Shown here piece after piece: positions 1 to 64,000 of a stretch of DNA of 64,000 nt. Location of the stretch: NCBI RefSeq assembly GCF_900104065.1, contig NZ_FNLC01000001.1, positions 186,001 through 250,000 on the forward strand, in the 5' to 3' direction. The position numbers and the translations under genes are program-made. Every line of letters begins with the position of its first letter. Positions within the stretch are counted from its first letter, which is position 1. The notes below the pieces were generated by a model. The model did no database searches. It was not told the origin of the DNA and was given only the letters and a program-made list of their open reading frames with translations. The stretch is from Natronobacterium texcoconense (GTDB taxonomy: Archaea; Halobacteriota; Halobacteria; Halobacteriales; Natrialbaceae).

Positions 1-1
1 C

Positions 2-970
2 TCGCCGAACGTCTCCGAGACGGCCTACGGACTCCTGATGCAGGAACTCGAGGCCTGTGACTCGGGACTGCGGTCGATGGCCTCGGTCCAGGGCGCGCTG
101 GTGATGTACCCGATCCACGCCTACGGCAGCGAGGAACAGAAAGAAGAGTGGCTGCCGAAACTCGGGCAGGGCGAGGCGGTCGGCTGTTTCGGTCTGACCG
201 AACCCGAACACGGCTCGAACCCCTCGGGGATGGAGACCTACGCCACTGAGGACGGCGACGGCTACGTACTCAACGGCTCGAAGACCTGGATCACGAACTC
301 GCCGATCGCGGACGTCGCCGTCGTCTGGGCTCGCGACCGCTCCGCGGACGAGGAGCCGGTGCGTGGATTCCTGGTCGAGACCGACCGCGACGGCGTCACG
401 ACCAACAAGATCACCGAAAAGCTCTCGCTGCGGGCCTCGATCACGGGCGAGATCGGGCTGAACGACGTCTCCGTCCCCGAAGAGAACGTCCTGCCGGGCG
501 TCTCCGGGATGAAGGGGCCGCTGTCCTGTCTCACGCAGGCTCGCTACGGCATCGCCTGGGGTGCGGTCGGCGCGGCTCGAGACGCCTTCGAGGAGGCGCG
601 CCAGTACGCCCAGGACCGCGAGCAGTTCGGCGGACCGATCGGTCGGTTCCAGCTCCAGCAGGGGAAACTCGCGGAGATGGCGACCCAGATCACGCTCGCC
701 CAGTTGCTCGCCTACCGGCTGGCCGAACTCAAGGAACGCGGCGACATGCAGCCACAGCACGTCTCGATGGCCAAACGCAACAACGTCCGGATGGCCCGCG
801 ACCAGTCACGAGTCGCCCGCGAGATGCTCGGTGGCAACGGGATCACGACCGACTACTCGCCGATGCGACACATGGCCAACATGGAGACGGTCTACACCTA
901 CGAAGGAACCCACGACATCCACACGCTGGTCCTGGGCGAAGAACTGACTGGTATCCCGGCGTACCAGTAA
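2..970 (+). CDS. Acyl-CoA dehydrogenase, glutaryl-CoA dehydrogenase-like (5' end missing)
   Basis: FAD flavoprotein that introduces a trans-2,3 double bond into an acyl-CoA; the glutaryl-CoA type also decarboxylates. The frame is open from base 2, so the N-terminal part lies outside the window. The visible part holds the flavin-binding segment (GCFGLTEPEHGSNPSGM), the middle beta domain, and the C-terminal helical domain ending in TYEGTHDIHTLVLGEELTG. The Glu in YEGTHD is the expected catalytic base, and the YEGTHDIH...TGI ending is typical of glutaryl-CoA dehydrogenases. It stops 68 bp before rdfA on the same strand. The family is secure, the substrate is inferred. Compare the second family member at 45.5 kb, which lacks this Glu. 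Confidence 0.9.
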   Translation, partial: SPNVSETAYGLLMQELEACDSGLRSMASVQGALVMYPIHAYGSEEQKEEWLPKLGQGEAVGCFGLTEPEHGSNPSGMETYATEDGDGYVLNGSKTWITNSPIADVAVVWARDRSADEEPVRGFLVETDRDGVTTNKITEKLSLRASITGEIGLNDVSVPEENVLPGVSGMKGPLSCLTQARYGIAWGAVGAARDAFEEARQYAQDREQFGGPIGRFQLQQGKLAEMATQITLAQLLAYRLAELKERGDMQPQHVSMAKRNNVRMARDQSRVAREMLGGNGITTDYSPMRHMANMETVYTYEGTHDIHTLVLGEELTGIPAYQ

Positions 971-1038
971 CTCGCCCTCCCGCTCGAACACCGACCGAAG
1001 GAAAACGACTTTGCTCGCTCTCTCGGAACCACACCCCG

Positions 1039-1656
1039 ATGGCCGACTCGAACGCCAGCCCGGGGCCGAAACCGAAGGTCGCACGTCTCATCGAGAAGTA
1101 CGACCTCGAGGGAGTCGGTGCCGACCTCGAGGCTCGCTGGACGCGGACCGAGAACCGCGAGAGCCTCCGTTCGCTCGCTGCGTCGTTCAACGAACGGCTG
1201 CTCCGGGCGGCACTCGCCGAGGCGGACGTCGATACGATCACGGCAGACGTCTCCCACCTGTACGAACTCCTGAGCGGCGAGACCGGGAGTCGTGGCGAAC
1301 GAACGCAGGTCGAACGACGCCTCGAGCGCGAGGGAATAGACGTCGCGACGCTCACCGACGAATTCGTCTCCTACGGCGCGATCCGATCATATCTCACCGG
1401 CTATCGAGACGTTACGCCGCCGTCGAACGACGACGACGGTCACGATCGAGGAAACGTCGCGGGGACCATCGAAGGGCTGCGCCAGCGGACCGTGTCGGTC
1501 ACCGAGAGCAAACTCGAGTCGCTTCGCGAATCCGACCGCCTCGAACTCGGGCCACACCGAGTGCTCGCCGACGTTCAGGTCCTCTGTGAGGGATGTGGCA
1601 AACAGTACGACGTCGCCGACCTGCTCGAGTCGGGCACCTGTGACTGCTTCGAGTAG
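1039..1656 (+). CDS. rdfA: RdfA-like rod-determining factor
   Basis: A 205-residue haloarchaea-specific protein. It matches what I recall of RdfA, needed for rod-shaped cells in Haloferax volcanii: an N-terminal K-V-x-R-L-I-x-K-Y-D-L-E-G-x-G motif, a helical middle with RRLEREGIDV, and a C-terminal putative zinc site (Cys183, Cys186, Cys201, Cys203). There is no signal peptide or membrane segment. It faces the SMC-like gene at 1813-3792, and in Haloferax the rdfA and sph3 genes are also neighbours, which strengthens the call. Its molecular activity is not known to me. The ATG lies 68 bp after the preceding gene. Confidence 0.75.
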   Translation: MADSNASPGPKPKVARLIEKYDLEGVGADLEARWTRTENRESLRSLAASFNERLLRAALAEADVDTITADVSHLYELLSGETGSRGERTQVERRLEREGIDVATLTDEFVSYGAIRSYLTGYRDVTPPSNDDDGHDRGNVAGTIEGLRQRTVSVTESKLESLRESDRLELGPHRVLADVQVLCEGCGKQYDVADLLESGTCDCFE

Positions 1657-1812
1657 TAGTCGTCACACACCATGACATAACAGACGTACTGATGTTACGG
1701 GTTAGATCGTCGTTCGGATACAGTACCAGACGAGGACGGAAACGGACGGAAACGAACGTGAGGCGGCGAAAACCGGTCGAAAGACGGCGAGAAAAACACT
1801 CGAGTGACGTCG

Positions 1813-3792
1813 CTATATCTCGGTGATCCGGTCGTGGCTGTCGTCGATCGCCTCGGCGTCCTCGGGGAGCAAGGCGACGACGAGGAAGTCGGTGTACTCC
1901 TCGAAGTACTCGACGAGCGCGGCGATGCGGTTCGAGTCCAGCGCCTCGAGGGAGTCCAGGAGCATGAACGGCACCTCGTCGTAGACCTCGTGGACGAGGT
2001 AGCCGGCGAGTGCGAAGATCAGCCCGGTGACCTCGCGTTCGCTCTCGCTCAGGTGGTCGATCGTGTCCTCGTAGGTCCGGCCGTCGCCGGTGCTGCGGAC
2101 GATGTGGAGATCGAACGCCGTCTGCTCGACCTTGCGCCGTCCCTCCCGGACCGTCTCGCCGACGCGCTCGATCCAGATCCGATCGATGTTGTCGTACTCG
2201 AGAACCTCGAGGACGGCGTCCATGTGGTCGTTGAACGACTCGACGGCCTCGCGTTCGATTCGGTCGATCCGCGTCCGCAGTTCTTCGAGTTGCTCGCGGA
2301 TCTCGTCGCGTCGCGTCTCGAGGCGCTCGCGGTCCTCGAGTGCCGACTCGATCTCGTCGATCTCGTCGGTCGTCGTCTCGAGGTCGCGTTCGAGCCGTCC
2401 GAGCGAGAACTCGAGTTCGTTCGCTCGGCGGTTGAGTTCGAGCAGGCTCTCGTCCGAATCGCTGCTCTCACTGCCCTTGTCGGTCCCCTCCTCGAGTTCC
2501 GCAGCTTCGTCCTCGAGCCGTTCGATCTCGGTCTCGAGTTCGTCGCGTCGGTCGGTCAGTTCTTCGAGCCGTTCTTCCCGTCGATCGATCTCGTCGGTGA
2601 CGTCGTCGAGTCGATTCTCGACGCGTTCGCGTTCCTGGCGACTCTGCTCGAGTTCCCGTCGTTCGGATCGGAGCGATTTGATCCGTTCTTCCAGGTCGTC
2701 GCGCTCGGAGAGTTTCTGCTCCTGGAACGAACGCAGGCGATCGATGGTGTCCTCGATTTCCTCTCGCCTGACTTCGCTGCCGCAGGTCCAGCACCGGACG
2801 CTCTCTTCGTCCTCGAGGAGCTGTTCGGTCACTGCTTCGGCGCTGTTGTCGCTGTCGCTCCCGCCGGCGAGTAGCTCCCGAATCTCGGGGTGAGAGCCCT
2901 CGAGCATCTCCTCGTTGAACTGGACGATGCTCTGGAGTTGGCTGACGACGCCGTCTATCTCCTGGGATCGCCGCTGGAGTTCGTCGATCTCTTCGTCGAC
3001 GGCGTCCCGGTCGAGCGACTCGACGTCCGGTAATTCGTCGCGTTCTGCGTCGAGTTCCTCGCGTTCGTCCCGCAGCGCGGCCAGACTCTCGCGTTCCGTT
3101 TCGAGGTCGAACCGGACGTCCTCGAGGTCGGATCGTCGCTCCCGAAGCTCCGAGAGCTTCTCCTCGAGCTGATCGTCCTGCTGTCGCTCCTGGGATTCGG
3201 CGTCTTCGATCGCCTCCTTGACCGCCTCGAGTTCGTCGCGTTTGTCCTCGATCTTCCCCTCGAGGTCGGTCCGCTGTTGCTCGAGTCGCGGAAGATCGCT
3301 TTTCAGGGCGTCCAGTCGGTCGAGTTCCTCGTTGATCTGGTCTTTTTCGGCAGTGAAACGAGTGATCTCGGCCTCGATCTCGTCGGTGTCGACGGGCCGA
3401 AGCATGATCTCGCGGAGGTCGTCTTCGGTCGTGACCGCCCGGCGTGCAGGATTCGACTCGAGTAGAAAAGCGAATAGATCGGCGAGTTCGGCGTCCCCGA
3501 GGTAGGGTTCGCCGCCCATGACGGTCGTGCCACCGCTGCGACGGAGCGTCCGGCGATAGGTCTCGTCGTCGAGTTCGAGTTCGGCGTACCCTTCGTCGGC
3601 GTCCGCCTTCAACGAGGCGTACTCGCCACCGAGGGAAGCCATAAACGCCTGCAGCAGGGAGGTTCGGTTCGTCGCGTTCCGGCCTGCGAGGACGGTAATT
3701 CCGGACTCGAGTTCGACGGTGGTTTCGTCGATCCCGCCGATATTGCGGGCGTGTAGCCGAGCCTCTCGAGTAATAGACTCCTGTGTAGCCAT
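1813..3792 (-). CDS. sph3: Archaea-specific SMC-related coiled-coil protein (Sph3-like)
   Basis: A 659-residue Rad50/SMC-like protein: N-terminal nucleotide-binding half (residues 10-120), long acidic coiled coils (about 140-300 and 340-560) broken by a hook-like CWTC pair (Cys334/Cys337), and a C-terminal half with an LSESE signature (about 581) and a Walker B-like strand ending at Asp613. The ATPase motifs are degenerate. The Walker A position reads GRNATNRTS (37-45) instead of GxNGxGKST, and the residue after Walker B Asp613 is Ser, not the usual Glu. ATP hydrolysis is therefore doubtful. It converges on rdfA, matching the rod-shape locus of Haloferax. A TATA-like box lies 26-31 bp upstream, so the ATG is probably leaderless. 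Confidence 0.75.
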   Translation of the reverse strand: MATQESITREARLHARNIGGIDETTVELESGITVLAGRNATNRTSLLQAFMASLGGEYASLKADADEGYAELELDDETYRRTLRRSGGTTVMGGEPYLGDAELADLFAFLLESNPARRAVTTEDDLREIMLRPVDTDEIEAEITRFTAEKDQINEELDRLDALKSDLPRLEQQRTDLEGKIEDKRDELEAVKEAIEDAESQERQQDDQLEEKLSELRERRSDLEDVRFDLETERESLAALRDEREELDAERDELPDVESLDRDAVDEEIDELQRRSQEIDGVVSQLQSIVQFNEEMLEGSHPEIRELLAGGSDSDNSAEAVTEQLLEDEESVRCWTCGSEVRREEIEDTIDRLRSFQEQKLSERDDLEERIKSLRSERRELEQSRQERERVENRLDDVTDEIDRREERLEELTDRRDELETEIERLEDEAAELEEGTDKGSESSDSDESLLELNRRANELEFSLGRLERDLETTTDEIDEIESALEDRERLETRRDEIREQLEELRTRIDRIEREAVESFNDHMDAVLEVLEYDNIDRIWIERVGETVREGRRKVEQTAFDLHIVRSTGDGRTYEDTIDHLSESEREVTGLIFALAGYLVHEVYDEVPFMLLDSLEALDSNRIAALVEYFEEYTDFLVVALLPEDAEAIDDSHDRITEI

Positions 3793-3817
3793 TGTTCGAA
3801 TAACTTCCCAGGTTAGT

Positions 3818-3823
3818 GATAAA
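3818..3823 (-). promoter_or_regulatory. TATA-like box for the SMC-like gene
   Basis: TTTATC on the minus strand, 26-31 bp upstream of the ATG ending at 3792. This spacing is what a leaderless haloarchaeal transcript needs. Confidence 0.5.
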
Positions 3824-4116
3824 CCTTTGGTGTCTGGGGGGTATTTGCGTCAGTAGGCTCTCCACTCGCCGATAGTATAGATCAAGAAACTATGTTCGAT
3901 ATTTGCTATTTGTGGGTGAGTATCTGCAGGTTCCGGACTATAAGAGAGTCCTACTGAGCGCCTTGATCGAAGGGGACGGAGTTACTTGTCGTTCGACAGT
4001 TTGCTGTCATCGATCCCGAGCGAATGACAGTTTAGTGCTATGTTCTGCTAACTATTTTCTGCATGCTATTTCTATCGAGCGCAACCGGTACTCCCACTCG
4101 AGTGGCTGTGCTGTAG

Positions 4117-4124
4117 TTTATATA
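4117..4124 (+). promoter_or_regulatory. TATA box for the DUF3006 gene
   Basis: TTTATATA centred about 27 bp before the ATG at 4147. It supports that start and a leaderless mRNA. Confidence 0.65.
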
Positions 4125-4146
4125 CGATACCGCGGCCAACCGGGAC

Positions 4147-4488
4147 ATGGTTGATCGAACTCAGCCATCACGACGGACTGCCCTTCGAACGATCGGCTCG
4201 CTCGCGACCGTGCTGACAGCGACAGGTGTAGCGGGTGCACGCTCGAGTCCCTCGGCCGATTCGTCGACCGACTGCCGACGGAACGCCCAGCGATACGTCG
4301 CCACGGTCGATCGAATCGTCGACGGGAGACACGTCGTACTCCTGCTCGAGGAAGACGGTGAGACTGTCGACCAGCTCGTCGTTCCGGCCGAGGAGATGGA
4401 CGTCGAAGAGACCGACATCCTGATCGTTCTCGTGGAGGACGACGAGTTACTCGCCTACTGGCACATCCCGGAACGACCGTCCGACTGA
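4147..4488 (+). CDS. Tat-exported DUF3006 domain protein
   Basis: A 113-residue protein with a twin-arginine signal (S-R-R-T-A-L-R, residues 8-14) and a short hydrophobic stretch ending near Ala30. There is no lipobox Cys, so it is probably secreted and cleaved. The mature part (about 48-110) is a small beta-rich DUF3006-type domain: VDRIVDGRHVVLLLEEDG, followed by LVVPAEEM. That family has no established activity. The start is fixed by the TATA box 27 bp upstream. It stands alone, with its own promoter, and the next gene starts 178 bp later. Confidence 0.75.
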   Translation: MVDRTQPSRRTALRTIGSLATVLTATGVAGARSSPSADSSTDCRRNAQRYVATVDRIVDGRHVVLLLEEDGETVDQLVVPAEEMDVEETDILIVLVEDDELLAYWHIPERPSD

Positions 4489-4666
4489 CCGCAACCGTCT
4501 GACTACCCGCTCAATCACACTCCACCGGATCGAACCGCGATAGATGATTCGTAACGACCGTCATATCTACCACTGTTTCCAAAACTGGCTGGCTTCCAAA
4601 ACACATCACGACAGAACGTCTTAAATGATGAACGAATTTATGTATGGTCCGGTCGATGGTCCGTGC

Positions 4667-5428
4667 ATGCGACTCGAGAACGAGACAGTCGTTATCACAG
4701 GTGCGGCATCGGGAATCGGTCGGGAGACCGCGACGCGGTGTGCCGAGGAGGGGGCACGCGTCGTCGTAACGGACATCGACTCGAACGGTGGCCAGTCGGT
4801 CGTCGACGAAATCGACGACGACGGCGGCGAGGCAGTCTTCTACGATCTCGACGTCACCGACAGCGAGCAGTTCCACGCCGTCCTCGAGGAGGTCGCCGAC
4901 AGCTACGGACTGGACGTGCTGGTCAACAACGCCGGCACCGGGCATCCGGGCGGTAGTCTCGAGACGATCGACGACTCGATCCGCGACTTCGTTATCGACG
5001 TGAACGTCAAGGGCGTCTGGAACGGCTGTCACGCCGCCCTGCCACACATGAAAGAGCAGGGCCACGGCTCGATCGTCAACGTCGGCTCGCTTGCCAGCAT
5101 CCTCGGACTCCCCAAGCAGGCGGCGTACTCGATGACCAAGGGTGCGGTGTTGAACCTCACTCGTGCGATCGCCGCCGAAGCGGGCCCCTACGGTATCCGG
5201 GCGAACACGGTCTGTCCCGGCTTTACCGACACCCAGTTGCTCGACCAGTACCTCGCCCAGCGGGACGATCCCGAGAAGGCCCGCGAGGAGATGGCCGAAG
5301 ACTACCCGCTCAAGCGCCTCGCCGAACCCGAAGAGATCGCGAGTGCCATCCTGTTTCTGGCCAGCGACGAGGCGTCGTTCGTCAGCGGTCACGGACTGGT
5401 CGTCGACGGCGGCTTCTCGACCTGCTGA
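4667..5428 (+). CDS. SDR family NAD(P)-dependent oxidoreductase
   Basis: A classical short-chain dehydrogenase of 253 residues: TGAASGIG cofactor loop (11-18), Asp36 at the end of beta-2 (suggesting NAD rather than NADP), NNAG (87-90), and the Ser141/Tyr154/Lys158 catalytic set (YSMTK). The ending SGHGLVVDGG is standard. Translation could begin at 4625, but a TATA-like AATTTATG lies about 27 bp before the internal ATG at 4667, whose product starts directly at the first beta strand, so I chose 4667. The substrate is unknown. It resembles the SDR at 59443-60201 more than the larger one at 7973-8917. Confidence 0.85.
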   Translation: MRLENETVVITGAASGIGRETATRCAEEGARVVVTDIDSNGGQSVVDEIDDDGGEAVFYDLDVTDSEQFHAVLEEVADSYGLDVLVNNAGTGHPGGSLETIDDSIRDFVIDVNVKGVWNGCHAALPHMKEQGHGSIVNVGSLASILGLPKQAAYSMTKGAVLNLTRAIAAEAGPYGIRANTVCPGFTDTQLLDQYLAQRDDPEKAREEMAEDYPLKRLAEPEEIASAILFLASDEASFVSGHGLVVDGGFSTC

Positions 5429-6403
5429 TCACTCCTCGAGGATCAGCCCGACGTTCGCCAGTTTGTCACCCGCGATCACGGTCGCTTCCTGCGTGAGTGC
5501 GTACAGGATCCCGTCGCGGTCGGCGGTCGCCTCCTGCAGCGGCTCGTACGTCGCGGGGTCGTAGACCGTCCCGAGTTTCTGCCCGTCCTCGACGTGGGCG
5601 CCGACCTCGAGCGACGGCTCCGGCCGGAAGAGCCCGGAGTCGTCCGCGGCGACGCGACCGAGGTGGTTTCGTGCAACCGGTGGCGTCTCGTCCGGCGGCT
5701 CGCCCGGTAGCATATCGAGGTAACGCAGGACGTTCAGCAGCCCCTCGACGCCCAGTTCGACGGCCTCCTCGAGGATCTGCTTGTTGTGTGCGAGTTCGGG
5801 CGTGATCGACGGGATGCCGTCCTCGGCGGCCGCGACGCGGAGTTTGCCGGCGAACCCGCGCCGGTGCCACTCGTCGGAGGCGTCGTCGTCGGCCTCTTCG
5901 CCCAGCAGGAGGTCGGTCCCGTACGCTTCGGCGAGTTCGCGGGACTGCTCGTCGCCCTCGCGGAAGACCACGTGTGGGAGCATGTTCGGGCTGCCCGTGT
6001 GGAGGTCGACGATAGCGTCGGCCGTGCCTGCGTACTCCCAGAGCGTATCGGCCATGCGCTGGTGGAGCGTGCCGTTGGCGTCGCCGGGCCAGACCCGGTT
6101 CATGTTCGGGTTGACGCTGTCGAGCACCTCCGGCGTCGTGTAGGAGACGCGATCGAACGTCAGCGGGTTCGCTACCGGGACCGCGACGACGGTTCCCGAG
6201 AGCGACTCGAGCGGGAGCCGTTCGTGAAACCGCCGCAGGACTTCCGTTCCGTTTATCTCGCGGCCGTGCTGGGCCGCCTGCACGTAGAGAGTCGGCTGCT
6301 CGTCGCCGTCACCGCCGCGGTAGGTGTGTACGGTCGTCGTAAGATCGACGCCCGAGGAGAGGCGCGCGAGCGTCACGGTTTCGGCCGTGTGAGTCCCGTC
6401 CAT
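5429..6403 (-). CDS. Succinylglutamate desuccinylase/aspartoacylase family zinc hydrolase
   Basis: A 324-residue M14-like zinc hydrolase that would cleave an amide bond of an N-acyl amino acid or similar small substrate. Zinc ligands are visible as His46 and Glu49 in [10 protein letters not shown] and the later His in [16 protein letters not shown] carries the substrate-binding Arg. The C-terminal part (about 250-324) is a beta-rich domain typical of the larger members. The reading frame extends upstream to 6550, but only the ATG at 6403 gives a protein starting at the conserved region. It converges on the SDR at 4667-5428 (stop codons adjacent) and is divergent from the cyclophilin at 6507. 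Confidence 0.82.
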
Positions 6404-6506
6404 GACCGTGGGTTTTCGTTCCGACCGTTTGTACCTGCGGGGGAGTATTGCCACGTGCGAGACCGAGACCACCACGGTTTTCACCCCTGCTGTCGTCGCC
6501 GACGAT

Positions 6507-7022
6507 ATGGGAGACCTCACTGCGACGCTGCACACGAGCAAAGGCGACATCGACGTCGAACTCTACGACGAACGCGCACCGCGTACCGTCGAGAACTTCG
6601 TCGGCCTCGCGACCGGCGAGCAGACCTGGACCGATCCCGAGTCCGGCGAGAACGTCGAGGGCGAACCGCTGTACGACGACGTCCTCTTCCACCGAATTAT
6701 CGCGGACTTCATGATCCAGACCGGTGACCCGACGGGAACCGGTCGGGGCGGCCCCGGCTACCAGTTCGACGACGAGTTCCACGACGAACTGCGCCACGAC
6801 GACGAGGGAATCCTCTCGATGGCAAACTCCGGTCCCGACACGAACGGCTCGCAGTTTTTCATCACGCTGGACGCCCAGCCCCACCTCGACGGTCGCCACG
6901 CCGTCTTCGGCAAGGTGACCGACGGCATGGACGTCGTCCGCGAAATCGGCTCCGCGAAAACCGACGGGAACGACCGACCAGCCCAGGACATCCTGCTCGA
7001 GTCGGTCACGATCCACGACTGA
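6507..7022 (+). CDS. Cyclophilin-type peptidyl-prolyl cis-trans isomerase (cytoplasmic)
   Basis: A 171-residue cyclophilin that isomerises Xaa-Pro bonds. The core motifs are [24 protein letters not shown], containing the catalytic Arg, then [17 protein letters not shown] and HAVFGKV. There is no signal peptide. The frame is open from 6402, but homology starts at the ATG at 6507. It is followed by a PE-A element and then a paralogue at 7229 with a Tat lipoprotein signal. The catalytic cores of the two are nearly identical, so this is a recent tandem duplication. The TGA stop overlaps the first base of the PE-A element. Confidence 0.93.
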
Positions 7023-7102
7023 TACGGATTGCTGTAACGATGTACCGGCGCAACCGCCGCACGGGTCGGGTTGCGCCGGAAATGACTTACAGTAAACCGT
7101 AT
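7022..7102. repeat. PE-A palindromic element, copy 1
   Basis: An 81-bp inverted-repeat element. Outer arms are ATACGGATTGCTGTAA and, on the other strand, ATACGGTTTACTGTAA (14 of 16 match). An inner stem is built from CCGGCGCAACCGC-like arms. Close copies lie at 51129-51210 and, more diverged, at 23717-23798; a degraded one is at 30097-30175. Its first base is the last base of the preceding gene's TGA stop. Confidence 0.85.
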
Positions 7103-7228
7103 GAACCGATTCCAGTCGGGTTACCGTTGCGACCACAGGACTGTTGTGGTCCGTCGAACTGATTTTCAGCGACCGTCGGACTGCGAACCGAAACGGTCTC
7201 GAGGGACGATCGACTCGATTCGGTCGAC

Positions 7229-7909
7229 ATGCCCTCGGAACCCGTTCCATCTCGACGAACGCTTCTCGCGCTGACTGCGACGACGGTCGGGACAGCGATC
7301 GCTGGCTGCTCGAGTCGCGACGAGACCGACGACGAACGCACCGACGACGAGATGTCGGAAGCGGATGCGCCGACCGATCCGGAGATCGACTCTCGGTCAC
7401 TCACTGCGACGCTCCATACGAGTGAGGGCGACATCGAGGTCGAACTCTACGCCGAACGCGTCCCACAAACCGTCGCGAACTTCGTCGGCCTCGCGACCGG
7501 AGACCAGCCCTGGGTCGATCCGGAGACAGAGGAGGTAGTCGAGGACGAACCGCTGTACGACGACGTGCTCTTTCATCGAATCATCGACGACTTCATGATC
7601 CAGACCGGCGACCCGACGGGAACCGGTCGTGGCGGCCCAGGCTACCGGTTCGAAGACGAGTTCCACGACGACCTGCGCCACGACGACGCTGGCGTCCTCT
7701 CGATGGCAAACTCCGGCCCCGACACGAACGGCTCACAGTTTTTCATCACGCTGGACGAACAGGAACATCTCGACGGCCGCCACGCCGTCTTCGGCAAGGT
7801 GACCGACGGGATGGACGTCGTCCGCGACATCGGCGCCGTCGAGACTGACGAGAACGACCGGCCGGTCGAAGACATCCTGCTCGAGTCGGTGGCCGTCCAC
7901 GACGAGTAG
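7229..7909 (+). CDS. Tat-exported lipoprotein cyclophilin
   Basis: A 226-residue protein with a twin-arginine signal (P-S-R-R-T-L-L-A-L), a lipobox-like A-I-A-G-C with Cys27 as the probable lipidated residue, an acidic linker (about 30-57), and a complete cyclophilin domain (about 58-225) with [22 protein letters not shown] and NGSQFFIT motifs. It should act outside the membrane on folded Tat substrates or surface proteins (inference). It is a tandem paralogue of the cytoplasmic cyclophilin just upstream. The ATG is followed immediately by the signal sequence. Confidence 0.9.
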   Translation: MPSEPVPSRRTLLALTATTVGTAIAGCSSRDETDDERTDDEMSEADAPTDPEIDSRSLTATLHTSEGDIEVELYAERVPQTVANFVGLATGDQPWVDPETEEVVEDEPLYDDVLFHRIIDDFMIQTGDPTGTGRGGPGYRFEDEFHDDLRHDDAGVLSMANSGPDTNGSQFFITLDEQEHLDGRHAVFGKVTDGMDVVRDIGAVETDENDRPVEDILLESVAVHDE

Positions 7910-7972
7910 CGCCCTCGTTCTGGATCCTCGAGTTCGTGTAACGTTTAGGGAGGAGTCGGCCGTATCGTGGAT

Positions 7973-8917
7973 ATGGGCTGGACAGCCGCCGACATTCCCG
8001 ACCAGGAAGGTCGAACGCTCGTCGTTACCGGCGCGAACAGCGGTATCGGCCTCGAAACGACCCGTGAACTCGCGCGACACGGTGCGACGGTCGTCATGGC
8101 TTGTCGGGACCTCGAGCGCGGTAGGCGAGCACTTCGCGACGTCCGCGCGGACGTTCCGGACGCCGACCTCCGACTCGAAGAGTGTGACCTTGCCAGTCTC
8201 GCGTCGATCCACGAGTTCACCGACCGACTCGAGGGCGAGGCGATCGACGTCCTCGTGAACAACGCCGGAACGATGGCGATTCCGCGTCGCGAGACCGTGG
8301 ATGGCTTCGAGATGCAACTGGGCGTCAACCACCTCGGACACTTCGCGCTCACCGGCCTGCTCCTCGAGCAGTTAGCGACCGACGGCGAGGAGCCGGCACG
8401 AGTCGTTACGGTCTCGAGCGGCCTGCACGAACGCGGCGAGATAGAGTTCGACGACCTCCACGGCGAGCAGTCCTACGACAGGTGGGACGCCTACAGCCAG
8501 TCGAAACTCGCGAACGTCCTCTTCGCCTACGAACTCGAGCGGCGGTTCCGAACGGCAGGCGAGAACGCCGAGAGCATCGTGGTCCACCCGGGCTACGCCG
8601 ACACCCGACTCCAGTTTCGTGGCATCGAGGGGCGAGGGACGTGGCTCCGGACGGCGATGCGTCGACTCAGCAACGCCGTCCTCGCCCAGTCGCCCGAACG
8701 CGGCGCGTTACCGACGCTGTACGCCGCGACTGCGCCGGATGCCGAAGGCGGCGCGTACTACGGTCCTGGCGGCCTCATGAACATGCGCGGGTCGCCCGAC
8801 CGACAGGCCTCGTCCGAGGCGTCCTACGACCGCGAGACTGCCCGTCGGCTGTGGGAGCGATCCGTCGAACTGACCGGCGTCAGCTATAGTAGCCACTGCG
8901 AGTCAGTGCACACCTGA
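7973..8917 (+). CDS. SDR family oxidoreductase, retinol dehydrogenase-like
   Basis: A 314-residue short-chain dehydrogenase: TGANSGIG (19-26), Arg45 after beta-2 (ACRD, suggesting NADP), NNAG, Ser148, and Tyr174/Lys178 in YSQSKLANVLFAYELERR, a motif typical of the retinol dehydrogenase/light-dependent protochlorophyllide reductase-like branch. A GTG lies 6 bp before the chosen ATG and cannot be excluded; CGTTTAGG about 29 bp upstream favours the ATG. The last ten residues and the stop codon are encoded by a PE-B element, so the C-terminus has probably been altered by that insertion. The substrate is unknown. Confidence 0.85.
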   Translation: MGWTAADIPDQEGRTLVVTGANSGIGLETTRELARHGATVVMACRDLERGRRALRDVRADVPDADLRLEECDLASLASIHEFTDRLEGEAIDVLVNNAGTMAIPRRETVDGFEMQLGVNHLGHFALTGLLLEQLATDGEEPARVVTVSSGLHERGEIEFDDLHGEQSYDRWDAYSQSKLANVLFAYELERRFRTAGENAESIVVHPGYADTRLQFRGIEGRGTWLRTAMRRLSNAVLAQSPERGALPTLYAATAPDAEGGAYYGPGGLMNMRGSPDRQASSEASYDRETARRLWERSVELTGVSYSSHCESVHT

Positions 8918-8968
8918 TCGCACGACAGCTGTGCGATCAGTGTGTAAATAGTTGCAGTTGTTACTATA
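8885..8968. repeat. PE-B palindromic element, copy 1
   Basis: An 84-bp element with outer arms TATAGTAGCCACTG and, on the other strand, TATAGTAACAACTG (11 of 14 match). Its inner stem is GATCGCAC...GTGCGATC, perfect over 8 bp. The second full copy is at 55352-55435. It starts inside the 3' end of the preceding SDR gene. Confidence 0.8.
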
Positions 8969-9101
8969 CGACCTGCCGCAACCCGCGAAAACGGCTCGGA
9001 CCGGTGAGGAGTCGGCGCTCGAGTCCCGGGACTGACCGAGGGCATCGAGTCGACACCGAAACGCACATCCCGAACCGGCGACAACTGCCGACTGTCTTCT
9101 T

Positions 9102-9185
9102 GCGAGGGTAGCCAAGCAGGCCAACGGCGGTGGGCTTAAGACCCGCTCCCGTAGGGGTCCGAGGGTTCAAATCCCTTCCCTCGCA
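9102..9185 (+). tRNA. tRNA-Leu (anticodon UAA)
   Basis: A type II tRNA. The acceptor stem pairs GCGAGGG with CCCTCGC, with A as discriminator base. The anticodon stem pairs GTGGG with CCCGC around the loop CTTAAGA (anticodon TAA). There is a long variable arm TCCCGTAGGGGTCC, and the T arm GAGGG-TTCAAAT-CCCTT is intact. CCA is not encoded. It reads UUA, a rare codon in such a G+C-rich genome. Confidence 0.95.
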
Positions 9186-9215
9186 TACCGACTCGAACAC
9201 CTGTGAGAGTCGTGT

Positions 9216-9300
9216 ATGCGAGAAGCGGGATTTGAATTAGACGAGTCGCAGCGCCCGAGCGAAGCGAGGGGAACCGTCTCGGGCGTGGCTCAAATCTAAC
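9216..9300. repeat. Inverted partial copy of the tRNA-Leu 3' end within a stem-loop
   Basis: Bases 9216-9236 match the reverse complement of 9166-9186 (the T arm and acceptor end of the tRNA) at 17 of 21 positions. The copy leads into a larger inverted repeat: CGCCCGAG at 9252 pairs with CTCGGGCG at 9278, flanked by ATTTGA and TCAAAT. Sequences like this beside a tRNA can be remnants of integrase or attachment-site activity, but no integrase is present here. Confidence 0.5.
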
Positions 9301-9428
9301 TTTCCCGGTTTACCCCCTCTAGAAACCGCCGCTCCTCGGTTAAAGTCGACCGCAGTATCTGCAAGTCCCAACGGACTTAGGAACAGTCACTTTTCCCCTC
9401 GAGAACGGGTCTTCCTGTAAGAACACTC

Positions 9429-9779
9429 ATGGACAGAACGGAGGCGTTTCGCGTTCTCGCCAGCGCCGATCGCCAGCTCGTACTCCACGAACTCCTGGAA
9501 CGGGACGACGAGGCCACGATCAGGAAACTCTCGAGACAGGTGGCTGCTCGACGGCATCGAATCCCGCCACCGAAGATCGACGAGACTGCTGTCGATCGCG
9601 CGCGAATTCGCCTGATTCACTCTCACTTCCCGTACCTGTCGGACGTGGGCCTGATCGACGTCGAATGGGACGAGAGAAAAGTCGTACTCGCCGACAAGGA
9701 ACGCGTCGATCAGTTGCTCGAGGCCGCCGAGCTGTTAGATACCTGGCCGCCGACTGATCTGTTAGATCATCCGTCATAG
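9429..9779 (+). CDS. Haloarchaeal winged-helix-like protein (DUF7344 type)
   Basis: A 116-residue basic/acidic protein. Its N-terminal EAFRVLASADRQLVLHELLER resembles the first helices of haloarchaeal winged-helix domains, and RIRLIHSHFPYLSDVGLIDVEW is the usual recognition-helix and wing pattern of the DUF7344 family. Small stand-alone members are probably DNA-binding regulators, but the target is unknown. It lies downstream of the tRNA-Leu region, with no operon partner. The ATG is at the conserved N-terminus. Confidence 0.6.
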   Translation: MDRTEAFRVLASADRQLVLHELLERDDEATIRKLSRQVAARRHRIPPPKIDETAVDRARIRLIHSHFPYLSDVGLIDVEWDERKVVLADKERVDQLLEAAELLDTWPPTDLLDHPS

Positions 9780-10006
9780 TGGACGAGTCGGGACTCGTCG
9801 GTCGGTAAACTCGGCTAGTCGACCCAGAGAGCACTCGAGAACGACGTCCTGATACTGGACGGTTCCGAGCAGGGAGTCTGGCAACTCTGCTCGTCGACGT
9901 CGGCGAATCCGCTCGAGAGCACCGATCCGCCACTCGATCCGTCGCTTCGTCGTCTTCTATGGCCGGTAGAAGTTTCACGGCGCTGGGACCGATAGACGAT
10001 CCGGCT

Positions 10007-10996
10007 ATGGCCGACGAGACGAACGCGCGGAGCAGTTCGGTGTTCCGCTGGACCGTTATCGAGGGCAACCGGTTCGCGGTCACGGCCCTGCTGCTCGGCG
10101 GTATTCTCCTCTTGCTCTGTATTCTCCTCGTCGTCAACCTCTTCCCTCGAGAACCGGGAGAACCGCTCTACCTGCTTCTCAGTGCCTTTCTCGGCGGGAA
10201 TCTCACGCTGATTACGGTCGTTATCGCGATCAACCAGCTGGTGTTCTCGCGGGAACTTGGCTCGCCCGGCGACCTCGAGCAGCGGACGCGAAACGCAGTC
10301 GAGTATCGTAACGAGGTCCAGTCGGTGATGGATCAGGCCGTGAGTCCGGTGCGGCCGGGGTCGTTCCTGCTGGTGTTACACGAGAACCTCGGCGAGCGGG
10401 CACAGCGGTTGCGCGAGACGACGACGGACTCGCCCGGCGAAACCGACGGACTCTCCACGGAAATCGACGAACTCGCCGGGAAGCTCCGTGGCGACGTTCG
10501 GATGGTGACGAAGGCACTCGATACGCCTGCGGCCGACGAGCAGATCTTCGGTGCGATCGCGGCGACGCTCGGCACGACGCAGGCCCAGCAGCTGTACGAA
10601 CTCTCGCGGATCGAGACCGAGTACGAAGACGACCTCTCGACCGAGCAGCGGGATCTGTTCGAGTCGATTCGCGAGCACCTGCTGCACATCGACGTCGCCC
10701 GGAAGTACTTTCGGACCGTCTACATCACGAAGGAACTGTCCTTTCTCTCCCGCACCCTGCTGTTCGTCGGCGTCCCAGCGCAGTTTCTCACTGCCGCGAC
10801 GCTGGCCGTCTACGACCTGGCGGCGATCGAGGCGCTGCCGGCCGCCGCCATCGTCGGCGCGACGCTCGTCGCACTGATCACCTGTTTCGCGCCGCTTGCG
10901 ATTCTGGCCTCGTTCGTCCTGCGACTCTCGTGGGTCGCCCAGCGCAACGCGACGGTCATGCCGTTTGCCGCCTCGGAGAAAGACTACACGCTCTGA
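10007..10996 (+). CDS. Four-helix membrane protein, divergent member of a local paralogous family
   Basis: A 329-residue protein with two N-terminal membrane segments (about 27-50 and 58-83), a cytoplasmic helical middle (about 90-235) and two C-terminal membrane segments (about 245-310). It shares a signature with the three genes at 50026-54111: INQLV-S-REL after the second helix, PGSFL in the middle, and a YFRTVYITKELSFLSR motif before helix three. I do not recognise a named family or function. Translation could start at 9959, but the ATG at 10007 fits the paralogues' short N-termini. Confidence 0.7.
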   Translation: MADETNARSSSVFRWTVIEGNRFAVTALLLGGILLLLCILLVVNLFPREPGEPLYLLLSAFLGGNLTLITVVIAINQLVFSRELGSPGDLEQRTRNAVEYRNEVQSVMDQAVSPVRPGSFLLVLHENLGERAQRLRETTTDSPGETDGLSTEIDELAGKLRGDVRMVTKALDTPAADEQIFGAIAATLGTTQAQQLYELSRIETEYEDDLSTEQRDLFESIREHLLHIDVARKYFRTVYITKELSFLSRTLLFVGVPAQFLTAATLAVYDLAAIEALPAAAIVGATLVALITCFAPLAILASFVLRLSWVAQRNATVMPFAASEKDYTL

Positions 10997-11086
10997 GCGA
11001 GTTCCCGTTCCCGTTCGCTCTCCTCTTCGTTCCCGGAGCCTGCAGGTGAAAGCGTTTCATCCGCTCGACCGGTACCACGCCCGACG

Positions 11087-11329
11087 ATGGGAGGGGCCGA
11101 CCGGAACGGATCGCGGATCGCCGACAACCGCCTGGCGGTCACGATAGTCGTCGGCTCGCTGGTGGCCGTCGGCGTGCTCGCGGTCCTGTTCTGGTCCGGA
11201 TCGTCCGACCGGCTCGTTCCTGCCTACGGCCCCGCACCCGACGCAGTGCCGCTGTATCTCCTCTTCGTGATCGTCGGAGTCGTTCTCCTGATCTGGAGTT
11301 GGCAGCGGGTCCTCTCGTTGTTTCGGTGA
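11087..11329 (+). CDS. Small two-helix membrane protein
   Basis: An 80-residue protein with two hydrophobic segments (about 17-36 and 52-75) separated by a short polar loop, and a basic C-terminus. It lies 90 bp after the preceding membrane protein on the same strand and could be co-transcribed. No motif suggests a function. Confidence 0.6.
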   Translation: MGGADRNGSRIADNRLAVTIVVGSLVAVGVLAVLFWSGSSDRLVPAYGPAPDAVPLYLLFVIVGVVLLIWSWQRVLSLFR

Positions 11330-11347
11330 CCGTTTCGACCGTCGCGC

Positions 11348-11461
11348 TCAGTTGTTTCCGAGTAGTTTTCGGAGCTTTTCGATCGGCGTCTCGCTCCGTC
11401 GGCCGCTCGAAGCCTGCCCGTCGGTCTGTTCCGAGCTAGATATTGCTCGTTGTTCCTTCAT
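11348..11461 (-). CDS. Possible 37-residue hydrophilic protein
   Basis: An ATG-initiated frame of 37 codons encoding a charged peptide ending in TPIEKLRKLLGNN. It fills an otherwise empty gap between convergent and divergent genes. There is no clear TATA box and no recognised family, so it could be fortuitous. Confidence 0.25.
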   Translation of the reverse strand: MKEQRAISSSEQTDGQASSGRRSETPIEKLRKLLGNN

Positions 11462-11562
11462 AGTGGTCTGTTTACCCTTCACACAGGTGGGCCTGCTGCG
11501 TCCAGTTCCGAGGCTGGAACGACAGCCGTATTGATCGGTTGTAACGCTTCGGTCGACGGCCG

Positions 11563-12000
11563 TCAGTTCGGAAGCTGTGCGTTCGGCATCACGAACCCGG
11601 CACCGAGGTAGACGACGCTACCGGCGACGAGCGCGGCCGGCAGGCCGACGAGGAACTCCATCTCGGCGAACCCGGTCGCGAGCAGGATGATTCCCGCAGC
11701 AGAGAACGCGAACCCGCCAGCCAGTCGGTGGAACTCCCGGAGCGGCGTGTCGTCGTTTTCGGGTGCCAGATCCTCGAGTTCACCGTCTTCGTCGGCCAGC
11801 ATGAAAATCGGGAGGAAGAGGAACACCCCGATACCGACCAGCAGTCCCGAGATGCCGCCGATTGCGACGTTCTCGAGCGCGATGTAGCCGACTACGGCGA
11901 AGATGAGGACGTCCATTACACCCGCTGCCAGTCCGATCCGCGTCGGCGTTATCGGTCCCTCTTCGAACGCTGTTGCGTCGGTTTCCTGCGTTTGTACCAT
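11563..12000 (-). CDS. Four-helix membrane protein, function unknown
   Basis: A 145-residue protein with four predicted membrane helices (about 24-42, 47-69, 93-113 and 116-138) and an acidic cytoplasmic loop (70-88: ADEDGELEDLAPENDD). A strong TATA-like box (12026-12034) 26-34 bp upstream supports the ATG and a leaderless transcript. No family is recognised. Confidence 0.7.
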   Translation of the reverse strand: MVQTQETDATAFEEGPITPTRIGLAAGVMDVLIFAVVGYIALENVAIGGISGLLVGIGVFLFLPIFMLADEDGELEDLAPENDDTPLREFHRLAGGFAFSAAGIILLATGFAEMEFLVGLPAALVAGSVVYLGAGFVMPNAQLPN

Positions 12001-12025
12001 ATCAGCTTCTTAGTTATTCGAACTG

Positions 12026-12034
12026 TTATAAATA
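12026..12034 (-). promoter_or_regulatory. TATA box for the four-helix membrane protein gene
   Basis: TATTTATAA on the minus strand, 26-34 bp upstream of the ATG ending at 12000. Confidence 0.65.
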
Positions 12035-12054
12035 CTTGCTATTTCAGGGTGAAA

Positions 12055-12147
12055 TCACTCGCCGACCGTGCCACAGACGGGGCAATCGTCACCGCCGCAT
12101 GCCGGAAACGGCCCGTGCGCGTCGCAGGTTCGGATCGGCGCAGTCAC
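12055..12147 (-). CDS. 30-residue zinc-knuckle-like microprotein
   Basis: A GTG-initiated frame of 30 codons encoding C-D-A-H-G-P-F-P-A-C (Cys8, His11, Cys17) followed by DDCPVCGTVGE (Cys22, Cys25). The density of Cys and His in a CPxCG context is typical of the many tiny zinc-finger proteins of haloarchaea. It lies 40 bp after nadC on the same strand and may share its mRNA. The start is uncertain because the frame has no ATG. Confidence 0.5.
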   Translation of the reverse strand: MTAPIRTCDAHGPFPACGGDDCPVCGTVGE

Positions 12148-12187
12148 GCTCGTGAGTGAGGACTCGACCGGAAAAGTTCGCTCGCTC

Positions 12188-13009
12188 TTATCCGTTGTCT
12201 CCCGTCCGGAACGACAGGTCCAGCGCCGGCGCGGAGTGAGTCAGCGCCCCCATCGAGATCACGTCGACACCTGTCGCAGCGTAGTCGGCGACGTTCTCGA
12301 GTGTGATCCCGCCGCTGGCTTCCGCCAGCACGCCGTCGTACTCCTCGAGTCGCTCGACGGCGTCTCGGGTCTCCGCGGGCGTCATGTTGTCCAGCAGGAC
12401 GACGTCCGCACCGGCCTCGGCCGCACGCGACGCGTCGGCGACGCGTTCGACCTCGACGTCGATCTTCGTCGCGAACGACGTTCGCTCTCGGAAGTGCTCG
12501 ATCGCTCCCTCGAGTCCCATCTCGGTGACGTGATTGTCCTTGACCATCACCATGTGTGAGAGATCGAGCCGGTGGGTGTCGCCACCGCCGGCGACGACGG
12601 CTCGCTTCTCGAGGCCTCGCAGTCCGGGCGTGGTCTTGCGTGTCGCGGCGATGCGGACGTCGTCGGCTTCGGTTCGCGCCTCGTCGACGACGCTCCGCGT
12701 CCGCGTCGCGATTCCCGATGCGTGGCCGGCGAGGTTCACCGCGACGCGTTCCCCGCGGAGCACCTCGCGGGCTGGACCCTCGACGCGAAGCAGTTCGTCG
12801 CCCGGTTCGATGCTGATGCCCGCCTCGAGTCGGTCCGTGACCTCGACGCCGAGGTAGTCGAAGACGGCGACGGCGGCCTCGAGACCGGCGACGACGCCCG
12901 CTTCTTTCGCGACGAGTCGGCCGGTCGTCTCGCCGGGGACCTGGTTCGTCACGTCGTGGTGGCCGACGTCCTCGCGGAGCCAGCGTTCGACCTGTGCGTC
13001 GGTGATCAT
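12188..13009 (-). CDS. nadC: Nicotinate-nucleotide pyrophosphorylase (quinolinate phosphoribosyltransferase)
   Basis: Converts quinolinate and PRPP to nicotinate mononucleotide, CO2 and pyrophosphate, the third step of de novo NAD synthesis. The protein has 273 residues with the full family pattern: early REDVGHHDVT, N-L-A-G-H-A-S-G-I-A-T-R-T, ATRKTTPGLR, DTHRLDLSHMVMVKDNH, VEVE, LLDNM and EASGGI. It is on the same strand as nadA and nadB but is separated from nadB by a broken, oppositely oriented YhhN-like gene, so it needs its own promoter. Confidence 0.95.
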   Translation of the reverse strand: MITDAQVERWLREDVGHHDVTNQVPGETTGRLVAKEAGVVAGLEAAVAVFDYLGVEVTDRLEAGISIEPGDELLRVEGPAREVLRGERVAVNLAGHASGIATRTRSVVDEARTEADDVRIAATRKTTPGLRGLEKRAVVAGGGDTHRLDLSHMVMVKDNHVTEMGLEGAIEHFRERTSFATKIDVEVERVADASRAAEAGADVVLLDNMTPAETRDAVERLEEYDGVLAEASGGITLENVADYAATGVDVISMGALTHSAPALDLSFRTGDNG

Positions 13010-13142
13010 GTGGCTGCTGTCGACCGGGCTCCCGATAAACGACCCGCTTTTGGCGATGCCCCCGGATCCGGCGCTGTCCGACGACGTGTGGCTACTGGCG
13101 AACTATTAAGTAGATTTCACGTAATGAGTGTGATGAGTTACC

Positions 13143-13781
13143 ATGCAAGAGACGGTTCGGCGCTGGCTCCCGGCAGCGATCGTCCTCACCGGCGTCGGCT
13201 ACATCGCCGCGGCCCCGGACGAGCCGCTCGCACTCCAGCTCCTGTTCAAGGCGATCCCGATGGTACTGATCGTTCTATACGCGATCACCCTTCTCCCGAG
13301 AGACAGGCGCCCGATCCACGTCCTGATTCCGGTCGGACTCGGCTTCTCGCTGGTCGGCGACGTCACGCTCCACTGGTTCGTCGTCGGTCTCACGGCGTTT
13401 CTGATCGCCCACCTGTTCTACCTCGCAGGATTCCTGACTTGAGTCCGGACGACGACCGCTCGAGTCGCGTCGATCGCCCCGCTCGCACTGTTTGGCTTCC
13501 TCGTCGGTGCCGAACTCCTCGACGCTATCAGGGCGAGTGGCGACACCGAACTGCTCGTTCCGGTCGCGGCCTACGTCGCCGTCATCCTGTTGATGGCCTG
13601 GGTCGCAATCCTGACGGGGAACCGCTGGGCGGCCGCCGGAAGTCTGCTGTTCGTCGCCTCCGATACGGTTCTGGCGTGGAACATGTTCGTCGAAGCTGTC
13701 CCCTACTCGGGGGTGTTGATCATGACGACCTACTACGGCGCACAGTTGCTCATCGCCCGGAGTCTGGCCGATTTCGACTGA
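13143..13781 (+). pseudogene. YhhN-like (lysoplasmalogenase/TMEM86 family) membrane protein with an in-frame TGA
   Basis: The complete span encodes about 212 residues, the usual size for this multi-helix family, with GFSLVGDVTLHW, AFLIAHLFYLAGF and VASDTVLAWNMF in the expected order. A TGA at 13440-13442 interrupts it after residue 99. The same frame continues without any shift on both sides, so one substitution (or a base-call error) explains the break. The downstream half has ATGs at 13590 and 13593 that could give a 63-residue fragment. It lies between nadC and nadB on the opposite strand. Confidence 0.75.
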
Positions 13782-15302
13782 TCAGGGCTGGCTCCCGGCG
13801 ACCGCTTCCCGGTCGTCCCCGTCGACGACGTAGTGACAGCCCTTCGACTCCGCGTTCTCGCTCGCGGCACGAGCGATCAGCACGGCCGTGACGGTTGCGT
13901 TCCGCAGTTCGTAGAGGTCACGAGCAGTACGGGTCCGGACGTAGGCGTCGACCTCGCCCTTGAGTCGCCGGAGGACGCTGCTCGCACGGGATATTTCGTC
14001 GGGGTCGCGCTCGAGGCCGAGGTACTCGTCCATCGTCGCCTGTAGCCGGGTGAACTTCTCGGCGGCGAACCGTTCCGGGAGGTCGGGGTCGCTGTCGCGG
14101 AGTTCCGGCGCGTCGACGACGGTCGGCTCGAGGTCGCGGGCCGCGGCGTCCTCGCCGGCCCGTAGTCCCCAGACCAGCCCCTCGAGCAGGCTGGTACTCG
14201 CCAGCCGGTTCGCGCCGTGGACGCCCGTGCGGGCGCACTCGCCGACGGCGTACAGTCGCTCGAGGCTCGCGCGGCCACGGTCGTCGACGTCGATCCCGCC
14301 ACAGAGGAAGTGCTGGCAGGGAGCGACCGGAATCTCTTCGCCGTCGACCCCGCGGTCGCGGCACTTCTCCGCAATGGTGGGGAACTCGTCCTCGAACTCG
14401 CCCTCGAGCGTACTCACGTCCAGGACGATCTCGCCGGTCTCCTCGCGTTCGGTCGCGACGGCGCGGGCGACGACGTCCCGTGGCGCGAGTTCGGCGTCGG
14501 GGTGGTAGTCTGGCATGAATCGCTCGCCGTCGCCGTTTCGCAGTACAGCCCCCTCGCCGCGGAGGGCTTCGGACAGCAAGAACGGATCGTCACCAGCGTA
14601 CACCGTCGGGTGAAACTGCACGTACTCGAGGTCCTCGACGTCCGCACCAGCGAGAGCAGCCATGGCAATCCCGTCGCCGGTGGCGTCGTCGGGGTTGGTC
14701 GACCGTTCGTAGAGCGCGCCGATGCCACCGGTCGCGAGGACGGTCGCGCCGGCGAAGATCGGCTTTCCGGTCGCTTCTTCGTCGGTAAGGACGCCACTAA
14801 TTCGTCCCTCGTCGGTGATCAACTCGAGTGCGGCGGTATCCTGTCGCACCTCGATTCGGTCGTGGTCGTCGACGTAGTTCAGGAACGGCCGCAGGACGTG
14901 GCTTCCAGTGGCGGCGTCGACGTGAAGGATGCGACGGTCGGAGTGGGCTGCCTCTCGCGTGTAGTCGAACTCGCCGTCGTCGGTTTCGTCGAACGGAATC
15001 TCGAGGGTATCGACGAGAACGTCCTCGACCGCGTCGTCGGCGTGTTCGACGAGGACGTCCACGGCGTCGGGGTCGGCGGTGCCGTCGCTGGCCTCGAGCA
15101 CGTCTTCCTTGAGGCTCCCGGGATCGCCACGGGTCGTCGAGATGCCGCCCTGGGCCCAGTCGGTGCTGGCGTCGTCGGGTCGTTCGGCCTTGGTCACCAG
15201 CAGTACATCGCTTCCCTCGCGTGCAGCGGCGAGTGCGGCCGCACAGCCAGCGATACCGCTGCCGACGACGAGGACGTCCGTGGTGTCGTGTTCGGCGGTC
15301 AT
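13782..15302 (-). CDS. nadB: L-aspartate oxidase
   Basis: An FAD enzyme oxidising L-aspartate to iminoaspartate, which NadA condenses with dihydroxyacetone phosphate. The protein has 506 residues: GSGIAG dinucleotide motif (14-19), STDWAQGGIS substrate loop, ATGGIGALYERSTNPDDATGDG-type FAD segment, EYVQFHPT, and the capping GVHGANRLASTSLLEG motif. The C-terminal helical domain (about 400-506) is present. The frame is open upstream to 15638, but that part overlaps nadA; the ATG at 15302 lies 2 nt after the nadA stop, so the two are tightly coupled. It converges on the broken YhhN-like gene. Confidence 0.95.
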   Translation of the reverse strand: MTAEHDTTDVLVVGSGIAGCAAALAAAREGSDVLLVTKAERPDDASTDWAQGGISTTRGDPGSLKEDVLEASDGTADPDAVDVLVEHADDAVEDVLVDTLEIPFDETDDGEFDYTREAAHSDRRILHVDAATGSHVLRPFLNYVDDHDRIEVRQDTAALELITDEGRISGVLTDEEATGKPIFAGATVLATGGIGALYERSTNPDDATGDGIAMAALAGADVEDLEYVQFHPTVYAGDDPFLLSEALRGEGAVLRNGDGERFMPDYHPDAELAPRDVVARAVATEREETGEIVLDVSTLEGEFEDEFPTIAEKCRDRGVDGEEIPVAPCQHFLCGGIDVDDRGRASLERLYAVGECARTGVHGANRLASTSLLEGLVWGLRAGEDAAARDLEPTVVDAPELRDSDPDLPERFAAEKFTRLQATMDEYLGLERDPDEISRASSVLRRLKGEVDAYVRTRTARDLYELRNATVTAVLIARAASENAESKGCHYVVDGDDREAVAGSQP

Positions 15303-15304
15303 GG

Positions 15305-16438
15305 TTAGATCTCGAGCATGCGGTCGAGTGCGACCTTCGCGAGTTCCTTCTCCTCGGAGGCGACCTCGATCACGTTGCGTTCTCGACCCTCGGCGAGTTC
15401 CTCGAGCACCCACGCGAGGTAGTTGGGGTCGATCTGGCGCATGGCGTTGCAGTCCATGCAGGCCTCGCCACAGAGCGGGAGCACCTCGACTTCGGGGTGC
15501 CACCGCTGCAGGTGGTTCGTGAGGTGGATCTCGGTGCCGATCGCCCACGTCTCGCCGGGGTCGGCGTTCTCGACGGTCTCGCAGATGGTGCTCGTCGAGC
15601 CGACGACGTCGGCGGCTTCGACGACCTCGCGGCGACACTCGGGGTGGACGACGACGTTCGCGTCGGGGTTGTCCTCGCGAATCTCCTCGATGTGGTCCTC
15701 GCGGAACCGTTCGTGGACCTGGCAGTAGCCGTCCCAGAGGACGATGTCGCTCTCGGTGACCTCTTCAGCATCTTTGCCCTCGGGATCCCACGGGTCCCAC
15801 GTCGCAATCTCGTCTTCCATCCCGAGCCTGTGGGCCGTGTTCTCCCCGAGGTGCTTGTCCGGCAGGAACAGCACCTTGTCGCCGCGTTCGAACGCCCACT
15901 CGAACGCGCGGTGGGCGTTCGAGGAGGTACAGACCAGCCCACCCTGGCTCGCACAGAAGGCCTTCAGGTCGGCGTAGGAGTTCATGTACGTGATCGGGAC
16001 GATGTCGGCGTCGGGCGCGGCCGCGGTGATCTCCGCCCACGCGCTGTCGACCTGCAGGGCCTCGGCCATTCCTGCCATCGGACACGAGGCCTCCATCGAC
16101 GGGAGGATCACCGTCTGGTCGTCGTCGGTGATGATGTCCGCGCTCTCGGCCATGAACGTCACGCCGCCGAAGACGACGTACTCGGCGTCCGCGTTGGCTG
16201 CCTCCTTCGATAGCTGGTAGGAGTCACCGATGAAGTCGGCGTGCTCGACAATCTCCCGTCGCTGGTAGTTGTGCCCGAGGACGACGACGTCGTCGCCCAG
16301 TTCCTCGAGCGCGGCCTCGATGCGCTCCGTTCGCTCCTCCGTCTCGAGGTCCCGGTATCGAGGCGGCAGTTGCTCGAGGTTGTCGTATTTGAACAGACTG
16401 AGATCGGTCTCCAGTTCCGCCGTTTCCATTTTGACCAT
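15305..16438 (-). CDS. nadA: Quinolinate synthase
   Basis: A [4Fe-4S] enzyme forming quinolinate from iminoaspartate and dihydroxyacetone phosphate. The protein has 377 residues with GHNYQRREIVEHADFIGDS, SMEASCPMAGM, TYMNSYADLKAF, VCTSSNA, DKHLGENTA, VHPECRREV and the C-terminal C-G-E-A-C-M-D-C-N segment. Cysteines suited to the cluster are present in the C-P-M, P-E-C-R and C-M-D-C motifs. It is the first gene of nadA-nadB. A second ATG lies three codons in. Its upstream region (16439-16663) is shared with the divergent dehydrogenase gene. Confidence 0.95.
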   Translation of the reverse strand: MVKMETAELETDLSLFKYDNLEQLPPRYRDLETEERTERIEAALEELGDDVVVLGHNYQRREIVEHADFIGDSYQLSKEAANADAEYVVFGGVTFMAESADIITDDDQTVILPSMEASCPMAGMAEALQVDSAWAEITAAAPDADIVPITYMNSYADLKAFCASQGGLVCTSSNAHRAFEWAFERGDKVLFLPDKHLGENTAHRLGMEDEIATWDPWDPEGKDAEEVTESDIVLWDGYCQVHERFREDHIEEIREDNPDANVVVHPECRREVVEAADVVGSTSTICETVENADPGETWAIGTEIHLTNHLQRWHPEVEVLPLCGEACMDCNAMRQIDPNYLAWVLEELAEGRERNVIEVASEEKELAKVALDRMLEI

Positions 16439-16663
16439 CTTGCGACACCTGTGGTAGCCTACACGTCACAGGCCACTATTGAATAACTTTTTCCTTCGAT
16501 ACTGCAATATGGTGGATTACCATCGACGGGTGATGTGATTGGCGGGCGAGTCAGCCGTCAATTGGTCGGACCGTAGGTCCGAGACGAACGCCACGATGGG
16601 GGCGGACCGAGAACCGTGGTACCGTCCTTCACTATTTTGTGTACTGTTTCCGTTGGTAGGGAC

Positions 16664-17692
16664 ATGCAGGCCGTCAAAATCACCGAACACGGAGACACGG
16701 ACGTCATCGAGTACGGCGAGTATCCCGACCCAAAGGTCGGCCGCGACGAGGTGCTGGTCGACGTGAAAGCCGGCGCGCTCAACCACCTCGACATCTGGAC
16801 GCGCCGTGGGCTGCCGACGCTCGACCTCGAGATGCCTCACATCCCCGGCAGCGACGGCGCGGGAGTCGTCGAGGAGATCGGCGAGGACGTCACGCGCTTC
16901 GAGGAGGGCGACCGTGTCGCGCTGTCGGCCGGCGTCGGCGACTTTCGGATGGACGACCCGACGCTCGATCCGAACTACCACATCATCGGCGAGCACGTTC
17001 CCGGCATCCACGCCGAGTACGCCGCGATCCCCGAGGACAACTTGATTCCGGTCCCCGAGGATGTCGACTGGACGGTCGCTGGCTCGAGTTGCCTGGTCTT
17101 CCAGACCGCCTGGCGGATGCTGATAGACCGTGCGGATCTCGAGGTCGGCGAGAAAGTTCTCGTGCTCGGTGCGAGCGGCGGCGTCGGCCACGCCGCCTTA
17201 CAGATCGCCGACTACGCCGGCGCGGAGGTGTACGCGACCGGCAGCACCGAGGAAAAACTCGAGTACGCCCGCGAGCACGGCGCGGACTCCGTCTGTAACT
17301 ACGAAGAGGAGAACTTCGCAGATTGGGTACGTTCGGAGACCGGCGGTCGGGGGGTCGACGTCGTCGTGGAACACGTCGGCGCACCCACGTGGCGGGACTC
17401 GATCAAGAGCCTGACGAAAGGAGGGAGACTCGTCACCTGTGGCGGCACCGCCGGCGGCAATCCCGAGACGGACATCCCGCGAATCTTCTGGAACCAGCTC
17501 CAGATCATCGGCTCGACGATGGCGACGCCCGATCAGGTCGACGACGTCATGGAACTGGTCTGGGACGGCACGCTCGAGCCTGCGATCCGGGAGGAACTCC
17601 CGATGAGCGAGAGCGCCCGCGCTCACGAGATCATCGAGGGTCGCGAGGGTTTCGGCAAGGTCGTCGTTCGGCCGGACAGCGAACTCGAGTGA
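16664..17692 (+). CDS. Zinc-independent MDR family dehydrogenase/quinone oxidoreductase-like
   Basis: A medium-chain dehydrogenase/reductase of 342 residues with an N-terminal GroES-like domain and a Rossmann domain (GASGGVG, 169-175). Neither the catalytic zinc Cys (the position reads N-H-L-D-I-W) nor the four-Cys structural lobe is present (about 88-114 is Cys-free), so it belongs with zinc-independent members such as quinone oxidoreductases. The ATG at 16664 follows a TATA-like TATTTTG by about 27 bp. The substrate is unknown. Confidence 0.85.
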   Translation: MQAVKITEHGDTDVIEYGEYPDPKVGRDEVLVDVKAGALNHLDIWTRRGLPTLDLEMPHIPGSDGAGVVEEIGEDVTRFEEGDRVALSAGVGDFRMDDPTLDPNYHIIGEHVPGIHAEYAAIPEDNLIPVPEDVDWTVAGSSCLVFQTAWRMLIDRADLEVGEKVLVLGASGGVGHAALQIADYAGAEVYATGSTEEKLEYAREHGADSVCNYEEENFADWVRSETGGRGVDVVVEHVGAPTWRDSIKSLTKGGRLVTCGGTAGGNPETDIPRIFWNQLQIIGSTMATPDQVDDVMELVWDGTLEPAIREELPMSESARAHEIIEGREGFGKVVVRPDSELE

Positions 17693-17976
17693 GCGGATTG
17701 CCGTCCGTATGAAAAAGGTGGGATGGGGATGTACGCCGTGACCTCGAATCGGGTCACGCGTAATCGGTGGCTCGGTCCCCGTTCTCTCGCGTTCACTGGG
17801 GTGCGTGACCCGTATCGTCGTGTACGCTCGTTTCGTACGATCTACTGTCCGTGTTGCAGTGGATCGTATCACGCGATACGCTTCCCGATCACCGGACTTG
17901 CTATCGCCCGACGACGGTCGTTACTCCGTGCTCCACCAGCATAAAGAATGCGATTGTTTACCACACTCATGACTGG

Positions 17977-19077
17977 TCAGTATTCCGTCCCAGTTTCACC
18001 CTCGAGTCGCTCGTAGTGCTCGTTGATGACCGAGAGCGTCGCGACCAGAGCGCCGAGGACGACGGGACCGAAGAACAGCCCCATGATCCCGAAGGCGTAG
18101 ATCCCGCCGAGGACGCCGAGGATGATGACGGCCGGACTGATCTCGGCGTACCGATCGACGACGATCGGCCGCAGGTAGTCGTCGGCGACCCCGACGATAA
18201 CCGCGCTGTAGACCGCCAGTCCGATCGCCAGGATAGGCTCGCCCGTCAGGAGGAGGTAGAGGACGGCCGGCCCCCACACGATGAAGGCCCCGATCAGCGG
18301 TACCAGCGAGAAGATGACCATGACGAACGTCCAGAACGCGGCGTTCGGAATACCGGTCGCGAACAGTCCCAGCCCCGCGATCACACCCTCGATGATCGCG
18401 ATCAGGACGTGTCCCGCGAGTACGGCCCAGGTGACCTCCTCGAGTTCGTCGTAGAGGTCGTCCTGGACGTCGTCGGGAAGCGGCGTCATTTCCCGGAGCC
18501 AGTCCAGCAAGGCGTCGCCCTCCTTGAGCAGATAGTACAGCAAGAACAGTGCCAGTCCGACTCCGATCAGCGTGTGCGTGAGCACGCCGAACCACGCGGT
18601 CGTCTGCTCGAGCAGTATCGTTCCGATCTGTTCGGCGGAGTCGGCTACGGTCTCGGTGATGTCGACCTCGATTCCGGTCTCGTCCTCGAGTCGATCCTCT
18701 ATCTCGGCTATCTGAAGGTCCTCGGGGTCGACTTCCTGGAGGAGGTTTGCTGCGTCGCCGGCGACGACGACGGCGACGAGCACGAACGGGACGAGGAAGC
18801 CGACGATCGCGAATCCGACGAGCAAGAACGCGGTGATCGTCGGCGAGATCCGCCGCTCGAGTCGTCGCTGGACAGGGTACAGCAGGAACGCGATCAGGAT
18901 CGCGGCGAGGACGTACTGGAGAAACGGATCGACGAGTTGCCAGGAGAGGTACGCGAAGACGGCAAAGAGCGCGAGGAGGTAGCCCCTGCTGAGGTTCACG
19001 GGGAGTTCGACCACGCTTGGCCCGATAAAACCGTCCCAGACCTGTTCGTCGCGGAGACTGTCGTGATCAATCGCCAC
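17977..19077 (-). CDS. AI-2E family transporter (PerM/YdiK type)
   Basis: A 366-residue polytopic membrane protein of the AI-2E exporter/permease superfamily. Helix pairs lie near 30-100 and again beyond 165, with an extracytoplasmic acidic domain between (about 110-160), then PLIGAFIVWGPAVLYLLLTGEP and DDYLRPIVVDRYAEISPAVIILGVLGG, the family signature. In archaea the cargo is unknown; some relatives act as Na+/H+ antiporters. A strong TATA box (19101-19110) lies 24-33 bp upstream. The gene is divergent from the DUF547 gene. Confidence 0.85.
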   Translation of the reverse strand: MAIDHDSLRDEQVWDGFIGPSVVELPVNLSRGYLLALFAVFAYLSWQLVDPFLQYVLAAILIAFLLYPVQRRLERRISPTITAFLLVGFAIVGFLVPFVLVAVVVAGDAANLLQEVDPEDLQIAEIEDRLEDETGIEVDITETVADSAEQIGTILLEQTTAWFGVLTHTLIGVGLALFLLYYLLKEGDALLDWLREMTPLPDDVQDDLYDELEEVTWAVLAGHVLIAIIEGVIAGLGLFATGIPNAAFWTFVMVIFSLVPLIGAFIVWGPAVLYLLLTGEPILAIGLAVYSAVIVGVADDYLRPIVVDRYAEISPAVIILGVLGGIYAFGIMGLFFGPVVLGALVATLSVINEHYERLEGETGTEY

Positions 19078-19100
19078 ACGGCTTCAAGGGTCTGGTTCAC

Positions 19101-19110
19101 CTATTTATAA
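19101..19110 (-). promoter_or_regulatory. TATA box for the AI-2E family transporter gene
   Basis: TTATAAATAG on the minus strand, 24-33 bp before the ATG ending at 19077. The divergent DUF547 gene starts only 5 bp beyond it. Confidence 0.65.
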
Positions 19111-19114
19111 CCGG

Positions 19115-19855
19115 ATGCCTACCCAGATAGATCCCCTCTCCCTGTCTGGCGATCTGCTCTACGCCGTCAAGACCGAAGACGAGACCGACACCGATCGGTT
19201 ACGCGAACGGCTCGCGACGCTCGGTCGTTCCCAGCTAGGACCGGCGCTGTCGAGTCGCGAGCGAAAACTCTCGTTCTGGCTCAACTGCTACAACGCCTAC
19301 GCACAGCTCCGTCTGGAGGAGGAACCGGGGATCCTCGAGGGTGGGTTTCTCGACCGATGGAAGTTCTTCGGCCGGGATCGGGTGCCGGTCGCCGGCTGCT
19401 GGCTGAGTCTCAACGACATCGAGCACGGACTCCTGCGCAGTTCGAAACACCCGTGGGGACTGGGCTACCTGCCGCGACCGTTCCCCTCGTCGTTCGAGCG
19501 GGAGTTTCGACTCGAGCGCTGCGATCCACGGGTACACTTCGCACTCTGCCGGGGCTCAGAGAACAGCCCGCCGATCGCGATCTACTCGCCGGCCGACGTC
19601 GACGAGGAACTCGACATCGCGATCGAATGGTTTCTCGAGGAGAACGTCGAGTACGACGCCGAGACGGACGTCGCGTCGATCCCGCGCTTTTTCCGCCGGT
19701 ACCGCGGTGACTTCGGCGGCAAGCGCGGGATCGTCGAGTTCCTCCGGCGGTACAACGCGATCTCGGACGACGCGACGCCGACGCTCGAGTACGAGGCCTC
19801 CGATCGAGCGCCGGATTTCGATCTGGACCTCGAGCTAGACGAGTTGCGTCCGTAG
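19115..19855 (+). CDS. DUF547 domain protein
   Basis: A 246-residue soluble protein with the DUF547 hallmarks: K-L-S-F-W-L-N-C-Y-N-A-Y, a long middle with the LNDIEHGLLR motif, DPRVHFALCRGSENSPPI and a C-terminal YDAETDVASIPRFFRRYRGDFGG segment. The family is thought to have a papain-like or transglutaminase-like fold, but its activity is not established. No signal peptide is seen. It shares a 37-bp divergent promoter region with the AI-2E transporter and is convergent with the next gene (1 bp between stop codons). Confidence 0.8.
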   Translation: MPTQIDPLSLSGDLLYAVKTEDETDTDRLRERLATLGRSQLGPALSSRERKLSFWLNCYNAYAQLRLEEEPGILEGGFLDRWKFFGRDRVPVAGCWLSLNDIEHGLLRSSKHPWGLGYLPRPFPSSFEREFRLERCDPRVHFALCRGSENSPPIAIYSPADVDEELDIAIEWFLEENVEYDAETDVASIPRFFRRYRGDFGGKRGIVEFLRRYNAISDDATPTLEYEASDRAPDFDLDLELDELRP

Positions 19856-19856
19856 T

Positions 19857-20489
19857 TCACTCGTCTCCGTCCTCGAGGCGGACGACGGTCGCGTCCGGAA
19901 CGGCCCGCATCACGCCGCGGACGGCCCGTTCCGCGTTTCCTCGCGAGGCGTACCCCTCGCCGCTGTCGGCGACGATGTTGCCGTTCCAGTGGACGAGTCG
20001 CCACCGCCACTCGTCGGCCCGATCCTGATACACCTCGAACCGGCTGGTCCGGCCACTCCTGCTCGAGCCGTCGTCCCCGGACGTTCTCGAGTTTTGGTCC
20101 CTGAGGACTCCGTCCGGTGGCATCGTCGCCATCGCCGGATCCGTCGACGAATCGCTCTCGTGTCGTTCCCCGATACTGATCCCGGCCGTCTCCTCTTCGT
20201 CACGGTCTTTCTCCGTCACCTGGAGACTCGAGCCATCCGGGTCGTCCCACTCGAGATCGATGCCCAGTCCGGCGACTGGCGGATCGGTATCGTCGTCGTA
20301 GCCGGCCTCGATCCCCACGGTGAGCCGTGCCGGAATCGTAGCATCGACGGCGATTCCGCCGTTCTCGATTCGAACGCCGTCGTCCTCGAGGGCGGCCGCG
20401 AGCGACCGGAAGACGGCCGCGACGTCGGTTCGATCGACGGAACGCTCGAGTCGGTGGTCGACCGCTGGATCTGTGTGTGAGTCGCTCAT
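19857..20489 (-). CDS. Amphi-Trp domain fused to DUF1508 (YegP-like) domain
   Basis: A 210-residue two-domain protein. Residues about 12-92 match the amphi-Trp type (LERSVDRTDVAAVFRSLAAAL, ending IDLEW). Residues about 150-203 match DUF1508/YegP: FEVYQDRADEWRWRL, then NGNIVADSGEGYASRGNAERAV. A Ser/Asp-rich linker joins them. YegP-like domains are small stress-associated modules; neither domain has a defined reaction. It is convergent with the DUF547 gene. Confidence 0.75.
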   Translation of the reverse strand: MSDSHTDPAVDHRLERSVDRTDVAAVFRSLAAALEDDGVRIENGGIAVDATIPARLTVGIEAGYDDDTDPPVAGLGIDLEWDDPDGSSLQVTEKDRDEEETAGISIGERHESDSSTDPAMATMPPDGVLRDQNSRTSGDDGSSRSGRTSRFEVYQDRADEWRWRLVHWNGNIVADSGEGYASRGNAERAVRGVMRAVPDATVVRLEDGDE

Positions 20490-20596
20490 CTCGAGCCCGT
20501 TCTACCACGAACCGAGACGTAGTGGTTTCGCCGGTACTGGCGTCTTACGCGAGAACTCGAGAGGTGATGGGCTCGGGGGACGAGAGCCGGTGTGTT

Positions 20597-20604
20597 TTTA
20601 TAAT
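20597..20604 (+). promoter_or_regulatory. TATA box fixing the GTG start of the HNH-like gene
   Basis: TTTATAAT lies 21-28 bp before the GTG at 20625, which supports a leaderless transcript starting at that non-ATG codon. Confidence 0.6.
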
Positions 20605-20624
20605 TTCACTGTCTTCGCTCGCTC

Positions 20625-21410
20625 GTGACTTCCAGCGAGTGGCACGGCGACCGAGACGCCGTGCTCGAACGAGACGACCACACCTGCCGGCGCTGTGGAG
20701 CATCGAGGAGCGGCGACGACGAGACGGTGTTGCACCTCTATCCAGTGGGTGACGTTCCACTCGAGGGCTCGGTCCACGAGAGCGCGCTCGTCACCGTCTG
20801 TTCGCCGTGTTTCGCGTCTCTGCAGCGGTCGCCGGCCGGCGACGCGGTTCGCCTCGAGTCCGACGACCTCTTCGATCTGGTCCGCGAGATGACCCAGCGA
20901 CAGGGCGTGACCATCTCCGCTGTCGCGTCGTTCGCGTCGCTCGCGACGTCGCTGCCCGACGAACTCGAGGACGACGACACAGCGGCGCCCGAATACGTCC
21001 GGGCCCGCCGCGAGGTCTTGCTCGCGATCGACTCCGTTCCCTCGCGACTCGAACGCCTCACGGTTGCCGAGACGGACCACCTCGGGGAAGCGGTCACGGA
21101 ACCGCTCGAGGCGGTCGTGGATGCGGCGACGCAACTCCAGTCGGAACTTCGGCAACTCGTCGGACTCGGCGAGTCGATCGTCGCCGGCCTGGATCGCTGT
21201 CACGGCTGTCTCGAACCGCTCGAGGCCGAGGATCGGTGTCCGACCTGTGACCTCGAGCGTCGCGACGTCGACGACTGGCGCGACGAGGACGGCGAGGTCG
21301 CGTTCCAGTTGCTGTACGACGAGGTAAACGAATCCCTACAGGGAGCGTCGGATACGACGGAGACGCTGACAGAGGGTTCGGCGACGTTGGCGACGCAACT
21401 CCAGTCGTAG
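20625..21410 (+). CDS. HNH-like zinc-binding protein
   Basis: A 261-residue protein starting with GTG (TATA box 21-28 bp upstream). The N-terminal part (about 8-70) looks like an HNH nuclease-type zinc fold: RDAVLERDDHTCRRCGAS, LHLYPVG in place of the usual H-H-x-x-P, and VTVCSPCFASL. The invariant His of active HNH sites is not clearly present, so activity is uncertain. The middle is helical. The C-terminus carries a zinc ribbon (CHGCLEPLEAEDRCPTCDLE). It could bind DNA or RNA without cutting. Confidence 0.65.
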   Translation: MTSSEWHGDRDAVLERDDHTCRRCGASRSGDDETVLHLYPVGDVPLEGSVHESALVTVCSPCFASLQRSPAGDAVRLESDDLFDLVREMTQRQGVTISAVASFASLATSLPDELEDDDTAAPEYVRARREVLLAIDSVPSRLERLTVAETDHLGEAVTEPLEAVVDAATQLQSELRQLVGLGESIVAGLDRCHGCLEPLEAEDRCPTCDLERRDVDDWRDEDGEVAFQLLYDEVNESLQGASDTTETLTEGSATLATQLQS

Positions 21411-21498
21411 TCGCGACCGGGTTTTGATTCGGTTACGCGTGACAGTCCGGATCCGTAATTCGAACGTCTATACGGCTCCCTCCCGTAATGACTTCGAC

Positions 21499-22668
21499 GT
21501 GCCCACCGAAGACAGTCCGGACGACTCAGCCAGCGAATCCTCTTCGATCGATGACGGGAGAACGGTGAGCCGCCGGCGACTGCTACGCACGGGGATCAAC
21601 ACCGGCATCGCCGCCACCCTCGTCTGGGGGGTCGGTGCAGCGAATTACGTTTCCTCCGACGACCTCGGTACGATCACGTACGCACTCGCCCGTCCAGAAC
21701 CCGATGCCGACTCGCTCGAGCGCCGGACGAAGTCGGTGCCGGTCGCGTGGCACGAGAGCCTCCGACTTGCCTTCGACGCCCAGGACGCCATCCACGACCT
21801 GGGACTCTCACCGCTCGTCTCCTCGTTCGTCGTTCCAGGCAGCTACGACGAACCGGAAGCTTCGATCAGTGTCGACGCGACCGAAGAAACGGTCGCGGAG
21901 CGACTCGAGGAGGTAACCTCCGACATCCCAGTCGACGTCAACGTTCTCGACAATCTGCCCGAAATGCCGGACGAAGAGCCCGACACCGACCAGGCCTATC
22001 AGGTGTCGGAACTCGAGCCCGAACGCGTTCCCGGCGGCGTCGTCTGTGAGACCGACCACGGTTCGGGAACGCTCACGCCGGCGCTGTTCGACGCCGAAAC
22101 CGGTTCGCGGTACTTCGCGACGTCGAATCACGTCTTCGGCGAGGAAGGAACCCTGGAGGAGCAACACCGGTCGGAACCGCTCGCAATTCGTTACGAGGAC
22201 GCCGCCCGTCAAATCGGCGAAGTGACGCGAGGGTATCCGGCCGCCGACCTCGTTCAGGTCGAACCGGTCGACGACTTCCGGCCGGCGACCGAGGTCGAAC
22301 GCGCCGATCCCGCCCGCGTCATCGGCCAGTTCACTCGAGACGGACTGGCTGACCTGATGGCGCGTGACGGCGCACTCGAGAAGATCGGTGCCTTCTCCGA
22401 TCGCACTGCCGGCGAGATCGAGGGGGTAAACGCCGTCACCTGCTACGCCGGCGAGATCTGCAAACCCGGCCAGCTCGTCTGGGGTGACGAGGACAGTCTG
22501 ACGGACGGCGACAGCGGCTCCGCGAACTTCCGACGAGATCCCGAGAATCCCGACGACTACGTCCTCGTCGGCGGGATCAACAACGCCCGGACGTGGTGGC
22601 CCGGCGGTGACTTCACGTGGGGGACCGCTGCGTACCACCTGCTCGAGGAGTACGGCCTTCACTTCTGA
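21499..22668 (+). CDS. Tat-exported trypsin-like serine protease
   Basis: A 389-residue protein with a twin-arginine signal (S-R-R-R-L-L-R-T, 24-31, then hydrophobic to about Ala48). The C-terminal half (about 178-389) has a chymotrypsin-fold triad: His211 in ATSNHVFG, Asp250 in PAADLVQV and Ser339 in DGDSGSANF. The region 60-160 may be a pro-domain. A TTG start at 21424 is possible, but the GTG at 21499 has CTATAC about 27 bp upstream and gives a short N-terminus before the signal, so I chose it. Secreted proteases with this Tat arrangement are common in haloarchaea. Confidence 0.75.
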   Translation: MPTEDSPDDSASESSSIDDGRTVSRRRLLRTGINTGIAATLVWGVGAANYVSSDDLGTITYALARPEPDADSLERRTKSVPVAWHESLRLAFDAQDAIHDLGLSPLVSSFVVPGSYDEPEASISVDATEETVAERLEEVTSDIPVDVNVLDNLPEMPDEEPDTDQAYQVSELEPERVPGGVVCETDHGSGTLTPALFDAETGSRYFATSNHVFGEEGTLEEQHRSEPLAIRYEDAARQIGEVTRGYPAADLVQVEPVDDFRPATEVERADPARVIGQFTRDGLADLMARDGALEKIGAFSDRTAGEIEGVNAVTCYAGEICKPGQLVWGDEDSLTDGDSGSANFRRDPENPDDYVLVGGINNARTWWPGGDFTWGTAAYHLLEEYGLHF

Positions 22669-22676
22669 CGGTCGAG

Positions 22677-22895
22677 CTACTCGTTCAGCGAGCCGTTGTC
22701 GTCGAATTCCGGGTCGAAGAGGTCCTCGATCCGGCAGTCGAAGTGGTCGGCCAGTTTGAACGCCAGTTCCAGCGACGGATCGTACCGGTCGCGTTCGATT
22801 GCGTTTATCGTCTGTCGGGTGACGTCGACGGCCTCCGCGAGGTCTCCCTGGCTGATATCCGCCGTCTCGCGCCGTTCGGAGAGATCGTTCTCCAT
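22677..22895 (-). CDS. Xre-family HTH regulator (YozG-like)
   Basis: A 72-residue single-domain helix-turn-helix protein: ADISQGDLAEAVDVTRQTINAIERDRYDPS is the HTH core, followed by LELAFKLADHFDCRIEDLFDPE. Such small regulators usually sit beside DUF2178 membrane proteins, as here. Its ATG lies just beyond the DUF2178 stop codon (1 bp apart), so translation is coupled. It probably binds the palindromes at 23327-23348 upstream of the operon (inference). Confidence 0.85.
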   Translation of the reverse strand: MENDLSERRETADISQGDLAEAVDVTRQTINAIERDRYDPSLELAFKLADHFDCRIEDLFDPEFDDNGSLNE

Positions 22896-22896
22896 A

Positions 22897-23325
22897 CTAT
22901 CGATGCGTGACGATACCGTAGCAGAGACCCCAGAGGAGGAACAGTGCCGACGCGACGTAAATTCCACCCCACATCGTCTCCGTGATCGTCACGTAGCCCG
23001 CTGCGCCGAGGACGTACAGTGCGGGAACGATACTGATGCCGACCACGAACGCGACGGACATCGTCAGGCTGCTGGCGCGTTCTACCAGTCTCTCGTCCCG
23101 TTCGTCGTAGAACCGAACGTTGCTGACTGTCGGCACCAGGTAGGCGACGACCGCGCCCAGCCAGACTCCCACGAGGTAAATCGCCGTTCCCGCGAGCTGT
23201 TGGCCGATCACGAGCCCCGCGAGCAATCCGACGATCGCTATCGCGAAGATGCCGTACACGAGCCGTTCGTACCGCCGGCGGGTACGCTCCGGCGAGCTTG
23301 CAGTCGGTAACATGGTGTCGGACAT
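22897..23325 (-). CDS. DUF2178 family membrane protein
   Basis: A 142-residue protein with four predicted helices (about 22-42, 47-67, 87-108 and 114-138) and the charged loop RFYDERDERLVERASSLT that characterises DUF2178 proteins. It is the first gene of a two-gene operon with the HTH regulator. A second in-frame ATG lies 12 bp in. The promoter overlaps two palindromes. Confidence 0.8.
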   Translation of the reverse strand: MSDTMLPTASSPERTRRRYERLVYGIFAIAIVGLLAGLVIGQQLAGTAIYLVGVWLGAVVAYLVPTVSNVRFYDERDERLVERASSLTMSVAFVVGISIVPALYVLGAAGYVTITETMWGGIYVASALFLLWGLCYGIVTHR

Positions 23326-23326
23326 G

Positions 23327-23348
23327 CTTTACAGTAAAGTCTACTTTA
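23327..23348. promoter_or_regulatory. Double-palindrome operator candidate over the DUF2178-HTH promoter
   Basis: Two overlapping perfect palindromes, CTTTACAGTAAAG (23327-23339) and TAAAGTCTACTTTA (23335-23348), lie directly upstream of the DUF2178 start. The minus-strand TGTAAAG that ends this stretch is at TATA-box distance (about 19-25 bp), so a bound dimer would block the basal factors. It is the natural site for autorepression by the small HTH protein. Confidence 0.55.
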
Positions 23349-23504
23349 CACCCCACAATAAATTCACCGATGGTAGCTTTCCCTACATGTCTTCGAGCCC
23401 GAAATCGGTCGTCGACTGGCGTTCGAAAACCGAACGTTACCGAAAGTCAACAGCTCCCGTACCCGACGACCAGCTTTACCACTCGAGCCGTCGTACTCGA
23501 CGAT

Positions 23505-23717
23505 GTGTCCAGGAACGAGGGAAAACAGCTACTCGAGGGCGGACGAGGGCGACTCGCCCGGCTGCTCGTCGACGCCGTCCTCGTCGTCTGCTGGATCGCC
23601 GTGGTGACGCTGGCGTTCCGAGTAGCCGACTGGCCGCTCTCGACGTACTACGTCGTCGTCTTCGGCGGGATCGTCGTCTACTCGCTGGCGCTCGAGCCGT
23701 GGGCGTGGCGAGAGTGA
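23505..23717 (+). CDS. Small two-helix membrane protein
   Basis: A 70-residue protein starting with GTG; TTTACC about 27 bp upstream supports this over the longer open frame starting at 23298. Two hydrophobic segments (about 19-39 and 45-63) follow a charged N-terminus. No family is recognised. The TGA stop shares its last base with a PE-A element. Confidence 0.55.
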   Translation: MSRNEGKQLLEGGRGRLARLLVDAVLVVCWIAVVTLAFRVADWPLSTYYVVVFGGIVVYSLALEPWAWRE

Positions 23718-23798
23718 CACGGTTTGCTGTAAGTCAGTGACGGCACAACCGCGACCTGTCTTGCGGTTACACTGGGAATTCGTTACAACAGACCGTCT
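23717..23798. repeat. PE-A palindromic element, copy 2 (diverged)
   Basis: An 82-bp element with outer arms ACACGGTTTGCTGTAA and, on the other strand, AGACGGTCTGTTGTAA (13 of 16 match), plus a weaker inner stem (ACAACCGC with GCGGTTAC). As in the other two clear copies, its first base is the A of the TGA stop of the gene before it. Confidence 0.7.
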
Positions 23799-23814
23799 GA
23801 AAAAGCGAGTGCGA

Positions 23815-24543
23815 TTATAGTTCCGTCGCGGCCTCGAGTGCGATATCGATCGCGCGCCCGACGTTGTTCTTCGCTTTCTCGGGGAGTTCGTCGTCCTCGG
23901 TGTCGGTTCCCTTCTGGGTGCCTTCGACGAGGTTGCCGTCGACGGTACAGATCGCGCCGGCGCGCAGTCCTTTCCGGCGGGCCAGCGAGAAGACGGCGGC
24001 GGCCTCCATCTCGACCGACAGCATGCCGGCGTCCTCCCAGTCGGCAACGTATTCGTCGGTTTCGGCGTAGTAGGCGTCGTCGGAGGCGATCGGGCCGACG
24101 TGGACGTCCTCGTCGTTGGCTTCCGCGGAGTCGACCAGCGCGGAGAGCACGTCGTAGTCCGGAACGGCGGGGTAGGAGACGTCCTCGTAGCGTTTCGAGG
24201 TGCCCTCGTTTTTCGCCGCACCGGTCGCGACGATCATGTCGCCGATCTCGATGTCGGACTGCAAAGCGCCGGTCGTGCCGACGCGGACGAACGTCTCGAC
24301 ACCGACGTTAGCCATCTCTTCGATCGCGATCGCCGCGGACGGGCAGCCGATCCCCGTCGAGCAGATCGTCAGTTCGCGACCCTCGTAGGTCGCGTTGACG
24401 ACCTTGTACTCGCGGTTCTGTGCGACTGTCTCGGCCTCGTCACAGTGGCTGGCGATACGGTCGACCCGACCCGGATCGCCCGGAATGAGCGCGATATCGG
24501 TCAGGTCTCCCTCCTCTACCAGCAGATGCGGTTGGGTTCCCAT
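23815..24543 (-). CDS. udp: Nucleoside phosphorylase, uridine phosphorylase type
   Basis: Cleaves a nucleoside with phosphate to base and (deoxy)ribose 1-phosphate. The protein has 242 residues of the PNP/UDP family: LIPGDPGRVDRIA phosphate loop, STGIGCPSAAIAIEE, VRVGTTGAL, SVEMEAAAVFSLA (the Glu-Met-Glu ribose-binding triplet) and a C-terminal CTVDGN. Uridine phosphorylase is the best subgroup guess; purine specificity is possible. It lies near a PfkB kinase, ribose-1,5-bisphosphate isomerase and deoC, suggesting nucleoside catabolism. Confidence 0.88.
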   Translation of the reverse strand: MGTQPHLLVEEGDLTDIALIPGDPGRVDRIASHCDEAETVAQNREYKVVNATYEGRELTICSTGIGCPSAAIAIEEMANVGVETFVRVGTTGALQSDIEIGDMIVATGAAKNEGTSKRYEDVSYPAVPDYDVLSALVDSAEANDEDVHVGPIASDDAYYAETDEYVADWEDAGMLSVEMEAAAVFSLARRKGLRAGAICTVDGNLVEGTQKGTDTEDDELPEKAKNNVGRAIDIALEAATEL

Positions 24544-24630
24544 ACCGACGGCTTCCGTCGGTGGCGAGAAAAAAGGTTCGAGACCGTCGTTCGGACGTGG
24601 CGATCTGCGGCGAACGCGCCGTCGTCCGTC

Positions 24631-24930
24631 TCAGTCCTGCGCCGACACCTCGACCTTACCGGGTGTCACCCGAACCGTCGCTCGGTCGACTACAAACTCC
24701 ACCACCGACGCCGTCCGGTCGTCTTCCCCATCCCTCGGGACCAGCGCGTCGAGCGCTTCCGGATCGACGTAATCGTACAGCCGCGTACTCGAGTCGGTAG
24801 CATCTTCGTCGTGGTATCGTGCAAGGGCCGTCGCAACGGCGATACTTGCCGATTCACCCTCCGTTCGGTCGTACTGGACGCGCCGCCCGCAGTTGCGCCC
24901 GTTCGACTCATATATCCCTCTTTCCGTCAT
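24631..24930 (-). CDS. HalOD1 output domain protein
   Basis: A 99-residue stand-alone HalOD1 domain (about 20-95): SIAVATALARY, then YDYVDPEALDALV and VVEFVVDRATVRVT. These domains occur in halophile signalling proteins; stand-alone copies are of unknown role. A second one is at 35978-36301. It has no obvious operon partner. Confidence 0.75.
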   Translation of the reverse strand: MTERGIYESNGRNCGRRVQYDRTEGESASIAVATALARYHDEDATDSSTRLYDYVDPEALDALVPRDGEDDRTASVVEFVVDRATVRVTPGKVEVSAQD

Positions 24931-25054
24931 GTCTCTCAGTCACGAGAACGTGACTGTCTACTCGACCACCCAACGTTCGCCGACATATAATTATCGTCAG
25001 ACGACACTTCCTGAAAACCCTATGGTACTGGATCACACGCCGTAACCTCTCGTT

Positions 25055-25942
25055 TCAGTACCAGGAATCGAGAAACTCCGCGACCCGTTCCGCCGTCGGT
25101 GCACTGCGTGCCCCCCCTTCGCTCGCGGTGAGTGCGCCACAGGCGTTCGCGTACTCGAGTGCCCGCTCTAGGTCGCCGTCGGGAAGTGCCACCGCGAGGA
25201 AGCCGGCGGCGAACGCATCGCCCGCACCGGCGGTGTCGACCGGATCCACGTCGAACCCGGGGTGTTCGTAGGTCATCTCGGGGGTGTGGACCTTCGCCCC
25301 GTCGCCGCCGTGTTTGACGACGACGATCCGATCGCTAAACTCGGAGCCGACGTGTTCGTACTCGCCCTCGAGCAAGGAGGCGACCTCCCTGTCGTTCGCG
25401 AAGACGACGTCCGCGAGTTCGAGCGCGTCGCCGTACTCCCGGTTCTCGAGTCGGCGGCCGGGATCGAAACTGATCGTGAGGTCTGCGTCGCTCGCGACCT
25501 CGGCGATCGTTGCGGCGGTGTCGGGACGCTGGCTCGTGAGGTGGACGTGATCGGCCGATCGGATGCGTTCGGGGTCGATATCTTCGGGGCCGACGGCCTC
25601 GTTGACGCCGTCGTTGCCCAGCACCGCGACCTCTCCCTCGTCGTCGACGAGGAGGTACTTCACTGCCGTCTCCGCGTCGTCGACCACCCGGAGTCCGTCG
25701 AGGGAGACGCCCGCCGACTCGAGTTCGCGTCTGGCGAGGACGCCGTTGTCGTCGTCACCGACGCTACCGATGAGACCGGTTTCGACCTCGAGGCCGGCGA
25801 GTGCGGCGGCGACGTTTGCAGCACTGCCGCCGCCGGACTGGGACTGCGAGCGGATCGCGGACTCGCCGTCGGGTTCCGGCAGTCGATCGATGCGGAGAGT
25901 CACGTCCCAGTTGACGTGGCCGGCGGTAAGCACTGTGACCAT
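25055..25942 (-). CDS. PfkB family carbohydrate kinase (candidate ribose-1-phosphate kinase)
   Basis: A 295-residue ribokinase-fold enzyme: substrate-binding GGGSAANVAAALAGL (37-51), VVVKHGGDGAK, and the phosphate/ATP signature DTAGAGDAFAAGF with catalytic Asp242. Its location beside nucleoside phosphorylase and ribose-1,5-bisphosphate isomerase makes ribose 1-phosphate kinase the most economical substrate call, as known PfkB-type kinases do this step in archaeal nucleoside degradation. Ribokinase or adenosine/cytidine kinase activity cannot be excluded from sequence. Confidence 0.82.
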   Translation of the reverse strand: MVTVLTAGHVNWDVTLRIDRLPEPDGESAIRSQSQSGGGSAANVAAALAGLEVETGLIGSVGDDDNGVLARRELESAGVSLDGLRVVDDAETAVKYLLVDDEGEVAVLGNDGVNEAVGPEDIDPERIRSADHVHLTSQRPDTAATIAEVASDADLTISFDPGRRLENREYGDALELADVVFANDREVASLLEGEYEHVGSEFSDRIVVVKHGGDGAKVHTPEMTYEHPGFDVDPVDTAGAGDAFAAGFLAVALPDGDLERALEYANACGALTASEGGARSAPTAERVAEFLDSWY

Positions 25943-25981
25943 ACGTTGGATGGTTGAACGTGGATGCCCGCGGGGAAAAGT

Positions 25982-26803
25982 CTAGCCGACGACGAACAGC
26001 AAGGTGTTGTGAACGCCGGGCCCGAGACCGATAGCAGCGATGAGCGCGAGGACTGTCCGGGCCTGTCTGGGCTCTTCCTCGACGTACTCCTTGAACAGTC
26101 CGAGTATCACGAGCGCGAGCAGGACTTTTACGAGCACGAACAGCCAGCCGCCACCGATATAATCGGCAGTCGGTAGTGCTGTCCCGGCCTCGAGAATCAT
26201 CCGGGAGACCGGGACCTCCTCGCTGGCACCGAGCACGTCGTAGCCGATCGCCGTCGAGATGCCGTCGAGCGTATGGCCGAAGACGACGAGCGCCCCCGTC
26301 GCGCCCGTCGTCGCCGCGACGTCGGTAAACCAGAGCCCGAGCGCGAGCCAGGCGAGTGCGGTAACGATGCCGGAGACGACGACGGCGATCACCGGCCAGA
26401 ACGGTTCGAAGGTCCCGGCACCCAAGCTTCGACCGATCGCCAGCATCGCGAAGACGGCGAAGAAGCCGGTGCCCGTAACCCCAACGACTCGTTCGATCGT
26501 CGGCTGGAGACCGCCCTCGTAGAGGAAGATACCGACGATCCAGGCGAATCCCGCGATGATCGCCGTAATCAGGTAGACGCCGGGCGAAGTAAACAGTACC
26601 TCGATGTTCTCCGGATAGGCGCCGGTCCGGTAGAGGACGTGTAACGTCGACCCGAACATCATCCACGGCACGAAGGCTACGACCGTCCGATCGGTTACCG
26701 GCGGCTCGAGTTCCCACAGCAACGCCAGCACGCCGCCGAGCACCACCAGGATCGGCACGAGGAGATACCACGGCGGGAGGACGAACCCCTCTGGTAACAC
26801 CAT
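25982..26803 (-). CDS. DUF63 family membrane protein
   Basis: A 273-residue archaeal membrane protein with about seven hydrophobic helices and the DUF63 pattern: FVPWMMFGSTLHVLYRTGAY near the N-terminus, VFGHTLDGISTAIGYDVLG in the middle and VLALIAAIGLGPGVHNTLLFVVG at the end. The conserved His and Asp in membrane segments hint at an enzymatic or transport role, but none is known. It lies between the PfkB kinase and the isomerase on the same strand, spaced by 39 and 77 bp. Confidence 0.8.
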   Translation of the reverse strand: MVLPEGFVLPPWYLLVPILVVLGGVLALLWELEPPVTDRTVVAFVPWMMFGSTLHVLYRTGAYPENIEVLFTSPGVYLITAIIAGFAWIVGIFLYEGGLQPTIERVVGVTGTGFFAVFAMLAIGRSLGAGTFEPFWPVIAVVVSGIVTALAWLALGLWFTDVAATTGATGALVVFGHTLDGISTAIGYDVLGASEEVPVSRMILEAGTALPTADYIGGGWLFVLVKVLLALVILGLFKEYVEEEPRQARTVLALIAAIGLGPGVHNTLLFVVG

Positions 26804-26880
26804 ACGTTCATTGGCTCAGACCAGTACCAAACCGTTTCCGATCGTTCCTCGGTGGCGGAGAGTCCAGTTTGTGAGAGCAG

Positions 26881-27870
26881 CTAGACTTCCCAGGGTTCGC
26901 CGGTCGTCTCCCCGAACAGTTCCCGCATGAGCGTCACGATGCTCTCCGGCGGGAACTGGCCGTGTTCGGTGACGATCGCGTCGACGTGGCGCGGCGGCGT
27001 CACGTCGAACGCCGGGTTCTCGACGGCGAGATCGTCGTCCTCGTCTCCGGGACCGACGGCGAGGTCAGTCCGTTCTTCCGGCGAGAGTACCTCGTCTTCG
27101 GCACGGTTCTCGATTTCGACCGTGTGGCCGGTCATCGTGTCCGGGTGGAGCTTGATCGTCTGGGCCGCGACCATCACCGGGACGCCGCGTTCGCGGGCGT
27201 TGACCGCCAGCCCGCTGGTCCCGATCTTGTTGATGACGCTGCCGTCCGCTGCGATACTGTCCGCGCCGACGAGGACGTGATCGGCATCGTTCAGGTACCG
27301 ACGCGCCGCGTTGTCGACGATCAGTGTCACCGGAACACCCATCTCGCGAAGCTGTCGAGCCGTGATGTGGCCTTGCTTTCTGGGCCGGGTCTCCTTGACG
27401 ATCGCCTCGATCGACTTGCCGTCCTCGAGTGCTTCCTCGATACATGCCAGTGCGTCCGTCGAGTGGCAGTGAGTCATCACTACGTCGCCGTCCCGAAGTC
27501 GGTTCGCCCCGACTTCGCCGAGCCTGGTCTGGGCCTGTTCGAGGTCGGACTGGAACCCCTCGGCGCGGGTGATGATCGACTCTCGCAGGTCGGGGACCGT
27601 CTCGCCGTCCATTCCCCGGAGCACGTACCGGAGGGCGTTGGGGAGGCTGACGGCCGTCGGCCGGGTCTCGTAGAGCGTCCTGGCGGCCCCCCGTAGCTGC
27701 TCCTGGAACGTCGCCGGCGTCTCGGCGTCCGAACGTCGAGCCTGGGTCGCAAGCGCTGCCGCGGCCGCGTCAGCGATGGTTGCTGCGCCACGAATCTCCA
27801 TCGTCGCGATGTCGTCCGCGGTCTCGAGGACGGTCGGGTCGACGCCGGCCTCGGGGTCGTCTGTGCTCAT
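26881..27870 (-). CDS. Ribose-1,5-bisphosphate isomerase (eIF2B-like)
   Basis: Isomerises ribose 1,5-bisphosphate to ribulose 1,5-bisphosphate in archaeal nucleoside degradation. The protein has 329 residues with Cys135 in MTHCHST and Asp204 in LVGADSI, matching the catalytic Cys/Asp pair known in the Thermococcus enzyme. [14 protein letters not shown] and the C-terminal [10 protein letters not shown] motif distinguish it from translation factor eIF2B subunits and from methylthioribose-1-phosphate isomerase. The frame is open to 28347, but the ATG at 27870 is at the family N-terminus and 72 bp from the divergent deoC, a shared bidirectional promoter. Confidence 0.88.
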
Positions 27871-27942
27871 GGCACCGGTCTTGGAGCCCGCAGGACAAAA
27901 GGGATCGGGCGGCTTTTTGACTGTCCGGAGAATCGGTCCGCT

Positions 27943-28587
27943 ATGGACCGGAGCGAACTCGCCCCGATGATCGATCACACCGTACTCGGCCCCGAGACCA
28001 CTCCCGGCGAGATCCGGGCGCTGCTCGAGGAGGCCGATGAGTACGGAATGAACGCCTGTATCCCACCGTACGCCGTCGCGGAAGCGGCGGAGTACGCACC
28101 CGAGGTGACGCTCGCGACCGTCGTCGGCTTCCCGCACGGTCAGCACTCCTCGGGAATCAAGCGGCGCGAAGGCGTCAGGGCCTGGCAAGCCGGCGCGGAC
28201 GAACTCGACGTCGTGATCAACGTCGGACGGCTGAAAGACGGCGAAGACGACGTCGTCAGGGCCGAAATCGCCGAGATCGTCGCTGCAGTCCCGATCCCGG
28301 TCAAAGTGATCATCGAGACGGCGTTGCTCTCCGAGGCGGAGAAACACCGCGCTTGCGAGGCTGCGGTGGCCGCAGACGCGGCGATGGTCAAGACCTCGAC
28401 CGGGTTTGCAGACGGTGGTGCGACCCTCGAGGACGTCGAACTCATGAGCGAATACCTTCCCGTGAAGGCGAGCGGCGGTATCGGCAGCTACGAGGATGCG
28501 ATGGCCATGATCGACGCCGGCGCGGAGCGGATCGGTGCCTCGAGCGGCGTTGCGATCCTCGAGGGAGCGCCGGCAGACCGTCGGTAA
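27943..28587 (+). CDS. deoC: Deoxyribose-phosphate aldolase
   Basis: Cleaves 2-deoxyribose 5-phosphate to glyceraldehyde 3-phosphate and acetaldehyde. The protein has 214 residues: Schiff-base Lys150 in VKTSTGF, Asp89 in ELDVVINVG, Lys175 in VKASGGI and an N-terminal [10 protein letters not shown]. It is divergent from the ribose-1,5-bisphosphate isomerase with 72 bp between starts. That region has CTTTTT about 27 bp before deoC and AAAAGG at the matching place for the isomerase. Confidence 0.95.
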
Positions 28588-28591
28588 TCGG

Positions 28592-29890
28592 TTACTTCTT
28601 CTCGAGTCGCATCGGCTGGCGTTTCCCGTAGGTGAGCGTCCGCCAGACCCACTCGACGGGACCGAACCGGTACCGGTTCAGCCAGGCAACCGACAGCGGT
28701 ACCTGGATCGCCCAGATCAGGACGACGACGCCGAGGAGTTCGGCTCTGTTCAACTCCCCGAACAGGGTGAGTCCGTGACCGTAGAAGATCGACGTGGCCA
28801 GCACCGTCTGCAGCAGGTAGTTCGAGAATGCGGTCCGACCCACCGCCGAGAGTGCGGTCGTCACGAGTCCGCCGGCAGCGGCCCGACAGAGCAGCATGAT
28901 TCCGGAGACGTACGCGAGCGCCAGCAACAGCGACCCCCAGTAGTTGAACTGGTGGCCGATCAGGAGCACCTGTGCGGTGTTCCAGTCGACCAGTTCGCGG
29001 TACCAGACGCCAGTGAGGATCAGCGCCAGCCCCGTCGTCCCGCCGGCGACGAGTAGTCGCCGGTAGAACCGCGTACTCCGCTCGTTCGAGAGGACGCCCC
29101 ACTTGTAGAGGGCCATCCCGACGACCATCAACCCGCCGAGCATCCAGAACGTCTCGGTGATGAACCCGACCGTGTGAAGCATGAGCGAGGTCTCGACGCG
29201 ATGGTCCATCTGCTCGAGCCAGCCGCCCTGATACGTCGCGATCTCTTCGTCGATCGCGTCCGGATCCGCGCCGGTGCCCGCGAGCATCGCCTGTTCGATC
29301 TCTGCCTGGGTGGTCGCGTCCGCCATCATGTATCCAGCGCCGCTTACGAGGTAGAAAAGCGCCGGCAGCGCGAACATGACGAGTCCGAGCAGGAGAAGCC
29401 GTTTCGCCGACCAGTGGCGGACGAATACGAGCACGAGTCCACAGAGCGCGTACGAGACGAGGATGTCGCCGTACCACAGCAGGTAGGCGTGACCGAGCCC
29501 GATCACGAGCAGCCAGAACACCCGCCGGAAGTGAAGTCGACGTGCCGGCTGGCTCTTCCGTTCTTTCGACTCGAGAAAGAGGACGATACCGGCCCCGAAG
29601 AGGAAGGTAAACAGCGTGACGAACTTCTGTTCGAAGAAGACGTGGCTGACGAACCAGGCGACGTAGCTTGCGCCGGAGAAGTCACCGTACAGCGTCGGGT
29701 TGTACGTTCCGATCATCGGCATGGCGAACAGCCAGATGTTGATGACCAGGATTCCGAGCAGGGCGAATCCCCTGAGGACGTCGAGACCCAGGATGCGATC
29801 CCCGGGAGCGGTCGGTCCGGGGTCGCGCTCCTGTTCGCTTGCGCTCTCCGTCTCGTCTCTCTCCATAACCGGCGAGTCTTCGGTCGACAT
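28592..29890 (-). CDS. DUF418 family membrane protein
   Basis: A 432-residue polytopic membrane protein with about ten helices: ILGLDVLRGFALLGILVINI at the start and the C-terminal DUF418 region with GRTAFSNYLLQT and a short GPVEWVWRTLTYG ending. The family is linked to acyltransferase-3-like proteins, but its activity is unresolved. The N-terminal 30 residues are acidic and cytoplasmic. The A+T-rich stretch at 29900-29930 contains TATATAAG-like sequence for its promoter. It is convergent with deoC. Confidence 0.85.
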   Translation of the reverse strand: MSTEDSPVMERDETESASEQERDPGPTAPGDRILGLDVLRGFALLGILVINIWLFAMPMIGTYNPTLYGDFSGASYVAWFVSHVFFEQKFVTLFTFLFGAGIVLFLESKERKSQPARRLHFRRVFWLLVIGLGHAYLLWYGDILVSYALCGLVLVFVRHWSAKRLLLLGLVMFALPALFYLVSGAGYMMADATTQAEIEQAMLAGTGADPDAIDEEIATYQGGWLEQMDHRVETSLMLHTVGFITETFWMLGGLMVVGMALYKWGVLSNERSTRFYRRLLVAGGTTGLALILTGVWYRELVDWNTAQVLLIGHQFNYWGSLLLALAYVSGIMLLCRAAAGGLVTTALSAVGRTAFSNYLLQTVLATSIFYGHGLTLFGELNRAELLGVVVLIWAIQVPLSVAWLNRYRFGPVEWVWRTLTYGKRQPMRLEKK

Positions 29891-30096
29891 ACGCGAGTAC
29901 CTGAAATATAGCTAACATCTACTTATATGCTCCGGCGGCTGACTGCTGGACGGTCACGCCCGTTCGATTTCTCGCCGCCGTTCAGCGACGCACTAATAGC
30001 GGTGTGACAGAGGTAGAGGGGTGTCTCGAGCCAGAGAGATCTCGCTCCCGGCACACAGCAGGATCTGAGTCGGAGCGGCAGTTCCGAACGCAATCA

Positions 30097-30175
30097 GACG
30101 GTTGCTGTACCGATTCCCGGCACGATCGCAGGACGTGTCTCGAGTGTGTCGGAACTGACCTACAGTAGTTCGTAG
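30097..30175. repeat. Degraded PE-A-like element
   Basis: AGACGGTTGCTGTA at the left and, read on the other strand, CTACGAACTACTGTAG at the right resemble the PE-A outer arms at the same spacing (79 bp). The inner stem is only partly conserved. It lies in the 298-bp gap between the DUF418 and CapA-like genes; the rest of that gap shows no gene. Confidence 0.4.
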
Positions 30176-30188
30176 CCGAACGAACCGA

Positions 30189-32300
30189 TCAGAACTGTTC
30201 CCACATCAGGTCGTCGACGGTGTCCTCGCGTGCTTCGAACTCGACGTTCGCCTCGCCATCGACTCGAAGATGGTCGGCATCTTTCCGTGGCTCGTCGTCG
30301 CCCCACTCGAGGAGGCGTATCTCGTCGAACACGGCTTCACGAGAGCCCGACTCCGGCGGCGACAGGATAAGATAGACGTCGATGTAGGTTGCGTCTGCAG
30401 GCCGATTGAGTCGGTGGTGAAACCGATCCCACTCGCCGCCGGTGCCGGAGAGGTCGAACCGATCTCGTTCGAAGGAGCCGCCGCTTGTGTCGTCGTACCA
30501 CGAAATCGATAGCTCGAGTCCGTCCTCGTGATCGAACCGATAGACGCCGGTGATCGACAACTCCTCGCCATCGATCGGCAACCGCAGCCGTGGACTGAGG
30601 ATCGCGTTATCGACGTTATCTTCGTGTCGAGCCAGTCGCAAGCCGCTTCCCTCGTCGCGGCCAAGCGGCGGTCCGGCGGATCGTCCGTCCCGCCCGAACC
30701 GCCAAAGCGGACCTTCGAACCGCTGGTCGTCGACGACGTAATCTCCGAACTGCCCCGTGACGAACCGATCGCGTCCGAACTCGACTGTCCCCTCGAGAAC
30801 GTCGACCGAATCGACCCAGCTTCCGGTGCTCGCGTATACATCGCTCGTTCCCGAAACGGTGGTATCGACGGTCTCGCTCGACCAGGAAACAGCTTCTGTA
30901 TCGGCGATTCCCGTTCGTGTCGGCAGGATCGAGTCGTCCGAACGGACTGCAGTCTCTCGACCGATTACCGAACCGAGTCGACCGGCGACGCCTTTCGGGA
31001 CGTATCCCTCGAGCAACACCGGATTGATCGATGCTCGAACGACGCCGTCCTCGGTGACGTGTGCCGTGAGGACGTACGACCGAAGCGTCTCCCAGAGTTC
31101 CTGATCGAAGACGAGGTTGCCGAGCGTCCAGGCGACGAGCGCGCCGTGTCGTCGTTCGATCCCGCCGACGACGTGGGGATGGTGGTTGACGACCAGGTCT
31201 GCCCCGGCCTCGGCAGCGACGTCAGTGAGGGTTTCCAGTCGCGGAGTCGGCTCTCGCTGGTACTCGTTCCCGCCGTGTATCTGTACGACGACGACGTCTG
31301 CCCGGGCTGTCGCCGATTCGACGGCCTCCGAGAGTCGCGTTTCGGTCGGTGCTGCGACTCCGGCCGAACCGGGAACAGAGAGCGATTCGTCCCCGTCCTC
31401 GAGGGTATGGGTTTCGTCTACTCCGTGATCTGCCGACCAGTCGATATCGTATGCCGTTCCGGTGACGGTCGTACAGGAGAGATAGGCGATGTCGATCCCG
31501 TTCCGAGACACGATCGCTGGCTCCCAGGCCGCATCGCTGTCCATTCCTGCACCGGAGTAGGAAATTCCCGCCGAATCGAGCGTCGAAACCGTCTCCTCGA
31601 GTCCAGGGGTCAGCGCGTCGAAGACGTGGTTGTTACCGAGTGCGACGTAGTCGACGCCCGCGTCCGCGAGTGCGTCGGCCGCGACCGGATGGCTGACGAA
31701 CCCGTATAACTTCTCGGGATGTCGCCAGTCGCTGGTCGTCAACGGTGTCTCGAGATTGACCGAGGTGACGTCTGCGTGCTCGAGAACTGGTTCGATGTGT
31801 GAGAGAATATCGCGGTGATCCGCGAGGCGTCTCGCCGGATCAATTTCGTACCGTGGTGACAGTGCGTCGCTGTTTTCCTCGTAGAACCGCCGCCCGAACA
31901 TCACGTCGCCGCCGAAACTGAGCGAGACGGCTTCCGCATTCGGCGTCAAGACTATCCGTATCGGTTCGTCCGGAACCGCTTGCCCAAGTTGGGTGAGATA
32001 CGCCTCGTGTGATGCTCGGAGCCAGACTGGGCCGTCGGCCTCGAGTTCGAATCTCCCGTCCGCGTCGGTTGTCGTCTCTGCGAGAACGGTCGTTTCCCGA
32101 ACCGCTTCGATGGCAGCGTCTTCGATTGGCTCCCGGTCGATATCGACGACAGTCCCGATAACCGACCCTTCGACGCTCCGTGTCCGTTGTGGTTCGTCTG
32201 TTTCGTCCGACCGAGGGTACACCGAACAGCCACCGATGACCGAAGCGGTCGCCGCTCCGACGCCGGCCAGCGCCTGGCGGCGATAAATACTCTCGTCCAT
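30189..32300 (-). CDS. Tat lipoprotein with CapA-like (PGA_cap) metallophosphatase-fold domain
   Basis: A 703-residue surface lipoprotein. The signal Y-R-R-Q-A-L-A-G-V leads to a lipobox I-G-G-C with Cys25. Residues about 43-118 form a carboxypeptidase-regulatory-like beta domain. Residues about 125-440 are the CapA domain: FGGDVMFGRR, VNLETPLT, LGNNHVFD, IHGGNEY and NHHPHVVGGIE, which carry the metal-binding Asp, Asn and His. The C-terminal about 200 residues look like a beta-sandwich with EELSITGVYRFDHEDG. CapA takes part in poly-gamma-glutamate export in bacteria, but here a hydrolase role is equally possible. The TATA element lies at 32322-32333. Confidence 0.82.
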   Translation of the reverse strand: MDESIYRRQALAGVGAATASVIGGCSVYPRSDETDEPQRTRSVEGSVIGTVVDIDREPIEDAAIEAVRETTVLAETTTDADGRFELEADGPVWLRASHEAYLTQLGQAVPDEPIRIVLTPNAEAVSLSFGGDVMFGRRFYEENSDALSPRYEIDPARRLADHRDILSHIEPVLEHADVTSVNLETPLTTSDWRHPEKLYGFVSHPVAADALADAGVDYVALGNNHVFDALTPGLEETVSTLDSAGISYSGAGMDSDAAWEPAIVSRNGIDIAYLSCTTVTGTAYDIDWSADHGVDETHTLEDGDESLSVPGSAGVAAPTETRLSEAVESATARADVVVVQIHGGNEYQREPTPRLETLTDVAAEAGADLVVNHHPHVVGGIERRHGALVAWTLGNLVFDQELWETLRSYVLTAHVTEDGVVRASINPVLLEGYVPKGVAGRLGSVIGRETAVRSDDSILPTRTGIADTEAVSWSSETVDTTVSGTSDVYASTGSWVDSVDVLEGTVEFGRDRFVTGQFGDYVVDDQRFEGPLWRFGRDGRSAGPPLGRDEGSGLRLARHEDNVDNAILSPRLRLPIDGEELSITGVYRFDHEDGLELSISWYDDTSGGSFERDRFDLSGTGGEWDRFHHRLNRPADATYIDVYLILSPPESGSREAVFDEIRLLEWGDDEPRKDADHLRVDGEANVEFEAREDTVDDLMWEQF

Positions 32301-32602
32301 TCGTCATGTATATCGAAATAGTATAATATTATAGAATTGTCGATTTTATTTCTCTGTTACACTCGAATCTATAATGGTGTATTGGGGAGTATTTATTGGT
32401 GTGGGGGCAAGAGACGGCACTGACGCGGTTTCTCCTCGAGCGATCACCGCTATCCGATCTCTTCTCTCGTCGGTCACGATATGCGCTCGTCACCTGGCCT
32501 CGTCGGGTTCGGCCGCTACCGAACGTGTGCGACCCCTGTTCTGCGACGGACCGGATCGATAAAAAGTATTTATTCTCTCAGTGTCAGTTACGAACTGGTC
32601 AA
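32301..32602. other. 302-bp divergent intergenic region
   Basis: The left 100 bp is strongly A+T-rich and holds the CapA-like promoter. The right end has GTATTTATT (32566-32574) for the AIM24 gene. An open frame crosses the middle in the AIM24 direction, but it lacks conserved features. I see no RNA gene. Confidence 0.45.
32322..32333 (-). promoter_or_regulatory. TATA element for the CapA-like gene
   Basis: TATAATATTATA, a perfect palindrome, 22-33 bp before the ATG ending at 32300. Its symmetry would let it serve either direction. Confidence 0.6.
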
Positions 32603-33277
32603 ATGGACTACGAATTTTCACACGACCCGTCCTACACGCTCGGGACGGCACGACTCGAGAACGGCGAAGAGATTACGGTCGAGGGCGGTTCGATGGTTTC
32701 GTACACCGAACACGTCGAGATGGAGACCCACAGCAGTTCCGGTGGATTGCTCTCGTCGGTGAAAGATTCGGTGCTCAGCGGCGAGCAACTGTTTCGCAAC
32801 ACGTTTACTGCGACCGCGAACGGCCAGACCGTCCAGTTCGCCCACACCCAGCCCGGCGACATGCGAGCTCTGGAACTTGCAGGCGATTCGGTGTACGTCC
32901 AGTCGGGATCGTACGTCGCGAACGGCCCCGGCATCGAGACCGACTCCGTCTCCGGCGGACTCGACTCGTTGCTCGGCGGCAAAGGACTGTTCTTCCTCGA
33001 GGCCAGCGGCACCGGCCACCTGTTCGTCGGCAGCTACGGCGGCATCGTCGAACGGAAACTCGAGCCGGGCGAGCAGTTGACGGTCGACGCCGGGCACTCG
33101 GTCGCCTGGGACGAGTCGGTCGAGTTCTCCACTCACCGCGTCGGCGGCCTCAAGAAGACGATGCTGAGCGGCGAAGGGTTCGTCATGACGTTCGAGGGCC
33201 CGGGACGGGTCTTCCTGCAGACCAGGGACTACGACTCGCTTCTGGCGGATATCTCGGCGAACATCGACCCCGAGTAG
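32603..33277 (+). CDS. AIM24 family protein (TIGR00266-like)
   Basis: A 224-residue beta-rich protein: GTARLENGEEITVEGGSMVS, SGEQLFRNTFTA, GDMRALELAGDSVYVQSGSYVA, GLFFLEASGTGHLFVGSYGGI and HSVAWDESVEFS. These match the AIM24/TIGR00266 family, whose role is unclear outside mitochondria. No signal peptide. The ATG at 32603 is preceded by a TATA-like box about 33 bp upstream. The frame runs further upstream, but only with non-conserved sequence. Confidence 0.85.
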   Translation: MDYEFSHDPSYTLGTARLENGEEITVEGGSMVSYTEHVEMETHSSSGGLLSSVKDSVLSGEQLFRNTFTATANGQTVQFAHTQPGDMRALELAGDSVYVQSGSYVANGPGIETDSVSGGLDSLLGGKGLFFLEASGTGHLFVGSYGGIVERKLEPGEQLTVDAGHSVAWDESVEFSTHRVGGLKKTMLSGEGFVMTFEGPGRVFLQTRDYDSLLADISANIDPE

Positions 33278-33281
33278 TCGG

Positions 33282-34463
33282 TCATTCGTCCCCGAGAATC
33301 TGCTCGATCAGTTCGGAGTCGTCCCCGCCGAGCGCGGAGCGAATCAGCAGGTGGCCGCCGAGCACCGACGGACTGATCACCGTATCCGCGCCGGCCCGCT
33401 CGAGTTTCTTCGTGTTCTCGCGGTCGGTTGCCGCGGCGACGATGCGGGTTTCCGGCGCGAGCTGTCTGGCGGTGAGGATCGCCAGCGCGTCCTGTGCGTC
33501 TTCGTCCGTCGCGACGACGATCCCCGCCGAACGGTCGACTTTCGCCCGCTCGAGAGGTCCTTCGTCGCTCGGATCGCCTGTGACGACCGGGACGTCTTCC
33601 GACGAGAGCTCGTCCGCTGCGGTGGCGTCGTTGGTGACGACGACGAACTGGCGGTCACCCGCTGCGAGTTCGTCGACGATCGGTGCCGTCAGTTTGCCGT
33701 AGCCGAGCACGAGGAGGTGGTCCTCGAGCAGTTCGAGTTGGGATTCGGTCATCTTTCCGAGTGTCTTCGTGATTCTGGACTGGATCGCGGGGCCGACGAG
33801 CGCCCCGACCGCGATACCGAAACTGGCGACGCCGAGCACCAGCACCGACATCGTAAACAGCAACGCCTCGGTCGAGTCGGGGTTCGGCGTCACGTCGCCG
33901 TATCCGACCGTACTCGAGGTGATCAACGTGAAGTAGAACGCGTCGAGGATGGTGTCGATGTTGTCGAAGTCCTCGCGCAGGGCGTAGCCGCCGATGGTAC
34001 CGTACAGCTGAACCCCGAACAGTGCTGCACCGGCGGCCAGTTGGGTCGTCGTCAGCGACAGCGAGTTGGTAAACCGGTCGCGACTGACGAGCAATACCGG
34101 AATCGTAATCAGCGAGACGGCCACGAGCGGCAGCGAGTAGTGGCTTGCCTGCAACAGCCCCTGCGCTGCGGTCAGGGGTAACAACAGCAGCGTCGTCCAC
34201 CAGCCGGCCCGCAGCCCGCGCCGGAGCGCGAGCGCGCTTCCGACCATCATGAAGCCGGTGAGCGCGCCGGTAAAACCGGCGGCGCTCTGGACGGGATCCG
34301 GCAGGTATGGGGCCAGCGGTCCGTCGGCCGCGGGAAGCCCGATGTTGACGATCGCCGTCGCCACCGAGAGCAACGCGACCGTCAACGCGAGTGCGACGGC
34401 GACCCGGGAGGACCGGAGGGAAATCCCGTCGGAAAACAACGTCCGAAGCGACCGGTCGGCCAT
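33282..34463 (-). CDS. Potassium channel with RCK/TrkA-N domain
   Basis: A 393-residue channel subunit. There are extra N-terminal helices (about 18-125), then the pore module with selectivity filter T185-V-G-Y-G-D190 between two helices, then a cytoplasmic TrkA-N/RCK domain from about 248 (LLVLGYGKLTAPIVDEL). The RCK domain has the Rossmann motif G-Y-G-K rather than G-x-G-x-x-G, so its nucleotide ligand is uncertain. It would mediate regulated K+ flux across the membrane, important for salt-in halophiles. It is convergent with AIM24 (4 bp apart) and followed upstream by the patatin gene on the same strand. Confidence 0.88.
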   Translation of the reverse strand: MADRSLRTLFSDGISLRSSRVAVALALTVALLSVATAIVNIGLPAADGPLAPYLPDPVQSAAGFTGALTGFMMVGSALALRRGLRAGWWTTLLLLPLTAAQGLLQASHYSLPLVAVSLITIPVLLVSRDRFTNSLSLTTTQLAAGAALFGVQLYGTIGGYALREDFDNIDTILDAFYFTLITSSTVGYGDVTPNPDSTEALLFTMSVLVLGVASFGIAVGALVGPAIQSRITKTLGKMTESQLELLEDHLLVLGYGKLTAPIVDELAAGDRQFVVVTNDATAADELSSEDVPVVTGDPSDEGPLERAKVDRSAGIVVATDEDAQDALAILTARQLAPETRIVAAATDRENTKKLERAGADTVISPSVLGGHLLIRSALGGDDSELIEQILGDE

Positions 34464-34505
34464 ACGCCTGCTTTTGCCGTCGGCAGATAAACGTTTTCGT
34501 CTCCG

Positions 34506-35486
34506 TCACCGCCCGTCGAGAAAGGCGTCGGCCGCCGCCTCGCCGTCCGCGTACAGCGACTCGAGAAAGCCGGGACTGCGCTCGAGTTTGGTCCGCCAGC
34601 CGAGGTCCGGCCGGCCGAAGCGGATGCGTTCGATCTCGGTGTGGGTGAACTTCTCCGGCAGGTAACCCGCCTCGATCCAGTCGTTGACGTGTCTGACGAA
34701 GCTTATCTCGCCGTTGAGCGACTTGTTCCCCGCGAGTTCGTTGCGACGGTCGGCGATGCCGTCGGCCGACTTCGGGACGCGACCCCGTCGCTCCGGGTTG
34801 ATCTTGATGACCCAGATTTCGTCCGGATCCGGCGTCTCGCGGTTCGTCACGAAGTCTTTGACCGGCGGATTCTTCGAGAACAGGCCGTCCCAGTAGTAGC
34901 TGCCGTCGACTTCGACGGCCCGGAAGACGTAGGGGATCGCGGCCGAGGCGAGGATCGCTTCGGGTGAGAGTTCGTCTTCCCGAAAGAGCCTGAACTCGCC
35001 GGTGAGGACGTCGATCGCGCTGATCAACAGCGCGGGTTCGCTGCCGTCCAGCAGTCCCGGAACGGCCTCGAAGTCGACGTGTTCCTCGAGCAACCGGAGA
35101 AACTCCCGTCGGCTCCACAGCGCTGCCGGCGACTGATAGGGGCTGACCTCCGGGAACGGAACGCCCATCCGCTCGAGTCGGCTCCCCCAGCGGATCGCGC
35201 TGTTGGTCAGTCGGTCGACCGGCTCGTTAGCTGCCATCTCCGCCCAGTAGTCGGACAGCAGTTCTCCCGGCTCGTGATCTGGATGCTCGCGACCGTACCA
35301 CGAAAGCAGCGCACAGACGGCTCCACCGGAGGTGCCGCTGAAGGCGACGATTTCGACGTCGTCCTCGAGGGTGGGATCGCTCAGCAGCCGATCGAGAACG
35401 CCCGCAGTGAAGGCCGTGTGGCTGCCACCACCCTGGCAGGCGATGGCAACCGACGACGTGTCAGAGGGCACGTCGTCCCGTATCAC
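34506..35486 (-). CDS. Patatin-like phospholipase family protein
   Basis: A 326-residue alpha/beta hydrolase with a Ser-Asp dyad: oxyanion loop CQGGGSHTAF (17-26), nucleophile Ser53 in GTSGG, and Asp200 in DGLFSKNPP. No signal peptide, so it acts in the cytoplasm or on the inner leaflet. Haloarchaeal lipids are ether-linked, so a classic acyl-ester lipid substrate is doubtful; the natural substrate is unknown. It lies 42 bp upstream of the channel gene on the same strand. Confidence 0.85.
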   Translation of the reverse strand: MIRDDVPSDTSSVAIACQGGGSHTAFTAGVLDRLLSDPTLEDDVEIVAFSGTSGGAVCALLSWYGREHPDHEPGELLSDYWAEMAANEPVDRLTNSAIRWGSRLERMGVPFPEVSPYQSPAALWSRREFLRLLEEHVDFEAVPGLLDGSEPALLISAIDVLTGEFRLFREDELSPEAILASAAIPYVFRAVEVDGSYYWDGLFSKNPPVKDFVTNRETPDPDEIWVIKINPERRGRVPKSADGIADRRNELAGNKSLNGEISFVRHVNDWIEAGYLPEKFTHTEIERIRFGRPDLGWRTKLERSPGFLESLYADGEAAADAFLDGR

Positions 35487-35568
35487 GACCGGTCCGAAGT
35501 TCGTTCGGCCTGCGAACCACGATCCCGGGAGCGGTAGCTACTTGCCTCCGGCACCGATACCGCCACGC

Positions 35569-35853
35569 ATGGCAATCGAGTGGAAACTGTTCGCGGATCT
35601 CGCCGAGTACGCAGGCGAGAAACACGTTGCGGTCGACGTCTCCGCCGGAGACACCGTCGAGGACGCCCTCGAGGAACTGCTCGACGAAGTGCCGGAACTC
35701 GAGGACCGCGTCCTCGCGGACGGCGACCTTCGATCCCAGATCAACGTGCTTCGCAACGGGACGAACGTTCTGGTCGAAGAGGACGGACTCGAGACGCAAC
35801 TCGAGGGCGGCGACGAACTGGCGCTGTTTCCGCCGGTCAGCGGTGGCGCATAG
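35569..35853 (+). CDS. samp1: Ubiquitin-like small archaeal modifier (SAMP1/MoaD type) ending Gly-Gly-Ala
   Basis: A 94-residue beta-grasp protein closely resembling SAMP1/MoaD: MAIEWKLFADLAEYAG at the start, QINVLRNG in the middle and DELALFPPVSGG near the end. In SAMP1 the C-terminal diglycine is adenylated and conjugated to target Lys or used as sulfur carrier for molybdopterin. Here Gly92-Gly93 is followed by Ala94 and then the stop, so the diglycine is not terminal as encoded. The ATG follows a divergent patatin gene by 82 bp. Confidence 0.85.
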   Translation: MAIEWKLFADLAEYAGEKHVAVDVSAGDTVEDALEELLDEVPELEDRVLADGDLRSQINVLRNGTNVLVEEDGLETQLEGGDELALFPPVSGGA

Positions 35854-35977
35854 CGGACGGTGTGGATCGGTATCTCGTCGTCTAGCCCGCCGAGGTGACA
35901 GTATCTCTTTCCATCGCTGTTCGAGAAACACGACGATGACGGCAGCTATCGAGAGCAGTCATCGTGGTCGGAGTGAG

Positions 35978-36301
35978 TTACGGCTTCGGGGCGTGATCCC
36001 TGTGGACGATGATACGTCCATCGTCGGTTAGATCGACGATATACGCGCTCTCGAGAGCGATTTCCAGGGACACGACTGTACTGCCGTCGCCGGAACTCCC
36101 GGCGAGAAGTTCATCGAGTGCGTTCGGGTCGGTGTGTTCGTGCAGGACGAATCCACTCTCGGCCGGCATCTCCATCGGTTCGACGCCTTCGAGGGCGCAG
36201 ATCGTACGGACGACCGCGATACTGGGGGATACCTCGGCGTCGTACTCGTACTCAACGGCGTATGGTGGCTTCTCCATGGTAGGATTGTTAGATTGTGTCA
36301 T
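35978..36301 (-). CDS. HalOD1 output domain protein
   Basis: A 107-residue single HalOD1 domain: SIAVVRTICALEGVEPME, FVLHEHTDPNALDELLAG and VVSLEIALESAYIVDLTDDGRIIVH. It is the second stand-alone HalOD1 protein of the window. TTATAAA at 36334-36340 may be its TATA box with a short leader; a second ATG lies 24 bp in. Confidence 0.78.
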   Translation of the reverse strand: MTQSNNPTMEKPPYAVEYEYDAEVSPSIAVVRTICALEGVEPMEMPAESGFVLHEHTDPNALDELLAGSSGDGSTVVSLEIALESAYIVDLTDDGRIIVHRDHAPKP

Positions 36302-36572
36302 ACATTGCCTTCGGTGCGTTCGTCTCGCCCTGCTTATAAAACGGCTGGCTGTGCACTGGCAAAGGCCAATTTCTTAGGGACAACCACTATTACAGGGTTT
36401 GCAAAGGCTGGATTCCCACGCCGTGTAACTCCCTCCCACGTCCGGGTTTTGTCATCGACTCGTCAGGGTAGTACACGTGCCTGCAAGCCCGTTCGACGCT
36501 CCGTGTGATCCGGTCTCGGCTGTCGAAAGAAGTACTCGAGCGCAAAACGGGTATTTTGCCTCGTGCGGGACG

Positions 36573-37553
36573 CTACCGATCGCTACTTTCCGGGCGCTCG
36601 AGCCCCGTCAGATCGGCTCCGAGCACGAAGTCGCCTTCCTCGGAGAGGTCGGCACCGGCGTAGGCGGCGTCGGTGACGTGCTGGCCCGTCTCGGGGATCA
36701 GTACTCGCGTCTCGTCAGCACCGAGGTCGGCGGCGTCGCGTGCGATCGCGGCGAACAGCGTCCGTGCCGCGTCGACGTCTTCCCACGCACTAGCCCCGTA
36801 CTCGGCCCAGGTCCGGGTCTCGCCGTCTTTCTCGCGGTCGTAGGTGCGGGTCCGGTAGGCTGCGCCCGCGAGTCCGTCCTCGCGTTCGACGGCGAAGACG
36901 GCCGTCTCGTCGGCGAACCGGTCGAAATCCTCGCGGGTCAGTTCCCTGAGCGCCCACGTCTCCTCGGGAGCGAGTCCGAGTCCGTCGAGACGCTCGCGTG
37001 CATCGCTGTGGGTCCAGTAACGCCACGCAGCGGCAGGATCGTTCGTGACTCGAGCGCGGGTCTCTGTCCCGGGTGCAGCCTGACGATCCGGCTGCGGCTT
37101 CGCGAACCGGAACTCCGCGAGCGGTTCGTAGCCGTTCGACCGCGACGCGCCGAGCGAGGCCGTGTTCCAGGAGTGAATCATCACGCGACCGATCGTCGCA
37201 CCTTGCTCGCGCGCCCACTCGAAACAGGCTTCGGTCAACTGGCGGCTGATCCCCTGGCCACGGTAGTCCGCGGCGACGCGGATTCCCTGGAACCAGGCCT
37301 CGTCGTCCGTGAGCAACACTGCCTGGACGATACCGACCGGCGTCCCGTCGTCGACCGCGAGGAACGTCTTCTTCTCGTCGCGTTCGTCCTCGTCCTCGAG
37401 CCAGTCGTGGTAGATCTCGGGGATGTAGTCCCCACCACGGTCGTCCCAGATGGTCTCGGTGAACGCGAGGACGCCCTCGTAGTCGTCGTGGGTCGCTCGT
37501 CGAATTTCGATGCCGCTGTCGCTGTCCGCTTCGTGCTCGATCTCCGGTGTCAT
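36573..37553 (-). CDS. GNAT family N-acetyltransferase
   Basis: A 326-residue protein. The N-terminal half (about 14-150) is a GNAT domain with the acetyl-CoA loop YRGQGISRQLTEACF; the C-terminal half (about 175-315) has the size and layout of a second, degenerate GNAT domain. Its ATG is 2 nt after the gatD stop, so it is translationally coupled to gatD. The acceptor substrate is unknown. The region 36302-36572 beyond its stop holds no gene that I can support. Confidence 0.82.
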   Translation of the reverse strand: MTPEIEHEADSDSGIEIRRATHDDYEGVLAFTETIWDDRGGDYIPEIYHDWLEDEDERDEKKTFLAVDDGTPVGIVQAVLLTDDEAWFQGIRVAADYRGQGISRQLTEACFEWAREQGATIGRVMIHSWNTASLGASRSNGYEPLAEFRFAKPQPDRQAAPGTETRARVTNDPAAAWRYWTHSDARERLDGLGLAPEETWALRELTREDFDRFADETAVFAVEREDGLAGAAYRTRTYDREKDGETRTWAEYGASAWEDVDAARTLFAAIARDAADLGADETRVLIPETGQHVTDAAYAGADLSEEGDFVLGADLTGLERPESSDR

Positions 37554-37555
37554 CG

Positions 37556-38806
37556 TTATTCCCAGGGTACCGATCGTTCCTGCAGTTCGCCTGCAATCGA
37601 GGTGTTCATCGTCTCTTCGACGTCCTCGGCGTGTTCGAGCGCCCACATCAGTTTGACCTTCGCCGTTCCGGGAAGGGTGTCGCCGGCCTCGATCACGCCC
37701 GCCTCGAGCAGGTCACGTCCCGTGTCGTAGACCCGGTCACAGACCCGTCCCTCGAGACATTGACTCGTCATGACGACGGTCGTGCCGTCGTCGACGAGTT
37801 CTTCGATCCGTGGGATGAGGTCGGTGTGAACGTGGCCGAGTCCGGTCCCCTCGAGGATCAGCCCCGCCGAGCCCTCGGCGACGTCGAGGAAGGCGGGGTC
37901 CATCCCCGGCGTGAACTTGATGAGTTCGACGTCCTCTGCAAGGGCGTCGGCGAGCGAGAGTTCGCGTTCACCGCGCTCCTGGTACTCCCGGCGGAATTCG
38001 ACGGTCTCGGTTTCGTAGTCGACTTCACCGAGCGGCTCCGCACCGACGGTCTCGAACGCGTCGCGTCGAGAGGTATGATTCTTCCGTACGCGGGTGCCCC
38101 GATGGAGCGCACAGGCGTCGTCGCTCTCGGAGGCGTGCATACAGACCAGTACCTCCGCACAGTCGCTCTTCGCGGCCTCGACCGCACAGACGGCGTTCAT
38201 CACGTTGTCCGACGACGGCCGGTCGGCCGACCGCTGAGAGCCAGTGAAGACGATCGGTACCGGCGTCTCGAGCATGAACGCGAGCGCGGAGGCGGAGTAC
38301 TGCATCGTGTCGGTGCCGTGCATGACGACGACGCCGTCGGCACCGGCCTCGATCTCCTCGCGGACAGCCTGGGCGAGGTCCTGCCAGATTGCCGGTTCCA
38401 TGTTCTCGGAGAGGATGTTCGCGACGACGCGGCCGCGATAGTTCGCACGACCCGCGAGGTCCGGGACGGCACGCAGGACGTCTTCGGCGTCGAACTGCGC
38501 CGTCACCGCGCCGGTCCGGTAGTCGACGGTCGAGGCGATCGTTCCGCCGGTCGAGATAAGCGAGATCGTCGGGAGGTCGTCGTCGAACTCGATTTCGGAC
38601 TCGCTGCCGTCGCCCGTGCTGTCGGTGCCGTCGATCTCGTAGACGTCTTCCGCGAGGACGTCTACCTCCGCGCCCTCACGGTCGACGCCGACGTTGTATC
38701 CGCCCTCGAGTTTCACGACGAGCTGGTCGTCGTTGCTCGAGGGGAGCAACACGCCTTCGTACGTGCGATCGTCCCGATCGACGCGAACGCGATCGCCTGG
38801 ATTCAT
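37556..38806 (-). CDS. gatD: Glutamyl-tRNA(Gln) amidotransferase subunit D
   Basis: The asparaginase-like subunit of archaeal GatDE, which releases ammonia from Gln or Asn for conversion of Glu-tRNA(Gln) to Gln-tRNA(Gln). The protein has 416 residues: an N-terminal SH3-like domain (about 1-58), then the asparaginase domain with nucleophile Thr in STGGTIAS (about 86-92), HGTDTM (about 163), FTGSQR, and C-terminal VVMTSQC. GatE is not in this window. It is followed by the GNAT gene. Confidence 0.95.
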   Translation of the reverse strand: MNPGDRVRVDRDDRTYEGVLLPSSNDDQLVVKLEGGYNVGVDREGAEVDVLAEDVYEIDGTDSTGDGSESEIEFDDDLPTISLISTGGTIASTVDYRTGAVTAQFDAEDVLRAVPDLAGRANYRGRVVANILSENMEPAIWQDLAQAVREEIEAGADGVVVMHGTDTMQYSASALAFMLETPVPIVFTGSQRSADRPSSDNVMNAVCAVEAAKSDCAEVLVCMHASESDDACALHRGTRVRKNHTSRRDAFETVGAEPLGEVDYETETVEFRREYQERGERELSLADALAEDVELIKFTPGMDPAFLDVAEGSAGLILEGTGLGHVHTDLIPRIEELVDDGTTVVMTSQCLEGRVCDRVYDTGRDLLEAGVIEAGDTLPGTAKVKLMWALEHAEDVEETMNTSIAGELQERSVPWE

Positions 38807-38903
38807 AGGTCAGCGTTGCGGGCCATCGGACTTGAAGGCACGCTTTCGTCGATCGCCCTGTCGGACACTGGTGTGTAAATTCGCCGTGTGCCTGTCGTTC
38901 GAC

Positions 38904-38940
38904 CGGTGTGCAAACCGGTTCAGGTGTTCATGTACTGTAC
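38904..38940. repeat. Possible truncated PE-B remnant
   Basis: CGGTGTGCAAACC...GGTTCAGGTGTTCATGTACTGTA resembles the right half of the PE-B copies (GGTGTGCAAACAGTTTCAG...TTACTATA). The left half is not recognisable. It lies in the 169-bp gap upstream of gatD, which contains no other feature. Confidence 0.25.
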
Positions 38941-38975
38941 TCGTCGATCGCTGCAACGACTTCCGTTCGACAGCC

Positions 38976-39200
38976 TCACATCATGAACCCGATCACGACC
39001 AGTCCCAGCCCGATCAGCAATAGCAGACCCGAAATAAGCGCCGTCAGGAGTCGGATCGACGTCAGTTCGTCTTCGTGAAGATCCAGCCGCGGATAGAGGT
39101 GTCGCCCGACACTGAGAAGAGCGATGGCGACGGCGACCACGAGAGCGCCGAACACGATCAGTTCCGTACTCACTGTCGGCCGTACCAGTCCGGTCGTCAT
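38976..39200 (-). CDS. Small two-helix membrane protein
   Basis: A 74-residue protein with two hydrophobic helices (about 13-31 and 48-72) and a charged loop RHLYPRLDLHEDELTS between them. No family is recognised. Confidence 0.6.
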   Translation of the reverse strand: MTTGLVRPTVSTELIVFGALVVAVAIALLSVGRHLYPRLDLHEDELTSIRLLTALISGLLLLIGLGLVVIGFMM

Positions 39201-39333
39201 AAAATGCTAGTCGCGCCGTCAGGAACCGGCAGCTGTAACGTCTCGTTGACTCCGGTATCGACGAAATCACCGCTCCATTTCGGCTGATTGTCAGGGGGAA
39301 AGTTCCATGATGCCAGCCGCTCACTGTTCGCGT

Positions 39334-39921
39334 ATGAGCGACCGCTCGGACGAACTGACCGAGAGCCGGACCCCGGGGTCGACCGACGACCTCCTCGAGG
39401 AGACGGAGCGCCTGCTCGAGGACAGCGGATCGGGAACAGGGCTCGAGGACGACGCAGGCCGGCCACCCGCCGAATCCGCCACGCCCGACCAGGCCGAACG
39501 CGACCTCGAGAGCGACGCCGACGCTGGGCGTTCGTGGCGCTCTCGGCTCACGCTTCCGTCGACTTCGGTCTCCCGTGGCGACCTCTTCTCGCCGAAGGCG
39601 TTTCTCGCGTTCGTCGCACTCGTCAGCGTGGGGCTGTTCGCCGCCAACGCGGTGATTCCAGTCGCCGGCCGGCTGATCGGTATGTTCGCCGTCGCTTTCC
39701 TCCTCGGGCTGGTGACGAGCAAACGACGCTATCTCGAGATGACGGCTGCAGGCGTCGCCTCGGGCGGCGTAACGTCACTCCTGATCGATTCGTGGTTCGT
39801 GGCGGCCGGTCTCGGAACGCGGGTGCTTGCCATCGGTGCGACGACCGGCCTCGTCGCTGCACTCGCCGGCTACTACTTCGGCCGTGACCTCCGGTCGGGT
39901 CTCTCTCGAGACGTCGACTAG
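39334..39921 (+). CDS. Haloarchaeal membrane protein with acidic N-terminal tail
   Basis: A 195-residue protein. Residues 1-75 are a very acidic, probably disordered cytoplasmic tail; residues about 90-188 hold four hydrophobic segments ending in AALAGYYFGRDLRSGLSRDVD. An upstream ATG at 39307 adds nine residues without conservation; I prefer 39334. Function unknown. Its stop overlaps by 4 bp with that of the convergent ArsR-type gene. Confidence 0.6.
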   Translation: MSDRSDELTESRTPGSTDDLLEETERLLEDSGSGTGLEDDAGRPPAESATPDQAERDLESDADAGRSWRSRLTLPSTSVSRGDLFSPKAFLAFVALVSVGLFAANAVIPVAGRLIGMFAVAFLLGLVTSKRRYLEMTAAGVASGGVTSLLIDSWFVAAGLGTRVLAIGATTGLVAALAGYYFGRDLRSGLSRDVD

Positions 39922-40571
39922 GAATTCAACTCCCAGCCACGTTTGGTTCGCTGGACGACCCCGTTGTCCGCCATCGCCTCGAGTAACTCGGCGATGACTT
40001 CGCGAGGGGCGTCGACGTCCCGGCTGAGTTCGCCGACGGACTTGGGTTCCGTACGGACACTCGCCAGCACGTCCGCGTAAATCCGGCTCTCGGGGCCAGC
40101 GCCGACCGACTCGGAGATTCGATCGAGGGCGTCACAGAGTCGACCCTGAACCCACCGCTGGGCGAGCGAAAGTTCGTTCTCGAGTTGCTCCAGTTCGTCG
40201 AGCAGTTCGAGCAGTTCGTCGAGGTCCTCGGTCTCGGCGGGATCGACGTCGAGCGAGAGGTGTCGACAGGTCGTAATGTCGAAACTGTTGTTCGCAGGAT
40301 AGGCGCTCTTGCTCGCGAAGCCGTACGGCGAGACGCTCACCTCGAGGCGGACGTTCCGGGCGATGTGAAAGTACTTGCGGCGTTGATCGTCGACCCGGCT
40401 TTCGATCAGGCCGGCCTCCTCGAGTTTTCGCAGGTGTTCGATGACGGCCTTGGGACTCACGCCGAGATAGTCGGAGATTTCGGTTACGTAACAGGGTTTC
40501 CGGGAGAGTAATCGGAGGATCCGTCGCCGATTCTCGTTTCCCAGTAAATCCAGCAACGCGGCGGAGTCCAT
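39918..40571 (-). CDS. ArsR family winged-helix regulator
   Basis: A 217-residue regulator with an N-terminal winged helix (about 5-70: LLGNENRRRILRLLSRKPCYVTEISDYLGVSPKAVIEHLRKLEEAGLI) and a middle region that is probably a dimerising helix (about 112-150, rich in Leu-Glu-Glu-Leu). The C-terminal third (about 165-215: YADVLASVRTEPKSVGELSRDVDAP) is a second, smaller winged helix. There is no Cys pair typical of metal-sensing ArsR proteins, so the signal is unknown. Confidence 0.8.
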   Translation of the reverse strand: MDSAALLDLLGNENRRRILRLLSRKPCYVTEISDYLGVSPKAVIEHLRKLEEAGLIESRVDDQRRKYFHIARNVRLEVSVSPYGFASKSAYPANNSFDITTCRHLSLDVDPAETEDLDELLELLDELEQLENELSLAQRWVQGRLCDALDRISESVGAGPESRIYADVLASVRTEPKSVGELSRDVDAPREVIAELLEAMADNGVVQRTKRGWELNS

Positions 40572-40698
40572 CGACCGGAGGTACGGTATCGGTGCTGAAA
40601 AGGGTGTCTGCTCACACTGGGTGGTCTTTTAGTGTCCTGGACCGCGATGGGAGCCTTCGCGTCCCGAATCGACGCTATCGATTTCGGGCCGCGTTCGA

Positions 40699-41685
40699 TC
40701 AGTTGCTCGCGTTATCGCCGGTTCCCTGGTCCTGGCTCTGCCCTTGCTGCCCATTACCGGGGTTTGTCGGCGGCGCGGCTGTCTCGTCATCTGGGTCCTG
40801 TCCGGGCGGTTCATCAGGTTGCCCGCCACCGTTTCCGTTCTGGTTGTTCTCAGGGTCTGGCGTCGTGTCGGTCCCGTTCTGTCCGGGCGGTGTCGACGTA
40901 CCGGGCTGGCCCGACTGATTGTCGTCGTTGCTCTGTCCCGGCGCCGTTCCGTTCTGTCCGGGCGGTGTTGCGTCCTCGCTCTGTCCGGGCGGTGTTGTGT
41001 TTTCGCCCTGTTCGGGTGGTGTTACGTCGTCGCTCTGACCAGGCGGTGTTGCGTCCTCACTCTGTCCGGGTGGCGTCGCGTTCTGTCCACCTCGTTCGTT
41101 CGCTCCACCGCGGTCTCCCGGCGGTCCGGCACCCGGTTGCTGTGCGAGTCCAGGAATCGAACGTGCTGCATCGGCCACGTCGGAATCCGCGATATTCGAA
41201 GCGTTCGACTGGATCGTCTCGAGACGGTCCTCGTCGATCCCTGCTGCCGTGGCACGGGGTTTCGTCCGCTCGATCTCGCGCTCGAGAGAGTCGATTTCGA
41301 CTGCCAGTCTGGTCATGCGGGCGCGGTACTCCGCCGACTCGCCACCGGACTCGTTCTCGGCTTTCAGTTCGCGGAGTTCCTCCCGTTCGGTCTCGAGACG
41401 GTCGATCTGTTCCTCGAGGTCGTCGGTCCGGTCGGCGACGAGGTCCGATCGCCGGTCGTCGTCCGACCGCTCGTAGCTGGCGTCGAACAGGCCGGACTGG
41501 ACCGACTGTTCGGCGTCGGCGGCACTGGCCTGCATGAAGGTCGCGATCGTCGCGTTGGCGTCGGACGGTTCCGCGTCCGACTCGGCAGTCGAGTTCGTGG
41601 CGGCATCGGCTGCAACCGGCGCGATCGCGAGTCCGACGAGAGCGACGACGGCGAGGAGGGCGACCGTCCGAATCGTAGTCATCAC
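40699..41685 (-). CDS. Secreted protein with TPPGQ repeat tail (DUF7096-like N-terminus)
   Basis: A 328-residue exported protein. A Sec-type signal covers residues 1-28 (hydrophobic core VALLAVVALVGLAIAPVAA). The N-terminal domain (about 45-175) is helical and Glu/Arg-rich, resembling haloarchaeal DUF7096 (LFDASYERSDDDRRSDLV). The tail (about 190-328) is low complexity with repeated TPPGQ units. No anchor is seen. CTTTTTAAT at about 27 bp upstream is the TATA candidate. The role is unknown; surface adhesion is a guess. Confidence 0.65.
   Translation of the reverse strand: MMTTIRTVALLAVVALVGLAIAPVAADAATNSTAESDAEPSDANATIATFMQASAADAEQSVQSGLFDASYERSDDDRRSDLVADRTDDLEEQIDRLETEREELRELKAENESGGESAEYRARMTRLAVEIDSLEREIERTKPRATAAGIDEDRLETIQSNASNIADSDVADAARSIPGLAQQPGAGPPGDRGGANERGGQNATPPGQSEDATPPGQSDDVTPPEQGENTTPPGQSEDATPPGQNGTAPGQSNDDNQSGQPGTSTPPGQNGTDTTPDPENNQNGNGGGQPDEPPGQDPDDETAAPPTNPGNGQQGQSQDQGTGDNASN
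40815..41115 (-). repeat. Coding tandem repeat (TPPGQ units)
   Basis: Within the secreted protein, at least six ATPPGQ-like units recur at a spacing of about 7-10 residues: NATPPGQ, DATPPGQ, DVTPPEQ, NTTPPGQ, DATPPGQ, STPPGQN. Codon choice differs among units, so the repeat is old rather than freshly expanded. Confidence 0.7.
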
Positions 41686-41900
41686 TCGGTCATATCATCG
41701 ATCCCATTAAAAAGACGAATATTCGTTTGTACGGTTCAGTTGCCTCTATCGACGTTCGAGAACGGAGACAAGCGTTTATACGGCTCGCAGGATCCGCCGT
41801 TACGTCTTCTCCGGTTATCGACCCAGTCGACGCTGATTGCAATACTGTTTAAATCTGTTCGCAAATAGTTATCCCTCTCCGGACCATGTGTCTGGTTACC

Positions 41901-42302
41901 ATGTTCGAGGTGTTCTCTCGAAGTTACTATCTCGGACGCCTCTACGTGACGCCGACCGACGAAGACCACGCGTTCATGCACACCGACCAGCATCGACGCA
42001 TCAACGAAGCGGTGTACGCGACCGGCGAGGGGGTAGAGCGGCTGGATTCGCCGCTGGTGATGAAACTCGAGTCGCGACACTTCCCCGTCCACGGCGACGA
42101 GGGCGTCCCGGCGAACACGCTCGCAGTCCCGGAGTCGATGTTAGCGGAGACTGACCTCCAGAATCCGCCCACGCTTCAGGAGGTGTTCCTGGCTCGCCGG
42201 GAACGTGCCCGGCAGTTACTGTCGTTCGCCGGTGGCTGGCAGGTCGCGGGTGACGCGTCGACGTCCGATCCCGGCGACGACTATCCGAACGCCGGTACCT
42301 AA
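41901..42302 (+). CDS. DUF5802 family protein
   Basis: A 133-residue haloarchaeal protein starting MFEVFSRSYYLGRLYV, the DUF5802 signature, followed by HRRINEAVYATGEGVERLDSPLVMKL and a conserved E-S-R-H-F-P-V-H segment. There is no signal or membrane segment. An upstream ATG at 41886 is possible; the one at 41901 has an AATAGTTAT box about 27-36 bp upstream. It ends 29 bp before the release-factor-like gene and may be co-transcribed. Function unknown. Confidence 0.78.
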   Translation: MFEVFSRSYYLGRLYVTPTDEDHAFMHTDQHRRINEAVYATGEGVERLDSPLVMKLESRHFPVHGDEGVPANTLAVPESMLAETDLQNPPTLQEVFLARRERARQLLSFAGGWQVAGDASTSDPGDDYPNAGT

Positions 42303-42331
42303 AAGTACTCTCGCTTCGCCTTTTCGCCCGA

Positions 42332-43282
42332 ATGCTCGACCTCGACGAGTTACTCGGACGCGCGTCGCTCAAAGACCGCATCGACGAACTCGAGGCGGAA
42401 AACGATCGGCTGCGAGAACAGTACGAGGCCGAGTCCGACCGCCGGGCAGCGGCGGCCACGGCCAGACAGGAAGCCGAGGAGACGGTCAACCGCCTCGAGG
42501 ACCGGATCGCCCAGCTCGAGGGTGAACTCGAACGGATCGACGAGGACGCGGACGGCCCGACCGTCGACGTTCGGAGCCGCGAGCAACTGCGTGGGGCTCG
42601 ACTCGAGGAGGTGCTCGACCGTCTCGAGTCGGTCCGAACCGAGTCGGAGGGTGCGCTGACGGCCGTCGTCGAAGACGGCGTCTCCGATCTCGACGCTCGT
42701 ATCGAACGCGACCTGACGGAAGCCCTCGGCCACGAGCGGATCGCGCTCGTCGACGACGCCGCCCCCTGCGTGCTCTGTGTCGACGACGCCGGGATCGTCT
42801 CGGTCGCCCTCGACCCACCTGCTTTCCCCGGTAGCGAATCCGCCTGGAACGATCGGTTTACCCTCGATCGCGAGTGGTTCCAGCCGATCGGTAGCCACGC
42901 GCTCGCGCTCGTCCGGACGGACCTGTTCGCCGTCGGCATCTACGACGGCGACGAGCGACTCGAGTTCCACGGCTTCGAGAGCGACGTGAAGGGAAGCCAC
43001 TCGAAAGGTGGCTTCTCGCAGGCGCGGTTCGAACGAATTCGGGACGAACAGATCGACGATCACCTCGAGCAGGCCACGGAAACGCTCGAGGAACGCGTCG
43101 CGGGTGAGGTCGATCGACTCTACCTGACGGGTCAACGCGGCGTCGTCGACACGCTCGCCGAGGAGACGACGGTCGAACCCACGCCGGCAGCGACTGCGGC
43201 AGTCGACGCCACCGGAAAGCCGGAACCGGCGCTCGAGGACGCCTACCGATCGTTCTGGACGACGGAACTGCAGGTTCTGTAG
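42332..43282 (+). CDS. Vms1/Ankzf1-type (VLRF1) peptidyl-tRNA hydrolase-like protein
   Basis: A 316-residue protein. Residues 10-75 are coiled coil. Residues about 130-260 resemble the eRF1-like VLRF1 domain of the Vms1/ANKZF1 family, which frees nascent chains from tRNA on stalled ribosomes. The signature KGSHSKGGFSQARFERIR is complete, with Gln230 at the place of the catalytic Gln. The C-terminal helices (about 235-316) follow. It lies behind DUF5802. Family assignment rests on this motif, the activity is inferred. Confidence 0.8.
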   Translation: MLDLDELLGRASLKDRIDELEAENDRLREQYEAESDRRAAAATARQEAEETVNRLEDRIAQLEGELERIDEDADGPTVDVRSREQLRGARLEEVLDRLESVRTESEGALTAVVEDGVSDLDARIERDLTEALGHERIALVDDAAPCVLCVDDAGIVSVALDPPAFPGSESAWNDRFTLDREWFQPIGSHALALVRTDLFAVGIYDGDERLEFHGFESDVKGSHSKGGFSQARFERIRDEQIDDHLEQATETLEERVAGEVDRLYLTGQRGVVDTLAEETTVEPTPAATAAVDATGKPEPALEDAYRSFWTTELQVL

Positions 43283-43378
43283 CTTCTCGATCACGCCGAT
43301 TCGCCCTAGAACCGGCAAGATACGTCCGCCAGCGAACCGGAGAGCACCCTTAAGTACTCCCTGGTCCATGTCCCCGAT

Positions 43379-44398
43379 ATGCGCGTCGCAATACTCGCCC
43401 ACGAGAAGTTTCCGGGCCGGGCAAAGACGGCACTCGGCGTACTCCGGTATGCCGACTACGAGGCCGTCGCAGTCCTCGACCGAGAATCCGCAGGTAGCCG
43501 CGTCTCAGACCACGTTCCCGACGTCCAAGACGCCCCGATCGTCGAGGGGATGGACGACCTCGAGGCCGACGAGGTCGACGCCCTGCTGATCGGCATCGCG
43601 CCGATCGGCGGCGGCTTCGACGAGAGCTGGCGGTCGGACGTCAGGACCGCACTCGAGTACGGCTGTGACGTCATCTCTGGTCTGCACTACTTCCTCGAAG
43701 ACGACGAGGAGTTCGTCGAACTCGCCGAGGAGAACGGCTGTGAACTCCGGGACGTCCGCAAACCCGACGACGATCTGACGGTCGCCGAAGGGATCGCCGG
43801 CGACGTCGACGCCGAGGTCATCACGACCGTCGGCACCGACTGCTCGGTCGGCAAGATGACCGTCTCGATGCGCCTCGCCCGCGACGCTCGCGAGGCCGGC
43901 TACGACGTCGGCGTGATCCCGACCGGCCAGACCGGGATCATGATCGAGGGCTGGGGGAACCCGATCGACCGCGTCGTGTCGGACTTCACCGCCGGCGCGG
44001 TCGAGGAGATGATCGTCGAGAAAGGCGACGAACACGACTACCTGATCGTCGAGGGGCAGGGCAGTATCGTCCACCCCGCCTACTCCGCGGTCACCTGTGG
44101 CATCCTCCACGGCTCGATGCCGGACAAGCTCGTCCTCTGTCACGATGCCGGCCGCGAGGTCGTCCACGGCTACGAGTCGTTCGACCTCCCCTCGATCCCG
44201 ACGTACGTCGACCTCTACGAGAACCTCTCGGCACCCGTTGCCGAGGCGGAGGTCGTCGCCGGTGCGCTCAACACGTCCGATCTCGAGGACGATGCGGCCC
44301 GGGAAGCGGTCGACGAGTACGCCGACGCACTCGGTGCGCCGGCGACCGACGTCATCCGTCACGACACCGACGAGATCCTGGAGGTGATCCTCGAATGA
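43379..44398 (+). CDS. dgcN: DUF1611 protein, probable D-glutamate N-acetyltransferase
   Basis: A 339-residue DUF1611 protein with an N-terminal Rossmann-like domain (1-135) and a C-terminal P-loop domain (G152-T-D-C-S-V-G-K159-M), then EGQGSIVHPAYS. Members in haloarchaea and marine bacteria have been described as DgcN, acetylating D-glutamate, paired with DgcA. The next gene is dgcA, overlapping by 4 bp (ATGA). The TATA-like CTTAAGTAC lies about 27 bp upstream. Confidence 0.8.
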   Translation: MRVAILAHEKFPGRAKTALGVLRYADYEAVAVLDRESAGSRVSDHVPDVQDAPIVEGMDDLEADEVDALLIGIAPIGGGFDESWRSDVRTALEYGCDVISGLHYFLEDDEEFVELAEENGCELRDVRKPDDDLTVAEGIAGDVDAEVITTVGTDCSVGKMTVSMRLARDAREAGYDVGVIPTGQTGIMIEGWGNPIDRVVSDFTAGAVEEMIVEKGDEHDYLIVEGQGSIVHPAYSAVTCGILHGSMPDKLVLCHDAGREVVHGYESFDLPSIPTYVDLYENLSAPVAEAEVVAGALNTSDLEDDAAREAVDEYADALGAPATDVIRHDTDEILEVILE

Positions 44399-45441
44399 CG
44401 CTCGAGACCTCCTTCCAGCGCCACACCCTGCCGCTCGAGTTCCCGTTCACGATTTCGCGTGGCACGTCGACCGAGACCGACGTCGTCACCGTCCGTATCG
44501 AGGACGACGAAGGGACGGTCGGCGTCGGCGGTGCCGGACCGTCCGCTCACTACGGCGAGACGGCGGATACCGTCGAGGCCGTCCTGCCGGACCTCCTGTC
44601 GGTCGTCGAAGACGTCGACGACCCACACCAGCTCGGCCGTATCGAGCGCCGGATGCGCGAGACCGTCGAGCGAAACCCCGCCGCTCGATGTGCCGTCAGC
44701 ATCGCACTCCACGACCTCGTCACCAAGCGTCTTGGCGTCTCACTGTACGAGTACTGGGGACTCGATCCCGTCGACACCGTCGAGAGCTCCTACACCATCG
44801 GGATCGACGACACGGAGACGATGCGGGAGAAGACCGAACTCGCGCTCGAGCGCGGCTACACCACGCTGAAAGTCAAACTCGGCACCGACCGCGACATCGA
44901 GATCGTCGAGACGATTCGTGACGTCGCTCCCGCCGAGGACGTCCGGCTGTACGTCGACGCAAACGAGGCCTGGACGCCCCGCGAAGCGGTCCGGAAGATC
45001 GAGAAGCTGGCAGCCTACGACCTCGAGTTCGTCGAACAGCCCGTCCCCGCCGAGAACCCCGAGGGGCTCCAGTTCGTCTACGAGCGCGCAGCACTACCGA
45101 TCGCGGCCGACGAGTCCTGTATCACCGTCGAGGACGTCCCACAGATCGCGAACCGCTGTGACATCGCGAACCTGAAACTGATGAAGTGTGGCGGACTCCG
45201 GGAGGCGAAACGGATCATCCACGCCGCCCGCGCCCACGGCCTGCAGGTCATGTGTGGCTGTATGAGCGAGTCCAACGCCTCGATCGCGGCGGCCTGTCAC
45301 CTCGCGCCGATGCTCGACTACGCCGACCTCGACGGCTCTCTGCTGCTCGACGACGACCCCTACGACGGCGTGGCGATGCCCGGCGGCCGTATCGACCTCG
45401 AGAGTCTCGACCGATCCGGTACCGGCGCCGTCCTCGAGTAA
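44395..45441 (+). CDS. dgcA: Enolase-superfamily racemase/epimerase, probable N-acetyl-D-glutamate racemase
   Basis: A 348-residue enolase-superfamily enzyme of the dipeptide epimerase branch: Lys159 and Lys161 in LKVKLG, metal ligands Asp188 (DANEAW), Glu214 (VEQPV) and Asp239 (ADES), and Lys in LKLMKCGG as the second base. Annotation alone would say dipeptide (L-Ala-D/L-Glu) epimerase. The overlapping dgcN points to the DgcN-DgcA pathway instead, converting N-acetyl-D-Glu to N-acetyl-L-Glu. Confidence 0.85.
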   Translation: MTLETSFQRHTLPLEFPFTISRGTSTETDVVTVRIEDDEGTVGVGGAGPSAHYGETADTVEAVLPDLLSVVEDVDDPHQLGRIERRMRETVERNPAARCAVSIALHDLVTKRLGVSLYEYWGLDPVDTVESSYTIGIDDTETMREKTELALERGYTTLKVKLGTDRDIEIVETIRDVAPAEDVRLYVDANEAWTPREAVRKIEKLAAYDLEFVEQPVPAENPEGLQFVYERAALPIAADESCITVEDVPQIANRCDIANLKLMKCGGLREAKRIIHAARAHGLQVMCGCMSESNASIAAACHLAPMLDYADLDGSLLLDDDPYDGVAMPGGRIDLESLDRSGTGAVLE

Positions 45442-45496
45442 GCGAATCGTTTCGTTCGGCCGTGCATTCATCCCCCTCGCTGTCGTGGTCGAGTCT

Positions 45497-46624
45497 ATGA
45501 GGTTCACGCTTACTGACGAGCAGGCGGCGTTCCGGGATACGGTACGGGAGTTCGCGACCGAGGAGATCGAACCGCGTGCAAGCGAACTGGATCGCAACGA
45601 GGAGTATCCTGCAGAGATTCTCGACTCGCTGGGCGAGATGGGACTGGCCGGACTCACGCTCTCGGAGGAGCACGGCGGCGAGGGCGGCGACCTGGTCGAT
45701 CTCGTGCTCGCGATAGAGGAACTGTCGGCCGCGATGATGCCCGTCGCGAGCGCGCTCGCCCTGCATCTCGGCGTGGCGACGGTCGTCGAACGGTTCGGCA
45801 CCGACGAGCAGGCCGAACGATTCTTACCGGAGATGAGCCGATTCGAGACCGTCGGGGCGCTCGGACTGAGCGAGGAGGAGGCCGGCAGCGACAAACTGTC
45901 GATGGAGACGACCGCCGAACGGGACGGCGACGAGTGGGTTCTCGACGGTCACAAACGCTGGGTGACGAACTTCCTCGATGCGGACGTCGTCCTCACCTAC
46001 GCCAGGACGGGTCCCGACGAGGACGCGCCGCACAACATCAGCGCGTTTCTCGTCCCGACCGAGGCGTTCGAGGTCGATCACGTCTGGGAGACGCTCGGCG
46101 CTCGCAGCGTCAAGTCGCCGAAGGTTACTCTTGCGGACGTTCGCGTCCCAGACGATCGACGAATCGGGTCGGTGGGCGAGGCGTACGTCCAGCGGAGTCG
46201 GGTCGACGTCGGCGTGAACGTCCCGGCACGAGCAGTTGGCCTCGCTCGAGCGGCGCTCGAGGATGCCGTCGAACACGTGACCGACCGCCGGCAGTTCGAC
46301 GAGCGGATCGGCGACTTCCAGGGGGTCCGCTGGGAACTCGCGGAGATGTCTTCGCAGGTCGACGCTGCACGGCTGTTGACGCTTCGAGCGGCCGATCTCG
46401 CGGATCGCGGACGCGACGCGGGCCAGGCGATGAGCACTGCGAAATTCTACGCCACCGAAGCCGCCGTCGACGTCACGAACGACGCCCTCCAGTTACACGG
46501 CGGCGTCGGCTACACCGCTGCCAGCGACGTCGAACGCTACCTGCGGGACGCGCGCCTGCTGACGATCGCCGGCGGCCCCAACGCCCTCCACCGGGACACG
46601 GTCGCCGACGCCGTTCTCGAGTGA
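45497..46624 (+). CDS. Acyl-CoA dehydrogenase family protein lacking the canonical catalytic Glu
   Basis: A 375-residue flavoprotein with the complete fold: LTDEQAAFRDTVREFA, GLSEEEAGSD flavin loop, KRWVTNFLDAD, DRRQFDERIGDFQGVRWELAEM and QLHGGVGYTAASDVERYLRDAR. The usual I-Y-E-G-T motif with the catalytic Glu reads I357-A-G-G-P, so Glu is replaced by Gly359. No compensating Glu is seen in the helix used by isovaleryl-CoA dehydrogenase. It may be inactive, use another base, or act on an unusual substrate. The frame also allows a start at 45485. Confidence 0.85.
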   Translation: MRFTLTDEQAAFRDTVREFATEEIEPRASELDRNEEYPAEILDSLGEMGLAGLTLSEEHGGEGGDLVDLVLAIEELSAAMMPVASALALHLGVATVVERFGTDEQAERFLPEMSRFETVGALGLSEEEAGSDKLSMETTAERDGDEWVLDGHKRWVTNFLDADVVLTYARTGPDEDAPHNISAFLVPTEAFEVDHVWETLGARSVKSPKVTLADVRVPDDRRIGSVGEAYVQRSRVDVGVNVPARAVGLARAALEDAVEHVTDRRQFDERIGDFQGVRWELAEMSSQVDAARLLTLRAADLADRGRDAGQAMSTAKFYATEAAVDVTNDALQLHGGVGYTAASDVERYLRDARLLTIAGGPNALHRDTVADAVLE

Positions 46625-46705
46625 GCCGTCGAGTTAGCGGGGGACACTGTCAGCCCGACCGCCAACATGGTTTACAACGGCGGTCGATGTCGAACGGGCC
46701 TGCAC

Positions 46706-47728
46706 ATGGACGATCGACGCGACCGCCGGCGGGTTACCCGTCGGACACTGTTGCGGGCATCGGCGGGGACGGTGACGCTGGCAGCGGCAGGGTCGAGTTC
46801 GGCCGCAGCCACGGGCGAGGGGCGCGACCGGGCGCTGTTCGAGCGACGCTGTCCCGAGGCGACGCTCGAGCCGAGTATGGGTTACTGTGAGGGCGCGAGC
46901 ACCGAGGGCTGTGCCGACGACCATCCCGTTACGGTTGCCCTCCAGCGGGAGGTCCGGGAGACGCTCGAAACCGAGTATCCGGACGTCGGCGCGCTGGTCG
47001 ACGCGGGCTTTAAACCCTACTTCGACACGCTCGACGGGGACGACGACGGCTGGTCGCACTGGCTGAGTCCGGAGTACATCGGTGACGACGCGGTGCTCGA
47101 TCCCGAACGCCCGGAGTCGGTGCTCGTGGACAACGACTCCTGGCGCTCGATCGGCGTGATGTTTATCGCGACGCGCGACGGGGAACCGGTCGACCCGCCA
47201 GCGGTGTACGAGGAGACCGACGACGAGGACGATCCGTGGGGGACAGAAGAGTCGGACTGGGACGACGACCTCGAGTCTTCGGTAGACGCCGATAACGACG
47301 AGCACCATCACGACGATCGGGATCGCGACCACGAAGACGACCACGGACACGGCCACGATCACGGGGAGCCTCCTGCCGACGACCCGGACCGCTGTTCTCC
47401 GTGGCACTACCATTCCGGGCTTCCCGGCCGGTTCGCCTGGTGGTTCTACCAGAAAGTCTACGAACGGAGTTTCGCCGACGGCGATGTCCGACTCCCCTGT
47501 CGGACCCCCTGTATGATGCACGTCTGGACCGTCGAGCATCCCGGTGGCGTCTACGCCCACGGCGGGCCGCCGCCGGAGTATCGCGATCAGCCGCCGGCCG
47601 AGGATCCTGACTTCGACACCGACGCCGAACCCGGTAGCGACGAACTCGACTGGGACGTCCTGCCCGACGACGTGACGCCCGACGAGCGACCCGAGTCGCT
47701 CTCGGTCGGATTCGATTTCCGGCCGTAA
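46706..47728 (+). CDS. Tat-exported His/Asp-rich protein, possible metal binder
   Basis: A 340-residue protein with a twin-arginine signal (T-R-R-T-L-L-R, 11-17, hydrophobic to about 36) and no clear lipobox. Residues about 170-227 form an acidic linker with dense His (DEHHHDD and DDHGHGHDHGE). The flanking parts contain Cys and His pairs such as Cys49/Cys61/Cys69, CSPWHYH (230-236), CRTPCMMHVW (265-274) and EHPGGVYAHGG. This fits a surface or secreted metal-binding protein. I do not recognise a family. The frame is open from 46667, but the ATG at 46706 starts at the signal peptide. Confidence 0.6.
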   Translation: MDDRRDRRRVTRRTLLRASAGTVTLAAAGSSSAAATGEGRDRALFERRCPEATLEPSMGYCEGASTEGCADDHPVTVALQREVRETLETEYPDVGALVDAGFKPYFDTLDGDDDGWSHWLSPEYIGDDAVLDPERPESVLVDNDSWRSIGVMFIATRDGEPVDPPAVYEETDDEDDPWGTEESDWDDDLESSVDADNDEHHHDDRDRDHEDDHGHGHDHGEPPADDPDRCSPWHYHSGLPGRFAWWFYQKVYERSFADGDVRLPCRTPCMMHVWTVEHPGGVYAHGGPPPEYRDQPPAEDPDFDTDAEPGSDELDWDVLPDDVTPDERPESLSVGFDFRP

Positions 47729-47992
47729 CAGTCGTAGTAGCCGTTTAAACCGGGGTTACGGTTTCCTGGCTGGCGTATACTGGAACCATGTATTCGTGAT
47801 GGTCGTCCCCGTCGACGAGAGAGACCGCGACGGTTTCGGGGACTTCGGAAACGAAGTCGGAAAACTCGATGTTCGGCTGTTCGACTACTTCATCGTCTTC
47901 GACGTATACTTCGAGAACCACGGTGATGGCGTAGTCGTCGTCTCTCGTCCCCTTCTCGATTGCGAGTGGGTCGTCCAGTTCGTCGGGGCATT

Positions 47993-48678
47993 GTTCAGAT
48001 TAACCTATTCCAGTAGTATGCGAGGCTTTGAAGCCATGTTTCGACCGTTTCTGGATCGGCATTTCTGAAGCAATTTCCAAACTGGTACGTTCGTCGTTTT
48101 ACTTCCTTGAAGACACGTTCAACGCTGTTGCGTTGACCGTGGCGTTCGTACCGAAACTCGTAGCCACGGCGGTGGAGTGCGGCTTTGAGCCAGTCTGCAG
48201 AATCGACGAGAAACACGGCGTCGTCGACGTCGTGTTTCTCGCTTAGTTCGTCGAGGAAGATCCCCGTAAGACCCGTGTTTCTCGTCGGAAACAGCCGAAC
48301 GTGGAGGAATTCGTTTGTTGCTGGATCAACCGCTGCAAACAGCCAGTACCGGTCGTCAGTGAGCTGGATCACAGTCTCATCAACCGCAACGTGATCCGGT
48401 GATTTGCCGTCCTCGGGCTGTAGCTCTGCTTTTTGCACCCAGTTATGGACGGTTGACCGAGCACGGTCGACACCGAATCTCTCCAATATCTGAACAGTAT
48501 CCGAAAGCGAGAGACCGGCGAGATGAAGGTGGATACTGAGCCGCATCAGCTCGCGCGGTGTCTGCTCGCGCTCCACAAATTCTAACTGAATGTCGCTGCT
48601 AAGTAGTGTGAGGCGGTTGAATTCTGGCATGGACACCACGAATTCCACCGCCTCGCTCCTTCAAACTCTAATCTGAAC
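47993..48678 (-). mobile_element. IS6-family insertion sequence
   Basis: A 686-bp element bounded by GTTCAGATTA at the left and its exact inverse TAATCTGAAC at the right. It carries one transposase gene and nothing else. IS6 elements normally leave 8-bp target duplications; the flanks GGGGCATT and AGCGCCGT do not match, so the copy has been rearranged or arose by a deletion-forming event. Confidence 0.85.
47995..48648 (-). CDS. IS6-family transposase
   Basis: A 217-residue DDE transposase. The Asp residues are in VAVDETVI and VDSADW, and the Glu in SVERVFKEVKRRT. The N-terminal HTH part (about 28-75: RLSIHLHLAGLSLSDTVQILERFGV) is intact, so the protein looks complete. The stop codon lies in the terminal inverted repeat. 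An ATG six codons in (48630) could be the true start. Confidence 0.9.
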   Translation of the reverse strand: MEFVVSMPEFNRLTLLSSDIQLEFVEREQTPRELMRLSIHLHLAGLSLSDTVQILERFGVDRARSTVHNWVQKAELQPEDGKSPDHVAVDETVIQLTDDRYWLFAAVDPATNEFLHVRLFPTRNTGLTGIFLDELSEKHDVDDAVFLVDSADWLKAALHRRGYEFRYERHGQRNSVERVFKEVKRRTYQFGNCFRNADPETVETWLQSLAYYWNRLI

Positions 48679-49038
48679 AGCGCCGTTCGTCGGTGACGGA
48701 CGACCAGACGTGGTCTCTCGCGACCGACGCGGCTTCCCGCTCGAGGTCGTCGCTCGTCGACTCGGCGTCGTCCGTTACCGAAAGCGGCTCACCGTCGGCA
48801 CGAACGGGGCCGTTCTGGAACGCGGTCAGATCTCGGTCTTCGTCCGTCGTCCCATCGTCGCTTCCCAGACAGCCGGCTCCGACGCCGATTCCCGAAACCA
48901 GCCCGGCGAGAACTGTTCGTCGTCGCACGTCCGGTTTACTACTCTGACGTGTGAGTATTTTGTGGTGTTCGCATCGAGTCCTCGTGACGGTTCTACCGGC
49001 TCCACGGCCATTTTAAGCGTTCGCCGAAAACGACGACT

Positions 49039-49383
49039 ATGGGCTACGACACCGCAGCCAAGGCCGATCCGGAATCCGTCGTCCCCGAGGAGTTCGGCGG
49101 CATGTGGTTCCTGAAAGACGAACTCGAGTCCGATAGCGTCGGCTTCACCGTACTCGAACTCGAGCCCGGCGGGAAGGGCAAGGAACACGACGAGACGGAG
49201 ACCGGTCAGGAGGAGATTTACTACGTCCTCGAGGGCGAAATCGAGGTCGAACTTACCGACAGCGACGAGACGGTGTCGCTCGAGGCAGACGAGGCGATCC
49301 GGCTCGACCCCGACGAGACTCGACAGATCCGCAACGAGGGCGACGAACGGGCGAAGCTGATTCTCGTCGGCGCACCGCTCTGA
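49039..49383 (+). CDS. Cupin domain protein
   Basis: A 114-residue single cupin: FTVLELEPGGKGKEHDE, EEIYYVLEGEIEVEL and AIRLDPDETRQIRNEG. His50 is the one clear metal-type residue; the second cupin motif has Arg-rich DETRQIRN where His is usual, so metal binding is uncertain. The ATG is preceded by an A+T-rich stretch. Stand-alone cupins like this are often of unknown role. Confidence 0.82.
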   Translation: MGYDTAAKADPESVVPEEFGGMWFLKDELESDSVGFTVLELEPGGKGKEHDETETGQEEIYYVLEGEIEVELTDSDETVSLEADEAIRLDPDETRQIRNEGDERAKLILVGAPL

Positions 49384-49414
49384 GGGCGGCGAGTCGTCGT
49401 TCGTTCGTCTTCTC

Positions 49415-49966
49415 TCACGTATCCGGTGCCGGATACGCGTCGCCGTCGATCGTGATCGTGACGTCGTCGGTATCCGGGACTTCGCGTTCCTCGTCCGTGA
49501 TCCGGAGGACGCTCGAGTGGATCGCGTAGTCGTCACCACCGACGGACGGCGTCTCTATCGAGAACGCCGCGTGGATCCCGTCGTCGGTGCGCTCGAGTTC
49601 CTCGAAGACCAGTTCGCGGTCGGATTGCATGCCGTACTGGACGACCAGCAGGTACGCCGTCTCGAAGTCGGTCGCCTCGAGGAAGTCGTCGATCGACCCC
49701 TCTCGGTCGAACCGCTCGTCTGCGGTCTCCTGATCGGGAACGACGGTCCAGTAGTGGTCCTCACGGCCTCCCACGTAGTCGCCCTCGGTCTGGTGGTATC
49801 CCAGTCCGTCCTCGAGTACGTCCGTCACCTCGGCGTGCGTGTCGACTGTCGTTCCGGACGGCGTCGTCGGTTCCCTGGAAAAGACGCGATCACCGACGGC
49901 CGTACAGCCCGCGAGGGCGACAGTGACGGCCGCCGGGACGCCAGCGAGGAGGGGGCGGCGGTACAT
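49415..49966 (-). CDS. Lipoprotein, function unknown
   Basis: A 183-residue lipoprotein with an arginine-pair signal (Y-R-R-P-L-L-A-G) and lipobox A-L-A-G-C (Cys21). The mature domain (about 40-183) is acidic, with EELERTDDGIHAAFSIETPSVGGDDYAIHSSVLRI suggesting a beta sandwich. The frame is open to 50314, but the signal fixes the ATG at 49966; GTTATTTG about 27 bp upstream is the TATA candidate. No family recognised. Confidence 0.7.
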   Translation of the reverse strand: MYRRPLLAGVPAAVTVALAGCTAVGDRVFSREPTTPSGTTVDTHAEVTDVLEDGLGYHQTEGDYVGGREDHYWTVVPDQETADERFDREGSIDDFLEATDFETAYLLVVQYGMQSDRELVFEELERTDDGIHAAFSIETPSVGGDDYAIHSSVLRITDEEREVPDTDDVTITIDGDAYPAPDT

Positions 49967-50025
49967 ACGCGATAGTTGATTCGCGATCGACAAATAACTG
50001 GCCCGAAGCGACGGCGGTCGTGCCG

Positions 50026-51063
50026 TCACTCCCACTCGATATCCTCGCCGCGACTCGACTCGCGCAGGATGAACGGCCCGATTGCGAGCGTTCGTTTCGC
50101 CATCGTCGCGATCCGGACGATGAACGCGATTAGCAGGAGGAAGGGAGTGACTGCGATCGTCGAGGTCGCCACGACGATCCACACGAGGGCGTCGATGCCG
50201 AGGACCGTCCCCGTCACAACGTCGGTATCGAAGAACAGCAGCATCGACATCGCGACGACCAGCGCCGGCACCGCGACGTACATCATCGCTCGCGAGAGGT
50301 TGATCAACTCCCACTGGAAGTACAGCGTCTTGAAGTGCTCGCGGGCGAGGCCGAACAGCTTCAGCGACTCGAGCAGGTCGTCGTACGCTGCCTCGGCCTC
50401 GTCGGTAAAGGAGTCGGCGTGAGCGTTCTTGATCCGGCGGGCCCGGAAGATCTTCCAGGAGTAGTTGTAATCCAGCGCGGCCTTGACGACGTCGTAGGTG
50501 CCAAACTGTGCGGTCTCGAGGTCGTCCCGGATCGCGTCGGCGTGGGTCGTCACGTTGTCGACGAAGTCGTCGACGCGCTCGATCAGTTCGTCGTCCTGGC
50601 TGTCCGACACGGCCGTCCGAAAGTCCTCGGCGCGCTCCTCGGAGGCGGCGACGATCGCCTGGACGAACGACGCCGGTTCCGGCGGGCTGATCGGTGCGTC
50701 GATCGATTCCTCGATGTCCGTCCGAAACTCGAGTGCGCCCTCGAGACGCTCACGCTGGTCCTCGACGGCACCGAGTTCCTGGGAGAGCACGAGCGAGTTG
50801 ATCGTGACGACGAGTGTGACGCCGGTGATGAGTGCGGTGACGAGCGCCTGGAACAGCGTGTGGACGGGCTCTTTCTCGCCCATCAGCGCACGCAGGGAGA
50901 CGGGACTCAGTTCGGCGATGGCCAGCAGGCCGACGAAAACGAAGATCATCAGCCCCACGGTGACCAGCCAGCGGTTAGCGTTCAACAGGAGGTGATGTTT
51001 CCAGGTCGGGTCCTCGCTGCGCTCGGCCATCGTGTCGCTCGGCTGGGAGCCGTCGCCGCTCAT
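50026..51063 (-). CDS. Four-helix membrane protein, paralogue 1 of the cluster
   Basis: A 345-residue protein with helices about 30-52, 70-95, 255-278 and 285-315 and a charged cytoplasmic middle (about 100-235). The family signature is ITGVTLVVTINSLVLSQELGAVEDQR, then HFKTLYFQWELINLSRA before helix three, and KRTLAIGPFILRE at the end. It is highly similar to the next gene and related to 53041-54111 and 10007-10996. The ATG at 51063 rather than 51084 is supported by an ACTTATTTC box about 27 bp upstream. Function unknown. Confidence 0.75.
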   Translation of the reverse strand: MSGDGSQPSDTMAERSEDPTWKHHLLLNANRWLVTVGLMIFVFVGLLAIAELSPVSLRALMGEKEPVHTLFQALVTALITGVTLVVTINSLVLSQELGAVEDQRERLEGALEFRTDIEESIDAPISPPEPASFVQAIVAASEERAEDFRTAVSDSQDDELIERVDDFVDNVTTHADAIRDDLETAQFGTYDVVKAALDYNYSWKIFRARRIKNAHADSFTDEAEAAYDDLLESLKLFGLAREHFKTLYFQWELINLSRAMMYVAVPALVVAMSMLLFFDTDVVTGTVLGIDALVWIVVATSTIAVTPFLLLIAFIVRIATMAKRTLAIGPFILRESSRGEDIEWE

Positions 51064-51128
51064 CGCTCGAGAGCGGGATACCACGGAGGGGCTGAAATAA
51101 GTACGGCAGGAATCCGAGACGGCGTCTC

Positions 51129-51210
51129 ATACGGATTGCTGTAACGATTTACCGGTGCAACCGCTGCCCGGGTCGCGGTTGCGCCGGAAATGACTTACAG
51201 TAAACTGTAT
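51129..51210. repeat. PE-A palindromic element, copy 3
   Basis: An 82-bp element close to copy 1: outer arms ATACGGATTGCTGTAA and, from the right on the other strand, ATACAGTTTACTGTAA; inner arms CCGGTGCAACCGC and CCGGCGCAACCGC (12 of 13). It lies between two tandem paralogues, and its right-end base is the last base of the TGA stop of the gene at 51210-52226. Confidence 0.88.
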
Positions 51211-52226
51211 CAACCCAGGTCCTCGTCTCGCTCCGACTCGCGCAGAATGAACGGCCCCATCGCCAGCGTCCGCTTGGCGACGGTCGCGATCCGGAGGATG
51301 TACGTGATGAAGATGACGAACGGCGAGATGCCGATCACGAACCCCAGGCTCGTGAGCCAGACCAGATTGTCGACCCCGAGCGTCGTCCCCGGCAACGCGT
51401 TCCCGTCGACGTACATGATCATGATCCCCATCACGGTCAGCGCAGGGACCGAGATGTACAGCAGCGCCCGCGAAAGGTTGATTAGCTCCCACTGGAAGTA
51501 CAGCGTCTTGAAGTGCTCGCGGGCCGGGCCGAACAGCTTCAGCGTGTCGATCATGTGGTTTATCTTCTCGTTTGCCTCGTCAGACAGCGACTCCTCGTGG
51601 TCTGCTTGGATCTTTCGGGCGTCGTATATCTTCCGCGAGTAGTTGAAGTTCAGGGCGTTCCAGATAACCTCGAACGTCCCGAACTGGGCGTCTTCGAGGT
51701 CTTCTTTGACGCTCTCTGCGTTGCCCGTCGCGTCCTCGACGTAGTCGCTGATCTTCGCTTTCAGTTCCTCGTCGCGTTCGTCCTCCATCTCCGACTCGAG
51801 TTCGTTCGCCCGCTCGTGGACGCCATCGACGAGTTCGTAGAGGAAGGCAGCGGGCTCTGGTGGACTCGCGTCCTCGTCGATCGTGTTTTCGACGTCCTGG
51901 CGGAACTCCATCGCGTCCTTCATCCGGTCGCGTTGCTGGCCAACGGCACCGAGTTCCTGGGAGAGCACCAGCTGGTTGATCGTGACGACGATCGAGGTCC
52001 CAGTGATGATCGCGCCGATGAACGACGAGAAGAGAAACTCGATGCCATCCTGGTTCTCGACGATGAACCGCAACGGCGTCAGCCCGATCTGGCTGGTCGC
52101 CACGAGAACGACGAACACGATCGCCAGGATCGCGCCGGTGAACGCCCATCGGTTCAACTGGAGCAAGACCCACAGCCGTACCCCACCGAGACGCTCCTGT
52201 TCCTCGTTCGACTCCGAGTCACTCAT
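51210..52226 (-). CDS. Four-helix membrane protein, paralogue 2 of the cluster
   Basis: A 338-residue close relative of the preceding gene: TGTSIVVTINQLVLSQELGAVGQQR, PPEPAAFLYELVDGV, HFKTLYFQWELINLSRALLY and a KRTLAMGPFILRE ending. Helices at about 24-45, 62-87, 245-268 and 278-308. The open frame continues upstream to 52454; the ATG at 52226 has TATTTTAC about 29-36 bp upstream. The C-terminus is two residues shorter than in paralogue 1 and stops in the PE-A element. Confidence 0.75.
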   Translation of the reverse strand: MSDSESNEEQERLGGVRLWVLLQLNRWAFTGAILAIVFVVLVATSQIGLTPLRFIVENQDGIEFLFSSFIGAIITGTSIVVTINQLVLSQELGAVGQQRDRMKDAMEFRQDVENTIDEDASPPEPAAFLYELVDGVHERANELESEMEDERDEELKAKISDYVEDATGNAESVKEDLEDAQFGTFEVIWNALNFNYSRKIYDARKIQADHEESLSDEANEKINHMIDTLKLFGPAREHFKTLYFQWELINLSRALLYISVPALTVMGIMIMYVDGNALPGTTLGVDNLVWLTSLGFVIGISPFVIFITYILRIATVAKRTLAMGPFILRESERDEDLG

Positions 52227-52424
52227 CGACTGTCCGAACGAACGATATCGGCGAGTAAAATACCCGGCCCGGGAGGTGACGGGCCCGGAGACGAGACCGA
52301 ACGGGAGAATCACGACCGCGACGTCGTAACTCGAGCCTACGATCGTAACGATACCGAACGACCCTCTCGAAACAGTGACTGTCCACGCAGCCTTTTGCCG
52401 GGCGTCGTCGTACGTCGTCGCATC

Positions 52425-52997
52425 ATGAGTAACGTGGACAGTCCAACCGAGCACGGGTTCGGCGGCACTGGAAACTGGCTTCTCGGTGGTGCGCTCGGCG
52501 GCGTCGTCGGATCGTTACTGTTCGGCGTAGTGCTGTGGTTCGTGGATTCGGCGATCATCACCGAGGCGATTCCCGCGATATACGGAGTCGAACCGATCGG
52601 GACTGCCGGCTGGATCTTTCATCTCGTTCACGGACTCGTTCTCGGGATCGTCTTCGGGATTATCGTCAGCCGAAACCTGATCCTCGGAACGTTGATGGCC
52701 GACGTCGAAACCGGCTTCATCGCTGCGATGGGGCCCGGCGTCCGGTTCGCGCTCGCCGGCATGGTCTACGGGCTCGCAGTGTGGGCGATACTCCCGTTGC
52801 TCGTGTTGCCGATCTGGATGTCGATCGGCGGAATCGAGGATCCCGGATTCCCGATGCTCGCGTTCGAGACGCTCGTGGGCCACCTCCTCTACGGCCTGTT
52901 GCTCGGTGCGCTGTTTTCGGTGTTCGTGGAGTCGTCACAGAAAGCCGAGGAAGCGGAGGCACCGTTCGAGGAGGCGACGGACACTCCACAGGAGTAG
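52425..52997 (+). CDS. Haloarchaeal membrane protein, function unknown
   Basis: A 190-residue protein with four hydrophobic segments (about 18-40, 58-80, 103-130 and 145-168), Gly-rich (GGALGGVVGSLLFGVVLW) and ending in an acidic tail. FHLVHGLVLGIVFGIIVSRN and MVYGLAVWAILPLLVLPIW are distinctive. I do not know the family. It stands between two members of the four-helix family in opposite orientation. Confidence 0.65.
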   Translation: MSNVDSPTEHGFGGTGNWLLGGALGGVVGSLLFGVVLWFVDSAIITEAIPAIYGVEPIGTAGWIFHLVHGLVLGIVFGIIVSRNLILGTLMADVETGFIAAMGPGVRFALAGMVYGLAVWAILPLLVLPIWMSIGGIEDPGFPMLAFETLVGHLLYGLLLGALFSVFVESSQKAEEAEAPFEEATDTPQE

Positions 52998-53040
52998 TCA
53001 CCGATCGGGCAGTCACAGTCCAGCGACGAGCGACTCCCGT

Positions 53041-54111
53041 TCAGTCCGCGGTCTCGCTTCCCCGTTCGCCGCCGTAGGAGACCTCGAACGGCCCCTCGTC
53101 GGGATCCTTCTGGGGCAACATCGGGCCGACGGACGCGGTCCGACGGGTCACGGTTGCGGTCCGTAGGATGTACGACGTCAACAGCGCAAGCGGCGAGACG
53201 ACGACCGCGATGAGGGCACTGACCACGTACGGGAGGTAGGCGATGCTGATGCTCGCACCGCCCAGATCCGCATAGAGGAATCCGATGAGCATCGCCGACA
53301 GGACCGCGGGCACCCCACAGTACAGCGTCAACTGCGAGAACCGGGTCAACTCACGCTGGAGGTACGTCGTCTTGAAATGTTCACGAGCAACGTTGAACAA
53401 CTCGAGGACGTCGATCAGGTCGTCGAACGCCTCGAGCGTGTCCTCGGAGAGATCGTCGTCGTACTTCCCGTGGAGATGTTTGGCGGCGTACAGCTGCCAG
53501 GCGTCGTTGTAGCCGATCGCGGCTGAGACGGCACGGAAGGTGCCGAACTTCGTGTGTTCCAGGGTGTCGTCGATTCGTTCGGCACTCTCTATCACGGTAT
53601 TCGTGTACCGGGTCACCTGCGTCCGAATCTCGTCGCTCGGGTGTTCTCCTGCTTCGGCAGCCAGCGTCTCAGCACGACTGCTAATGGTCTCGACGAGCAA
53701 CTCGAGCAATCGCGTGGGGGAGGCTGGACTCGCTGGAACCATGGCTGCGTCCGCGGCGTCCTCGCGAAACTCCATGACTCCCTCGAGCTGGTTCTCGGAC
53801 TCGCCGGCGGCGGCGAACTCCCGGGAGAGGATGAGCTGGTTGATCGAGACGACGAGCGTGACCAGTGAGAACGTGCCGGCGATCATCCCGCCGGCGAGCC
53901 GGGTGATCGAGTCGTCGTTGACGAAGGAGATGACGCCGAGTTCGCCCAGGAGGAGAAATCCGACGAAGACACCGATCGAGATGATCGCTGTGAGAAACAG
54001 CCGGTCGACTTCGACTAACACCCACTCCCGGAACCGGGTCCACGAGTTCGTCCGCTTCCCGATGTCGGTCCCGAAGGAATCGAGCGTCTCGTCAGTGTCG
54101 GACGACCCCAT
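53041..54111 (-). CDS. Four-helix membrane protein, paralogue 3 of the cluster
   Basis: A 356-residue member, more diverged: FSLVTLVVSINQLILSREFAAAGES, SPTRLLELL, then HFKTTYLQRELTRFSQLTLYCGVPAVLS before helix three, and TATVTRRTASVGPML at the end. Helices at about 38-60, 72-98, 265-285 and 295-320. The frame is open upstream to 54588, but family similarity begins at the ATG at 54111. Function unknown. Confidence 0.72.
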   Translation of the reverse strand: MGSSDTDETLDSFGTDIGKRTNSWTRFREWVLVEVDRLFLTAIISIGVFVGFLLLGELGVISFVNDDSITRLAGGMIAGTFSLVTLVVSINQLILSREFAAAGESENQLEGVMEFREDAADAAMVPASPASPTRLLELLVETISSRAETLAAEAGEHPSDEIRTQVTRYTNTVIESAERIDDTLEHTKFGTFRAVSAAIGYNDAWQLYAAKHLHGKYDDDLSEDTLEAFDDLIDVLELFNVAREHFKTTYLQRELTRFSQLTLYCGVPAVLSAMLIGFLYADLGGASISIAYLPYVVSALIAVVVSPLALLTSYILRTATVTRRTASVGPMLPQKDPDEGPFEVSYGGERGSETAD

Positions 54112-54333
54112 AGCTCTCTCGTTCACCGCTCCCGACAATAAGGCCCCGCGTTGCACACCACGGTCGAATTCTCGTCCTGAGAGCGAGCTGCGCGCAATCG
54201 ACCGACCGCACACTGCAGGGCCCATACTGAAAGGTATCCGCCCCGTCCGACCGTGCATGCCAGCGCCGACGCCTCCGGCCCTGTGTGCACGCACGATCGA
54301 TCGTGGCGAACGCTCTCCCGGCCGGCAACGACG

Positions 54334-54840
54334 ATGACCCGACACGACTCGCGAAGCCGTCGCCGCCTTCTCGTCGCCTTCGGTACGGGGAGTGCCGTCG
54401 CGCTCGGCGGCTGTCTTGGCGACGAGAGCAGCATCGGCGGCGACGCTCCGGCTTACGAAGACGGCGTGATCGAGGACGTCGACGGCGAGGAACGGTCGGC
54501 CGAAGAGATGTCGGCAGCCGAGGCCGTCGCCGAGACCGAGACCAACGAGAGCGTCACACCGCTCGATGGCCTCTCGTTGCGCGATCACGAGTTCGTCCTC
54601 GAGGACGACTTCAGGGGATCGACCGTACAGGGGACCGTCGAAAACACCGGCGACGGCCGCATCCAGCTCGTCGAGGTCAGGGTTCGCGTCTACGACGACG
54701 AGGGGGCCCAGCTCGGCCGCTATCTCGCCTCCACCGGCGACCTCGACGGGGGCAGGGTCTGGGAGTTCGAGGTCGTCGTGCTCGAGTCGCCAGACGACGT
54801 CGCCGACTACGACGTGGCGGTACTCGGGACGCCGACGTGA
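54334..54840 (+). CDS. Tat lipoprotein with FxLYD-like domain
   Basis: A 168-residue lipoprotein: twin-arginine signal (S-R-R-R-L-L-V-A-F), lipobox A-L-G-G-C (Cys27), an acidic spacer (about 28-75), and a beta-sandwich domain (about 80-168) with VQGTVENTGDGRIQLVEVRVRVYDDEG and WEFEVVVLE, as in FxLYD domains. It is probably a surface protein of unknown role. The frame is open from 54253, but the signal peptide fixes the ATG at 54334. Confidence 0.72.
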   Translation: MTRHDSRSRRRLLVAFGTGSAVALGGCLGDESSIGGDAPAYEDGVIEDVDGEERSAEEMSAAEAVAETETNESVTPLDGLSLRDHEFVLEDDFRGSTVQGTVENTGDGRIQLVEVRVRVYDDEGAQLGRYLASTGDLDGGRVWEFEVVVLESPDDVADYDVAVLGTPT

Positions 54841-54895
54841 GGACGTCGCCGGAGGAGACGGCTACGTGTTGACTGGCGTCGCCAGTCAGTGGCTA

Positions 54896-55255
54896 CTACT
54901 CGACGAGGACTACGGAGAGATAGACGTTCCAGGCCGTAACCGCGCCCCCGAGTAGCACGAGTCCGATCGGGACGCCGATCCGATAGTCGGATGGCGTAAT
55001 TCGGTACAGTCCGTAGAACAGGAGAAACGCCGCCATCTTCCAGGGAACGAGAATCCCGTGGCCGACGGAGGCCGTTACGTGAGCGGCGATCGGGTGGGCT
55101 TCGACGACCGGTGCCGTCGAGACGAAGTACAGTGTACTCGCGAGGTCGCCGATACCGTACGTGAGTACGGCGAGTATCCACAGTGAGTGGTGAACCGACG
55201 GCAGCGCAAGAGCCCAGTCGACGGTGGCCATTCCCGTCGTCTTCGACCAGTTCAT
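54896..55255 (-). CDS. Small membrane protein, function unknown
   Basis: A 119-residue protein with about three to four hydrophobic segments (25-50, 60-72, 76-88 and 95-117) and the motif YGIGDLASTLYFVSTAPVVEAHP. CATTTATCG lies about 19-27 bp upstream as TATA candidate. A second ATG lies eight codons in. Confidence 0.65.
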   Translation of the reverse strand: MNWSKTTGMATVDWALALPSVHHSLWILAVLTYGIGDLASTLYFVSTAPVVEAHPIAAHVTASVGHGILVPWKMAAFLLFYGLYRITPSDYRIGVPIGLVLLGGAVTAWNVYLSVVLVE

Positions 55256-55351
55256 TATCGATACGAGGGCGACTCGATAAATGAAAGCTATGGCAGAACT
55301 ATAGGTACAGGCCCTAATACGCTTGTTTTAACCGGTATGGTCGTGGTCGGA

Positions 55352-55435
55352 TATAGTAGCCACTGAAAGTCAGTGCGCACCCGATCGCACGACACCGGTG
55401 CGATCGGTGTGCAAACAGTTTCAGTTGTTACTATA
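55352..55435. repeat. PE-B palindromic element, copy 2
   Basis: An 84-bp element with arms TATAGTAGCCACTG and, on the other strand, TATAGTAACAACTG, identical to copy 1 in both arms; inner stem GATCGCAC/GTGCGATC. It lies between two divergent-to-convergent genes without entering either. Confidence 0.85.
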
Positions 55436-55447
55436 CCGATCTGACCG

Positions 55448-56005
55448 CTACCGATGGGCCTCTTCGAGAAATTTCCGGACTCGCTCATTGTATCGCTCGA
55501 GTTCCTCGATGGCGGCGTCGGGATACTCGCCCGATGGCGGGGAGAGTCCCGGCTGGTCGTCCGGATCCGGCCAGCCGACGACGATGCTTCCGACTGCACC
55601 CTCGTCTTCGTGAGTCGTACACGCGTAGTCGTAGACGCCTTCGCCGTCGAACTGGTGGTCGAACGACGCTTCTTCCCCGATCAGTTCGGCGCTCGTCCAG
55701 GGGTCGGCATCCTCCGGGATCCGTTGCTGGTTGCGGTAGGTGGCCGGATGGTAGGCAGTGACGTCGTGGCTGCCGCTCTCGACGACCCACTCGAGGATCC
55801 CGCCGTCGACGAGGTGGACGACGGGCGGATCGAGATGGGGGTCGCCCGGAATCCCGGACAGTTCGACCTCGACGTACGGCTCCGGATCTCCCAGTTCGGG
55901 ATCGTCTTCACCAGCTGGCGGATCGAGGCAGCCAGCGACCGCACCCGCCAGAAAGCCGCTGCTGGCTGCCAGTATCCGTCGACGCCTGACCCGTTGCCCG
56001 CCCAT
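55448..56005 (-). CDS. Halocyanin-like cupredoxin lipoprotein
   Basis: A 185-residue blue-copper-type protein: basic signal with R-R-R-R-I-L-A-A and lipobox A-V-A-G-C (Cys26), a spacer, and a cupredoxin domain (about 42-145). Copper ligands visible are His80 (GSHDVTAYHP), Cys129 and His132 (YACTTHEDEGAVG). The axial Met of halocyanins is replaced by Ala137. A C-terminal extension (146-185) contains a charged helix. It may carry electrons at a shifted potential, or bind copper in another way. Confidence 0.8.
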   Translation of the reverse strand: MGGQRVRRRRILAASSGFLAGAVAGCLDPPAGEDDPELGDPEPYVEVELSGIPGDPHLDPPVVHLVDGGILEWVVESGSHDVTAYHPATYRNQQRIPEDADPWTSAELIGEEASFDHQFDGEGVYDYACTTHEDEGAVGSIVVGWPDPDDQPGLSPPSGEYPDAAIEELERYNERVRKFLEEAHR

Positions 56006-56115
56006 AGCTGAGCGTTCGCGGCTGGCAGGAAAAAGAACGCGGTGGTTACGGAGTCAAACGAGGTCAACTGCAGCGTGAGTACTTTTGCCTGCAGACGACG
56101 TTAACTGGGGTAGGT

Positions 56116-56688
56116 TTGTTCGACTTCGATCACGATTTCGACGTCTCCGACCGCGAGCTGGACCTCAGAGACGAGTACAGCGCGACGGTCAACGTCTTTT
56201 TGCACTTTACGGTGCTCGGGCTGATCACCCTCGCGACGGGCCGTCCCTTCCTGTTTCCGAGCCTTGGCCCGTCGGCGTACCTGATGGCCACCGGCGAGAA
56301 GGCACGAGCCGAGGGTGCCTACCACGTTATCGGCGGCCACGCGGTCGCCGTCGTCGGGGGACTGATCGCGTACGCGCTCCTGGGGAACGAGGTCAGTGCG
56401 TACGTCGTCTTCGACCAGCCGGATCCCGCTTTCTCGATGGACCTCGTCTATCTCTCCGCGAGCGCGACGCTCGCGATGATGTTGACGACGACCACGATGC
56501 TGGTGACGAAGACGAATCACGCCGCCGCGTGTGCGACGACGCTGATCGTTGCACTCGGCCTGATGGGGGGACTCGAGGACGCAGCCATCATCGTGGGAGC
56601 CGTCGCCATCCTCTGGTACTTCCACGACCGCGTCATCTCGACGCTCGCCGAACGGTTCGGGTTCAAACCGCGAGACGCTCGCGAATAG
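56116..56688 (+). CDS. HPP family membrane protein
   Basis: A 190-residue membrane protein with four helices and the HPP signature RPFLFPSLGPSAYLMATG; GGHAVAVVGGLIAY and TKTNHAAACATTLIVALG follow. Some HPP proteins are linked to nitrite transport. The frame has no ATG before the first helix, so translation probably starts at the TTG at 56116; an AGTACTTTT box lies 32-42 bp upstream. Confidence 0.75.
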   Translation: MFDFDHDFDVSDRELDLRDEYSATVNVFLHFTVLGLITLATGRPFLFPSLGPSAYLMATGEKARAEGAYHVIGGHAVAVVGGLIAYALLGNEVSAYVVFDQPDPAFSMDLVYLSASATLAMMLTTTTMLVTKTNHAAACATTLIVALGLMGGLEDAAIIVGAVAILWYFHDRVISTLAERFGFKPRDARE

Positions 56689-56762
56689 GACCCTACTCGC
56701 TCAGTACCGTTCCAGGCGTCGACTGATGGGTCGAATCGATCCCCACCGCCGGATTCGCCCCA

Positions 56763-57119
56763 TCAGTTCGAGCCTGGACCGCCACTCAGTTCGTCGTCGA
56801 CACCTTCGTACACCGTCTCCGGTTCGACCGCGAGTTCGTACACCGGTCGCCCCTTCCCGGTCGGCGACGTTCGATCGGCGTCGGTCTCGTCGACCAGCCC
56901 CTCGTCCTCGAGCCGGTACAGTGACCGAATCACGTCCGCTTCGCTTACCGAGCCGACGACCCTCGACTCGTCGCTCACGATCTGCGTTTTGCATATCCGG
57001 CGGATTTTGGGCGTTTTGACCGGCGTCTCGCCCTCTCGATGCAGCTCGGTGACCCCCAGCAACACCACCTGCTCGAGCAGGGAAATCGAGTCGACCGCGG
57101 CTGATGATTCCGTAGCCAT
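56763..57119 (-). CDS. Winged-helix regulator
   Basis: A 118-residue protein with a winged-helix core: SISLLEQVVLLGVTELHREGETPVKTPKIRRIC, SEADVIRSLYRLEDEGLVDE and GKGRPVYELA. The frame is open to 57524, but only the last 118 codons look like protein. It lies 145 bp downstream of pspA on the same strand. Target unknown. Confidence 0.72.
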   Translation of the reverse strand: MATESSAAVDSISLLEQVVLLGVTELHREGETPVKTPKIRRICKTQIVSDESRVVGSVSEADVIRSLYRLEDEGLVDETDADRTSPTGKGRPVYELAVEPETVYEGVDDELSGGPGSN

Positions 57120-57264
57120 ATGTGTCGCTTCCACACGGTCAGTGGTAACAGTTACTCCTGCTGGAGCGGTTACGAACGCAGGGAGGCGTCGCTCGCCGAT
57201 CCATCTCAATTCAGCTAAAAGCCGCTCTCGTCGAACTCGCTTTCGCCGGAAATACAGTGGACGC

Positions 57265-58104
57265 TCAGTCTCGTTCTTCGTCCTGTAACTCCGCAAGTTC
57301 GGCTTCGATCTCCTCGTCGTTGACGTCGTCCTCGAGGTCCTCGAGTTCCGACTCGTCGACGTCGGCCGTCTCCTGTGGCTCGGGCTCCGGCTCGGCCTCA
57401 CCCTCGCCGTCGCCGACTTCGGACTTGAGCGTCTCGAGTTCGGCCTCGACGCCGCTGCCGGCGGATAGCTCCTCGAGTTCGCGGTCGATGTTGTCCTTGT
57501 CCGAGATGACGTCGTCGAAGGCACCGCTCTCGTGGAGTTCGTCCAGCGCGGCGGCGCGTGCCTCCATGTCTTCGGTCTTCTCCTCGGCGCGTTCGATCGC
57601 CCGGCCGACGTCCTCGAACTCCTCGCCCGTGGCCGTCATCGCTTCCGACACCGTGGAACTGGCTTCGGCGGCCTCGTAGCGGGCCTTCATCGTCTCTTTC
57701 TTCGTGCGGAACTCCTCGATTCTGGTCTGGAGTTCGTTTTTCTGCTCGATGAGCTGATCCTGCTGATTCTGGAGGTCCGCGATCTGACGCTCCAGATCCT
57801 CGATCTGGTTCATCTTCGTCTTCTTCTTCTCCAGTGCGCGCCGCGCCAGGTCCTCGCGGTCCTGCTGGACCGCAGTGCGAGCCTGCTCGTTGTGTTTCTC
57901 GACGTTGTCCTCGAGGCGGCGTTTCTGCATCTCGAGGCGTTTCTTCTGGGTCGTCAGGTCAGCGATACCACGTTTGACCTCCTGGAGCTGGTCGCGCATC
58001 TGCTCGTAGGAGTAATCCAGCGTCTCCGTCGGGTCCTCGGCCCGGTTGAGCAGCGAGTTGATCTTCGACCGGATGACGTAGGAGGTCCGAGAGAGGATGC
58101 CCAT
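57265..58104 (-). CDS. pspA: PspA/IM30 family membrane-stress protein
   Basis: A 279-residue ESCRT-III-like coiled-coil protein: MGILSRTSYVIRSKINSLLNRAEDPTETLDYSYEQM is the PspA N-terminus, followed by three long helices (about 25-190) and an acidic C-terminal tail (about 225-279). PspA/Vipp1 proteins bind and remodel stressed membranes. A GTTTTTAAGG box lies 23-32 bp upstream. The winged-helix gene follows. Confidence 0.9.
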   Translation of the reverse strand: MGILSRTSYVIRSKINSLLNRAEDPTETLDYSYEQMRDQLQEVKRGIADLTTQKKRLEMQKRRLEDNVEKHNEQARTAVQQDREDLARRALEKKKTKMNQIEDLERQIADLQNQQDQLIEQKNELQTRIEEFRTKKETMKARYEAAEASSTVSEAMTATGEEFEDVGRAIERAEEKTEDMEARAAALDELHESGAFDDVISDKDNIDRELEELSAGSGVEAELETLKSEVGDGEGEAEPEPEPQETADVDESELEDLEDDVNDEEIEAELAELQDEERD

Positions 58105-58272
58105 ACTCGTACGTATCGTTCGCCCGCCTTAAAAACATCACTTTGACGACAGACCTGACAGATCTGCCTCGAGGGAGTCCATAGGTGCCGTTCGGTGGAT
58201 GCTTTCCCGCGTCGACCACCGGTTTTCGGTCGAAACCCGGCGTTGATTAGCTCCCCACCGTAACGAACGCCC

Positions 58273-58881
58273 ATGGCAGACGTTCTGGTACCCGGCGGAC
58301 GCGACGTCCGCGCCACGCTCGAAGAACCCGGCGAGGCGACGGATGCGATCGTCGTCGCCTGTCCGCCCCACCCACAGCACGGCGGTTCGCGCACCGACGG
58401 TCGACTCGTCGCGGTCGGTGAGACGCTGACCGAGTCGGACGGTGTCGCCTGCCTCCGGTTCGACTACGGCCAGTGGGATCACGGCGACGGCGAACTGGCC
58501 GACGTCCGCAACGCCGTCCGCTGGGCGAGCGAGCGGTACGATCGCATCGGTCTCTTCGGGTATAGCTTCGGCGCGACGCTTGCGTTGATCGCCACGGCCG
58601 ACCTCGAGACGGTCGACGCCGTCTCCGCGCTGGCACCGACAGCTCGACTCGGAGACGACCTCGACGCACTCGAGGCGCTCGAGGCACTGTCGGTTTCCAC
58701 ACAGATACTGTACGGCGAACGCGACGACACCGTCGACTGGGAGCCGATCGTCGACCGCGCGACCGAGCGCGGCGACGACGTCGTAGCGATCCCGGGTGAT
58801 CACTTCTTCGTCGGCCAGAACGGGACGATCACCGACGCCGTCTCGGAGTTCTTCGCGTCGGCGCTGCTCGAGGCGGAGTAA
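58273..58881 (+). CDS. Alpha/beta hydrolase
   Basis: A 202-residue small alpha/beta hydrolase of the dienelactone-hydrolase-like type: CPPHPQHGGSRTDGRL near the N-terminus, nucleophile Ser in FGYSFGA (about 97), an Asp in YGERDDTVDW and a final His in GDHFF. The substrate is unknown. It is divergent from pspA (168 bp between starts). Confidence 0.82.
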   Translation: MADVLVPGGRDVRATLEEPGEATDAIVVACPPHPQHGGSRTDGRLVAVGETLTESDGVACLRFDYGQWDHGDGELADVRNAVRWASERYDRIGLFGYSFGATLALIATADLETVDAVSALAPTARLGDDLDALEALEALSVSTQILYGERDDTVDWEPIVDRATERGDDVVAIPGDHFFVGQNGTITDAVSEFFASALLEAE

Positions 58882-58907
58882 CGCAGAAAATCTATTCGAC
58901 CGATCCG

Positions 58908-59297
58908 CTACTGCTCTTGGAGCCACGAACGGGCGTCCTCACGATCGTCGAAGATGTGCGAGGTCGTGTTGTCGCCGACTTCGGCGACGAGTTCTTCGAC
59001 CGAGAGGTTCGCGACGACGCTTTCGGGCTGGACGATAGCGATGTTCTTCAGGGTGCTTTCGAACGCCCGTGGATGCCAGTCGTTCTGGGTCCACTCCTGA
59101 TCGGCCTGTCTGAGCGTTCCGAGATTTCGCAAGTCGGCGAGCCAGTTTGCGGCGTTCTTTTCCTCGACCAGCTCGAGACCCGCGTTCAACCCGTCGCGAT
59201 ACGCGTCCCCCTCAGCAAAGTTGTGCCAGTCCATGACGACTGTCTGCAAGGTCGTATCCCACTCGATCGTCAGTTCGTCTGATTCGTAGTATGCCAT
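58908..59297 (-). CDS. STAS/SEC14-like domain protein
   Basis: A 129-residue acidic protein: TTLQTVVMDWHNFAEGDAYRDGLNAGLELVEEKNAANWLADLRN, then DQEWTQNDWHPRAFESTLKNIAIVQPES and a final HIFDDREDARSWL. This is the pattern of small SpoIIAA-like STAS proteins found in many environmental bacteria and archaea, whose ligand is unknown. It is convergent with the hydrolase. Confidence 0.7.
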   Translation of the reverse strand: MAYYESDELTIEWDTTLQTVVMDWHNFAEGDAYRDGLNAGLELVEEKNAANWLADLRNLGTLRQADQEWTQNDWHPRAFESTLKNIAIVQPESVVANLSVEELVAEVGDNTTSHIFDDREDARSWLQEQ

Positions 59298-59442
59298 GAC
59301 CTGATCTGGTCAGGCTGTCTACATAAAAATTCTCGCCAAGCCAAGCGTGTCAAATACAATATTGGTAGAGAACGGTTCACACTCGGCGGACTCGAGCACC
59401 TCACCAGTATCCCTATGCCGTGACGGGCCCTATACCAGCAGC

Positions 59443-60201
59443 ATGGAATTAGTTGAAGACGACGTCGCAGTCATCACGGGCGCAGCATCCGGAATCGGAC
59501 GAACGACGGCACAGACGTTCGCCGAACACGGTGCGTCGGTCGTCGTCGCCGACGTGGACGAAGACGGCGGAACCGACACCGTCGAACGTATCGAGGAAAA
59601 CGGCGGTGAAGCGACGTTCGTGCAGACGGACGTCTCCGACCCCGAAGACGTCCAGGCGATGATCGAAACCGCCCTCGAGGAGTACGGCGGTATCGACGTC
59701 CTCTACAACAACGCCGCGATCGAGGGGCCGGTGTCCCGACTCCACGAGTACGACGACGAGGCCTTCGAGCAGGTCATCGACGTGAACCTGAAAGGTGTCT
59801 GGTACGGGATGAAATACGGCGTCGAGGCGATGCGAGCGGACGGCGGCGGGAAGATCATCAGCGCGTCCTCGATCGGCGGCGAAGTCGCGGTTCCCCAGTA
59901 CAGCGGCTACGGGGCAGCGAAAGCGGCCGTCAGCCACCTCACGAAGTACGTCGCTATCGAGTACGCCGACGAGGGAATCCGGGCGAACGCGATCGCTCCC
60001 GGCATCGTCCGCACCGAGATGATCGAGCGCGTGATCGAGGAAAACCCCGAGATGGAAGCGCAGTTCCGCGAGACCGAACCGATGCCCGGTCTCGCCGATC
60101 CCGAGGAGATCGCAAACGCCGTGCTCTTTCTCGGCTCCGACCTCTCCTCGCGCGTGACCGGCGTGACGCTGCCCGTCGAGGGCGGCTACCTCGCGCAGTA
60201 G
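59443..60201 (+). CDS. SDR family NAD(P)-dependent oxidoreductase
   Basis: A 252-residue classical SDR: TGAASGIG (12-19), Asp37 (NAD preference), NNAA (89-92), Ser142/143, Tyr156 and Lys160 (YGAAK), and GVTLPVEGGYLAQ at the C-terminus. The frame is open from 59347, but the ATG at 59443 starts at the first strand. It resembles glucose/3-oxoacyl-ACP type SDRs; the substrate is not defined. No operon partner. Confidence 0.87.
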   Translation: MELVEDDVAVITGAASGIGRTTAQTFAEHGASVVVADVDEDGGTDTVERIEENGGEATFVQTDVSDPEDVQAMIETALEEYGGIDVLYNNAAIEGPVSRLHEYDDEAFEQVIDVNLKGVWYGMKYGVEAMRADGGGKIISASSIGGEVAVPQYSGYGAAKAAVSHLTKYVAIEYADEGIRANAIAPGIVRTEMIERVIEENPEMEAQFRETEPMPGLADPEEIANAVLFLGSDLSSRVTGVTLPVEGGYLAQ

Positions 60202-60278
60202 CGTCACCGTCCCTTTTCCGACCGGACGGTCACACGTTCGCCTCGAGATTTATTGTATCGACAACAGGTGTGTTCGAT

Positions 60279-60992
60279 ATGAACGTTCCCTCCACCGTCG
60301 AGCGAGCCCTCGCGGACCGCACCGTCGACGACCGCGTCTGTCTCGAGGCCGGTGCCGGCGTCGGGAACACGACCGCTGGCCTGCTCGAGGCGGGCGCACG
60401 GGAGGTTCACGCGGTCACGAACGACCCCGACCACGCCAGTGAGGTTCGCGAGCGGATCGACGACGAGCGAGCGGCGATCCACCTGGCTGACCTGCGCTCG
60501 ATCCCGCTCTCCGACGACTCCGTCGAGGTCGTGACGGCCCACGCTCTCTGTAACGTCGTTTCGCCGTCGGCGCTCGCACCGATCGCCGAGGAACTAACTC
60601 GCGTCACCGCGCCCGGCGGGACTCTCGTCGTCGACGACTACGCGCCGATTCCTGACTCCTCGCCCATCCGGGACCTGTTCGCCGTCGAGAACGCCGCCGC
60701 GGAACTGGTCGACGCCGAACCCGCACTCACGTTCTACCCTGCTTCGGGATTGCGTCGGCTGTTCGCGGGCCACGGCTGGGAACACGACCGCACGCGGACG
60801 ATCCTCGAGCCAGTACCGTGGACGGCCGACCTGCTCGAGGCTCACGTCGACGTCGTCCGCGACTACGCGGCGGACCTGCCAGACGACCTCGCGGAACCGC
60901 TGGTCGAGCGGGCCGATCGACTTGTCGCGGAAATCGGGACCGAGGAGGTCGGCGAGATGTACAGCCTCGCCATGCAGTATCCGAAGTCGTAG
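60279..60992 (+). CDS. Class I SAM-dependent methyltransferase
   Basis: A 237-residue protein with a SAM-binding Rossmann fold: CLEAGAGVGNTTAGLLEAGA (motif I), VHAVTNDPDH (motif II), VEVVTAHALCNVV (motif IV) and TAPGGTLVVDDY. The C-terminal half is helical. A TTTATTG box about 27 bp before the ATG at 60279 selects it over a GTG at 60270. Its target is unknown. It converges on an ArsR-type regulator (12 bp between stops). Confidence 0.82.
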   Translation: MNVPSTVERALADRTVDDRVCLEAGAGVGNTTAGLLEAGAREVHAVTNDPDHASEVRERIDDERAAIHLADLRSIPLSDDSVEVVTAHALCNVVSPSALAPIAEELTRVTAPGGTLVVDDYAPIPDSSPIRDLFAVENAAAELVDAEPALTFYPASGLRRLFAGHGWEHDRTRTILEPVPWTADLLEAHVDVVRDYAADLPDDLAEPLVERADRLVAEIGTEEVGEMYSLAMQYPKS

Positions 60993-61004
60993 CCCGAACC
61001 AGTC

Positions 61005-61379
61005 TCAGGCCGAGTCGAACCACGGCGTCCGAAGGTGGACGTGGATGAGTTTTTCGCAGTTGTCCTCACCACAGACCGGACACGGCTCCGGATCGGTCCC
61101 GCCCTCGAGTTCGTCACTCCCTGCTGCGTCCGTCGTCGCGATGAGTCGCGTCCCCGCGTGACCGAGTTCGTACCCCTCCTGTCTCTCCCGAACGAAGTAC
61201 TCACAGAGCCGCGAGAGGTGGTAGTTGAACTTTCCTGAATCCCTGATCCCGACGCGCTCGCGGAGTTCGGAGAACGCGAGGGGTCCGTCGGCCTCCGCGA
61301 GCGTCCGCAGGATGGCGAGTCGCGTCTCGTTGCCAAGCGCCTCGAGTGCGTCGGTCGGGTCGTCCATCTCCTCGGTCAT
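61005..61379 (-). CDS. ArsR-type winged-helix regulator with C-terminal zinc-ribbon-like tail
   Basis: A 124-residue protein. Residues about 5-75 are the winged helix: DALEALGNETRLAILRTLAEADGPLAFSELRERVG and GKFNYHLSRLCEYFV, the haloarchaeal ArsR pattern. The tail (about 95-115) reads PCPVCGEDNCEKLIHVHL, with three Cys and two His that could bind one metal ion. It is shorter than the usual haloarchaeal ArsR/DUF7351 proteins, which carry a larger C-terminal domain. Confidence 0.78.
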   Translation of the reverse strand: MTEEMDDPTDALEALGNETRLAILRTLAEADGPLAFSELRERVGIRDSGKFNYHLSRLCEYFVRERQEGYELGHAGTRLIATTDAAGSDELEGGTDPEPCPVCGEDNCEKLIHVHLRTPWFDSA

Positions 61380-61426
61380 CTCTCGTCGTGTTCTATTCCC
61401 GACAGTATGGTGTTTGGGGTGGCTCG

Positions 61427-62095
61427 TCAGGCCGTCTCCGGTTCCTCGAGTTCGTCGGCCAGCGCCTCGAGGTCGTCGACGACCGCCTCGAGCGCGTCGA
61501 CGGCCGCCTCGGAGTCGGCGTAGTGGGCGAGCGACCGACAGCGGTTCTGGATCGCCTTGTTCGCGGCGTTGATCTCGTCGTACCAGTCGTAGCCGTTCTG
61601 GAGCATCGCGTAGTGGATCACGACCCAGAACCCGATCGGGGTCGGGTTCGTCTCCGATTCGGTTCCGACGGGTGGAACGCGCTCGTCGAAAGCCCGGGCC
61701 ATCTCGAGTGCGAACCGCGTCGTCAGCGGCTTCAGTCGGTATTCGAGTTTCCCGCCCGCCTCGCCTTTGGCGTCTCGTTGCTGTGCGAGCAGACTCTCGA
61801 AGTCGGGTTCGTAGCGCTCGAGCGTCCAGCACTCGAGGATGCCGTCGTCTCGTAGTTCCGCCCATCGGTCGCGTTCGGCCTCGCTGAACGCGTCTGGGTC
61901 GCCCTCGAAGACCAGTTCGACCGATGGCCCGTAGTCGACGTCGTACTCGTCGAACTGCCCGTATCGCCAGAACCAGCCGGTTTCGAACCAGTCGGCAGCC
62001 TCGAACCGCTCCCAGGCTGGGGCGAGGTAGTTCGTGACGAACCGATCCTCCTGTTCGTGGTCGTCGAACGCGAACGTCAGAGTGGCACCTGCCAT
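61427..62095 (-). CDS. Haloarchaeal protein, function unknown
   Basis: A 222-residue soluble acidic protein, rich in Trp and Tyr near the N-terminus (ADWFETGWFWRYGQFDEYDVDYG), then SVELVFEGDPDAFSEAERDRWAEL and GFWVVIHYAMLQNGYDWYDE. It seems to be a two-part alpha/beta protein. I do not recognise the family. It lies between the ArsR-type gene and the HerA-like gene on the same strand. Confidence 0.6.
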   Translation of the reverse strand: MAGATLTFAFDDHEQEDRFVTNYLAPAWERFEAADWFETGWFWRYGQFDEYDVDYGPSVELVFEGDPDAFSEAERDRWAELRDDGILECWTLERYEPDFESLLAQQRDAKGEAGGKLEYRLKPLTTRFALEMARAFDERVPPVGTESETNPTPIGFWVVIHYAMLQNGYDWYDEINAANKAIQNRCRSLAHYADSEAAVDALEAVVDDLEALADELEEPETA

Positions 62096-62174
62096 ATCCG
62101 ACAGGTCCCGGGCGAGAGTATTGATCGTTTGGCGAACGCCAGTTAAGTAAGAGGGCTGGTAATTTCAGCGACGC

Positions 62175-63998
62175 TTAGTCGCGTCCGTGTCGGGTCAGAC
62201 ACTTCGGCAGCCCGATCAGTTCGACGGGTTCGGAGTTGTCCGGCGAGTAGACGACCATCTGGCCTTTCTCCATGTAGGGGACCTTCGACTCGAGATTGCT
62301 CGGGATGTTGACGCTCTTGATGGCGTCTTCGTCGCCTAAGTTGAGGACGATGGTGGTGTTGATCTGTTTGAAGACGGCGTCGTCGATGTCCTGTGGGTCC
62401 TGGGTGATCAGGAAGAGGCCGAGTCGCTCCTTGCGGCCCTGCTTCGCTGCCTCGGTGAACTTCTTGATGACCTTGCCCGCCTGCACCGAGTCCGCGTCGG
62501 TCAGGAAGTTGTGGGCCTCGTCCATCCCCAGTACCAGCGGCGTCTCCTTGATGCGGTCGTAGGTCGGATCGTTCGAGAGTTTCTCGTCGATCAACAGCGA
62601 CGAGAGCGCGAGGACGACGGTCTCGGCTGCCCGCGTGTCGCTGACGTGGTAGGTCGGGACGACCGAGAGGCCGCCGGGACGGACGAAGTCGTTGATCATG
62701 TCGGTGATCGGTCGTGCGTCCTGGTCGAAGACGTGGTCGAAGCCGAGCACGCGCCGGCGCACGGCGTCGAAGGTGGCCTCGTGGACGCGGCCGGACTCGT
62801 CGAGTTCCTCCCGGAGCGCGGGGTCGTCGAGGAACGTGGTGAACTCCTCGTAGGTCGCTTGGGAGCCGTACTCCTTGCGGAACCGCGGCAGAAGCACGCT
62901 CGTCAGCGCGCCGTACTGGTTGTCGTTCAGGCCGCTGCCCGCGACCAGCCACGGGTTCTCGTGGACCATCGAGAACGGAATCGTGAACTCGACCTGCTCG
63001 GCGCGATGGTGACCCGCCGAGTACGACGAGGAGCCGACTTTTGGTACGAAGGCCGTCGTATCGTCGACGCCGCCGTAAGCGACACCCTCCCGCTCGAGGC
63101 GACGAGCATACTCGCCGTCCAGGTCGGGGTTGTCGTCGTGCATCTGGGCGTACTCGTCCTGCGGGTCGAACTGGACGACGGCCGCCTGAACGGACCGGCC
63201 GTCCTCCATGGGATACGTCCGTTCCTCGGCGAGGTACTGCCGGAGGATGTTCTTCGCGCCGTGGGTCTTCCCCGACCCCGTCCCGCCGGCGATCAGGCTG
63301 TGTCGGAAGACCAGCGGGTCGCCGGAGTCGTAGTCGTCTTTCAAACGGTAGTCGATCGTCGGCGGGGAAGCCGCAGTCTGTACCTTCTCGCCGCCGACCG
63401 AGAGGTGGCCGAGGAAGACGCCGTCCTCGGGAATCTTCAGTCCCGTCTTGATCGTCTCGGTGTCGGTGGCCCGCCGGACGACGGTCTGGGGTTTCGGCAC
63501 GCGGTCGGTCATCCGCCGTTTGAGGTCCCCATTATCGTCGTAGAGGACGGCCACCGGCTCGAGCCCCGCGACGAACTTGTAATCCGCCTCCTCGACCTCG
63601 TCGGTGCGCATCGCCCGTCGTGCATGGATCTCGGTCGCGTCGTCGGCGTGATACTGCTGGGCGTACTCCAGTCCCGTAATCCGACAGAACAGCGTCTCGC
63701 CGTCGGGGTAGGGAGCGACGAGGTAGCTCCCGATCCGGATCGACGACCGGTTGCCGCGGGTGACGTAGGCCCGCAGCGTCGTGTCGTCCTCGTCTTCGGC
63801 GATGCGAAGCCCCTGGGAGACACAGATCGCACCGACGCCGACGTCCTCGCCGCTGGGTTCGACGTCCGTCGGCTCGAATCCGTCGTCAGTAACCGTCTCC
63901 GTGGAACTGCTCCCGTCGTTCGTCGCGCTCGAGGTCGGCGAATCGGCCCCGTCGTCGGGGTCGGCGTCGAAGTCGCCGAAATCTCCCAGATCACTCAT
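62175..63998 (-). CDS. herA: HerA-like ATPase/helicase
   Basis: A 607-residue hexameric FtsK/HerA ATPase that normally works with NurA in DNA end resection. The N-terminal acidic tail (1-50) is followed by a HAS-barrel (about 55-215), Walker A GGTGSGKT (238-245), VQFDPQDEYA, Walker B LVLGMDEAHNF (about 498-508) and an arginine-finger region near the C-terminus. The ATG lies 2 bp from the right edge, so the protein is complete; a nurA gene, if adjacent, lies outside. Confidence 0.87.
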   Translation of the reverse strand: MSDLGDFGDFDADPDDGADSPTSSATNDGSSSTETVTDDGFEPTDVEPSGEDVGVGAICVSQGLRIAEDEDDTTLRAYVTRGNRSSIRIGSYLVAPYPDGETLFCRITGLEYAQQYHADDATEIHARRAMRTDEVEEADYKFVAGLEPVAVLYDDNGDLKRRMTDRVPKPQTVVRRATDTETIKTGLKIPEDGVFLGHLSVGGEKVQTAASPPTIDYRLKDDYDSGDPLVFRHSLIAGGTGSGKTHGAKNILRQYLAEERTYPMEDGRSVQAAVVQFDPQDEYAQMHDDNPDLDGEYARRLEREGVAYGGVDDTTAFVPKVGSSSYSAGHHRAEQVEFTIPFSMVHENPWLVAGSGLNDNQYGALTSVLLPRFRKEYGSQATYEEFTTFLDDPALREELDESGRVHEATFDAVRRRVLGFDHVFDQDARPITDMINDFVRPGGLSVVPTYHVSDTRAAETVVLALSSLLIDEKLSNDPTYDRIKETPLVLGMDEAHNFLTDADSVQAGKVIKKFTEAAKQGRKERLGLFLITQDPQDIDDAVFKQINTTIVLNLGDEDAIKSVNIPSNLESKVPYMEKGQMVVYSPDNSEPVELIGLPKCLTRHGRD

Positions 63999-64000
63999 AG

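Follow-up and report, generated by a model that had tools for sequence, protein, structure and literature searches.

The SAMP1 gene of Natronobacterium texcoconense raises the question of how a ubiquitin-like modifier can be activated when its gene encodes a residue beyond the diglycine. Post-diglycine residues must go before activation in the eukaryotic ubiquitin, SUMO and NEDD8 precursors and in bacterial QbsE; the eukaryotic ubiquitin-like precursors are processed by cysteine proteases, in lineages that differ from the haloarchaea. SAMP1 is one of the main models for ubiquitin-like modification in archaea, and the version found in Haloferax volcanii needs no processing.

The gene lies at 35569-35853 (+) of the window, by which is meant the whole 64,000-nucleotide stretch of DNA that was analysed. 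It encodes a MoaD-type beta-grasp ubiquitin-like protein of 94 residues that starts MAIEWKLF and ends LALFPPVSGGA*. The match to the SAMP1 family NF041918 (125.1 bits, cut-off 60) covers positions 1-91 of the 91 in the profile, the sequence-based match to PF02597 (Pfam ThiS; the MoaD/ThiS beta-grasp domain) scores 55 bits, and the top PDB match is H. volcanii SAMP1, 3po0 (E 5e-21), in an alignment that runs through the diglycine. Gly92-Gly93 (35842-35847, +) aligns with the terminal Gly-Gly of 3po0 and keeps its VSGG context within FPPVSGG. The diglycine is not the encoded C-terminus, because Ala94 (GCA, 35848-35850) follows it and precedes the stop codon TAG (35851-35853), giving a one-residue tail (35848-35853, +) that is read directly from the translation. 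The first-pass annotation had placed Ala94 after Gly93 in a SAMP1-like protein, and the translation, NF041918 and 3po0 bear out both its coordinates and its residue numbers.

By orthology the protein is a SAMP1 with a tail, not a SAMP1 of the standard form. It is like H. volcanii SAMP1 in family, predicted fold, FPPVSGG end and the presence in the genome of genes for UbaA and an HvJAMM1-type partner, and unlike it in that the aligned H. volcanii chains finish at Gly-Gly, whereas an Ala comes after the diglycine here. The nearest relative (L003), a congener with 87% identity, stops right at GG; FPPVSGG is fully conserved between the two, and their genes close with GGT GGC GCA TAG and GGT GGC TAG, respectively, a difference of one in-frame codon. 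As context only, the gene is flanked by a divergent upstream gene for a patatin-like phospholipase (34506-35486, -; PF01734) and a convergent gene for a HalOD1-domain protein (35978-36301, -; PF18545). The 124 bases between the SAMP1 stop codon and the convergent gene leave the tail and that gene without overlap.

The reading that we favor, with a probability of about 0.7, is that the window gene encodes a pro-SAMP1 that would be trimmed by the organism's own desampylase before activation by UbaA; the same estimate covers the proposal, part of this reading, that tails are easily gained and lost and are tolerated only with the desampylase present. The gene product would be a precursor of SAMP1, extended by one residue at its C-terminus, the HvJAMM1-type desampylase would hydrolyse the Gly93-Ala94 bond and so expose the diglycine, and UbaA would adenylate the exposed diglycine, leading to conjugation and to sulfur relay to MoaE. 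In the mature protein, from which Ala94 has presumably been removed, Gly92-Gly93 would be the site of activation by UbaA. We infer this removal, and its place ahead of UbaA, from passages of two papers (PMC4443979, PMC6043591) and from the co-occurrence of tails with the desampylase, which is itself a direct observation and is described below.

According to these passages, HvJAMM1 cleaves a linear SAMP1-MoaE fusion in vitro directly behind the final Gly, its activity renders the fusion functional in vivo, where the fusion sustains DMSO respiration if jamm1 is present but not otherwise, and the E1 requires a free C-terminal glycine (PMC4443979); CsJAMM of Caldiarchaeum cleaves CsSAMP precursors, and the action of CsRpn11 on CsUb is sterically limited at P1', a Cys79Gly change making cleavage faster and Cys79Glu blocking it (PMC6043591). 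As far as the same passages go, the SAMP1-MoaE system is like the present one in having a peptide bond after the SAMP1 Gly-Gly and a haloarchaeal desampylase, and the fusion product is functional; the fusion was engineered, however, whereas the tail is natural here (PMC4443979). The C. subterraneum SAMPs and CsJAMM offer archaeal SAMP precursors that are cut by a JAMM protease, as predicted here, but they belong to a distant lineage with a true ubiquitin system and their cleavage was observed in vitro (PMC6043591). The CsUb precursor likewise has a post-Gly-Gly tail that is removed by a JAMM protease under steric limits at P1', but it is a true ubiquitin with a nine-residue tail and the protease is of the Rpn11 type (PMC6043591). 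JAMM processing of ubiquitin-like precursors is thus already known, and a natural haloarchaeal pro-SAMP1 tied to the desampylase was not found described in the literature searched. No title or abstract on SAMP precursors or post-diglycine tails in haloarchaea was found there, which is weak evidence of absence since subscription papers were mostly outside coverage; the available sections of Makarova and Koonin 2010 (PMC2948915) discuss C-terminal GG and CC motifs and contain no mention of tails.

The window's genome (G000) encodes the machinery that such a pathway would use. The HvJAMM1-type desampylase (L044; C2:1228266-1228709) matches PF14464 and scores 145 bits against NF041370 (cut-off 130), a predicted UbaA (C5:187907-188629) scores 492 bits against NF047750 (cut-off 450), MoaE is encoded at C5:100494-100817, and a second Prok-JAB protein, JAMM2, at C1:1273760-1274071. 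The search for JAMM-type proteases proposed in the first-pass annotation therefore yields two candidates, one of them above the desampylase cut-off. When the desampylase is read against HxH(x7)S, which we take to be the JAMM catalytic motif, the Glu and the HxH...Asp are present and a Thr occupies the Ser position, which counts against the pro-SAMP1 reading. The corresponding stretches were fetched from 20 relatives and the motif was recovered in 18; 17 of these 18 have Ser, and the Thr is shared only by the genus-mate L357, from the genome of L003. The enzyme is mostly 60-70% identical to desampylases of genus g29 (family f5) and about 50% identical to most of those in its own family, a pattern that suggests acquisition by horizontal transfer. 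Another genome, G106, has two desampylase copies (70% and 54%).

Outside the window, the same genome encodes a MoaD-like (SAMP3-like) paralogue (L038/L153; C1:332238-332519) that ends VAGGCR. Paralogues of the L153 type are tailed in all five genomes of the genus (CR, SR, CDGR, CDGR and SHRQ), and among the best 30 members of the paralogue family 10 are tailed, always with Cys, Ser or Ala as the first residue. From the tails across the genus it follows that the genus probably handled post-GG residues before its SAMP1 gained Ala94.

The first-pass annotation took it that SAMPs end with Gly-Gly, and also proposed that C-termini be compared in related genera. The encoded SAMP1 C-terminus was read in 308 of the 392 genomes of the order; 242 end at GG, in line with the premise, and 66 do not as encoded, so that the premise was too broad. 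The 66 tailed SAMP1s are spread over 26 genera, which rules out uniqueness: a tail of the Ala94 type is not peculiar to the window SAMP1 but is a recurrent pattern across haloarchaea, where in many cases SAMP1 is probably produced as a precursor needing trimming.

These counts were assembled in steps. One SAMP1 was taken from each of the 130 genomes with the best matches (111 ending at GG, 19 tailed). All 392 genomes were then searched with two DNA patterns in which a sense codon comes after FPPVSGG, giving 28 and 38 genomes, or 65 together and 62 once three with non-SAMP1 hits had been removed. A stop-codon pattern applied to 80 desampylase-negative genomes gave 62 matches, all TAA, TAG or TGA, and 73 further SAMP1s were read directly. 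The patterns are blind to tails starting with Cys, Tyr or Trp, to TCN serine codons in VSGG and to VTGG-like variants; direct reading added four tails of the kinds that they miss. The 84 genomes left out of the reading comprise 76 that are enzyme-positive, with no verified SAMP1 pattern match for a tail, and eight that are enzyme-negative, namely G103, G016 (where the paralogue alone was found) and six without a match. Pattern matches in G145, G103 and G064 and a second match in G004 were dropped because their translations are not SAMP1, whereas the distant SAMP1-like proteins of G009 and G025 (family f9) were retained. Second matches in G040 and G065 (genus g38) are short SAMP1-like paralogues and were excluded; these frames (L211 and L212) end in FPPVSGG plus SFSLRI or LFSLRI after a divergent upstream part. 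A related-locus search with the window SAMP1 had returned six loci, just three of them haloarchaeal.

Desampylase presence was called with the genome's own JAMM1 protein as query, which has matches in 281 of the 392 genomes and none in the other 111. This query does not match the genome's own JAMM2, and so the calls are type-specific. All 66 tails are in desampylase-matching genomes, and none was found in the 103 non-matching genomes read (Fisher p = 4e-14). On the desampylase-positive side the read set over-represents tails, and the pattern count over all genomes is fairer; it places tails in 62 of 281 positive genomes and 0 of 111 negative ones (p = 2e-10). When genomes are collapsed into cells of genus by enzyme state, 24 of 70 positive cells against 0 of 31 negative cells are tailed in the all-genome pattern search (p = 6e-5), and 26 of 55 against 0 of 28 in the read set (p = 2e-6). 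Two genera, g19 and g63, are mixed in enzyme state, and the sole tailed genome in each is the enzyme-positive one; if genera are instead classed by majority, these two become tailed enzyme-negative genera and p within families is 0.01. Had a divergent desampylase escaped detection in some of the negatives, the expected effect would be a weaker association, not a spurious one. Two further observations count against the pro-SAMP1 reading: 139 of the 205 desampylase-positive genomes read have no tail, and the MoaD-like paralogue is tailed in G016 (59% complete), where no desampylase was found.

The alternatives differ in what they predict for this distribution. The first-pass annotation had offered either a precursor needing a protease or a blocked protein with another role, and the results favor the former: tails are confined to genomes with a detectable HvJAMM1-type desampylase, and HvJAMM1 cuts the SAMP1-MoaE fusion in the passages cited (PMC4443979). 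If Ala94 stayed in place, UbaA activation, conjugation and sulfur relay would be blocked, as the requirement of the E1 for a free C-terminal glycine (same passages) implies, and the protein would have another role or be starting to decay. We consider this unlikely, though slightly less so than the other alternatives. Because the nearest relative lacks a tail, that of the window SAMP1 may be of recent origin, too recent for decay to be visible; indeed Ala94 itself may be too young to be judged by dN/dS. However, dN is 0.067 and dS 0.382 between the window SAMP1 and L003, with FPPVSGG fully kept, and dN is below dS in six pairs of tail-bearing SAMP1s (for example 0.030/0.463), one of which has very little divergence. 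Since tailed SAMP1s of whole genera are under purifying selection in this way, a blocked and decaying SAMP1 is less likely. In addition, the tailed MoaD-like paralogue would have to be blocked too, leaving only the one ending in YGG, and a link with the desampylase is not predicted. Removal of the tail by a different enzyme, either JAMM2 or a general carboxypeptidase, is improbable as well. The genome does encode the second Prok-JAB protein, and a single Ala should be easy for a carboxypeptidase, but the distribution of tails tracks the JAMM1 type in calls that are specific to that type, and a carboxypeptidase would permit tails in desampylase-negative genomes, where the 103 read have none.

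It is equally improbable that tails reflect neutral turnover of stop codons where SAMP1 is redundant, with the link to the desampylase a matter of shared ancestry. Tail state does change at least 29 times on the SAMP1 tree, the enzyme-negative genomes cluster in a limited set of genera, and a strict test with independent pairs found only four supported pairs (median p = 1) and had no power on the weak trees of this short protein. On the other side, a within-family permutation of enzyme state across cells gives p = 1.3e-4 in the read set, and none of 4000 gain/loss simulations left the 71 enzyme-negative tips free of tails, with a mean of 24 tails expected there, on a weak unsupported tree with uniform rates. 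The tails are also far shorter than read-through would make them. They range from 1 to 104 residues and are usually 1-5 residues long (five or fewer in 53 of 66), whereas in-silico read-through of GG-ending genes gives a median of 65 codons, with five or fewer in 6 of 111; random read-through as the sole source of tail lengths is rejected on this null. The simplest dismissal of the tail, a sequencing or assembly error at the stop codon, is very improbable. The window sequence has a single assembly as its basis, but a whole in-frame codon precedes the stop on a contig of 1.46 Mb, comparable tails were read in 65 other genomes, and the paralogue in the same genome is also tailed.

The first residue of the tail bears on the proposed desampylase cleavage. 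Of the 66 tails, 32 begin with Ser, 13 with Ala, 10 with Arg, three with Gly, two each with Cys and Leu, and one each with Glu, Val, Met and Thr. A Ser, Ala, Gly, Cys or Thr at P1' thus accounts for 51 tails, which fits the steric limits described for CsRpn11 in the passages of PMC6043591; the tails that begin with Arg, Leu, Glu, Met or Val speak against the pro-SAMP1 reading. In six loci of family f14, genus g38 (L184-L189), the DNA of the tail, judged by eye, seems to run into the 3' end of a convergent gene, and there the tail sequence need not reflect the protease, which counts against the pro-SAMP1 reading. The longest tail, 104 residues in G014 of the same genus, is Arg-rich at its start.

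If pro-SAMP1 is the correct reading, and roughly one haloarchaeal SAMP1 in five is a precursor, then the desampylase has an additional function, which may be essential, the maturation of eukaryotic ubiquitin has its parallel in the haloarchaea too, and tailed modifiers will escape annotation or proteomics in which a Gly-Gly end is taken for granted. The co-occurrence predicts that the desampylase is needed for SAMP1 function only in tailed species. A broader proposal, which we hold tentatively and with the odds somewhat against it, is that haloarchaea follow a pro-SAMP strategy in which the desampylase, beyond its part in deconjugation, would be indispensable for the maturation of tailed SAMP1 and of its paralogues, that the post-GG residue would tune the supply of active SAMP, and that loss of the desampylase would be possible only where SAMPs end at GG.

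Some minor observations can be added. In genus g29, tailed genes and some untailed ones share a downstream block, as read by eye, and the tail resembles a short TCGGTCG duplication ahead of the stop codon. A conserved block around CGTTTCAAAC lies just 3' of the SAMP1 stop codon in loci L195, L196, L197, L234, L239, L274, L278 and L303 of this genus; it is partly palindromic, is present with and without a tail, and is perhaps a terminator or a binding site. In the window's genome, a third MoaD-like protein (L040; C1:1390988-1391254) ends VYGG and scores 60.2 bits against NF041918, just above the cut-off of 60. The product of L041 (C1:1046452-1046556), with a weak ThiS match, ends YPFMFCC and so resembles the CC-ending beta-grasp arCOG00539 that appears in the available sections of PMC2948915. 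Within the window, a predicted protein at 40699-41685 (-) contains consecutive TPPGQ-type repeats in the second half of its sequence.
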